Source of the DNA: an uncultured Thiotrichales bacterium
GTDB taxonomy: Bacteria > Pseudomonadota > Gammaproteobacteria > CAIRSR01
Assembly (NCBI GenBank): GCA_903824965.1
Contig: CAIJYR010000088.1
Location: 1 to 34,941, forward strand
Direction: 5' to 3'
DNA: 34,941 nucleotides
The notes under the pieces: generated by a model
The model's input: only the letters and a program-made list of their open reading frames with translations
Databases searched by the model: none
Told to the model about the DNA's origin: nothing
Part shown: in pieces, positions 1 to 34,941 of the stretch
Position numbering within the stretch: position 1 is the first letter of the stretch
Layout: every line of letters starts with the position of its first letter
Program-made: the position numbers and the translations under genes

Positions 1-33
1 CACAAATGGCTTTACGCCGTGCTCGGTTGCCTT

Positions 34-80
34 ACGTTTTGTCTCAGCCCGCGATACGGCTGCGGACATCGACAAAACGT
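34..80. repeat. Inverted repeat, 10-bp arms
   Basis: ACGTTTTGTC at 34–43 is the exact reverse complement of GACAAAACGT at 71–80, with a 27-base GC-rich spacer. It lies in the non-coding stretch downstream of the small membrane protein gene that ends at 238. It could be a hairpin in RNA or the remnant of a small repeat element. No gene is convincing in 1–237. Confidence 0.55.
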
Positions 81-166
81 ACGGCCCTCACGGCTACGCG
101 GGGCTCGTCGCACTACGCTTCGCTCCATGTGCTCCTCGGGGGTATGGCGCGAGCGGCGCAAACGAC

Positions 167-194
167 GTAAGACTCCCCGTAAGGGGAATCTTAC
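167..194 (-). other. Strong hairpin downstream of the small membrane gene cluster
   Basis: Arms 167–178 and 183–194 pair over 12 bases around a GTAA loop. The single mismatch is C·A on the plus strand but a G·U wobble in minus-strand RNA, so the structure is fully paired only in the minus-strand transcript. That transcript comes from the genes ending at 238. No U-tract follows, so this is a candidate 3' RNA structure or factor-dependent end rather than a classical terminator. Confidence 0.5.
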
Positions 195-237
195 CGGAAA
201 AAACACGTCCCTGTGCCAGATAAGACAGATTTGGAGG

Positions 238-579
238 CTACTCGTTATAGAGCAGGTCTGCGACCCAGGCACCCAAAACACCCGAAGTAATTACATAGAT
301 ACGGCTTGCCGCTGCTGCTGCGGGGGACACTACCGGTGCAGTGCTCTCCATCCCAATGGTGAGCGGTATCGTTCCAACACCGTAGGTCAACCAGTTGACC
401 GTCACGACACCGGCTAAGGCACCTGCCGCGAGTACCAGGGGGTACACATAGTTTGGTGACTCATGCCCGACGGTCTTCGCGGATTGCGGGGCTTCTGCAG
501 TCAGACTCCAGGCCGAAGCAAACGAGGGTGCAAAACCCAATACAGCAACCAACAACATGATGGCAGATCTGCGCATCAT
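238..579 (-). CDS. Small exported/membrane protein, tandem family copy 1
   Basis: The 113-residue product has a Sec-type signal sequence (MMRR start, hydrophobic run, ASA before the mature part). A glycine/alanine-rich hydrophobic segment follows (GALAGVV…NWLTYGVG), then a Pro/Ala linker, then a second hydrophobic segment ending GAWVADLLY. It is clearly related to the next two genes upstream (637–978 and 1008–1325): all share GAxAG(V/I)V, an aromatic/Gly/Pro stretch, an SR dipeptide and a terminal GA(W/L)(I/V)A(D/N)xxY. A GGAGG Shine–Dalgarno sits 5 bases before ATG 579; the adjacent ATG at 576 is equally possible. I do not recognise the family. It is predicted to be an inner-membrane or periplasmic protein with two membrane segments. 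It is the last gene of the apparent three-gene transcript. Confidence 0.75.
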   Translation of the reverse strand: MMRRSAIMLLVAVLGFAPSFASAWSLTAEAPQSAKTVGHESPNYVYPLVLAAGALAGVVTVNWLTYGVGTIPLTIGMESTAPVVSPAAAAASRIYVITSGVLGAWVADLLYNE

Positions 580-636
580 TTTCTCCTCCGTAAACAGGGA
601 AAGGGACAAGGAAAGAACGACAACACGAACCTGTGC

Positions 637-978
637 TTATTCTCCTGGCCCGTACAAATAATTGGCAATGAGTGCACCCGTACCCGCTACAACGGTCGCC
701 AACACGCGGCTCCCCAAGGCAATGTCCACTGGAGTTGCCTCGAGTGGTGCGGCCACAAACGGAACCGAACCGAGGGGGTAAGTCAACATATTAAAAACCA
801 CAATTCCGACAATAGCACCAGCACCAACCGCCAGCAGCCGATGGGAGGATTTTTCTACCCCTCCCCCGTTGGTCTGTGGAACGGGAGCGGTGGTCTGTGC
901 CGCATAGACGGTCGCTGGGGACAGTACGGGCAGCGCGGTCATCAGGGAAAGCAAAGCAACTAGCATCAATCTCCGCAT
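637..978 (-). CDS. Small exported/membrane protein, tandem family copy 2
   Basis: The 113-residue product starts MRRLML and carries a hydrophobic leader ending near VYAA. A Gln/Pro/Gly-rich spacer is followed by GAGAIVGIVVFNMLTYPLG and by a C-terminal hydrophobic segment GTGALIANYLY. The pattern matches its two neighbours, so this is the middle copy of a tandem array. GAGGAAG lies about 4 bases upstream of ATG 978, a good ribosome site. The copies diverge strongly in the spacers but keep the two hydrophobic blocks, which suggests old duplications with retained function. Function is unknown; oligomerising small membrane or porin-like roles are possible but unsupported. Confidence 0.75.
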   Translation of the reverse strand: MRRLMLVALLSLMTALPVLSPATVYAAQTTAPVPQTNGGGVEKSSHRLLAVGAGAIVGIVVFNMLTYPLGSVPFVAAPLEATPVDIALGSRVLATVVAGTGALIANYLYGPGE

Positions 979-1007
979 GATTCTTCCTCAGAATGGGGCA
1001 AAAGGGC

Positions 1008-1325
1008 CTAGTGATCGTACATCCAGTTGGCAATCCACGCACCAAGCACGGCACTCGTGACAGCGAACATACGGCTCACGCCCACGGAAACCTCTGGCGC
1101 AATCGTAGAAGCTGGCGCAACCGCGCTCTCTAAGAAGGGAAAGCCCGCAGAACGAAAGAGAATGAACTGGGCACCCACGACACCTGCAATGGCACCCAGA
1201 CCGAGTGCATAGGGGTAAAAGGTCTCGGAAAGGGGTGGTGCAGGTTGTTCCTGACCTTTGGAATAACCAGCGACTGGCAAGATACCTATCAAAACGACAA
1301 GGGCAATCAGCAACCGTCTGCGCAT
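1008..1325 (-). CDS. Small exported/membrane protein, tandem family copy 3 (promoter-proximal)
   Basis: The 105-residue product starts MRRRLLIAL with a signal sequence, then a mature part with GLGAIAGVVGAQFILF and a C-terminal block SAVLGAWIANWMYDH. I chose ATG 1325 rather than ATG 1340 because GGAG lies about 7 bases before it. It is the first gene of the three-copy series, and a sigma70-like promoter lies about 80 bases upstream. It belongs to the same unrecognised family as 238–579 and 637–978. Confidence 0.75.
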   Translation of the reverse strand: MRRRLLIALVVLIGILPVAGYSKGQEQPAPPLSETFYPYALGLGAIAGVVGAQFILFRSAGFPFLESAVAPASTIAPEVSVGVSRMFAVTSAVLGAWIANWMYDH

Positions 1326-1408
1326 AGATTTCTCCGACATGGAAGAACTCAGCTGGGGTGGAGAAGAACGAAAAATCCCGGGCGTATGTGCAACTCACCC
1401 TGACGCGC

Positions 1409-1438
1409 AGTATAGCGGAGGCAAGGGAGCGAGGGCAA
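1409..1438 (-). promoter_or_regulatory. Putative sigma70 promoter of the small membrane protein cluster
   Basis: On the minus strand, TTGCCC (1438–1433) and TATACT (1414–1409) are separated by 18 bases. The -10 box matches the consensus in five of six positions and the -35 in four. The predicted start near 1402 gives a leader of about 77 bases before ATG 1325. Confidence 0.5.
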
Positions 1439-1462
1439 TTCTAGAAAGCACTGCTCCCGTTT

Positions 1463-2314
1463 TTATAAGAGGACTTGGACATTGTCAATCAGCCGCGTAC
1501 GGCCCAAGCGTACCGCAGCCAACACAACGAGGGGACGATCACCTGGCTGGGGTGTGGTCAAATCGATTGCCCTACGGATGACACAATACTCGGGTTGCAG
1601 ACCAGCGGCCAACAACACGCGAGAACCGCGATCTTCGAGGTGTGTGTAGTCGGTGTTGCCCATGGCGAGATCCGCCTGTATTGCACGCAAGGTACGATAG
1701 AGGACAGGTGCTCTGTACCGTTCTTCTGCGCTGAGGTAGCCGTTGCGCGAACTCATGGCCAGTCCATCGGCTTCGCGCACCGTGGGACAAGTCACGATCT
1801 CGACCGGCATACACAGATCGGCCACCAGGCGTCGCACGACCAAGCATTGTTGAAAATCTTTCTCGCCAAAGAGGGCTAAGTGGGGTTGGACGATGTTGAG
1901 CAACAGGGTTACGACGGTGGCGACGCCATCGAAGTGCAAAGGACGGGTGGCACCGCACAAAAGATCATTCAGACCAGACACGGTGACACGTGTCCTGTTG
2001 GTTTGGGCTTGCCCATGGGGGTAGATTTCTTCGACGGAAGGCACGAAAACCAGATCGGCACCTGCCTCTGTGAGGAGCGCCAGATCTCGTTCTCGTGTGC
2101 GAGGATAGGCCGCATAGTCCTCCGTTGGCCCAAATTGGGTTGGATTCACAAAAAGACTGACCACCACGCGTTTGGCCCGAACACGGGCCTCTTGCACTAG
2201 GGCCAAGTGACCTGCGTGGAGGTTGCCCATGGTGGGCACAAAAGCCAGGGATTGTGTACGCCAAGGCGCAAGCGTATGACGTAGCGCAGCGATGGTTTCT
2301 ATGGTAGTGAGCAT
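1463..2314 (-). CDS. panC: Pantothenate synthetase
   Basis: PanC joins pantoate and beta-alanine with ATP to give pantothenate, the last step of vitamin B5 synthesis, in the cytoplasm. The 283-residue product has the normal family length. It carries the nucleotidyl-transferase HIGH-type motif as HAGH (residues 33–36, in PTMGNLHAGH), the SLFVNPTQF block, the pantoate-binding region around RPLHFDGVATVV, LFGEKDFQQ, and the KMSKS-like loop READGLAMSSRN. ATG 2314 gives the expected N-terminus; no strong Shine–Dalgarno is seen. panB and panD are not next to it. The downstream neighbours are the small membrane genes, with a separate promoter between them. Confidence 0.97.
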   Translation of the reverse strand: MLTTIETIAALRHTLAPWRTQSLAFVPTMGNLHAGHLALVQEARVRAKRVVVSLFVNPTQFGPTEDYAAYPRTRERDLALLTEAGADLVFVPSVEEIYPHGQAQTNRTRVTVSGLNDLLCGATRPLHFDGVATVVTLLLNIVQPHLALFGEKDFQQCLVVRRLVADLCMPVEIVTCPTVREADGLAMSSRNGYLSAEERYRAPVLYRTLRAIQADLAMGNTDYTHLEDRGSRVLLAAGLQPEYCVIRRAIDLTTPQPGDRPLVVLAAVRLGRTRLIDNVQVLL

Positions 2315-2514
2315 GTTTTGGTCGTACCCAATCTGGGGATCCTTAAGGGATAGGCTGTATACACAGACAGTGCTAACCTATTGAATTAGTTAAGACCTAC
2401 GTACCCCTCTCCCCTCCCGATTGGGGTGCGGATTGGCGTGTACGTAGGGCTAATCCGTTGAACGATATTGGAGTATGTTACAGCGTGCGAAAAAACCAAG
2501 CGCATAATTATTTC
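2315..2514. other. Intergenic region between divergent panC and rquA, with a hairpin
   Basis: This stretch has no gene. CCTACGTAC at 2396–2404 and GTACGTAGG at 2440–2448 are perfect 9-base inverted arms around a 35-base spacer rich in C-runs and G-runs. The sequence outside the arms is also partly symmetric (GAATTAG on the left, CTAATCC on the right). This suggests a degenerate dispersed palindromic element of the REP type rather than a terminator. Confidence 0.5.
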
Positions 2515-2542
2515 TTGACGCAGACAGGGGGTTTGTTATAAA
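2515..2542 (+). promoter_or_regulatory. Putative sigma70 promoter of rquA
   Basis: TTGACG (2515–2520) and TATAAA (2537–2542) are separated by 16 bases; both hexamers match the consensus in five of six positions. The predicted transcription start is near 2549. This places the first in-frame ATG (2550) at the mRNA 5' end and favours ATG 2610, which has GAGGG about 10 bases upstream, as the real start. Confidence 0.6.
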
Positions 2543-2609
2543 AAAAATCATGGCTGTTCTCCCCTTAGAGGGGATAATTCGCCATGTACCTATCGAGGGC
2601 TACTCCCGT

Positions 2610-3362
2610 ATGTCTGGATATGGCAATTCCCCCGCAGTAGCGAGTAATTCAGAGCCGACCACCAGCACGGATACCTGTTGTTCTGTGGTCGATCCACCGG
2701 GCATTCCCGAGTATCTGCACAGCACGTACCATTGGGCTTACTTGAGCCGGATTGGCCAGAGGCTGCTCGATCGACCCATTGTGGTTGCCACCATTCTTTG
2801 GGGCAATGATCAGCGCCTCATGAAAGCGGCGGCGGCCGAGTTCAATCCGGGTCAGAAAATACTGCAAGTGGCTTGTGTCTATGGTGATTTCTCGCCGATT
2901 CTTGCACGACAAGTGGGATCGGAGGGGCGGCTCACGGTCATTGATGTGGCACCCATTCAAATCGAGAACTGTCGACGCAAGCTGGTCTCCTACCCTCAAA
3001 CCAAGCTGCGGGTAGCCGATGCTGCCGCGCCGCTTGCGGAGGATGTGGATGGGATCTGTTGTTTTTTCCTGCTCCATGAGGTACCCGAAGAGTACAAGAC
3101 ACGCATTGTAGACAACCTCCTTGGCATGCTTGCACCCGGGGGTAAAATCGTTTTTGTGGACTACCACCGACCCCATGCGCTCCACCCATTAAAGGGAATT
3201 ATGGCGCTGGTTTTTCGTTGGCTAGAACCCTTCGCACGGATCCTCTGGGATCGAGAGATCGTAAGCTACACAAGTCGAGCCAACGAGTTTGACTGGGAAA
3301 AATGTACGTATTTTGGGGGTCTCTATCAAAAAGTGGTGGGTGTACGTCGCCACACACCCTAG
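2610..3362 (+). CDS. rquA: RquA, rhodoquinone biosynthesis methyltransferase-like enzyme
   Basis: RquA converts ubiquinone to rhodoquinone, the low-potential quinone that lets fumarate reductase work anaerobically. The 250-residue product has the family's hallmarks: PEYLHSTYHWAYL near the N-terminus, ILWGN, LQVACVYGDF where ordinary class I methyltransferases have a Gly-rich SAM loop, VIDVAPIQIEN (motif post-I), CCFFLLHEVPEE, and KIVFVDYHRP. The Tyr/Asp-containing loop in place of GxGxG separates RquA from UbiE/UbiG. The gene stands alone between panC and rdgC (convergent, 18 bases apart) with its own promoter. rquA is known to be sporadic and often transferred, which fits this isolated setting. 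ATG 2550 would add 20 residues and be nearly leaderless; I prefer 2610. Confidence 0.9.
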   Translation: MSGYGNSPAVASNSEPTTSTDTCCSVVDPPGIPEYLHSTYHWAYLSRIGQRLLDRPIVVATILWGNDQRLMKAAAAEFNPGQKILQVACVYGDFSPILARQVGSEGRLTVIDVAPIQIENCRRKLVSYPQTKLRVADAAAPLAEDVDGICCFFLLHEVPEEYKTRIVDNLLGMLAPGGKIVFVDYHRPHALHPLKGIMALVFRWLEPFARILWDREIVSYTSRANEFDWEKCTYFGGLYQKVVGVRRHTP

Positions 3363-3380
3363 CACCATAGTCGCTGTTCT

Positions 3381-4322
3381 TTAGGGGCCTGTGGGTTGTA
3401 CTTCTCCGCCGCAGGCTGCAAAAAGTGCAGGGAGCAGTTGTTCGATTTCTAGGAGCATGATCGCAAAGTCGGCATCAAAGCGTTCGGCCTCCCCTCCTCC
3501 TGCGGAACCAGGGACGGGGGGGGAGGACGGCGGGGGTGCCGCGTCCTGATCCAAGTCTAGAAAGCGCAAGCGGCGCACGATAAAGGACTCATCCAACACA
3601 AAAGACAGGTGGTCGCTCCAGGTTAATGCCAGTCGAACGACTTGTTTGCCTGCCTCCAGATGTGCACGTACTTCTTCGGTGCCGAGATCTTGGCGATCAA
3701 TGCGCACCTGCCCTCCTTGTTCTCCGGGCGTACGCAACTCGCACTGGTCGTCTATCACGAACCCAGCGGGAAGGTGCTCCCCCAGCAGCCATTGTGTCAT
3801 CACGGCCGAGGGTGCTGTTTTGACCTGAGGCGGCAACAATTCTAACGTACCGAGACACTTGCGTAACAGGACGGTCAGTTCTTCGGCTTGTTTGGCGCTG
3901 CTGCTGTTCACTATCAGGTAATGGAGCTTGGGATCGAGGTAGAAATAGGTCATGCGAGAGCGTGTAAAGGCACGTGGCATCAGGTCTTGGAGGATCTCTT
4001 CTTTGAGGTGATCACGCTCCTTGCGACCGACCTTGCGCATCTGTTCTTCCTCGATCTCGGACACTTTTTCGTCCAGTATTTCGCGTACGACACTGCCTGG
4101 CAGTAGCTTGTCTTCGGAGCGTACACAAACCATGATGCGCCCACTGACGGTATGCACCAGTGTTTGTGCGTTCTTTCCAAGGGGAGGTACAAAACCGATA
4201 GTACCCATTTCCAGGGGCCCACAGGGACGGAAGGGTATCTTGGCGAGGTGTTCATCCAACTGTTCGGGCGTGAGTGTGAAAGGCTTCACCAGTCGGAACA
4301 AATAGAGATTTTTGAAAAACAC
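3381..4322 (-). CDS. rdgC: Recombination-associated protein RdgC
   Basis: RdgC is a ring-shaped, nonspecific DNA-binding protein of beta and gamma proteobacteria that restrains RecA-promoted recombination. The 313-residue product has the family length and features: FFKNLYLFRL start, the PFRPCGPLEMGTIGFVPPLG segment, KVGRKERDHLKEEILQDLMPRAF, and the FYLDPKLHYLIVNSSSAKQAEEL block. GTG 4322 is chosen because GGGAGG lies 8 bases upstream; the GTG at 4331 touches that Shine–Dalgarno directly and is unlikely. A Pro/Ser-rich stretch near residues 260–280 looks like a linker insertion. Convergent with rquA. Confidence 0.93.
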   Translation of the reverse strand: MFFKNLYLFRLVKPFTLTPEQLDEHLAKIPFRPCGPLEMGTIGFVPPLGKNAQTLVHTVSGRIMVCVRSEDKLLPGSVVREILDEKVSEIEEEQMRKVGRKERDHLKEEILQDLMPRAFTRSRMTYFYLDPKLHYLIVNSSSAKQAEELTVLLRKCLGTLELLPPQVKTAPSAVMTQWLLGEHLPAGFVIDDQCELRTPGEQGGQVRIDRQDLGTEEVRAHLEAGKQVVRLALTWSDHLSFVLDESFIVRRLRFLDLDQDAAPPPSSPPVPGSAGGGEAERFDADFAIMLLEIEQLLPALFAACGGEVQPTGP

Positions 4323-4421
4323 AGCAACCACCTCCCAATGTAAGAAAAGGCACGTATTGTACCTGTGCGCTTAGCCAAAAATCCACGCAACTGTCAAAAC
4401 GAAATCCACTGATCGATGGCA

Positions 4422-4457
4422 CAAAAAAAGCCCCTCTCGGGAGCACACACGAGAGGA
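4422..4457 (-). terminator. Rho-independent terminator
   Basis: In minus-strand RNA, CCTCTCG (4456–4450) pairs with CGAGAGG (4439–4433) and is followed by GGGGC and seven U residues (4429–4423). It sits directly after the gene that ends at 4472 and before rdgC, so it ends transcription of the Ala/Pro-rich protein gene. Confidence 0.85.
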
Positions 4458-4471
4458 GGCCACGGAAGTAG

Positions 4472-5110
4472 TTACTGTTCTGTGCTGGATTCAGCGGCTG
4501 GAGCTGCTGCGGGTTTCGCTGCTGCGGGTTTCGCTGCTGCGTGTTCAGCAGTTGGAGCTTCTGCGGGTTTTGCTGTGGCGGGTGCAGCGGCTGGATCTTC
4601 TGCGGGTTTTGCTGCGGCGGGTGCAGCGGCTGGGGCTGCTGCGGGTTTTGCTGCGGCGGGTACAGTGGCTGGAGCTGCTGCAGGTTTTGCTGCAGCGGGT
4701 GCAGTGGCTGGGGCTGCTGCGGATTTCGCTGCTGCGGGTGCAGCGGCTGGGTGCATCGTATGTTCGGCCGCAGGTGGTTTATGCTGCGACTTCTCGCAAT
4801 GCTGCATCATGGTGCGCATGGCTTGCATATGATACTTCATCAATTGGAGTTGTTCTGCTTTGAGTTGCTCGCGCTCTTCCGCATCTTTGGTGTTGCGGAT
4901 TTTGTCGGAAAGTTCCACCATCTTCAGAAAGAATTCTTGCTGTTTTTTGAGCGCCTGTTCATCCATCGCCCCACCGCCCATCATCATGCCCTCGTGGGCC
5001 TCAGAAGCAGCAGGCATTGCGTGGTGTTCCGTTTCTTCGGCAATGACCTGAACGCATGGAAGCGCCACAAAAAGAGCACCCACCGCAAAATGTCGTAGTA
5101 TCGTTCTCAC
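4472..5110 (-). CDS. Secreted protein with Ala/Pro/Lys repeat tail
   Basis: The 212-residue product has a signal peptide (residues 1–25, ending VIAEE), then a His/Met-rich patch with HH, MMM and GGG. A charged helical stretch of about 60 residues resembles a short coiled coil (KKQQEFFLKMVELSDKIRN). The tail is six 13-residue units of the type AAPATAPAAAKPA. The middle contains MQHCEKSQH, so Met, His and Cys are frequent, which could indicate metal binding; this is inference only. GTG 5110 is preferred because AGGGG lies 8 bases before it and a signal peptide follows at once; an ATG at 5167 would add 19 unlikely residues. The Ala/Pro/Lys tail resembles spacers that cross peptidoglycan. A strong terminator follows. 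Confidence 0.7.
   Translation of the reverse strand: MRTILRHFAVGALFVALPCVQVIAEETEHHAMPAASEAHEGMMMGGGAMDEQALKKQQEFFLKMVELSDKIRNTKDAEEREQLKAEQLQLMKYHMQAMRTMMQHCEKSQHKPPAAEHTMHPAAAPAAAKSAAAPATAPAAAKPAAAPATVPAAAKPAAAPAAAPAAAKPAEDPAAAPATAKPAEAPTAEHAAAKPAAAKPAAAPAAESSTEQ
4523..4756 (-). repeat. Six 39-bp tandem repeats coding an Ala/Pro/Lys tail
   Basis: Six consecutive units of 13 codons (consensus AAPATAPAAAKPA) make up most of the 3' part of the secreted protein gene. Units differ by point changes, for example TV for TA, ED or EA at the unit start, and AEH in the last unit. Copy number is a whole number of codons, so it can change without breaking the frame. Confidence 0.85.
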
Positions 5111-5297
5111 TGCGTTATCCCCTATTGTTTCATTGGCGGCATCGCCGCATAAGAGTATTATAAACACACACGGTCACACGTTCATTTTGTGACCAGTGCT
5201 CGCATTGTACCAAAGTTGTCATGATCTAGGTACTCAAACAGTGCACCATACACTAAGGATGGCGTCAGAAACGCACTTGCTCCTCCTGGCGTTTTCC

Positions 5298-7121
5298 TTA
5301 TGCGACTACCTGGCTTTCTTGGCTTTCCTTTTGTTGCAGCGCCCACAGATGGGCATACAACCCACCCTCGGCAAGCAATGCGTGGTGGTTGCCCCGTTCT
5401 TTGATCTGGCCATGTTCCATCACCAGAATTTGATCGGCGTCCATGACGGTAGAAAGCCGATGGGCGATGACCAACGTAGTACGACCCTTGGAGACCTCTG
5501 CGAGTGCCATCAGAATGGATTGCTCTGAGCGAGAATCCAGGCTGGAGGTAGCCTCGTCGAAAACAAGAATGCGTGGATTTTTCAGAATAGCCCGTGCGAT
5601 GGCGACCCGTTGTCGTTCTCCACCGGAGAGTTTTAGGCCGCGATCACCTACGACCGTTTCATAGCCTTGTGGTAAGGTCAAAATAAAATCATGCAAATAA
5701 GCTAATTGGGCCGCCTGTTCTACATCGCGCCGTGAGGCGTTGGGATGACCATAGGCAATGTTGTAATAGAGCGTATCGTTGAACAATACGGTGTCTTGGG
5801 GAACAATGGCAATGGCACTGCGGAGGCTCTGTTGGGTGATATCTCGGATATCCAGTCCGTTGATCAGCACCTGACCCTCCGTGACCTCATAAAAACGGAA
5901 AAGCAACCGCACCAACGTCGATTTTCCAGAACCACTTGGGCCTACCACCGCAACCTTTTGGCCAGCCGGAAGATCAAAGTTCACACCCTGAAGAATCAGA
6001 CGATCGGGCTGGTAAGAAAAATGCACCGATTCAAAACGAAGGGAAACCTCTCCCTTTGGCAAAGAAATTGCGTTCGCTCGGTCGCAAATCTCCGGTGTTT
6101 TCTCCAGCAATTGCAGCATCTGTTCCATGTCTGCAAGCGCATGTTTAAACTGACTGTAGACCACCCCCAAGAAGTTCAACGGGATGAAAAGCTGGATGAG
6201 AAAGGCATTGACCAATACCAAATCACCGAGGGTCAGTTGTCCTGCTACGATGCCATGGGTTGCCAACACCATAACCCCCGTGACCCCAAATGCAATGATG
6301 CTGCTCTGGCCAGCATTCAGCGCCCCCAGCGAGGTTTGGGTCTTGACTGCCGCTTCTTCCCAGTCGGAGAGTGTCGCCTCATAACGCCGTAACTCATGGG
6401 CTTCATTGCCAAAGAATTTGACCGTTTCATAATTGATAAGGGAATCGACTGCCTGGGCGCTCGATTCTGATTCTAGGGAGTTCATGCGATGACGAAAGGG
6501 CATCCGCCACTCGGTGGTGATCAACGTAAAAGTGATATACAGAACTACCGATCCGAAAGTTACCAAAGCAAACGAAAAATTGTATCGTTCTAATAAGATG
6601 AGGGTAATTAAGATAATCTCGACCAACGTCGGCAAAATACTAAACGCGAGGTAATTGATAAGCGAACTAACGCTGCGGGTACCCCGATCGATGTCCAACG
6701 TCAGCGCACCCGTATGCCGTTCCAGGTGGTACCGTAGACTCAACCGATGGAGGTGCGCCAATACCTGAACGGAGACTTTCCGCATGGCCCGATGGCGCAC
6801 CCGTGCGAAGAGAACATCGCGTAATTCGTTGAAGGCGGAGGCAGCGAGCCGTAATGCGCCATAAGTGGCCAACAGCACCAACGGCATGGTCAGGGCGCTT
6901 TGTCCTGGTACGCTCAGGTGATCCACGATCCCTTTCAGGACAAGTGAGATACCCACCGTAGCACCTTTGGACAACACCAAGGCAATCAGTGCTGCCAGAA
7001 CACGGCCTCGGTAATCCCACAGAAAAGGCAAAAGGGCACGAACCGTGTTCCAATCATTCCGGTTTGCGGGGAGGCTCGTGTGGTTGTGATAACGGACTGG
7101 TTGAAAGGGCATCATGGGCAT
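5298..7121 (-). CDS. Atm1/HMT1-type ABC exporter (fused permease and ATPase)
   Basis: This 607-residue half-transporter belongs to the ABCB7/Atm1 group, whose members export glutathione-linked or persulfide compounds and heavy-metal conjugates. Six membrane segments span about residues 38–325. The Atm1 hallmark NYETVKFFGNE (230–240), followed by YE…EAAVKTQTSL, marks the glutathione-binding helix region. The ATPase domain has Walker A GPSGSGKST (394–402), signature LSGGE (498–502), Walker B ILVFDE (518–523) and the H-loop AHRLST. The start lies 4 bases after the LpoP-like gene's stop, so the two are probably co-transcribed. Functional link to cell-wall genes is unclear. The substrate cannot be told from sequence. 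Confidence 0.9.
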   Translation of the reverse strand: MPMMPFQPVRYHNHTSLPANRNDWNTVRALLPFLWDYRGRVLAALIALVLSKGATVGISLVLKGIVDHLSVPGQSALTMPLVLLATYGALRLAASAFNELRDVLFARVRHRAMRKVSVQVLAHLHRLSLRYHLERHTGALTLDIDRGTRSVSSLINYLAFSILPTLVEIILITLILLERYNFSFALVTFGSVVLYITFTLITTEWRMPFRHRMNSLESESSAQAVDSLINYETVKFFGNEAHELRRYEATLSDWEEAAVKTQTSLGALNAGQSSIIAFGVTGVMVLATHGIVAGQLTLGDLVLVNAFLIQLFIPLNFLGVVYSQFKHALADMEQMLQLLEKTPEICDRANAISLPKGEVSLRFESVHFSYQPDRLILQGVNFDLPAGQKVAVVGPSGSGKSTLVRLLFRFYEVTEGQVLINGLDIRDITQQSLRSAIAIVPQDTVLFNDTLYYNIAYGHPNASRRDVEQAAQLAYLHDFILTLPQGYETVVGDRGLKLSGGERQRVAIARAILKNPRILVFDEATSSLDSRSEQSILMALAEVSKGRTTLVIAHRLSTVMDADQILVMEHGQIKERGNHHALLAEGGLYAHLWALQQKESQESQVVA

Positions 7122-7125
7122 CTGA

Positions 7126-8013
7126 TCAAGGGGTACCCTCCATGGATCGTGCGCGGATCAACGCTTCAGCAGAGGCCTGGGATTTGCCTTGTTTCTGGAG
7201 TGCCACGGCAATGAGGCGCCAATTGCGTGCTTGTAGGTCTCGTTGGTTGCGTGCCAGGCTGTTGGATTTTTGTGCAATGGAAATGGCGTCGTCCAATTTG
7301 TCTTGCTTGAGACGGATTCCCGCCAATTCATGCCAGAGCTGACCATTTTCGGGCTCAATACGTAGGGCACGTTCTAGGGTGACGGCGGCAGAATCGAGCT
7401 GACCCCCTGCCGCTTGATCATCCGCTTTCCCGAGCAGTGCCAAAACACCGCCATTCGACGAAGCCGACGCATGTTCAGAACTGGTCGAAGGCTGTCTCGC
7501 TTGTGTCGTATGTGGTGCGATCGGTGGTTGAACTAGGGCTACGGAAGGCACGGTCGCTGTGGGTGTTGCAGGGGGCAGGGTCGAGGGTTGCCTTGTGGAA
7601 GACGGGACCATGGCATTGGGAGATGGGGGCGCAGACGGTATGCTCGGCGACGGCGCACGGCTGGCTGGAACGAACGGGGGGGGGGGTGTCAACCCTGGTT
7701 GAACAGGGTTCGGTGCCTGAGAAAGTTCGTTGCGCGGGGGGAGGGTCGGGGGTGGTGTTGGCCGTGTGCTCGGTGGGAGTGCTTCTGTGTGCAAGGAATC
7801 GTCTGCAAAACCAGGCAGTGGCGTGACTTTGGCGGTGGGTGCGGGTTTGTTGATGGGGGGTGTTGCGTTGGCGATCTTGGTGGTGTGATCTTCCACGGGT
7901 GCTAAGGATGACCGAGGGCCGAAGCTACATCCTGCCAAGGTTGCGGCAAGGGCTACCGCTGCAGCGATTCGGCCTCTGCGTGGGATGGGGATGAGAATGC
8001 GAACAGTGTTCAT
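7126..8013 (-). CDS. TPR lipoprotein, candidate LpoP-type activator of PBP1b
   Basis: The 295-residue product has a lipoprotein signal with lipobox LAGC (Cys 29). A Pro/Thr/Ser-rich disordered stretch of about 150 residues follows, then a C-terminal TPR-like helical domain (about 195–290) with DSAAVTLERALRIEPENGQLWHELAGIRL. This architecture matches LpoP of Pseudomonas aeruginosa, a TPR outer-membrane lipoprotein that activates PBP1b and is encoded beside it. Here mrcB is the next gene upstream on the same strand (323-base gap). The long linker would allow reach through the peptidoglycan. Assignment to LpoP rests on architecture and position, not on a residue-level match. Runs of G (7677–7686) in the linker coding region could be slippage-prone. 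Confidence 0.65.
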   Translation of the reverse strand: MNTVRILIPIPRRGRIAAAVALAATLAGCSFGPRSSLAPVEDHTTKIANATPPINKPAPTAKVTPLPGFADDSLHTEALPPSTRPTPPPTLPPRNELSQAPNPVQPGLTPPPPFVPASRAPSPSIPSAPPSPNAMVPSSTRQPSTLPPATPTATVPSVALVQPPIAPHTTQARQPSTSSEHASASSNGGVLALLGKADDQAAGGQLDSAAVTLERALRIEPENGQLWHELAGIRLKQDKLDDAISIAQKSNSLARNQRDLQARNWRLIAVALQKQGKSQASAEALIRARSMEGTP

Positions 8014-8336
8014 TGGGAGGCGGCCTCATTGTGTTTGGTAACGATCTTGTATAACTGATCAGGCATCCAAAAATACCTACAACCGATGTTTTTAGCCTTT
8101 GATAAACCCCTTCCCGGGGGAAGGGGCTGGGGGATGGGGGTGTGCTATTTTTGATCTTGATCTTGATCTTTCTGATCTGATTTTTCTAAGATCAAATCGG
8201 ATCAAATCGGATCAAATCAAATCAAGTCAAAACCAGCCCCTTTCTTTTCTTAGTATTAAAGTCGAAATATTACATTTCTATTGACTTGCGCTCTAGCCAT
8301 AGTACCTGCCTGAGTTGCGACTCAACTGCGTAGTGT
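8014..8336. other. Repeat-rich intergenic region between mrcB and the LpoP-like gene
   Basis: No gene is supported in these 323 bases. The stretch holds the 8097–8240 element described separately: a GC-rich hairpin, three TTGATC units and 10-bp tandem repeats. 8241–8336 is AT-rich with no clear signal. No convincing promoter for the lipoprotein gene was found on the minus strand. Confidence 0.6.
8097..8240 (+). repeat. Dispersed repeat element, copy A (hairpin plus 10-bp tandem repeats)
   Basis: The element starts CTTTGATAAACCCCTT, with hairpin arms 8107–8115 and 8118–8126. Then come TTGATC three times (8151–8168), GATCTTTCT, and 10-bp units GATCAAATCG (8190–8199, 8200–8209), GATCAAATCA (8210–8219) and AATCAAGTCA (8220–8229). 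It ends CAAGTCAAAACC. Its ends and order match the inverted copy at 20281–20461, whose tandem unit is different. Seven GATC sites fall within 8153–8213. Confidence 0.7.
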
Positions 8337-10703
8337 TTAGTGCACCATCGTGTCCTCGTTGGGAACCGTGCCATCTTCTGGTGTACTGGGAATGGCAGGG
8401 ATTGGCGTTGTTTCCGTGTCGCACCCATTTGCGGCGGTTGGAACACTGCCGTGCAAGAACGGTACACGTACCGCTCCTGGGCAATACGATTCAACGGCCC
8501 GATCACGGTGAGACACCCAAGCGTATTCAATGTTCGGCGGTGGGTTTGGTTGTAAGGGACGGGGTTGCAAGGCAACCATCATGTCCATCCAGATCATCAT
8601 GGCACCTGTTGCACCGCTGAAACCCGTTGGTTGATTGTCATCGCGACCGAGCCACACCACCGCCACCCGATCCCCCGAAAATCCCGCAAACCAGGAATCA
8701 CGAAAATCATCGGTGGTACCCGTTTTCCCTGCAAGACCGAGGTTGGGCAATCGCGCCGAGAGTGCGTGTCCCGTACCCGATCGCACGACTTCTTGGAGCG
8801 CATTGGTGAGCAGAAAAACGGCGCCTGGATCGATCGCAGGTTGTACCTCTAGTGGGTAATGCTGTAGGGGAATGCCCTTGGCCGTCAGCACCGCTCGAAT
8901 GGCTCGCAGGGGTGTGCGAAACCCTCCTGCACCGAGTGTCTGGTAGATAGTGGTGATATCTAAGGGAGTCAACTCCGCTGCACCCAGAAACAGCGAGGGA
9001 TATTGGTTCAAAGGCCGATCCGGCCGATCCTGAAACCCAAGCTGGTGCAGAGTCGCAATCATTTCATTCACACCGATCGCAAGCCCAAGATGCACGGTCG
9101 CAAGGTTGTACGAGTGTGCGAGTGCTGTACGCAAGGAGACCATGCCGTGGGCATTGTGATCATAATTTTTGGGTTCCCACGCTCTGCTGCCTGGGATGGG
9201 GACGGAAATGGGGGCGTCATCCAGCGGTGTGAGCAGTGTATAGGGACTGCCGTGGGACAAGGCGGTGAGATACAACACGGGTTTGATGGTCGATCCCACT
9301 TGACGGGATGCGTCCAGTGCCCTGTTGAATCCAGCAAAGCCAGAGATACGCCCCCCTACCACGGCTTGTACCTCGCCATTTTCACGACCTGTGACGATCA
9401 CGGCCCCCTCTAGGGTGCCAGGCGGGAATCTTTTTTGGTGCTCTAGGGTGCGTGCGCGATTGTCGAGGGCGGCATCGGCTGCTTCCTGTACCAAGGGATT
9501 CAGGGTCGTAAAAATCTGTAGCCCTTCTGAGCGCAGATCCTCCTCGTGGTAGTCTCGTGCCAATTGGCGCCGAACCAAATCAAGGAAGGCAGGATAGAGG
9601 GAAGAATTCCGATGCGGACGAGCAATGACTCCCAGGGGAGTGCCTTGGTACTGATGTACCGTTTCTGCGGCCATGCCTCCGGTGTCGATGAGTTGTCCGA
9701 GTACCACGTTGCGACGTTCGGTAGCACGATCCGGGTGTTTGCGTGGATCGTAATAAGAAGCACCCCGCGCCAATCCGACCAACAGCGCGAGTTGTGGTGG
9801 TTCCAACTCTTCGAGGGGACGGCCAAAGTAGAACCAACTCGCCAAACCAAAGCCATGGATGGCCCGATCGCCATCTTGTCCTAAATAAATCTCGTTGAGG
9901 TAGGCTTCTAAGATTTCGTCCTTGCTGTAGTGGATCTCCAAGTCCAAGGCCATCACTGCTTCTTTGACTTTGCGTGCAAGGCTGCGTTCTTTTTGGAGGT
10001 AGAAATTCTTGACGAGCTGCTGGGTCAGCGTGGATCCGCCTTGCACTGTGGTACCGGCGCGAAGATTGGAAACAAAGGCCCGCACCACCGCGACTGGATC
10101 AATCCCGTGGTGTTCGTAAAAGTGGCGATCCTCAGTCGAAACCAGCAATTTGGTGAGCAGCGGTGGCACCTCGGAGAGTTTTACGAGGATGCGATCTTCT
10201 GCTTTGGTGGGGTGAATGCTCCCAATGACCAAGGGGTCGAAGCGTACCACCCCCGCCGAAGTGCCACTCGCCGAATCGAGGAGCGTCTGAATGCTGTTGC
10301 CAGCAAAAGTGACTCGCACCAAGCGGGACGGTTCATCACCATCCCAAAAGGTGAAGGGCCGCGTCACCACACGTACCTCGTTGCCCAGCAAGGCATAAGT
10401 GCCAGGCTCTGTTGGGTCTTTCACAGCGCGGTAGCCAAGCGAGGTCAGTTCGCCTTGCAACTGTGCGGGTTTGAGATCCAGTCCTTGGTACAGTTCCAAC
10501 GGACGGGCATAGACGCGGGCGGGCAGCTCCCAGCGTTTTCCATCGAACTGTTCACGTACCTGGTGATCCAGCAGCAGGATGCGGCCTGATGCCAGGAAAG
10601 CCAAGCCGATGAGCCCCCCCAGCACCAGACGGAGAAGCACGTATCGAACACGGGAACGGGGCGGTTTGGGCGTCTTCGCACCAAAAAATCGGGAAACAGG
10701 CAT
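8337..10703 (-). CDS. mrcB: Penicillin-binding protein 1B
   Basis: This is a bifunctional class A PBP that polymerises and crosslinks peptidoglycan at the outer face of the inner membrane. The 788-residue product has a basic cytoplasmic tail, one membrane anchor (about residues 22–46), a UB2H-like region (about 60–150), and a GT51 transglycosylase with EDRHFYEHHGIDP (Glu near 190) and GGSTLTQQLVKNFYL. The transpeptidase has the active-site STIK (near 470), SYN and KTGTT (near 660). A short Pro/Thr-rich tail ends the protein. It lies 54 bases downstream of the LeuA/CimA-type gene and upstream of the TPR lipoprotein. The UB2H domain is the docking site for LpoB in Escherichia coli; here the neighbour suggests an LpoP-type activator instead. 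Confidence 0.95.
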   Translation of the reverse strand: MPVSRFFGAKTPKPPRSRVRYVLLRLVLGGLIGLAFLASGRILLLDHQVREQFDGKRWELPARVYARPLELYQGLDLKPAQLQGELTSLGYRAVKDPTEPGTYALLGNEVRVVTRPFTFWDGDEPSRLVRVTFAGNSIQTLLDSASGTSAGVVRFDPLVIGSIHPTKAEDRILVKLSEVPPLLTKLLVSTEDRHFYEHHGIDPVAVVRAFVSNLRAGTTVQGGSTLTQQLVKNFYLQKERSLARKVKEAVMALDLEIHYSKDEILEAYLNEIYLGQDGDRAIHGFGLASWFYFGRPLEELEPPQLALLVGLARGASYYDPRKHPDRATERRNVVLGQLIDTGGMAAETVHQYQGTPLGVIARPHRNSSLYPAFLDLVRRQLARDYHEEDLRSEGLQIFTTLNPLVQEAADAALDNRARTLEHQKRFPPGTLEGAVIVTGRENGEVQAVVGGRISGFAGFNRALDASRQVGSTIKPVLYLTALSHGSPYTLLTPLDDAPISVPIPGSRAWEPKNYDHNAHGMVSLRTALAHSYNLATVHLGLAIGVNEMIATLHQLGFQDRPDRPLNQYPSLFLGAAELTPLDITTIYQTLGAGGFRTPLRAIRAVLTAKGIPLQHYPLEVQPAIDPGAVFLLTNALQEVVRSGTGHALSARLPNLGLAGKTGTTDDFRDSWFAGFSGDRVAVVWLGRDDNQPTGFSGATGAMMIWMDMMVALQPRPLQPNPPPNIEYAWVSHRDRAVESYCPGAVRVPFLHGSVPTAANGCDTETTPIPAIPSTPEDGTVPNEDTMVH

Positions 10704-10757
10704 GGTCTCTAGGTCTTGTACTTCGCTACTGTCCTTCAGGATTCGGGGAGTGGCTGC

Positions 10758-12314
10758 TCAATCGAGGGGTTGTGCGCTTCTTGTTTTTTGCATGTGGACA
10801 TTGAGCATACGCAGGGTGGCTTTCGTGGCCGCGAACACCTGGTTGGCGTGTACCCCACGGGTACGCAGTATGTCATCCCCTGTCTTCCAAGTGATGAAAC
10901 ACTCGGTCAACGCGCTGGTTTGTCCACCGTGGGGGATGCGCACCTCATAGTCGACCAGTTCTGGGATCGAGATGTCCAGTTTGTCCAACACCTTGTGTAC
11001 TGCATCCATAAAGGCATCAAAACCGCCATTGCCGACGCCAGAGGATACATACTCTTCGTGGCCAACGCGCATGCGGATACTGGCAGTGGATTCTAGATCC
11101 AGGCCGCTGGTAACGGAGCAGTTCACGAGTTCAATATGGTCGTAGTCTTTGCTTGCTAAGACTTCCGCGATGATGAACGGTAGGTCTTCCGAGGTGATGC
11201 CTTTTTTGGTGTCGCCGAGTTCTACGACACGCTTGAGGACTTTTTTCTGATCGGCGGCAGACAGCGTGAGACCGAGGCGCTCCAGGTTTTTCAGCAACGA
11301 AGCTTTGCCGCTCATTTTGCCCAAGGCATAGCTGCGGTCTCGTGCAAAACGCTCGGGGCAAAGTCTGGTTTGGTACAGATTGCCTTTTTTGTCTCCGTCG
11401 GCGTGAATACCGGCTGTCTGGGTGAAAACATCCGCCCCTGTGATGGGGGTATTGTCGGCCAAGCGTTTGCCAGAGAAATTGCCCACGAGGTGGCTTGCGT
11501 GGACCAGGTAGCATTCATCCACGGAAAGCACGGCATCCAAGCGGTCTTTGAGGTTGACGACGACTTCTGCCAACGAAGCATTGCCAGCCCTTTCGCCCAA
11601 ACAATTGACCGTACAGTGAATAGTGGTTGCCCCTGCGCGTGCGGCCATTAAGACATTTGCGGTAGCCAGACCGTAGTCATTGTGGGGATGAAAATCGAAA
11701 CAAGCGCCTGGAAAGCGGCGGATCATGTCGCAAAAGCCATCGAACACCTGATCGGGTGTCATCACGCCTAAGGTATCAGGCAACATGAAATGGGCAATGC
11801 CCACTGCCGGATCGTGCAAAGCTTCCATCATGCGATAGACATATTCGCGCGAGTCTTGGTAGCCGTTCGACCAGTCTTCGAGGTACAGGTTGACCGTGAG
11901 TCCGTGTTCGTGGGCGTAGCCAACGGTACGCCGGATGTCTTGCAGGTGTTGATCTAGGGTTTTGCCAAGCTGCTGATGGCAGTGTTTTTCGCTGCCTTTT
12001 GCGAGCAAGTTAAGTACCCGTCCTCCGGTGCTGCGGATCCAATCCACGCTGTCTTGGAAATCGACAAAGCCGAGCACCTCGACGCGGTCGGCGAGGCCGT
12101 GGGATTGTGCCCAATGAAGGATGCCGGTCACGGCGATTCGCTCCCCCTCGGACACCCGTGCTGAGGCAACTTCAATGCGATCGACCTTGACCTGTTGGAG
12201 CAAGATCTGCGCGATGTGCAGTTTTTCCGAGGGGGAAAAGGACACGCCCTGGGTTTGCTCGCCATCGCGCAGGGTAGTGTCCAGGATTTTGATTTTCCGT
12301 GCGTATTCGGTCAT
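10758..12314 (-). CDS. 2-isopropylmalate/citramalate synthase family enzyme
   Basis: This DRE-TIM acyltransferase condenses acetyl-CoA with a 2-oxo acid. Family members are 2-isopropylmalate synthase (leucine) or (R)-citramalate synthase (isoleucine). The 518-residue product has DTTLRDGEQ at residues 12–20, FDFHPHNDYG (metal His), NCLGERAGNA, FTQTAGIHADGDKKG, and a C-terminal LeuA-type regulatory domain (about 380–510). The wording VDRIEVASARVSEGE and YLEDWSNG is, as I recall, typical of a branch common in Bacteroidetes rather than standard proteobacterial LeuA, so transfer is possible. ATG 12314 is used; extension to 12425 would overlap the upstream gene and add unlikely residues. It starts 7 bases after the DUF1134 gene, without an obvious Shine–Dalgarno, suggesting translational coupling. 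LeuA versus CimA cannot be settled here. Confidence 0.85.
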   Translation of the reverse strand: MTEYARKIKILDTTLRDGEQTQGVSFSPSEKLHIAQILLQQVKVDRIEVASARVSEGERIAVTGILHWAQSHGLADRVEVLGFVDFQDSVDWIRSTGGRVLNLLAKGSEKHCHQQLGKTLDQHLQDIRRTVGYAHEHGLTVNLYLEDWSNGYQDSREYVYRMMEALHDPAVGIAHFMLPDTLGVMTPDQVFDGFCDMIRRFPGACFDFHPHNDYGLATANVLMAARAGATTIHCTVNCLGERAGNASLAEVVVNLKDRLDAVLSVDECYLVHASHLVGNFSGKRLADNTPITGADVFTQTAGIHADGDKKGNLYQTRLCPERFARDRSYALGKMSGKASLLKNLERLGLTLSAADQKKVLKRVVELGDTKKGITSEDLPFIIAEVLASKDYDHIELVNCSVTSGLDLESTASIRMRVGHEEYVSSGVGNGGFDAFMDAVHKVLDKLDISIPELVDYEVRIPHGGQTSALTECFITWKTGDDILRTRGVHANQVFAATKATLRMLNVHMQKTRSAQPLD

Positions 12315-12321
12315 GGAGGTG

Positions 12322-12906
12322 CTAGAACGGATTCCAAGAGGGGGTTTCGGTGATGTGCATGTATCCGACACTTGCCCCTGTGCGCATCCCCATACCGAGG
12401 TGGATGGGGGCGACGATGATGCCATTGATCGTCAGGTAGTTCACGCCGATGCCCGCAAAATAGTAAAAGCTCCCTTGCACCCCAGGAAAGCGTTGAAAGA
12501 TGTCGTCTGTTTGGGGCAGATGATAGACCAAAACGAAGACCTTTGCGGCATTGAGTCCCGCATCAAAACCGAGCGAAGGCCCCTGCCAGTAGAGGCGGCG
12601 TGTATCGCCGTTGCGGTTGGTGAGTGTTCCATCGCCGTAGCATACGCCGATGCTGAGTGCCCCGCCAATTTCCTCGCCTTCAATGTAGGCATTGGGGCGG
12701 CCATTGTCTCGGAATGCTTCTTCGACGGCTTTGGCGAGTCCTTCGCTCGCGTTGCCGAAGAAGGCACTCGCACGAGTGATGATGGTTGTTTGATCGTAGG
12801 TTGCTTCGTCTTTGTTCTGCGCGGGTGGATCGGCAGGAGCCGCGTAGGTGTTATAAGGTACAAAGAGCGCACAAATCAAAAGCCAAATCGCGAAGGGGCG
12901 ATTCAT
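12322..12906 (-). CDS. DUF1134 family secreted protein
   Basis: The 194-residue product has a signal peptide (cleavage near TYAA, residue 23) and matches the DUF1134 pattern: FFGNASEGLAKAVEEAF, NGRPNAYIEGEE, YGDGTL, a YWQGPSLGFD core, QRFPGVQGSFYYFAGIGVNYL, and a terminal WNPF. Biochemical function of the family is unknown; the products are periplasmic or envelope-associated. GGAG about 7 bases upstream supports ATG 12906. It is the first gene of the minus-strand series leading through the acyltransferase to mrcB. Confidence 0.88.
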   Translation of the reverse strand: MNRPFAIWLLICALFVPYNTYAAPADPPAQNKDEATYDQTTIITRASAFFGNASEGLAKAVEEAFRDNGRPNAYIEGEEIGGALSIGVCYGDGTLTNRNGDTRRLYWQGPSLGFDAGLNAAKVFVLVYHLPQTDDIFQRFPGVQGSFYYFAGIGVNYLTINGIIVAPIHLGMGMRTGASVGYMHITETPSWNPF

Positions 12907-13198
12907 ACGTTTCTCCGAAAATCGGTACTGGATTCTTTGACTGTAGGATCAAAAAGAAAGAGGGGGCTGTCTTTGACTGGTTTTTAATGTGACTCGCTCC
13001 GTCCTTCGTAACGTCTCATTTTACCCGATGATCCGAGGCTCGGCGCGGATCTGTCCTAGAGAGTTCGCGCCCACCCACAACAGCACGGCACCCCCTCCCA
13101 GATGGGGTGGTGGTTTGCGACCCTCTCGCCTTCTTGAAGACAGACGAGACCTGAACTATCATGCGTTCATGCACCCATGCCGCACGAAGGAGAATGCC
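12907..13198. other. Divergent intergenic region, DUF1134 gene / antitoxin gene
   Basis: No gene is supported in these 292 bases. The stretch should carry the promoter of the minus-strand series, but no clear -35/-10 pair was seen. A C-run/G-run pair at about 13090–13112 (CCCCCTCCC … GGGGTGG) could form a hairpin. It marks the left boundary of the accessory islet. Confidence 0.5.
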
Positions 13199-13459
13199 GT
13201 GCAAACCATCAAGACGGTTGGTAAAAGTGGTCAAATTTCGATCGGTAAGGCACACGCCGGTGCGGGATTCATTCTGGAAAATCTGCCTGGCGGTGATATT
13301 CTGTTGAGGCGTGCCGTGGTTGTACCTATCAACGAGCATTGGCTACACGAGCCGACCATGAAAGATCGATTGGAACAGGCCAACGAGTGGATGCGTCACA
13401 ATCCGCCCCGTGAATCGGATCTGGATGCGCTTGAAACCGAGATCGTAGGCGTTTCATGA
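13199..13459 (+). CDS. AbrB/MazE-like antitoxin, apparently orphan
   Basis: The 86-residue product begins TIKTVGKSGQISIGK, which fits the swapped-hairpin DNA-binding fold of AbrB/MazE/VapB antitoxins. A polar C-terminal part with NPPRESDLDALE follows, typical of a toxin-binding tail. GTG 13199 is preferred because AAGGAG lies 8 bases upstream. At its 3' end an ATGA overlap (ATG 13456) begins a second frame of only 19 codons, where a toxin gene would be expected. The toxin therefore seems lost. The antitoxin assignment is by pattern and moderately sure. Confidence 0.65.
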   Translation: MQTIKTVGKSGQISIGKAHAGAGFILENLPGGDILLRRAVVVPINEHWLHEPTMKDRLEQANEWMRHNPPRESDLDALETEIVGVS

Positions 13460-13561
13460 TCGGGATTTGGTTGTTAAGATTCCCCCAAAAATCTCGTTCC
13501 GTTCACTGCCCTTGATGTTTGTTCTAACCACATTCTCATTTGTAGTGCGTACATTGAAATC

Positions 13562-15352
13562 ATGCCATTTGATTACCTTGCATCATTTCCACTGCCAGTT
13601 CATGTTTTACCGCCGAGGCTGCGCGAACTGTTGAAACCGATAGATTTGTCGCCAAATCTGCGCGTGGAAGTGGCCTGTAAGTGGGAATCCGATCCCTATG
13701 GTGACGAGGCTGAGCACCTACGGCTACTGATGGCCGTTGTTCCTTGTGCGGAAGTTGACCCAATTAAAGCTCTGGATGAATCTGGGAGTGGCGTTGTCGA
13801 GTCATCGGTTCCCGCTGACGATGAATTTGGTTGCTCGGCTGATTTTTCTCCGTCGATCTCAGGATATGACTATATCGTCGCATCATGGGAAGGCCGTTCG
13901 TTCTACACATTTAATCTTGCCGAGAAGGTGTGGATGACGCTAGGATTGACTCCTCGCTGCATCGGCAACGATCAACAACGGCTGATCTACGATGACCTAA
14001 GTCTTCCGGAGTATGGAGTGGCTGATGGCGAAATTTCAACCGACTATCACTATACCCTGAAGAGAACGGTTAGCTGGAAGATGTCGAACGAATACCTTCG
14101 GCGCTACCTTTGGCTACGTGGTGCTAGAGGCGTTCGGGTATTCTACTACTCAGCTCTGTTGACGGATACTCCGGAGATTCGCGCAATCATGGGGGGAAAA
14201 TCGCATGTGGAACGTAAACCAGCTGCAGGAGCTCCCTGGTATATCTTGGATATCCGTGAACAAGAACGTTATACCTGCGAGCATAACGATAAACTCCTGT
14301 TGCAACTTTGGGCCTCGGTCGATGCAGTGATGCCTGAACTTTGCCCTGAGCAGAATGCTGACGGCATTCTGTGGCCAGGTGATGCGCAGCCTATGACGCA
14401 CAGACGAGCGGGTGCTTTGCTGGATAACATCACCTATCAGGTCTATCTTGACGACCGTTTTCTAGAAAAATATGAACAAAACACCTCCTACAACTCAACG
14501 CCGGTTTACGATGGTGTTAGCTGGAACTGCAGCCCGTCATACCGTGGACAGTGGAGTTTTACGATGTGCCGTCGAGTTGGGAGAAACCTAATTCGGGTGC
14601 CAATGCGAGAGTTATACAAGGGACTGCCGGATCGCGAGATTCTATATGCACGATCGTTTGCAATTGATCGAGCAGATCTGGCGCATGTAGATTTGAACGA
14701 AGAGCATGTGGTTGCGAAAGTGCAGAGGCTACTTGATGTGCTTCTACGGTTTGGTGATGCTCTCGCAGCCCTAGGCGTAACAGTTGGACTACATAAGTCA
14801 GCATCAGAGTTGACAGGCTTCGATCGTGCTGCGATACGGGCCAATGGCTGGCGTGACTACCCGGCACTTAGCCGACTTGCCCAGGTCGCACCCTTGGACA
14901 TGACTCAACAAATGTTTCTAGCACGCTGCAAGAGTTTGCATGAGATATGGCAGAGTGTTCCGAATGGGTACCTCAAGTCATTGCTGGGGTACGCTGGATG
15001 TCCGAGATGCGATCTTAAAGATATCAGAAGCCTCAAATTGCTGCAGGCACTTCTGAACATCGTGTCAAGGCTGAACGCCCATGATGAGGCAATCGATGCC
15101 TTTGCATCAACTCAAAAACCAGATGGTTGGGACGAAGACAATGCGGCCATGGAACCTTTGTTTCTGAATAACGCTCTAAGAATTGCCGATGCACACGATG
15201 TTACTAAAAAGTGCATGGATATACTGCAGAAACTTGGTTTTGACATAGCAAATCTCAACGCGGGCTATGGAAGGGCGCTAGATTTTGTCATGGAGAGTGT
15301 TATTGCCGCCTTTGGAATATTGGCTGCTGAAATAGAGAAATTTGTACCATAA
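13562..15352 (+). CDS. Unrecognised 596-residue protein in accessory islet
   Basis: I do not recognise this protein. It has no signal peptide and no clear membrane segment, so it is likely cytoplasmic. It is rich in aromatic and charged residues with several Cys (CPRCDL near residue 480, CSPSYRG near 323). The N-terminal half looks mixed alpha/beta (SGYDYIVASWEGRSFYTFNL; SYNSTPVYDGVSWNCSP), while the C-terminal third (about 395–596) looks mostly helical. The CPRC pair could bind zinc, but only one such pair is present. The sequence is visibly richer in A/T codons than its neighbours and lies between an orphan antitoxin and a decayed transposase-nuclease, which points to horizontal arrival. 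A defence or cargo role is possible but unsupported. Confidence 0.8.
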   Translation: MPFDYLASFPLPVHVLPPRLRELLKPIDLSPNLRVEVACKWESDPYGDEAEHLRLLMAVVPCAEVDPIKALDESGSGVVESSVPADDEFGCSADFSPSISGYDYIVASWEGRSFYTFNLAEKVWMTLGLTPRCIGNDQQRLIYDDLSLPEYGVADGEISTDYHYTLKRTVSWKMSNEYLRRYLWLRGARGVRVFYYSALLTDTPEIRAIMGGKSHVERKPAAGAPWYILDIREQERYTCEHNDKLLLQLWASVDAVMPELCPEQNADGILWPGDAQPMTHRRAGALLDNITYQVYLDDRFLEKYEQNTSYNSTPVYDGVSWNCSPSYRGQWSFTMCRRVGRNLIRVPMRELYKGLPDREILYARSFAIDRADLAHVDLNEEHVVAKVQRLLDVLLRFGDALAALGVTVGLHKSASELTGFDRAAIRANGWRDYPALSRLAQVAPLDMTQQMFLARCKSLHEIWQSVPNGYLKSLLGYAGCPRCDLKDIRSLKLLQALLNIVSRLNAHDEAIDAFASTQKPDGWDEDNAAMEPLFLNNALRIADAHDVTKKCMDILQKLGFDIANLNAGYGRALDFVMESVIAAFGILAAEIEKFVP

Positions 15353-15422
15353 GTACGGTCAATAACAAGATCCCTCTGACGCTGTAATGCAGTGCAATGG
15401 TGTTTGGAGCGAGACGACCGCA

Positions 15423-16366
15423 CTATCCTCTATCGATTAAGAGCGTCTTGAGGCGTTCAATTTCCGCTAATGCGGCACCTAACGCTACCTCTTTTTCTTG
15501 TAATGATGTATCTTTCTCTTGCAATGCTGTATCTTTTGCTTTTAATGCGGCATTTTTCTCTTGTAATGCTGCCTCGCGATCTGCTAGGGCTTCTAGGGCT
15601 TTTCTGCTAGGGCTTCTAGGGCTTTTAGTGCAGCTTCTTTTTCTTCTACCGCCTGCTTCAATTCCCCTTGAATCGTTTGCTGTTCGCGCAGGAAGTTTTG
15701 GCGGGCTTGGTACTTGTGGTAGTTGCGTTCTTGCTCTGAGAATTTTCGTACTGTGCTCATGGCTTACCTCATTTCTGGAGCGGTCATCCAATCGGGTAGC
15801 GTCGTGTCATCCAATTGTCCACCATCCTTGAAGAACCGCAGCCAACGCTGTTGTTCGTTCTCGATGTTCTGTGCAGAGAATTTCTCTAATTCCAACAGCC
15901 AGATGCTGCCGTGATGATTCAATGTCTGACCTCGTTCATCACGAAATTGGTAGGCGTGGACGTAATCGTCATCGGTTTGGATCAGATTCTCGCCAAGCAA
16001 CCAGATAGCATAGGTAGGTTTTAACAGGCGGTAGTCGTTCCCACTCTGTAGTTGCTGACTATAAATGTCGGCCTAGTCATAGAGGATGCGGGTAAGCAAA
16101 TGGCCGTAGCTACGTAACTGAATCTCGACTTGGTAGATGTGATCGCGAGAATTACGGGCCTTCACATCGACGATACTGAGTTTATCGTCCAGAAATTCCC
16201 GTTCGTTGTATGGATTAAGAATCTCGACTGCGACAATGGGCGTGCTGAGATCATTCACCAAAATGGCGTTCAGAAAATGTATCAGGAGCGTGCGGTTTTC
16301 CTCTGCACCAAGCAACGCCTTAAACACACAGTCGATTTTCGGATCGATACGGTGTCTCATGGTCAC
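15423..16366 (-). pseudogene. Rpn/PDDEXK-family transposase-nuclease, inactivated three times
   Basis: The N-terminal part (MRHRIDPKIDCVFKALLG … LNPYNEREFLDDKLSIVDVKA … YQVEIQL) is the PD-(D/E)XK core of the Rpn / PDDEXK_2 family, nucleases linked to recombination and found as scattered multicopy genes. Reading continues after an in-frame TAG (16075–16073, where Trp would fit in YD-W-ADIY), then after an in-frame TAA (15766–15764, CAA-to-TAA would restore EMRQAMSTVRKF). A 23-bp tandem duplication (15581–15626) then shifts the frame, and the C-terminal heptad coiled coil (ALQEKDT units) resumes in the new frame down to 15423. Three independent lesions show a dead gene. All parts are recognisable and collinear, so the decay looks recent. 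Confidence 0.88.
15581..15626. repeat. 23-bp tandem duplication, two exact copies
   Basis: Copies at 15581–15603 and 15604–15626 are identical. The unit length is not a multiple of three, so the duplication shifts the frame of the Rpn-family gene just before its coiled-coil tail. Within each unit CTAGGGCTT is itself nearly repeated, which would favour slippage. Confidence 0.9.
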
Positions 16367-16407
16367 ACCTCATTTTATACGCAATGCTCACCACTCGCAC
16401 AGTCAGG

Positions 16408-17736
16408 CTACATCCGTTTGAGTCGTTCCAACACCTTTGGCAGCAACACGAGCGGCCCGGCCATCGTCAGGGTGGCCAGCGCGATCGCAGCACCGTCCAC
16501 ACAAAAACGTTGAATGAGTACCCAATCGAGCAGCAAAAAACAGCCAGCCCCCCAAGCAACTACCTGAAAATTATACCAATAGAGTTCGAGTGCCAAGATC
16601 AGAGGACGCACCCAGAAGAGCGCCGTTACGCACCCTGTACCCACCATGAGGATGGAAAAAAGACCCACCGTGGGCGCATAAGAGCGACCAAAGAGGATCG
16701 GAATACAGAAGTAGGCGAGTGCAATCCCAACAAGGATAGCCACGACGACCGCAGGCAACCAAGTTCTGAACAAGAACCGAAGGGTGTTACGCAACAGAGC
16801 GCCATCCCGTGCAACGACATGCTCGCTGAAATCTTGGTAGATAACCTGCGCCAACAATTCTCCGATCTGTTGAACGGTACCTGCGAGACTTTTCGCGAGA
16901 CGGTACCATCCGACCTCTTCGGAGGGTCGCAGACTCCCCAGGATCAATACGTCCCCCTCTTTGACCAACGCGCTAAAAAGGCTCCCCAGGAAAGTCGCTT
17001 TCATGAAACTCCAAAACGATGCAAGTTTTCGTTGATCGTGCAGGATACGAGCAGTAAACAGATCGGAAAGTCCGAGACCGTATCCAGTGCTGATGGCTTG
17101 CCATAAAGACCATCCGATTACGAACATCTGTAAAATGCCGAGTACCATCATCAGTACGACGATCGTTGCCAAGGAGATGGGATAGAGTACCCAAGCGATC
17201 GCCAATACCATCAAGCGAAGGACAGGAAAAAAGGCATTCAGCGCAGCAATGGTACGATACTGAGCCAAATGACGGGCAACGCTGAACCAAGTCGCGTCGA
17301 ACACCGTTCGCAACAAACTGATCGCAAGGAGTGGGTACAGCACCGCGACGGCTTCCCCACCAGGTAACAGGGGTGCTACCCAGGGTGCCAGCAGCGCCAC
17401 CATGATCACGGCTAGGCTTTGTGTGATCGCATCCACCGCGATGGCTGTGCCAAGCAAGAGGGCCACCAAAGGGGATCTACGGCCCTGATCGCTCGTTTGT
17501 GCAGCGTATTCGGTCAAATAGCGGGTGACGGGTTCACTTGTGCGAAAGGTAAGAAAGGTCGCAACGACTGTGCAAAAAGCCTGGAGACTGGCCCACACAC
17601 CAAAGTAGCCCGGCCCCAACATGCGTGCAACCAGAATGGTTTGCACAAAAGACGCTGCGAGCGCGACACCACCGCCACCCAAGAGGGTAGAGGCACGCGC
17701 AAACAATTGACGAACCGCCAAAGCGTGTAGAGACAT
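16408..17736 (-). CDS. Polysaccharide/oligosaccharide flippase (Wzx-like, MOP superfamily)
   Basis: The 442-residue hydrophobic protein has about 12 membrane segments and starts with the family pattern of an Arg/Gly-rich N-terminus followed by ARMLGPGYFGVWASLQAF. The middle KATFLGSLFSALVKEGDVLILGSLRPSEEVGWYRLAKSLAG is the usual second-half repeat of PST-type exporters. It would flip lipid-linked sugars across the inner membrane for O-antigen, capsule or exopolysaccharide. The start is 24 bases after the stop of the glycosyltransferase gene, so the two form an operon. The substrate is unknown. Confidence 0.88.
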   Translation of the reverse strand: MSLHALAVRQLFARASTLLGGGGVALAASFVQTILVARMLGPGYFGVWASLQAFCTVVATFLTFRTSEPVTRYLTEYAAQTSDQGRRSPLVALLLGTAIAVDAITQSLAVIMVALLAPWVAPLLPGGEAVAVLYPLLAISLLRTVFDATWFSVARHLAQYRTIAALNAFFPVLRLMVLAIAWVLYPISLATIVVLMMVLGILQMFVIGWSLWQAISTGYGLGLSDLFTARILHDQRKLASFWSFMKATFLGSLFSALVKEGDVLILGSLRPSEEVGWYRLAKSLAGTVQQIGELLAQVIYQDFSEHVVARDGALLRNTLRFLFRTWLPAVVVAILVGIALAYFCIPILFGRSYAPTVGLFSILMVGTGCVTALFWVRPLILALELYWYNFQVVAWGAGCFLLLDWVLIQRFCVDGAAIALATLTMAGPLVLLPKVLERLKRM

Positions 17737-17760
17737 TCCGCTGGTACTCGGTTATCCGTA

Positions 17761-18969
17761 CTATGCAACGACCTCACGAGCAAAGGCCAAAATATCCTTT
17801 GCACGCTGATCCCAAGAATGCTGTGCAACTGCACGGGCTTGTGCGGCTATGGCACGGGCCTTGGCAAGGGCGGGGTTTCCCTCTAGGGCGCGAAGTGCAG
17901 CCACCAGGGACGCTGGATTGTCGCTGTCGATGAATGTCACTTCTTCGTCTGTGACAACTTCCTCGATGGAAGACAGTCGACTGACCACCGCAGGCACGCC
18001 GCTTGCCATCACCTCGAACAGTTTGAGGGGTGACATCCAACGGTAGGTGCTCACCGCCCGTGTGTAGGGCAATAAGACCGTATCAAAAGATCGGATGATT
18101 TGCGGCATCGCATGGTGTGGCATCGCGGCCATCACCCGCACATTGGGAAGGTCAAGACCGCTTCTGAGGGCTGCTGCTACTTGGTTCGTATCACCGCCGA
18201 TCAACACAAAACCATGCGTTGGTAGCTGTGCTGCTGCATGACGGATCAAATCGAGTCCACGTTCCGGGCGCAGGGTGCCGTAGTAGAGATGGTTCCATTG
18301 GGTATGGCGGGTCGGGAGTGGTCGCTGCTCTAGGGGTAATGGGAGGGCGTTTGCGAAACGATCGACATCGACCCCATCGTGAGAAACGACGACGCGATCG
18401 GGGGCCAGCCTGTCGTGTTCGAGGAGGTGACGGCGCAGACCCTCGGAGATGGCCACCACCTGGATGCGCGGCCCAAGCCATGATGCCACGCGACGCGCAC
18501 GCGGCGACAGCCCTTGGTGCAATTCCAACACGACCCGTGGCACGACCGCTTGGGCCATCCATGCGACACCCAGGTTGCGTGTGAATAACACGGCTATCTC
18601 ACCGCGTTTAGCCACCAGCAAGCGGTACCACAGGCGCAGCATGAACTCCGCGTAACGCCACACACCATATCGAAAACGGCAGGGGATCGGGCATTGGCGC
18701 AGGGACAGTGCCTCGAAGACAGGCGTTCCTCGACCAAAATCAGGCCAAAAATAACGCACTCCCGGCACTGTCCGCTCGAACGCCGCCAACATCTGGCAGG
18801 TTTGCAGGACATGGGCAGTCTCTGCTTCCATGATCATATTGTTAGCAACGACCAATCGGACGTTAGGAGGAGCGTTATCTGTGTTCTGCGTGGAGTTCAA
18901 GGGCGTTTTTCCATATTGCGTTGTCCAGCATCCTCGCGGATGATAGCCTATTGTGATCCGCTGTTCCAT
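17761..18969 (-). CDS. Glycosyltransferase, GT-B fold, GT4-like
   Basis: The 402-residue product has a variable N-terminal acceptor domain and a C-terminal donor domain with LYYGTLRPERGLDLI, RVMAAMPHHAMPQIIRSFDTVLLPY and SPLKLFEVMASGVPAVVS, the nucleotide-sugar binding segment with Glu-x7-type spacing seen in GT4. ATG 18969 is preferred, with AGGA about 5 bases upstream; the frame stays open to 19143 but that would run into the divergent protease gene. It probably builds a surface glycan exported by the flippase encoded just downstream. Donor and acceptor cannot be read from sequence. Confidence 0.88.
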   Translation of the reverse strand: MEQRITIGYHPRGCWTTQYGKTPLNSTQNTDNAPPNVRLVVANNMIMEAETAHVLQTCQMLAAFERTVPGVRYFWPDFGRGTPVFEALSLRQCPIPCRFRYGVWRYAEFMLRLWYRLLVAKRGEIAVLFTRNLGVAWMAQAVVPRVVLELHQGLSPRARRVASWLGPRIQVVAISEGLRRHLLEHDRLAPDRVVVSHDGVDVDRFANALPLPLEQRPLPTRHTQWNHLYYGTLRPERGLDLIRHAAAQLPTHGFVLIGGDTNQVAAALRSGLDLPNVRVMAAMPHHAMPQIIRSFDTVLLPYTRAVSTYRWMSPLKLFEVMASGVPAVVSRLSSIEEVVTDEEVTFIDSDNPASLVAALRALEGNPALAKARAIAAQARAVAQHSWDQRAKDILAFAREVVA

Positions 18970-18995
18970 CGTCTTCCTAAGGTAAGGCAGTATTG

Positions 18996-20246
18996 ATGAA
19001 CCTTTATACCTTTGTTGTTCTGACGGCGCTTGTGGCCGGTCTTGCCCTGCAACTTTGGCTGCTTTCGCGCCAAGCGTCCCACGTTCGTCGGCATCGTGAC
19101 GTAGTGCCAGAGGCATTTCGGAGCCGCATCCCCCTAGAGTCACACCAACGGGCCGCAGACTATACGGTGGCCAAAACCCATTTGCGACAATTTGAAGAAG
19201 TCCTGGGTGCTCTCTTGCTGTTGTTTTGGACGATTGGCGGAGGACTCAATGCCGTTGATCATTTTCTAGGTGCTATCCTTCCCTCGCCTCGCTGGGCGGG
19301 GGTTGCCTTTGTGGTGAGTACGATCTTTTTTATGTCCCTTCTGGATCTGCCGCTGTCGGTTTATCGTACCTTTTTTCTAGAGGAACGATTCGGTTTTAAT
19401 CGCGTCACGCCGAAGATTTTTGTCACCGACACGATCAAACAGACCTTGTTATTGTCGTTGATCGGCGTGCCGTTGGTGTGGGTGGTGCTGTGGTTGATGG
19501 ACTCTGCCGGGCCTGTTTGGTGGATCTACGTTTGGGGCACCTGGATGGGCTTTGGATTGTTGATGACGTGGGCCTATCCTGCCTTCATTGCGCCGCTCTT
19601 TAACCAATTTACGCCCCTTGCTGATGAAGCACTCCGTGTGCGGGTCGTTGCTTTGATCGAACGCTGTGGATTCCGAACCGATGGTGTCTATGTGATGGAC
19701 AGTTCTCGTCGATCGGGCCATGGCAATGCTTATTTTATGGGTTTAGGCACCCAAAAGCGAATTGTCCTGTTTGATACTTTGCTTGAGTCGTTGTCGCACG
19801 CGCAAGTGGAGGCGGTGTTGGCCCACGAATTGGGTCATTTTCGTTGCCACCATGTTTTTAAGCGTTGGATAATCCTTGCTACTGTGAGTCTCACGGGTCT
19901 GGCTGGGCTTGGGTATGTTATCCAACAACCAGCGTTTTATGTAGGCTTGGGGATCGACACGCCTTCTTCTCACGCGGCGCTTGTGCTATTCCTGTTGGTG
20001 GCTCCCCTGTTCTCTGTGCTTGTGCAGCCGTTGCTGGCAAGGGCGTTGCGTGCGCATGAATTTGAGGCCGACGATTTTGCCTGTCGTACGATTGATGAAC
20101 CTGCGGCATTGCGTGAGGCGCTCTTGTGCTTATACCGAGAGAATGCCAGTACGCTTACGCCGGATCCGTTGCATTCTGCCTTTTATGACAGCCATCCATC
20201 GGCCCCCATACGGATAGCACGCATTTCGACGTCAAACGGCAGTTGA
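18996..20246 (+). CDS. M48 family (Ste24-like) membrane zinc metalloprotease
   Basis: The 416-residue product has a CAAX-protease N-terminal region with several membrane segments (residues 1–200, including FLEERFGFNRVTPKIFVTDTIK) and a peptidase M48 domain. The zinc motif is HELGH (277–281), and HEFEAD (354–359) supplies the third ligand. In proteobacteria such enzymes act in the inner membrane, probably in protein quality control. ATG 18996 follows AAGG by about 8 bases; a TTG three bases earlier is possible. Divergent from the glycosyltransferase gene. Confidence 0.92.
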   Translation: MNLYTFVVLTALVAGLALQLWLLSRQASHVRRHRDVVPEAFRSRIPLESHQRAADYTVAKTHLRQFEEVLGALLLLFWTIGGGLNAVDHFLGAILPSPRWAGVAFVVSTIFFMSLLDLPLSVYRTFFLEERFGFNRVTPKIFVTDTIKQTLLLSLIGVPLVWVVLWLMDSAGPVWWIYVWGTWMGFGLLMTWAYPAFIAPLFNQFTPLADEALRVRVVALIERCGFRTDGVYVMDSSRRSGHGNAYFMGLGTQKRIVLFDTLLESLSHAQVEAVLAHELGHFRCHHVFKRWIILATVSLTGLAGLGYVIQQPAFYVGLGIDTPSSHAALVLFLLVAPLFSVLVQPLLARALRAHEFEADDFACRTIDEPAALREALLCLYRENASTLTPDPLHSAFYDSHPSAPIRIARISTSNGS

Positions 20247-20257
20247 CTTTCAGATTG

Positions 20258-20280
20258 CCCCTCTCCTGCAAGGAGAGGGG
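20258..20280. repeat. Perfect GC-rich hairpin after the M48 protease gene
   Basis: CCCCTCTCCT (20258–20267) and AGGAGAGGGG (20271–20280) are perfect 10-base arms around GCA. No T-run follows on the plus strand, so it is not a classical terminator, though it could still end or stabilise the upstream mRNA. It borders the dispersed element at 20281–20461. Confidence 0.75.
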
Positions 20281-20461
20281 TTGGGGAGAGGTAGTCTTCT
20301 GGGGTTGACTTGCTTTTGGTTGCTTTTGGTTGCTTTTGGTTGCTTTTGGTTGCTTTTGGTTGCTTTTGGTTAATCTTATTGTTTGAGAAAAGATTGACAA
20401 TCAAAATCAACTTCAGAGGATCAATCCCCTCCCCTGCTCACGGGTAAGGGGTTTATTAAAG
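20281..20461 (-). repeat. Dispersed repeat element, copy B (10-bp tandem repeats, inverted relative to copy A)
   Basis: Read on the minus strand it begins CTTTAATAAACCCCTT (20461 downwards), passes a G/C-run hairpin and TTGAT motifs, then AATCTTTTCT and AAGATTA. Six perfect 10-bp units follow (plus strand TGCTTTTGGT, 20311–20370), then AAGTCAACCCC. The order and ends match 8097–8240, but the tandem unit differs. It lies between the convergent M48 protease and chemoreceptor genes. Confidence 0.7.
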
Positions 20462-20463
20462 AT

Positions 20464-22506
20464 TTATATGGTAAATTGCGCTACCGCTTGGCGCAGGTTT
20501 TGTGCGAGTGCTGCGAGTTGTTCCGTTTCTTTCTGGTTGTCCTCGGCAATACGAGAGTTCTGTTCTGCCATATGAGCAATCCGTTCTACATCTTTGGCGG
20601 CATTGGTAGCTGTTTTGCTTTGCTCACGGGTAGCGAGTGCAATGTTGTGCACGGAGGCCGCAGTACCCATGCTCTTTTCTTGCAGGGTGCGTAGCACCTC
20701 TCCTGCTTTGTTCGCCAGTTCGACACCCTGCTGCATTTTCTGCGACATGCTGGTAATGCGCTGAACGGTTTGCTGTGCTTGATTCTGTATCTGTTCTATC
20801 GTCCCAGAAATTTCCTGTGTAGAGTTTGTGGTACGTTTTGCGAGGTTACGCACTTCATCAGCGACCACTGCGAACCCACGTCCTTGATCGCCTGCTCGTG
20901 CAGCTTCAATGGCAGCGTTGAGCGCGAGTAAATTGGTTTGATCAGCAACTTCTTTGATGACTTGCACAATGGTGGAAATCTGAGAGGTTTGCCTCCCCAA
21001 TTGATTGATATCATTCGCGGCATGCTGGATTTCTGCTGCAATACGCTGCATTTCGGAAACCATGGCATCCACGGATTGCCGACCGTCTTCGGAGGCTTTG
21101 CGTGCTGCTCCGGCTTCGAGGTTGGTATCGTTCGCATGTTCGGCGACGCTCGCCACACTGACGGACAGCTCTTCCACAGAGGCAGCCAAATCAGAAGCAG
21201 AATGGCTTTGTTGTGCCGATCCGTTTAAAACCTGCCCAGAAGCATGTTCGATCAAGTGTGCTGCTCGATCGACTTGCTGCGCTGTTTCTGTCAGACTGAC
21301 GACAAGATCTTTGATTTTGTCTTGGGCGTCGTTGATCCCTCTTGCTAAGATCACAATCTCGTTGTGCGTAGGATCGTTGCCACACTGAAGTGGCTCTGAG
21401 AGATTGCCAGAACCAATTCTCTTGAGAGCCGACAACAGTTCTTGCAAGGGTTTTAACCTCTGAGACACAAACCAACCCATTAAGAATACCACCGAAACAC
21501 AGAGCACAACGCAGATCGTAATCAATAGGTTACGCAGTTTCTTCTCTTCGGTGGTGAACTCATCGGTAAAGCTACCGCTCACCACCATCCAACCCCACGA
21601 TGGTGATGTATTAAAAGCAACGATCTTCTCTCGCTTGAAACCATCAGCGTCTGGCCATTCATATTGATAAACACCATTCCTGTTATCAGATAGAATCTTC
21701 GTCAGGTTCAATAGCGTAGGATTGTTCAGATCACCGATCTTCTTTCCTGTGTACTTAGGATGGTAGATAAATTCTGCATCCGCAGGGTCTGTCGCAAGTT
21801 TTACAACATAAACATAGCCACTGGTACCCACTTGAACGTTTGCTAAATTATTGCTCAGAGACGTTGCACCCTCGCCCAGCAAGGGAATCCGTACACTGAC
21901 AGCCCCCGCAACCTGTCCATCCTCGTCCTTAATCGGCTCATAGAGACTGAAATAATACTGACCCTTGCGAATATTCACACCCGTGAAAGTCTTTCCAGCG
22001 AGTAATGTATTCACTTCTTCGGAGGGTGTAAGAGGAACACCTACCATCGATTTCCCATCCTTATCTACAAGCAACGTAGCAACTCGTACAAAATCATTGC
22101 TCTGACGTACCATAAACGCTGCTTCGGCACCCGCCGTTTTTTCTTTGAAGCCTCTGAGTACATCGATATCTCCATTCATGATCACATCCGCTGACTTCAT
22201 AACCCGCACACCCGTTTTTTCACCCACAGTCATGGTGTCGTGGGTCACAACCAGTTTTCCTGGCAGCGTCGATTGAAAGAGATGTAATTTTTCCTGCACG
22301 CTACGCAGGTTGATGCGATAATCTGATTCTAGAAAATCCACAACACCACGGACATGCTCGTGTAAAAGTGTCTCTGTCTGTGCAATGGCAATGCGGTTGG
22401 TTTCCACCGAAACAAAGGCAATCAGCGATCCAAAGATCACGAGAGATAACGATAAGGTAATCAGGGAAATCTGGCGTCCCAGAGAAAGATGGTGCACTGC
22501 GAACAT
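20464..22506 (-). CDS. Methyl-accepting chemotaxis protein with Cache sensor
   Basis: The 680-residue chemoreceptor starts with a membrane segment (about 10–35). A periplasmic sensor of Cache 3/Cache 2 fusion type follows (about 45–315, with [35 protein letters not shown] and [11 protein letters not shown]). Next come a second membrane segment ([20 protein letters not shown]), a HAMP domain ([22 protein letters not shown]), and the cytoplasmic signalling helix pair with the tip [15 protein letters not shown]. No CheR-tethering pentapeptide is at the C-terminus (ends QFTI). ATG 22506 is chosen for the GGAGAG about 9 bases upstream. Ligand unknown. No other chemotaxis genes are nearby. Confidence 0.95.
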
Positions 22507-22602
22507 AAAACGTTCTCTCCATTGAAATGGGGATGATGACTGCCTATGGCATAGTAAATATGGTAAAATGTGTGCCATCCAAGCACTCAAGACGAGCGAA
22601 AC

Positions 22603-22890
22603 ATGTCCAGATATCTGATCATAGCGGCTGTATTGTCCACCATTTTTTGTATTCCTAAAAGCCTCGCCGCCGATGACAACCTAGGCGAGAAACTACACCA
22701 ACAACAGTGTTTGTCGTGCCATGGCACCGAGGTGTACACCCGATCCCACCTCCATGTGACCAGCCTCAGCATCCTGCACCAACAGGTGAAACGCTGCGAA
22801 ATGCCGTCCGATGTCCACTGGAGCAACGAAGAGGTCATGAGCGTTGTCAATTATTTAAATAGCCATTTCTACCATTTTCCGACCCCGTGA
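22603..22890 (+). CDS. Small periplasmic c-type cytochrome
   Basis: The 95-residue product has a signal peptide (residues 1–22) and one haem-binding CLSCH motif at 36–40. CEMP follows, whose Met is a candidate sixth ligand, then a C-terminal helix [18 protein letters not shown] typical of class I cytochromes c. It is shorter than most, about 73 residues when mature. Divergent from the chemoreceptor gene and followed by the PHO-box-controlled phosphate-binding protein. It is an electron carrier of unknown partner. ATG 22603 gives a clean signal peptide; an upstream ATG at 22570 does not. Confidence 0.85.
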
Positions 22891-22911
22891 GGCATACCCG
22901 TTCAGAGAAAA

Positions 22912-22951
22912 CGGTCATCCTACTGTCATGTGTTTGTCACACAGCCTTCAT
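22912..22951 (+). promoter_or_regulatory. PHO box: PhoB binding site with three to four 11-bp-spaced half-sites
   Basis: CGGTCAT (22912–22918), CTGTCAT (22923–22929) and TTGTCAC (22934–22940) are 7-mers each followed by 4 bases, the exact geometry of the PhoB site (consensus CTGTCAT, 11-bp repeat). A weaker fourth, CCTTCAT, follows in phase at 22945–22951. The site lies about 100 bases before ATG 23048 of the phosphate-binding protein. It also shows that the upstream in-frame ATG 22928, inside the site, is not the start. Confidence 0.85.
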
Positions 22952-23047
22952 CCACGGACATCATTCTATCTCGCAGGCTGCGCGGTTGGGGAACCAACTG
23001 GTCGCCCCGTGAATGCCCCTTTTTCGAGACAATCGAGACAACCCATA

Positions 23048-24016
23048 ATGATGAACGTCAAATCCCTGTGCTGTATGGCCGGATGCACCCTAGCGATGTC
23101 AGGATCCGCGATCGCTGTGGGTGTGGATGCCGCACTGCCCACTTATATAGTTGCGTCCGGTGTATCGGGCAACATTTCCAGCGTAGGATCGGACACCCTC
23201 GCAAACCTTATGACCATGTGGGCCGAGGCGTACAAACACAATTATCCCAACGTGAACATTCAGATCCAAGCCGCTGGCTCCTCTACGGCCCCCCCTGCCC
23301 TGACCGAAGGCACCTCCAATTTTGGGCCGATGAGTCGCGCCATGAAAGACAAGGAACTCGAAGCCTTCGAGAAAAAGTATGGTTATAAGCCAACGCCCAT
23401 TCGTGTCGCGATTGATGCGCTCGCTGTCTTCGTCAACAAAGACAATCCGCTGAAGAGCATGACGATCCCGCAGGTCGATGCAACCTTCTCAGCCACCCGC
23501 AAGTGCGGTGCTCCTGAGGATGTTACTCACTGGGGTCAGCTCGGTCTTACAGGCCCTTGGGTCACTCGTGACGTTCAGATGTTCGGACGCAACTCGGTTT
23601 CTGGTACCTATGGGTACTTCAAAGAACATGCGTTGTGTTCAGGTGACTTTAAGAACAGCGTGAACGAGCAACCTGGATCGGCTTCTGTGGTGCAGGGCGT
23701 AACTGCGTCCGTCAATGCCATCGGGTATTCTGGGATTGGCTATGTCACTTCTAGCGTGAAAGCCTTACCGATTGCCCGCAAGGATGGGGATGTCCCCGTG
23801 GCAGCCACTCCGGAGAACGCCATCAACGGCACCTATCCGTTGTCGCGTTTCCTGTACATTTACATCAACAAAAGCCCCAACCAACCCGTCCCCCCCCTTG
23901 AGCGGGAATTCCTCAAGATGGTCATCTCCAAGAGCGGTCAAGAGGTTGTGCTGAAAGAAGGCTTCGTACCCATACCGCCTGCCATTGCGACCAAAGAGTT
24001 GGCCAAGCTACAGTAA
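23048..24016 (+). CDS. PstS-type phosphate ABC transporter substrate-binding protein
   Basis: This is the periplasmic phosphate-capturing protein of a Pst-like importer. The 322-residue product has a signal sequence (about 1–25). Ligand-loop segments [10 protein letters not shown] near the N-terminus and [23 protein letters not shown] are typical of PBP-like domain 2 phosphate binders. [18 protein letters not shown] is the third phosphate-contact loop. pstC, pstA and pstB are not adjacent, so the gene is a lone binding protein. The PHO box upstream shows control by phosphate starvation through PhoB. ATG 23048 or the next ATG 23051 is the start; no strong Shine–Dalgarno. Confidence 0.93.
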
Positions 24017-24104
24017 AGATCATGTGAACTTTCCGTCGCCAGTGTGGGCCAAAAAGGGGGATCGGGCGCTATAATCATTCACTCGCGCCCATAAGCATCC
24101 CCCC

Positions 24105-27002
24105 ATGATCCTCAAGAATTTCTTTAAACCACGCTGGCAGCACAGCAATCCCCAGGTTCGACGCCAAGCACTGGAAGAGTTGGCGGGCGACCCCACCGTG
24201 CTAACCGAGATGGTGCGCCGGGATCCCGACCCAGCTTTGCGGATCCTGGCCATCGGTTACCACACCGATCTCACCATCCTTGACCTTGTCACCCGAACTG
24301 ATGCCCAGCCAACGGTTCGGGAACGTGCCGTCTCGCGTTTGTGTGAGGTACTCGCCGCTCCCATCCCAGGAGGTCCCTCCCTCCAGGAACGAATCACATG
24401 GATCAAGCAGGCCGACACTCCGGTTCTGCTGGCCCATGTTCTTCGCCATGGCATAGAGTCGGCCGTGCGTCTTGCCGTCTTGGAGCGAATCACCGACGAT
24501 GAAGTGCTCGCTGCATCTGCGGTCGCAGATCCCGATGCACGGATACGGCTTGCCGCTGCCACACGTTTACAGGATCGAACCCTGCTCGAACGGGTGAGCA
24601 AGCTTTCCCGAAACCGTGACAAGGGGGTTCATCGTCTTCTCCAAGATCGCCTGAATGGGCTGATCGAGGCAGAAGAACGCCCTCGTCGACTGCGTGTGGT
24701 GCGTGAAAAATTGTGTGCAGACGTGGAAGCCCTCGGACGTCGAGGCCATTGGCGTGATGCAGCCGCACCGCTGGAGCGGTTGGAAAGTCGTTGGGGAGCG
24801 GCTGAAGGCGAAGCAGACCCTGACGTTTCGGAACGCTTTGCGGCGGCGGTGGCGATGGTTCGCCAGGGGCTTGCCGCAGAAGAGGTGCGCCGACGCGAAC
24901 AGGCACACATCGAAGAAGAACTGGCTTTGGTGCGCGACAAAAAGCATTCGATCTGCCGCATGGTCGAAGACCTTGCGACTGACCTTGCCAGCCGTGGCGA
25001 ACTGAGCCACGAGGATGCGAGCCTCGCCCGTACACTCCTGCGCACGGCAGAAACTGGATGGGTGCAAAGTGGTGTTTTGCCCGATCCGGAGGGATCCGCC
25101 CTCCGTGTACGTTTCGAGGGTGCTTGTTCCGTGATCGAGCACCGTTTGGGGAACTTGCTCCACCGCGCCGAACAACAGGCCACACGTCGTAGTCAATGTG
25201 CCCGCGCTGAACAGGCTTTGAACGAACAACGGATCGTAGAAGAGCGCACCCTCAAAGAGTGGCCCAAGGAGTGGCAGGCCCTCGGTGCGAACACAAACGA
25301 CGATCCAGAAGAGCATGATCTGATGCAACGCTTCCAGACGGCGATGCAACGATTGCGGGATCAGGGTCGCCTGGAACAGGATCGTCGTGGTCAGGCGTAT
25401 GCCAGTGCCGAGACGTCGGTTATCGAATTGGAACAAGCCTTAGAACAAGGTTCGTTGAAAACGGCGATCCCCGCCCTTAGCGCAGCCAAAACAGCCCTTG
25501 GGGATGTGCCTGTTGAGCCACGGACGGTGGCGTTACGAATCCGTGTTGAAATTGCTGCTACCGAGGTTCATAAATTGATCGAGTGGCAGCGCTGGGGCAA
25601 CGTCCGCGAGCGGGATCGACTCTGCGCAGAGGTCGAAGCCCTAGCGACTGAACCAGCAGAACCAGAGTCTTTGGCGGCCCAGATTCGGGAGATTCGTGAC
25701 GTATGGAACCGTTTGGGGCCGTTGGAACGCGATGCCTCTAACCAGGCGGAACGCTTTAACGCTGCTTGCGCAAAGGCATTTGAACCCTGCAGACTCCACT
25801 TTGCAGAGCAAGCGCGTCGACGGGAAGAAGCGGCCAAAGAACGCGAAGCACTGATCGCCCGCGTGGAGGCATTTACGGCGGGTGCCGATGGAAACGATCG
25901 CAGTGGGCGAAATGCGCAAGTCGCTGATAGTTTTCTACAAGAAATGCGCGAGGCGTGGCGGAATGCAGGCCCCATGGATCGGCGCACGCTGGTTCGCTTG
26001 CAAGAGCGTTTTACAGCGGCGCTGGAGCCACTGCAGCGGGAGGTACGACAGGCGCACCGAAATACCCTCAAGGAAAAAGAAAATCTTGTAGCGCGTGCAG
26101 AAGCGGCACAGAAACTGTTTGATCTGAGGGTTGCTGCTAACGAGATCAAACAGATCCAAATCGAATGGAAAGCCTTGGGGCACGCACCGCGTCGCCAAGA
26201 GCAGTCGCTATGGCGGCGGTTGCGAGCAGCCGCCAATGATGTTTTTGATCGTCGTCACGCTGAAGTGCTGGCACAAGAAGCGGAACGCAACACAGGTCGT
26301 GCAGCCCGTGAAGCCTTGTGCGAACAGCTCGAAAACCTTGCGCAACGCATCGAAGACACCCACCCGCACGAGGTTGCTACCCTAGAACAACAGTGGGCAA
26401 CTGCTGCTGTCGCACCACGGGAAGAAATGGCAGCCCTAGAGAACCGATTTCGGAAAGCACTTGCGGTGTACCAGGATGCGCTTGCCACTTTCCGCCGTCG
26501 TGCACGCTGGAAAGACGTGGAACAATGGGAAGTGCGTGGGCATCTGTGTACAGAATTAGAGACACTCGTAGGGTCGGATGCTCGTGATCCGGCGGTGGTT
26601 GAGGCGCTCTGTGGTCGTTGGAACGCCCTGGAACCCTGCACCGATCCGCGCATCACGGCACGTTTTGATCGTGCCTTGCAACCCCCCGCGATGGGTACGA
26701 TGCTGGACACGCAGGCGATGGATGCGTTAGAGATGGTGCTCATTCGCCTAGAAATTTTTGCAGGAATAGACTCTCCGCCAGAATCGGCACGGGTGCGACT
26801 GTCGCACCAGGTAAACCGTCTCGCGGCGGGTCTTGGTCAGGCACAGGAGGCTGTGAACCCTGAACAACGCCACAACCAGTTGATAGAACTGCTCCGCGCC
26901 TACCATGTCGCTGGCCCGATACCCGTAGCACTTCGCACCGTGTTGGAGTCGCGGCTTACACGCGTGCTGGCTGCCGTCCAGGAAACACAGGACTATCGTT
27001 GA
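24105..27002 (+). CDS. DUF349 domain protein, large coiled helical protein
   Basis: The 965-residue protein is almost entirely helical and very rich in Glu, Arg, Ala and Gln. The N-terminal 170 residues look like HEAT-type repeats (RRDPDPALRILAIGYHTDL; VADPDARIRLAAATRLQD). Several DUF349 modules follow, each with a W…G core: IREIRDVWNRLGPLER near 525, MREAWRNAGPMDR near 612, IEWKALGHAPRRQE near 685. No signal peptide or membrane segment, so cytoplasmic. Function of the family is unknown. A perfect TATAAT (24070–24075) lies 30 bases before ATG 24105, but no good -35 is seen; the Shine–Dalgarno is poor. Confidence 0.9.
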   Translation: MILKNFFKPRWQHSNPQVRRQALEELAGDPTVLTEMVRRDPDPALRILAIGYHTDLTILDLVTRTDAQPTVRERAVSRLCEVLAAPIPGGPSLQERITWIKQADTPVLLAHVLRHGIESAVRLAVLERITDDEVLAASAVADPDARIRLAAATRLQDRTLLERVSKLSRNRDKGVHRLLQDRLNGLIEAEERPRRLRVVREKLCADVEALGRRGHWRDAAAPLERLESRWGAAEGEADPDVSERFAAAVAMVRQGLAAEEVRRREQAHIEEELALVRDKKHSICRMVEDLATDLASRGELSHEDASLARTLLRTAETGWVQSGVLPDPEGSALRVRFEGACSVIEHRLGNLLHRAEQQATRRSQCARAEQALNEQRIVEERTLKEWPKEWQALGANTNDDPEEHDLMQRFQTAMQRLRDQGRLEQDRRGQAYASAETSVIELEQALEQGSLKTAIPALSAAKTALGDVPVEPRTVALRIRVEIAATEVHKLIEWQRWGNVRERDRLCAEVEALATEPAEPESLAAQIREIRDVWNRLGPLERDASNQAERFNAACAKAFEPCRLHFAEQARRREEAAKEREALIARVEAFTAGADGNDRSGRNAQVADSFLQEMREAWRNAGPMDRRTLVRLQERFTAALEPLQREVRQAHRNTLKEKENLVARAEAAQKLFDLRVAANEIKQIQIEWKALGHAPRRQEQSLWRRLRAAANDVFDRRHAEVLAQEAERNTGRAAREALCEQLENLAQRIEDTHPHEVATLEQQWATAAVAPREEMAALENRFRKALAVYQDALATFRRRARWKDVEQWEVRGHLCTELETLVGSDARDPAVVEALCGRWNALEPCTDPRITARFDRALQPPAMGTMLDTQAMDALEMVLIRLEIFAGIDSPPESARVRLSHQVNRLAAGLGQAQEAVNPEQRHNQLIELLRAYHVAGPIPVALRTVLESRLTRVLAAVQETQDYR

Positions 27003-27033
27003 CGCTTCGTCTCGCCTTCTTAGGAGAGGCCAT

Positions 27034-27077
27034 AGGCACCCAATAGACACCCAAAACACCCAATAAACACCTAAAGG
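27034..27077. repeat. Short imperfect CACCCAA repeat before mltB
   Basis: CACCCAATAGA, CACCCAAAA, CACCCAATAAA and CACCTAAAGG follow each other in the 86-base gap between the DUF349 and mltB genes. Period is 9–11 bases. No terminator hairpin is visible, so readthrough is possible. Confidence 0.6.
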
Positions 27078-27088
27078 TTGCACGCACT

Positions 27089-28096
27089 ATGTTGCTTCGC
27101 TTTTGTCGGATCTCTTCGTTGTTGGTCGTGGTCGTGCTGGGGTGGCCTCTTACGGGAGGCGCTGAGATGGCGACTGCACTGCCCCAAGTCAACGAGTTTA
27201 TCAGCGCAGTTGCAACACGCGACGGCTTTGCGGTTTCTGATCTACGAGCGACCTTCGATCAAGTGGTGCTGCGTCCAGAAATCATCGACACCATCACAAG
27301 GCCCGCAGAAGCCAAGCCCTGGTTCGAGTACCGTACGATATTTGTGACTCCCACAAGAATCGCAGGGGGCATTGCCTTCTGGCATGAATACCAGGACGCT
27401 TTGTCCCTTGCAGAAAAACGCTACGGTGTGGATCCTTCGGTGATCGTCGCCATCCTGGGTGTGGAGACACGCTATGGTGCAAAAACAGGCAGCTACCGCG
27501 TGATCGATGCATTGACGACGCTCGCTTTTCAATTTCCAAAGAGATCTGCCTTTTTCCGTGAACAATTAGAAGCCTATCTGGTTCTCACACGCAGTGAAGG
27601 CATCAATCCCCTGTTGCCCAAAGGTTCTTATGCAGGGGCGATGGGTCTGCCACAATTTATGCCGACCAGTTTTCGAGATTTTGCCGTTGACCTCAATGAG
27701 GATGGTCATCGCGATATTTGGAATGATCCCTGGGATGCAATTGGCAGTGTTGCCAATTATCTACACCAACATGGTTGGCAGCCGCGAGGACCCGTGGCAG
27801 TACAGGCGGCATTTATGCCAACCGTTGATCCTGGCGTGCTGTTGGGGAGCACCGATCAGGCACCGGATATGCCCCTGAGTCGTTTACGATCGCATGGATT
27901 GGAACCCGCAGAACCCATTGTGGGCAATCCGGCGGCCACGCTGTTGCGCTTAGACGGGCCTACGGCCCCCGAATACTGGATCGGTTTCCAGAATTTTTAT
28001 GCCATTACCCGCTATAACCACAGTCCCCTGTACGCGATGGCAGTCACCCAACTCGCCGGAGAGATCGCTACGGGGATAAAGTATGGCAAGCAGTAG
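27089..28096 (+). CDS. mltB: Lytic murein transglycosylase B
   Basis: The enzyme cleaves the glycan strand of peptidoglycan to give 1,6-anhydro ends. The 335-residue product has a signal sequence (about 1–25, no lipobox Cys in the usual place, so probably soluble or periplasmic rather than lipid-anchored). The catalytic Glu 126 lies in GVETRYG, followed by MltB motifs FFREQLEAYL, GSYAGAMGLPQFMPTSF and DIWNDPWDAIGSVANYL. Length is close to the SltB/MltB family norm. The start is only weakly supported by AAAGG about 13 bases upstream. The lpxK operon follows within 35 bases. Confidence 0.93.
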   Translation: MLLRFCRISSLLVVVVLGWPLTGGAEMATALPQVNEFISAVATRDGFAVSDLRATFDQVVLRPEIIDTITRPAEAKPWFEYRTIFVTPTRIAGGIAFWHEYQDALSLAEKRYGVDPSVIVAILGVETRYGAKTGSYRVIDALTTLAFQFPKRSAFFREQLEAYLVLTRSEGINPLLPKGSYAGAMGLPQFMPTSFRDFAVDLNEDGHRDIWNDPWDAIGSVANYLHQHGWQPRGPVAVQAAFMPTVDPGVLLGSTDQAPDMPLSRLRSHGLEPAEPIVGNPAATLLRLDGPTAPEYWIGFQNFYAITRYNHSPLYAMAVTQLAGEIATGIKYGKQ

Positions 28097-28130
28097 ACCG
28101 TAGCAAACGAATGTGAACAAATCGGGTACT

Positions 28131-29150
28131 ATGCAACGACCTCGGATGCCCTGGGCAGAACGATGGATCCAATCCGTCTGGTACGAAGATCATCCGATGG
28201 GGTGGATCCTTCGTCCGTTTGGTGCCCTCTTCTGCGTGGTCGTCCGAATTCGGCGTTGGGGGTATGTGCGGGGGTGGTTTGCGTCGTTACGGTTACCAGT
28301 GCCTGTGATCGTCGTTGGCAATCTGACCGTTGGGGGCACGGGCAAAACGCCCACTGTCCTCTGGATAGCGCAGTTCCTTGTGAGCCACGGTTGGCGACCG
28401 GGGGTTGTCAGCCGTGGATACGGTGGGCGCGTGGACGATCGGCCGCGCACCGTAGACCCAAGTGATTCTCCTACTGAGGTCGGTGATGAGCCGTTGTTGC
28501 TGGCACGTCGTTCGGGGGTACCTGTAGCGGTGTGTCGATGGCGCGGAAGGGCGGGTGCGTGGTTATACACCCAACACGGTTGCAATTGTCTGATCGCAGA
28601 CGATGGATTGCAACATTACGCACTAGAACGCGATCTTGAGATTGTCCTTCTCGATCGTACCCGAGGAACGAATGAGCGTTGTCTCCCCGCTGGGCCTTTT
28701 CGGGAACCCCTTCAGCGGTTGGCAGAGGTGCCCCTGCGAATCGCCTATGGCTCTTCCCTCCCTGGTGAACATGCCTTGACGCTCACGCCCTTGGATGCCG
28801 TTGCTCTTGCCGAGAACACCCCTCCCCGTTCGCTCGCAAGCTTTCGTGAGACCCTGGTACATGCTGTGGCGGGCATTGGTCATCCTCTGCGCTTTTTTTC
28901 GTTGCTGCGGGCCGCTGGGTTGTGCATCCTCGAACACCCTTTTCCTGATCACCACCCTTTTTGTCCCGAAGATTTGGACTTTGGTGATCCTTTGCCTGTG
29001 CTCATGACGGAAAAAGATGCCGTCAAGTGCTTTCCTTTTTCGAGGCCAGGACACTGGTACGTTCCGGTAAGCGCGGTTTTTTCGCCTGCCTTTGGAGCGG
29101 CCCTCCTCGCACACTTGCCTCCCCCACCACGAGACTGCCCCTATGGATAA
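28131..29150 (+). CDS. lpxK: Tetraacyldisaccharide 4'-kinase
   Basis: LpxK adds the 4'-phosphate to the lipid A precursor on the inner membrane. The product of about 339 residues has an N-terminal amphipathic/membrane helix, then [14 protein letters not shown] (Walker A), [28 protein letters not shown] (Walker B and catalytic Asp) and [10 protein letters not shown], all family signatures. The start is uncertain: GTG 28113, ATG 28131 and ATG 28146 are all in frame with weak ribosome sites; by analogy with known N-termini 28131 or 28146 is likely. The 3' end overlaps the Trm112-family gene by 8 bases. Confidence 0.95.
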
Positions 29151-29322
29151 ACGTCTGCTTGACCTTCTCGTTTGCCCCGTTTGTAAGGGGCCATTGCGGT
29201 ATCATCGTGACGTGCAAGAATTGATTTGCAAAGCGGATCGCTTGGCCTACCCCATCCGAGACGGCATTCCGGTCATGCTCGAAGACGAAGCACGCAAATT
29301 GGGCGATACTGATGAGGTGTGA
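29143..29322 (+). CDS. Trm112 family protein (YcaR-like)
   Basis: The 59-residue protein begins [18 protein letters not shown] and contains [20 protein letters not shown], the full pattern of the Trm112/YcaR family. Only the first Cys pair (CPVC) is complete; the second zinc half is reduced to one Cys, as in many bacterial members. Its place between lpxK and kdsB is conserved in gammaproteobacteria. It overlaps lpxK by 8 bases and kdsB by 11 bases, indicating translational coupling. Confidence 0.93.
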
Positions 29323-30100
29323 GGTCGATTTTATTGTCATCATCCCAGCCCGTTACGCATCCACCCGTCTGCCTGGAAAACCCCTGAGGCTCATCCACGG
29401 CGAACCCATGATACGTCATGTGTACGATTGTGCTTTGGCGAGTGGTGCTGCGCGTACTGTGGTGGCAACCGATGATGATCGGATTTTGCGTGTGGCTACG
29501 GACTTTGGGGCCGAAGTGCTGATGACCAGCCCCCACCACCGTTCTGGCACAGAGCGTCTGGCTGAAGTGGTGGATTGTTTACAGTTGCCTGATACTAGCG
29601 TGGTCGTCAACCTCCAAGGGGACGAACCGCTGATGCCGGTTTCTCTGGTTCGTCAGGTGGCAACGGCCATGCACCAGCATACGACTGCCGCCCTTGCGAC
29701 TCTTTGCACCCCTATCCACAACACGGCCGATCTGTTCGATCCCCATGTGGTCAAAGTGGTGCGGGACGCAAAGGGGTATGCTACGTATTTTAGCCGCGCT
29801 CCCATTCCGTGGGATCGAGATGGTTTCCCGCTGCGTGGAGAAGACAGAGAACTGTCCAGCGGATCATACTACCGCCATATTGGTCTGTATGCGTACCGAG
29901 CCGATTTTATTCGCGCCTACCATACCCTTGCTCCTTCTCCCTGGGAAAGGCTGGAATCGTTGGAACAATTGCGTGCGATCTACCACGGGTGGCGCATTTA
30001 TGTAGAAGAGGCGATCACCACCCCTGGGCCAGGTGTAGATACAGAGGCTGATCTCGATCGGGTCAGGGCGATGTTCTCGACGAATAGAAGTGATTTTTGA
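29312..30100 (+). CDS. kdsB: 3-deoxy-manno-octulosonate cytidylyltransferase
   Basis: KdsB activates KDO as CMP-KDO for the inner core of lipopolysaccharide. The 262-residue product has [19 protein letters not shown] (nucleotide loop), [67 protein letters not shown] and [16 protein letters not shown], matching the family along its length. It is the last gene of the lpxK–Trm112–kdsB operon. ATG 29312 overlaps the end of the preceding gene. Confidence 0.97.
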
Positions 30101-30431
30101 ATTCCATCAGCGAGAAACCGAGATAATACAATTGGTTCCGCTGTTTGGGGGAAAACGAGAATGTTCTTTTACATCCTTGCATCGTACAGTGATATGCTCT
30201 ATTGTTTCCATCATTGAGGGAATACATTGAGCAGCAAAAAGACCGATGAAACGCGCAGGTACGCTAACTTTTGTCTTGACGATTCCACTGGTTGTAAAGC
30301 CAGGGCAAGTTTGAGTCTTGATTAGTTACATGGAGGTAGGCAGCTGGTTGTATCACGCCACACTCGATATCGCAAGGTACGAGAGAAATGGCAGTACCAA
30401 TCCAAAGCATATACAACGAAAAAGGTGCATT
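30101..30431. other. Intergenic region after kdsB
   Basis: No gene is supported in these 331 bases. One weak promoter-like pair, TTGCAT and TATTGT 17 bases apart, lies around 30177–30206 on the plus strand. It could serve the two secreted-protein genes that follow. No terminator for the kdsB operon is evident. Confidence 0.5.
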
Positions 30432-30935
30432 ATGAAATATTCAAAAAGGTCGCTGCATGTGTCGATTGTTGCTGGTACAGTCGCAATGCTGATGGCTACA
30501 CCAACCTTTTCTGATACTCACGCACATGCTGTACCTCCTGTGCCGTTTACTATGGCAACGGTAAAACCTTACGTTGATGAAGTTCATGGTTTCTTTTTGG
30601 CCATGCAAGGTGTGAAGACATCATCAGATGCCACGGTGCTCGCCATGAAGTTGAAAAGCGATTTACAAAAAATGGCGTACCAGCATAATCAAATTGAGGT
30701 TGCACTGAGTCAACTAGGGCCTGCGCTGGCAGCAAACAAAGGTACTCCTGAGATGAAACAGGCCCTAGACTACTGGGCTCATCTTGGGAGCGAAGGCCCT
30801 GCTATGGAAGCCCAAATGGATCGGATTGTCAAATTAGCGCCAAACCTTGCGGACATATTCCATCATTTTATCACTATACAGGAAAGTGATGTGCCACCAA
30901 TAGCCAGAAAGCACGTACACCGACGCAACCAATAA
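30432..30935 (+). CDS. Secreted protein of unknown function, helical
   Basis: The 167-residue product has a signal peptide (residues 1–27, ending TFSD) and a mature domain predicted mostly helical (VDEVHGFFLAMQGVKTS; ATVLAMKLKSDLQKMAYQHNQIEVAL). Its last residues are basic and His-rich (ARKHVHRRNQ). I recognise no family. AAGGTG about 5 bases before ATG 30432 sets the start; the frame is open back to 30318. It lies 34 bases upstream of the next secreted protein gene in the same direction, so the two may work together. Confidence 0.7.
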   Translation: MKYSKRSLHVSIVAGTVAMLMATPTFSDTHAHAVPPVPFTMATVKPYVDEVHGFFLAMQGVKTSSDATVLAMKLKSDLQKMAYQHNQIEVALSQLGPALAANKGTPEMKQALDYWAHLGSEGPAMEAQMDRIVKLAPNLADIFHHFITIQESDVPPIARKHVHRRNQ

Positions 30936-30969
30936 CGAACAACCCTGAACACAACAGTGAGGGCTGAAA

Positions 30970-31950
30970 ATGATCAAAAGATCTTTCAAGATTAGCAAAT
31001 TCGCTACTGTGTTGGCGCTTTCTTTTGTGATGCTGACGGACGCGAGTGCACATTGTAAATGGTATGACGCACCCTGTAAGGCAAGGCAAGCTGCAGAGAA
31101 GGCTGCAGCTGCTGCTGCCGAGGCACTCAAAGAAGACGCTGTGCCCTTTGAGAAAAATGAGCTGCGTGATTATCAGAACGATACACTCAATGCGTATCAA
31201 AATGCGACAGCAACAGTAAAGAGTGGTTATCAACAATCGGTCAATATGGTAAATACGCTGATAAACGATGCGTTGGATCAACTCTTCAGAGCCAGCGCAC
31301 GCAGTTTTACCAGCAGAAATTCACAAGCGATCATGGCCTTGCGCACTAGAATGGCTGCTCTCCAGAATGATGTTGCGGGGATGGCTGCACTCCATCGCGT
31401 CATTGCGGCAATCGCTACGAAAGCACTAGGTTCCGATGATGTGAATGATATGATTCTGCTTGGCCAAAAGATTGGATTTGTTGCAAATCAACAAGGCCAA
31501 ATCGTTCTTAGTGGCATTACCAATTCTTCATGGGGTATTTCTTATGGTATTGGTGCTGCCGCAGGTGTGGGTGTGAACGAAAGCTACGGACTCGCCATGA
31601 GCACTGTGCAGACAAATGGTAACTACACCTTCGGTTTTATTCGATCGGTTGGTGGATCCATTTCGCCGGATCTTGATGCAGGATCAGGACAGATCGGTCT
31701 GTGGTGGGCACCACAACCTGTCAATCAACAGGGTGGTCCTTCGGTAGGTTTTGGGGGTGGGGCAGCACTGGATGTGGGTGGAGAGGTAGATTTTTCATGG
31801 AGCGTTCCAACAACATTACCCAACGCCGCAAATGCAGTGCCTGGAATCTCCCTGATTTTCACATTCCCCTTGGTGCCGACTGAGGTGCCTACACATGTCG
31901 AATATGGCTGGAACATTAGTGGTGGTTATTCATGGGTGAATGTTCTCTAA
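30970..31950 (+). CDS. Secreted protein, helical N-terminal part and beta-rich C-terminal domain
   Basis: The 326-residue product has a signal peptide (about 1–27, ending SAHC). An Ala/Glu/Gln-rich helical region (about 35–130) contains a Cys pair (CKWYDAPC). The C-terminal half is rich in Gly, Ser, Val and aromatic residues with alternating polarity (SSWGISYGIGAAAGVGVNESYG; GGGAALDVGGEVDFSWSVP), probably a beta-sandwich or barrel. I recognise no family. The helix-plus-beta design recalls pore-forming or surface-binding proteins, but this is inference. GAGGG lies about 7 bases before ATG 30970. Confidence 0.72.
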   Translation: MIKRSFKISKFATVLALSFVMLTDASAHCKWYDAPCKARQAAEKAAAAAAEALKEDAVPFEKNELRDYQNDTLNAYQNATATVKSGYQQSVNMVNTLINDALDQLFRASARSFTSRNSQAIMALRTRMAALQNDVAGMAALHRVIAAIATKALGSDDVNDMILLGQKIGFVANQQGQIVLSGITNSSWGISYGIGAAAGVGVNESYGLAMSTVQTNGNYTFGFIRSVGGSISPDLDAGSGQIGLWWAPQPVNQQGGPSVGFGGGAALDVGGEVDFSWSVPTTLPNAANAVPGISLIFTFPLVPTEVPTHVEYGWNISGGYSWVNVL

Positions 31951-31967
31951 GCAGAGGGAATCGAAAC

Positions 31968-31996
31968 GCCACCCTTGCAGGGATGCTTGGGGTGGC
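31968..31996. terminator. Hairpin between convergent genes, possible bidirectional terminator
   Basis: GCCACCC (31968–31974) pairs with GGGTGGC (31990–31996) around a 15-base loop in the 66-base gap between two convergent genes. T-runs after it are poor on both strands, so termination strength is uncertain. Confidence 0.5.
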
Positions 31997-32016
31997 TGTA
32001 ATCGCTTTGAATCCTA

Positions 32017-32811
32017 TTATTCTTCCAGCAATGGCCAGGGATGGAGTAAGTCCGTAAAGCCGTTCTGATCCAAAATATGCCCCCATGCTGAATCTTGTTG
32101 TAGGGCGGCCAGATGGTGATTGAAACTTGCAATGTCTTCTTGAGAGAACATTTGCTTCGATAGTACAGTAGATATAGGAGCAATACCCACAGCTCGTTCT
32201 AAAATATCAATCTGATCCATAATGCCTTCTGCACGAAAATCATAAATATCAGACAAACTAGAAATAATCGCAGCATCTACCTGTCCTAAGATGAGAGAGC
32301 GTAGAATGTCGCCTTTTGATTCGAATCGTTGCAGCGTGATCTTGTCCGCCTTTCTGCACTTTTCTGGCAGTCGATACGGATTGCTGGCACGAATGCCTAT
32401 CACCTTGCCATTCAGATCGGATATTTTATTGAATGGAACTTTCTCTCCCTTTCTTATGATAACAATATTGTATTCGATAATGATTGGGTCAGTGATCAAG
32501 CCTACATCTAGTGCTTCTGTCGTACGGTATAGAGCCGCGACAACGCCAAGTTTCCCATCCTTAAGAAATCGAATAGCATCTCTGGAACGCATATTAATGA
32601 AATGATGTTCGCAACCCATACGATTCAAGACTTCATCAAGCGTCTCAGCAACGATACCTGTCGGCACTCCCCATTCGGTTCTGCCATAGAGATTAATCGG
32701 AAGTGCAACCAACTTTTTGCGATCGGGCGATACGCAAGTCTCCTGTGCGAAACCATGAAACGTGATTGAGAATAACAGCAGCATTGTCAAAGAACGAACG
32801 AATTGGTTCAT
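32017..32811 (-). CDS. Periplasmic solute-binding protein, SBP_bac_3 type
   Basis: The 264-residue product has a signal peptide (about 1–22, ending GFAQ) and the two-lobe fold of amino-acid-type binding proteins: GIVAETLDEVLNRMG, MRSRDAIRFLKDGKLGVVAAL, the hinge region ISDLNGKVIGIRASNPYRLP, and LILGQVDAAIISSLSDI. Two Cys (CVSPDRKK and CEHH) are near the N-terminus. No permease or ATPase genes are close. Its ATG overlaps the stop of the pentapeptide-repeat gene (ATGA), so it is translated from the same mRNA. With such partners it may be a sensor or accessory protein rather than a transporter part. Confidence 0.85.
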   Translation of the reverse strand: MNQFVRSLTMLLLFSITFHGFAQETCVSPDRKKLVALPINLYGRTEWGVPTGIVAETLDEVLNRMGCEHHFINMRSRDAIRFLKDGKLGVVAALYRTTEALDVGLITDPIIIEYNIVIIRKGEKVPFNKISDLNGKVIGIRASNPYRLPEKCRKADKITLQRFESKGDILRSLILGQVDAAIISSLSDIYDFRAEGIMDQIDILERAVGIAPISTVLSKQMFSQEDIASFNHHLAALQQDSAWGHILDQNGFTDLLHPWPLLEE

Positions 32812-33824
32812 AGCACTGTTCCATTACGCATTATAGAATCAGTACCCTTCTGATCGTCACGATAAAGACCTGGCTTTATCGGAAGCGTTGAAGGCGGGTT
32901 AGGAATCGGATTTGCGGGTATAGTAGCATTGGGTGTTTGTAGCGAGTCCTCTGGTTTTTGGCAAACGCCAATACTGCCGTCTGACATAATCGTACCACAT
33001 AGATTGGCATCGCGTAGGATCACATTCGTCATTCGCGCACCACTGAAGTTGGCCTGACGTAGGTCGGCCCCCTGTAAGTTAACAACATCAAGTGTGGCAC
33101 CACGAAAATCGGCCATGCGCAGATCGGCGCTGCGGAAATTCGTATGGCTGATTGTGGCAGCGTTGAACGATGCACCTTCTAGTATAGTTCCGATAAAAAT
33201 AGATCCCTCAAGACTAGAATCTCGCAAGATCGCATGAGTCATCACTGCATTTTGTAAATCTGTACTGCCCATCGTAACACCGATCAGTTTTGTGCCACGC
33301 AGGTTGGCATTGCGTAGATTGGCGTTGCTGAGATCGGAGGCAGAGAGTTCGGCATTTTCCAGCACGGCAGTTGAGAGATCTGCATGACGTAAATCACTGT
33401 TAGACAAATTGGCACGAGACAGATTGGCCATTTGCATATTGGTATGACGGAGTACCGATCGGAACATACTCGCGTCTTCAAGATAGGCATTTCTAAGATT
33501 TGATCCTTCTAAGGAAGACCATTCCATGCGCGTGAAGTCCAAGGTAGTATCACTTAGATTAACAGAATCTAGAACTGACCACGATAGATTAGCACCGAAT
33601 AAATACGAACCAGAGTAATCGCCTCCAGTTAAATCAAGCTTTGACAGATCAGCGTACCGTAAATCACACATCTGGCAGGATGTGTGGGAGATGACCCTGT
33701 CACGGTATAATTCGGATGGTCGTGTTTCACTCGCACAAGAGCACAGACAGACTGCCAGGATAGCGAACATCGTCGCATAATTTTTATTCAGATCCCTGGT
33801 TAGACAATGGATGACGCTGGTCAT
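32808..33824 (-). CDS. Pentapeptide-repeat lipoprotein
   Basis: The 338-residue product begins with a charged n-region, a hydrophobic run and a lipobox-like LCSC (Cys 30). About 45 pentapeptide units of A(D/N)LXX type follow (LSRANLSNSDLRHADL; NLQGADLRQANF), which fold as a right-handed four-sided beta-helix. A Pro-rich tail (IPANPIPNPPSTLP) ends it. Such proteins can act as scaffolds or mimic DNA; the export signal argues for an envelope role. ATG 33824 starts 10 bases after the secretin stop, and the stop overlaps the next gene's ATG, so the three are one operon. Confidence 0.85.
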   Translation of the reverse strand: MTSVIHCLTRDLNKNYATMFAILAVCLCSCASETRPSELYRDRVISHTSCQMCDLRYADLSKLDLTGGDYSGSYLFGANLSWSVLDSVNLSDTTLDFTRMEWSSLEGSNLRNAYLEDASMFRSVLRHTNMQMANLSRANLSNSDLRHADLSTAVLENAELSASDLSNANLRNANLRGTKLIGVTMGSTDLQNAVMTHAILRDSSLEGSIFIGTILEGASFNAATISHTNFRSADLRMADFRGATLDVVNLQGADLRQANFSGARMTNVILRDANLCGTIMSDGSIGVCQKPEDSLQTPNATIPANPIPNPPSTLPIKPGLYRDDQKGTDSIMRNGTVL

Positions 33825-33834
33825 AGAGACATTC

Positions 33835-34854
33835 TCAGTAATACAAGAAATCTTTAATTTGCAGTAGGCGATCATGCAAGGTACGCACATTTGACCATGT
33901 CTCAAGATCGACATCGCCGGTACGGAATTCTCGGTAGATGCCACTCTCTTGCAAGTGATGAAACACGGATGCACAATTCGGGTATGGTTTGAACCAATCC
34001 GCATAACGAGATCGAAGGGCAGACAAGGGACGCTCATCTTCCGATAACGTCTTTTCGTATTCTTTGCGTGCCTGATCAGGCTGATATACGTATTGGGCTG
34101 GTCGTGGTGTAATCAATATCAAGACCGATTTTTGGTAATCAGTCGTTTCTACGCGCGAAAATAAATATTGAAGAAAAGGAATATCTGCCAACACAGGCGT
34201 AGCGTTTCTGGTTCTCTGACCCTCTTTCTCTGAAAGACCTCCCAAAATCAGTGTCTCACCAAAACGCATAATGACATTTGCATCGATCTTATTCTTGCTG
34301 GTTGCGAGCTTGAGGCTAAAAGATACATCTCCACTCGGCGGTTCAATGAAGGTACGCTCCGCCGATACCGCCATTCGTAAGCGTCCGTCTTCTAGAAAAG
34401 TCGGAAGAACCGATAAGGTCACTCCAATTTGCTTCTCAATCCTGATCGATTCACCACCTACTGATCCCGATGAAACAGCAGCTGCATTAAGCTCTGTTCC
34501 GGAAAAAAACTGTGATGCCTGCCCAGCGAGCGCAATCAACGTTGGTCGCGCCAATATCTCGTCGCGTGATACCTGAGAATTGACAATATTGAGTGTATAG
34601 TTAATGGCTGGGACAGTAATCAATCGCGTAATTGTGGAAGTTGTGCCCTCTGGTTGTGTATTCGTAGCCCCATTGACCATGGTCTTGGTGTAGCTGTAGC
34701 CTGGCATGGTGGCACCACCGGGCACATTGTTCCCAAACTGTAGGTTGAGACCGTTCAGCAAATTGATCCCTTTGGCGGTGCCTGCAGTCTGCTCCGTATG
34801 AAACCCAAGTTGCCACCTATGACCACCATCAGAATCCTTCCAAGAGGTAATGGA
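33835..34854 (-). CDS. Secretin family outer-membrane channel, C-terminal domain (5' end broken or truncated)
   Basis: Secretins form the outer-membrane ring of type II/III secretion systems and type IV pili. The segment has the beta-barrel core: SRDEILARPTLIALAGQ, IGVTLSVLPTFLEDGRLRMAVSA, MRFGETLILGGLSEKEGQR, TPVLADIPFLQYLFS, VLILITPRPAQ. A C-terminal extension of about 80 residues follows. The usual N-domains are absent. An in-frame TAA at 34857–34855 closes the frame upstream; codons from 34854 to 34762 still read protein-like (WQLGFHTEQTAGTAKG) but hold no ATG; the first candidate start is TTG 34761. The gene is therefore either a pseudogene with a nonsense mutation or a truncated copy. 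The extra 84 bases to the window edge do not settle it. Confidence 0.75.
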   Translation of the reverse strand, partial: SITSWKDSDGGHRWQLGFHTEQTAGTAKGINLLNGLNLQFGNNVPGGATMPGYSYTKTMVNGATNTQPEGTTSTITRLITVPAINYTLNIVNSQVSRDEILARPTLIALAGQASQFFSGTELNAAAVSSGSVGGESIRIEKQIGVTLSVLPTFLEDGRLRMAVSAERTFIEPPSGDVSFSLKLATSKNKIDANVIMRFGETLILGGLSEKEGQRTRNATPVLADIPFLQYLFSRVETTDYQKSVLILITPRPAQYVYQPDQARKEYEKTLSEDERPLSALRSRYADWFKPYPNCASVFHHLQESGIYREFRTGDVDLETWSNVRTLHDRLLQIKDFLYY

Positions 34855-34941
34855 TTAATGTAGCCTTATAGTAATCAATCTATTGGTTGCCGATGGGGAA
34901 GTAAAATGGACGAGATGATTATAGTAACATATTGTATCTGC

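What the first reader, a model, noticed from the sequence alone, without database searches (positions are those of the whole stretch)
238..1325. Tandem triplicated family of small exported two-segment membrane proteins with a shared promoter
Three adjacent minus-strand genes encode 105–113-residue proteins with signal sequences, two conserved hydrophobic blocks and diverged spacers. I recognise no family. Tandem, co-transcribed and divergent copies suggest subunits of one hetero-oligomeric membrane structure.
Basis: partly seen in the sequence, partly recalled or inferred. Interest (0 to 1): 0.68.

Follow-up and report, generated by a model that had tools for sequence, protein, structure and literature searches.

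The report
Three-part membrane protein set, fused elsewhere
Three small exported membrane proteins lie side by side in a little-known gammaproteobacterial lineage, and in the star-shaped bacterium Stella the same three, in the same order, are one single protein, so they very probably work together as one undescribed membrane assembly whose job is still unknown.

Summary
Three minus-strand genes (A 1008-1325, B 637-978, C 238-576; 105, 113 and 112 aa) each encode a signal sequence plus two Gly/Ala-rich hydrophobic helices. They are paralogs (about 30% core identity) under purifying selection. The A-B-C cluster recurs in all four genomes held for this lineage, same order and orientation, while its flanks change. 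No family matches in Pfam, NCBIfam, PHROGs or PDB.

The new result: the three complete Stella genomes (star-shaped Alphaproteobacteria, identified by exact chromosome length) carry a three-domain version of this hairpin, one intact gene behind one signal peptide in two strains; the S. vacuolata copy has a frame break near its N-terminus. The domains match A, B and C in that order (subfamily HMM sums 127-129 bits against at most 93 for any other order; tree support B/2 97/97, C/3 80/94, A/1 not rejected). A fourth paralog (D) lies in a separate conserved operon with a PstS-like binding protein.

Best mechanism: A, B and C pack into one 1:1:1 six-helix inner-membrane unit. The assembly is well supported; what it does (channel or scaffold) is inference. 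A shared promoter is unproven.

The parts
1008..1325 (-). gene A: 105-aa exported two-helix hairpin protein (first gene of the cluster)
   Evidence: 74-85% identical to orthologs in three relatives; matches Stella domain 1 best (33.6-36.1 bits)
637..978 (-). gene B: 113-aa exported two-helix hairpin protein (second gene), short inter-helix loop
   Evidence: matches Stella domain 2 (47.5-48.4 bits; clade support 97/97)
238..576 (-). gene C: 112-aa exported two-helix hairpin protein (third gene)
   Evidence: matches Stella domain 3 (44.4-45.5 bits; clade 80/94)
1409..1438 (-). weak sigma70-like promoter candidate upstream of A
   Evidence: TTGCCC-18-TATACT, 9/12; not conserved in relatives, so only a candidate
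1463..2314 (-). panC, pantoate-beta-alanine ligase; upstream neighbour of the cluster in three of the four genomes (contig end in the fourth)
   Evidence: Pfam PF02569 E 7.8e-102; neighbours read

Best explanation
A, B and C are three diverged copies of one exported two-helix (hairpin) domain that assemble as an obligate 1:1:1 hetero-oligomer, a six-helix unit anchored in the cytoplasmic membrane, possibly repeated into a larger ring or sheet. Each is exported by its signal sequence. Its two Gly/Ala-rich helices (GAxxGxV on helix 1; SR...GAxxA...Y/W on helix 2) pack through small-residue faces against each other and against the neighbouring subunit. The three copies are not interchangeable, because each keeps its own subfamily sequence over a Gamma/Alpha distance. 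The unit most likely makes a small pore or a structural membrane scaffold. Shown: genes, paralogy, selection, conserved cluster, ordered fusion. Inferred: physical assembly, inner-membrane location, topology, pore or scaffold role.
For: Cluster in the same order and orientation in all four genomes held for the lineage, while distal neighbours differ (aspS plus a DedA-like protein; biotin-type genes; sialic-acid-synthase-type genes; neighbours read from ORFs). Single fused ORF with one signal peptide and three hairpin domains in Stella sp. ATCC 35155 (305 aa) and S. humosa; S. vacuolata carries the same three domains in order with a frame break near the N-terminus. Chromosome lengths 5,339,096, 5,832,650 and 5,834,761 match the published Stella genomes exactly (PMC6687932). 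Domain order 1-2-3 equals A-B-C: HMM sums 127.5-128.5 bits against 91.8-93.1 for the next order; mean identity A/1 0.38, B/2 0.42, C/3 0.44 against 0.24-0.34 for other A-C/Stella pairings; tree B/2 97/97, C/3 80/94. AlphaFold of A: signal helix 2-19, helix 37-57, helix 77-104. The fused protein is also predicted all-helical.
Against: No structure of the complex: the AlphaFold model of A is low to moderate (pLDDT 63.5), the fused protein's is unusable (39), and a hetero-oligomer prediction could not be run. A/domain 1 orthology is only 'not rejected' (p-AU 0.43), and A/3 with C/1 is the runner-up order. Helix 2 is only moderately hydrophobic, so a peripheral or outer-membrane location is not excluded. 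Charges flanking the helices do not give a clear topology. Gene fusion supports but does not prove physical interaction.
Confidence: 0.72

Rival explanations
1. More specific reading 1: the hetero-oligomer is a conducting pore or transporter channel in the inner membrane (ion or small solute), three hairpins giving six transmembrane helices, with D a related part of the PstS-like operon's own assembly.
For: Six helices per unit, and Gly/Ala-rich helices with a conserved Ser-Arg at the start of helix 2 in all A, B, C and Stella domains. The D paralog is in a conserved operon with a PBP_like_2/PstS-like binding protein, and a porin-like gene is adjacent in the own genome.
Against: No conserved polar or charged residue inside the helices; no permease or ATPase gene constantly linked to A-B-C; the solute is unknown; D has Gln in place of the Arg.
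Confidence: 0.3
2. More specific reading 2: the hetero-oligomer is structural, a membrane scaffold or array (for example a curvature, layer or appendage element) that tiles the envelope, with no transport. The presence in star-shaped Stella is then a hint rather than a coincidence.
For: Helix faces rich in small residues suit tight packing arrays; the only carriers found are a small gammaproteobacterial lineage and a genus with extreme cell shape (PMC6687932).
Against: Cell shape of the window's lineage is unknown; two carriers are no correlation; the gene's context in Stella gave no linked shape gene.
Confidence: 0.22
3. Merely a lineage-specific tandem duplication with redundant members; no complex.
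For: Tandem paralogs often arise by duplication, and a fourth copy D exists elsewhere.
Against: Subfamilies are distinct, kept 1:1:1 in every genome of the lineage, and their separation predates the split from the Stella homologs, where they stay in order as one protein.
Confidence: 0.07
4. Secreted multi-peptide bacteriocin or toxin-like set.
For: Small, exported, GxxxG-like motifs, clustered.
Against: Sec-type signal rather than a double-glycine leader; no immunity or dedicated export gene adjoining in all genomes; fused form exists; no family match.
Confidence: 0.03

Closest known systems
Three-domain exported hairpin protein of Stella (Stella sp. ATCC 35155, C1:710226-711140 of the held genome; S. 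humosa and S. vacuolata orthologs), undescribed
   Same: Same hairpin domain three times, in A-B-C order, one signal peptide
   Different: One polypeptide instead of three; 38-44% identity domain to domain; no D paralog found in Stella
Paralog D (own genome C192:1895-2326) of the PstS-like operon
   Same: Signal sequence plus the same two helices (hhalign probability 93.6%, E 2e-7)
   Different: Unlinked, longer loop and a conserved C-terminal tail, Gln for Arg at helix 2, sits in its own conserved operon
Glycine-zipper / small two-TM protein families (e.g. PF05433 Rick_17kDa_Anti, PF04226 Transgly_assoc)
   Same: Small exported or membrane proteins with Gly-rich helices
   Different: No Pfam match above cut-off for any member (best Transgly_assoc E 0.067 in 1 of 12)
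ATP synthase c-type hairpin rings
   Same: Two-helix Gly-rich hairpin, can be hetero-oligomeric (V-ATPase c, c', c'')
   Different: No mid-helix carboxylate; no sequence or significant structural match

Membership tests
Any described Pfam / NCBIfam / PHROGs family | Match above the curated cut-off | tested here: not met
   nothing near cut-off
Protein of known structure | Significant sequence or fold match in PDB | tested here: not met
   best E 0.47; best Foldseek E 3.9 (model pLDDT 63.5, so a weak test)
ATP synthase subunit c | Conserved Asp/Glu in the middle of helix 2 | tested here: not met
   alignments show no acidic residue mid-helix
Glycine-zipper 2TM families | Recognised by the family HMM | tested here: not met
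A-B-C hairpin family (this work) | GAxxG-type helix 1, Ser-Arg start of helix 2, small-residue face in helix 2 | tested here: met
   Ser-Arg in 12 of 12 lineage A-C proteins and 9 of 9 Stella domains
A-B-C hairpin family (this work) | Three members act as one complex | not testable with these tools
   fusion and conserved cluster support it; needs biochemistry

The most novel reading that the evidence does not exclude
A, B and C form a new kind of heteromeric envelope structure (pore or tiling scaffold), present as three genes in one gammaproteobacterial lineage and as a single three-domain protein in star-shaped Stella, and connected to unusual envelope architecture in both.
Probability: 0.15. 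Interest if true: 0.8.

Novelty: new variant of a known kind. Interest (0 to 1): 0.55.

Why it matters
It turns three 'hypothetical proteins' into one testable unit. Stella is cultured and has complete genomes, and there the whole assembly is encoded by one gene, so knock-out, tagging and structure work become direct. It also gives a named candidate gene in an organism whose star shape has no explained mechanism (PMC6687932 says the mechanisms behind complex morphology remain unknown), although a link to shape is only a hint.

Tried and rejected
Phage or plasmid origin: no relative in viral contigs or plasmids. Weak hits in other genomes (E 3e-4 to 1e-2): those translated were short pieces of unrelated or wrong-frame ORFs; the later ones were judged by score and partial coverage only, and none was counted. 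C252 hit with stops: lies on the strand opposite a longer ORF, rejected. Small exported Gly-rich proteins beside a second PstS-like operon (L091) were tested for homology to A-D and failed (hhalign probability under 1%). Structure search gave nothing. A mixed alignment of fused and single proteins split across domains, so the fused protein was folded from three rows only and gave no usable model. Joined A+B+C chains for complex prediction are not accepted by the tool and were not tried. Literature: no paper on DUF6524, and no shape-gene paper for Stella among those listed.

Full report
What is there. Three minus-strand ORFs occupy window 238-1325. With the best starts they encode A (1008-1325, 105 aa), B (637-978, 113 aa) and C (238-576, 112 aa). 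Each begins MRR followed by a signal-type hydrophobic stretch, then a variable spacer, a first Gly/Ala-rich helix (GAxxGxV), a Pro-containing loop, and a second helix that starts with an invariant Ser-Arg and carries GAxxA and a terminal aromatic residue. A against C gives E 4.7e-10 in the own genome, B against C 1.6e-6. Orthologs evolve under purifying selection (dN/dS 0.07-0.39). The shared promoter is only a possibility: one 9/12 match upstream of A, not conserved, and B-C gaps of about 60-158 nt.

Recurrence. The lineage (family f1; one member, G001, has the same contig as the public MAG 'uncultured Thiotrichales bacterium KR_bin-4016') has four genomes in the collection, and all four have A-B-C in the same order and orientation. 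panC lies upstream in three; the fourth ends at a contig edge. The distal neighbours change: aspS and a DedA-like protein in G001, biotin-type genes in G003, sialic-acid-synthase-type genes in G002 (named from reading the ORFs, not from a family scan). The set therefore persists as a unit while its surroundings change. No other genome among 369 of the class or 398 of the phylum gave a credible match.

The Stella fusion. A profile of A-D found, among 240 genomes of another class of the phylum, one genome with three matches inside one frame (3.7e-13, 5.6e-10, 1.2e-8). The gene encodes a 305-aa protein with one signal peptide and three hairpin domains. Its genus has four genomes in the collection, all with the gene, and none of the other 39 genomes of the order has it. 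Three of the chromosomes are 5,339,096, 5,832,650 and 5,834,761 bases, exactly those published for Stella sp. ATCC 35155, S. humosa and S. vacuolata (PMC6687932); this identification rests on exact lengths. In S. vacuolata the N-terminal part is in another frame and in the draft genome G962 the gene is split between frames; whether these are sequencing errors or real was not tested, so an intact single ORF is shown for two of the three complete strains.

Order of domains. Subfamily HMMs of A, B and C score Stella domains 1, 2 and 3 best respectively: A/1 33.6-36.1, B/2 47.5-48.4, C/3 44.4-45.5 bits; the A-B-C order totals 127.5-128.5 bits against 91.8-93.1 for the next best of six orders in all three strains. 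Mean identities agree (0.38, 0.42, 0.44 on the diagonal). In the tree B groups with domain 2 (97/97) and C with domain 3 (80/94); A with domain 1 is not in the best tree but not rejected (p-AU 0.43). The three subfamilies thus seem older than the separation of the two lineages' versions, or were transferred as a set.

Paralog D. Each lineage genome has one more, unlinked member (homology by hhalign 93.6%). In all four it lies beside the same genes: a PstS-like binding protein, a conserved exported protein of about 233 aa, and a single-helix coiled-coil protein; DUF6524-type genes (PF20134) lie nearby (only the G001 genes were scanned with Pfam, the others were recognised by reading). A second copy of the PstS-like/233-aa pair in the own genome (C22) is accompanied by other small exported Gly-rich proteins, not detectably homologous. 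D was not found in Stella beyond the fused gene itself.

Mechanism. Fusion of genes that are separate elsewhere is a classical sign that the products interact (established reasoning, not a test here). Together with strict 1:1:1 retention it makes an obligate hetero-oligomer the best reading. Secondary structure from AlphaFold gives a signal helix and a two-helix hairpin for A (pLDDT 63.5); the fused model is not usable except as showing helices. Whether the six-helix unit conducts, transports or builds a scaffold is not decided by any evidence here. No flanking gene is a constant functional partner, panC being a metabolic gene with no evident link.

Comparison with the known. No match in Pfam, NCBIfam, PHROGs, PDB sequences or PDB folds. 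c-ring, glycine-zipper and bacteriocin comparisons fail on defining features. The kind of thing, a heteromeric assembly of small membrane hairpins, is known; this family is not described in those libraries.

Limits. The carrier survey was a sample (about 2,000 genome searches in all, with overlap, and capped candidates per genome); the sweep of all genome contigs was made with A alone and would miss distant relatives. Absence elsewhere therefore means 'rare', not 'absent'. The link with star shape is a coincidence of one genus until tested.

Noticed in passing
window 2550-3362 (+): Gene for RquA, the rhodoquinone biosynthesis methyltransferase (NF038261, 302 bits against cut-off 175), next to panC here and in relatives: the lineage probably makes rhodoquinone for anaerobic fumarate respiration.
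   Followed up: partly
L091:8173-11618 (own genome C22:20172-23617): Second PstS-like plus 239-aa exported protein pair, preceded by three other small exported Gly-rich proteins (109, about 133 and 182 aa) that look similar in build to A-C but, for the two tested, are not detectable homologs.
   Followed up: partly
L086:5101-9003, L085:1892-5346, L087:8593-11866, L088:228-4620: Conserved operon of PstS-like protein, 233-aa exported protein, coiled-coil membrane protein and hairpin paralog D, with DUF6524-type proteins nearby; the 233-aa protein was found in none of the other 397 phylum genomes searched.
   Followed up: partly
L106 about 8830-8955 and L107 about 8777-9576: Frame breaks in the fused hairpin gene of Stella vacuolata and of a fourth Stella-genus draft genome; sequencing error or decay not resolved.
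   Followed up: no
L009:2576-4720: Caspase-like plus formylglycine-generating-enzyme-type protein lies between panC and the hairpin cluster in G001 but not in the window.
   Followed up: no
window 32808-34037 (-): Pentapeptide-repeat protein of 409 aa, function not examined.
   Followed up: no
window 22928-24016 (+): PstS-family phosphate-binding protein (TIGR02136, 265 bits), with a 965-aa protein downstream without NCBIfam match.
   Followed up: no
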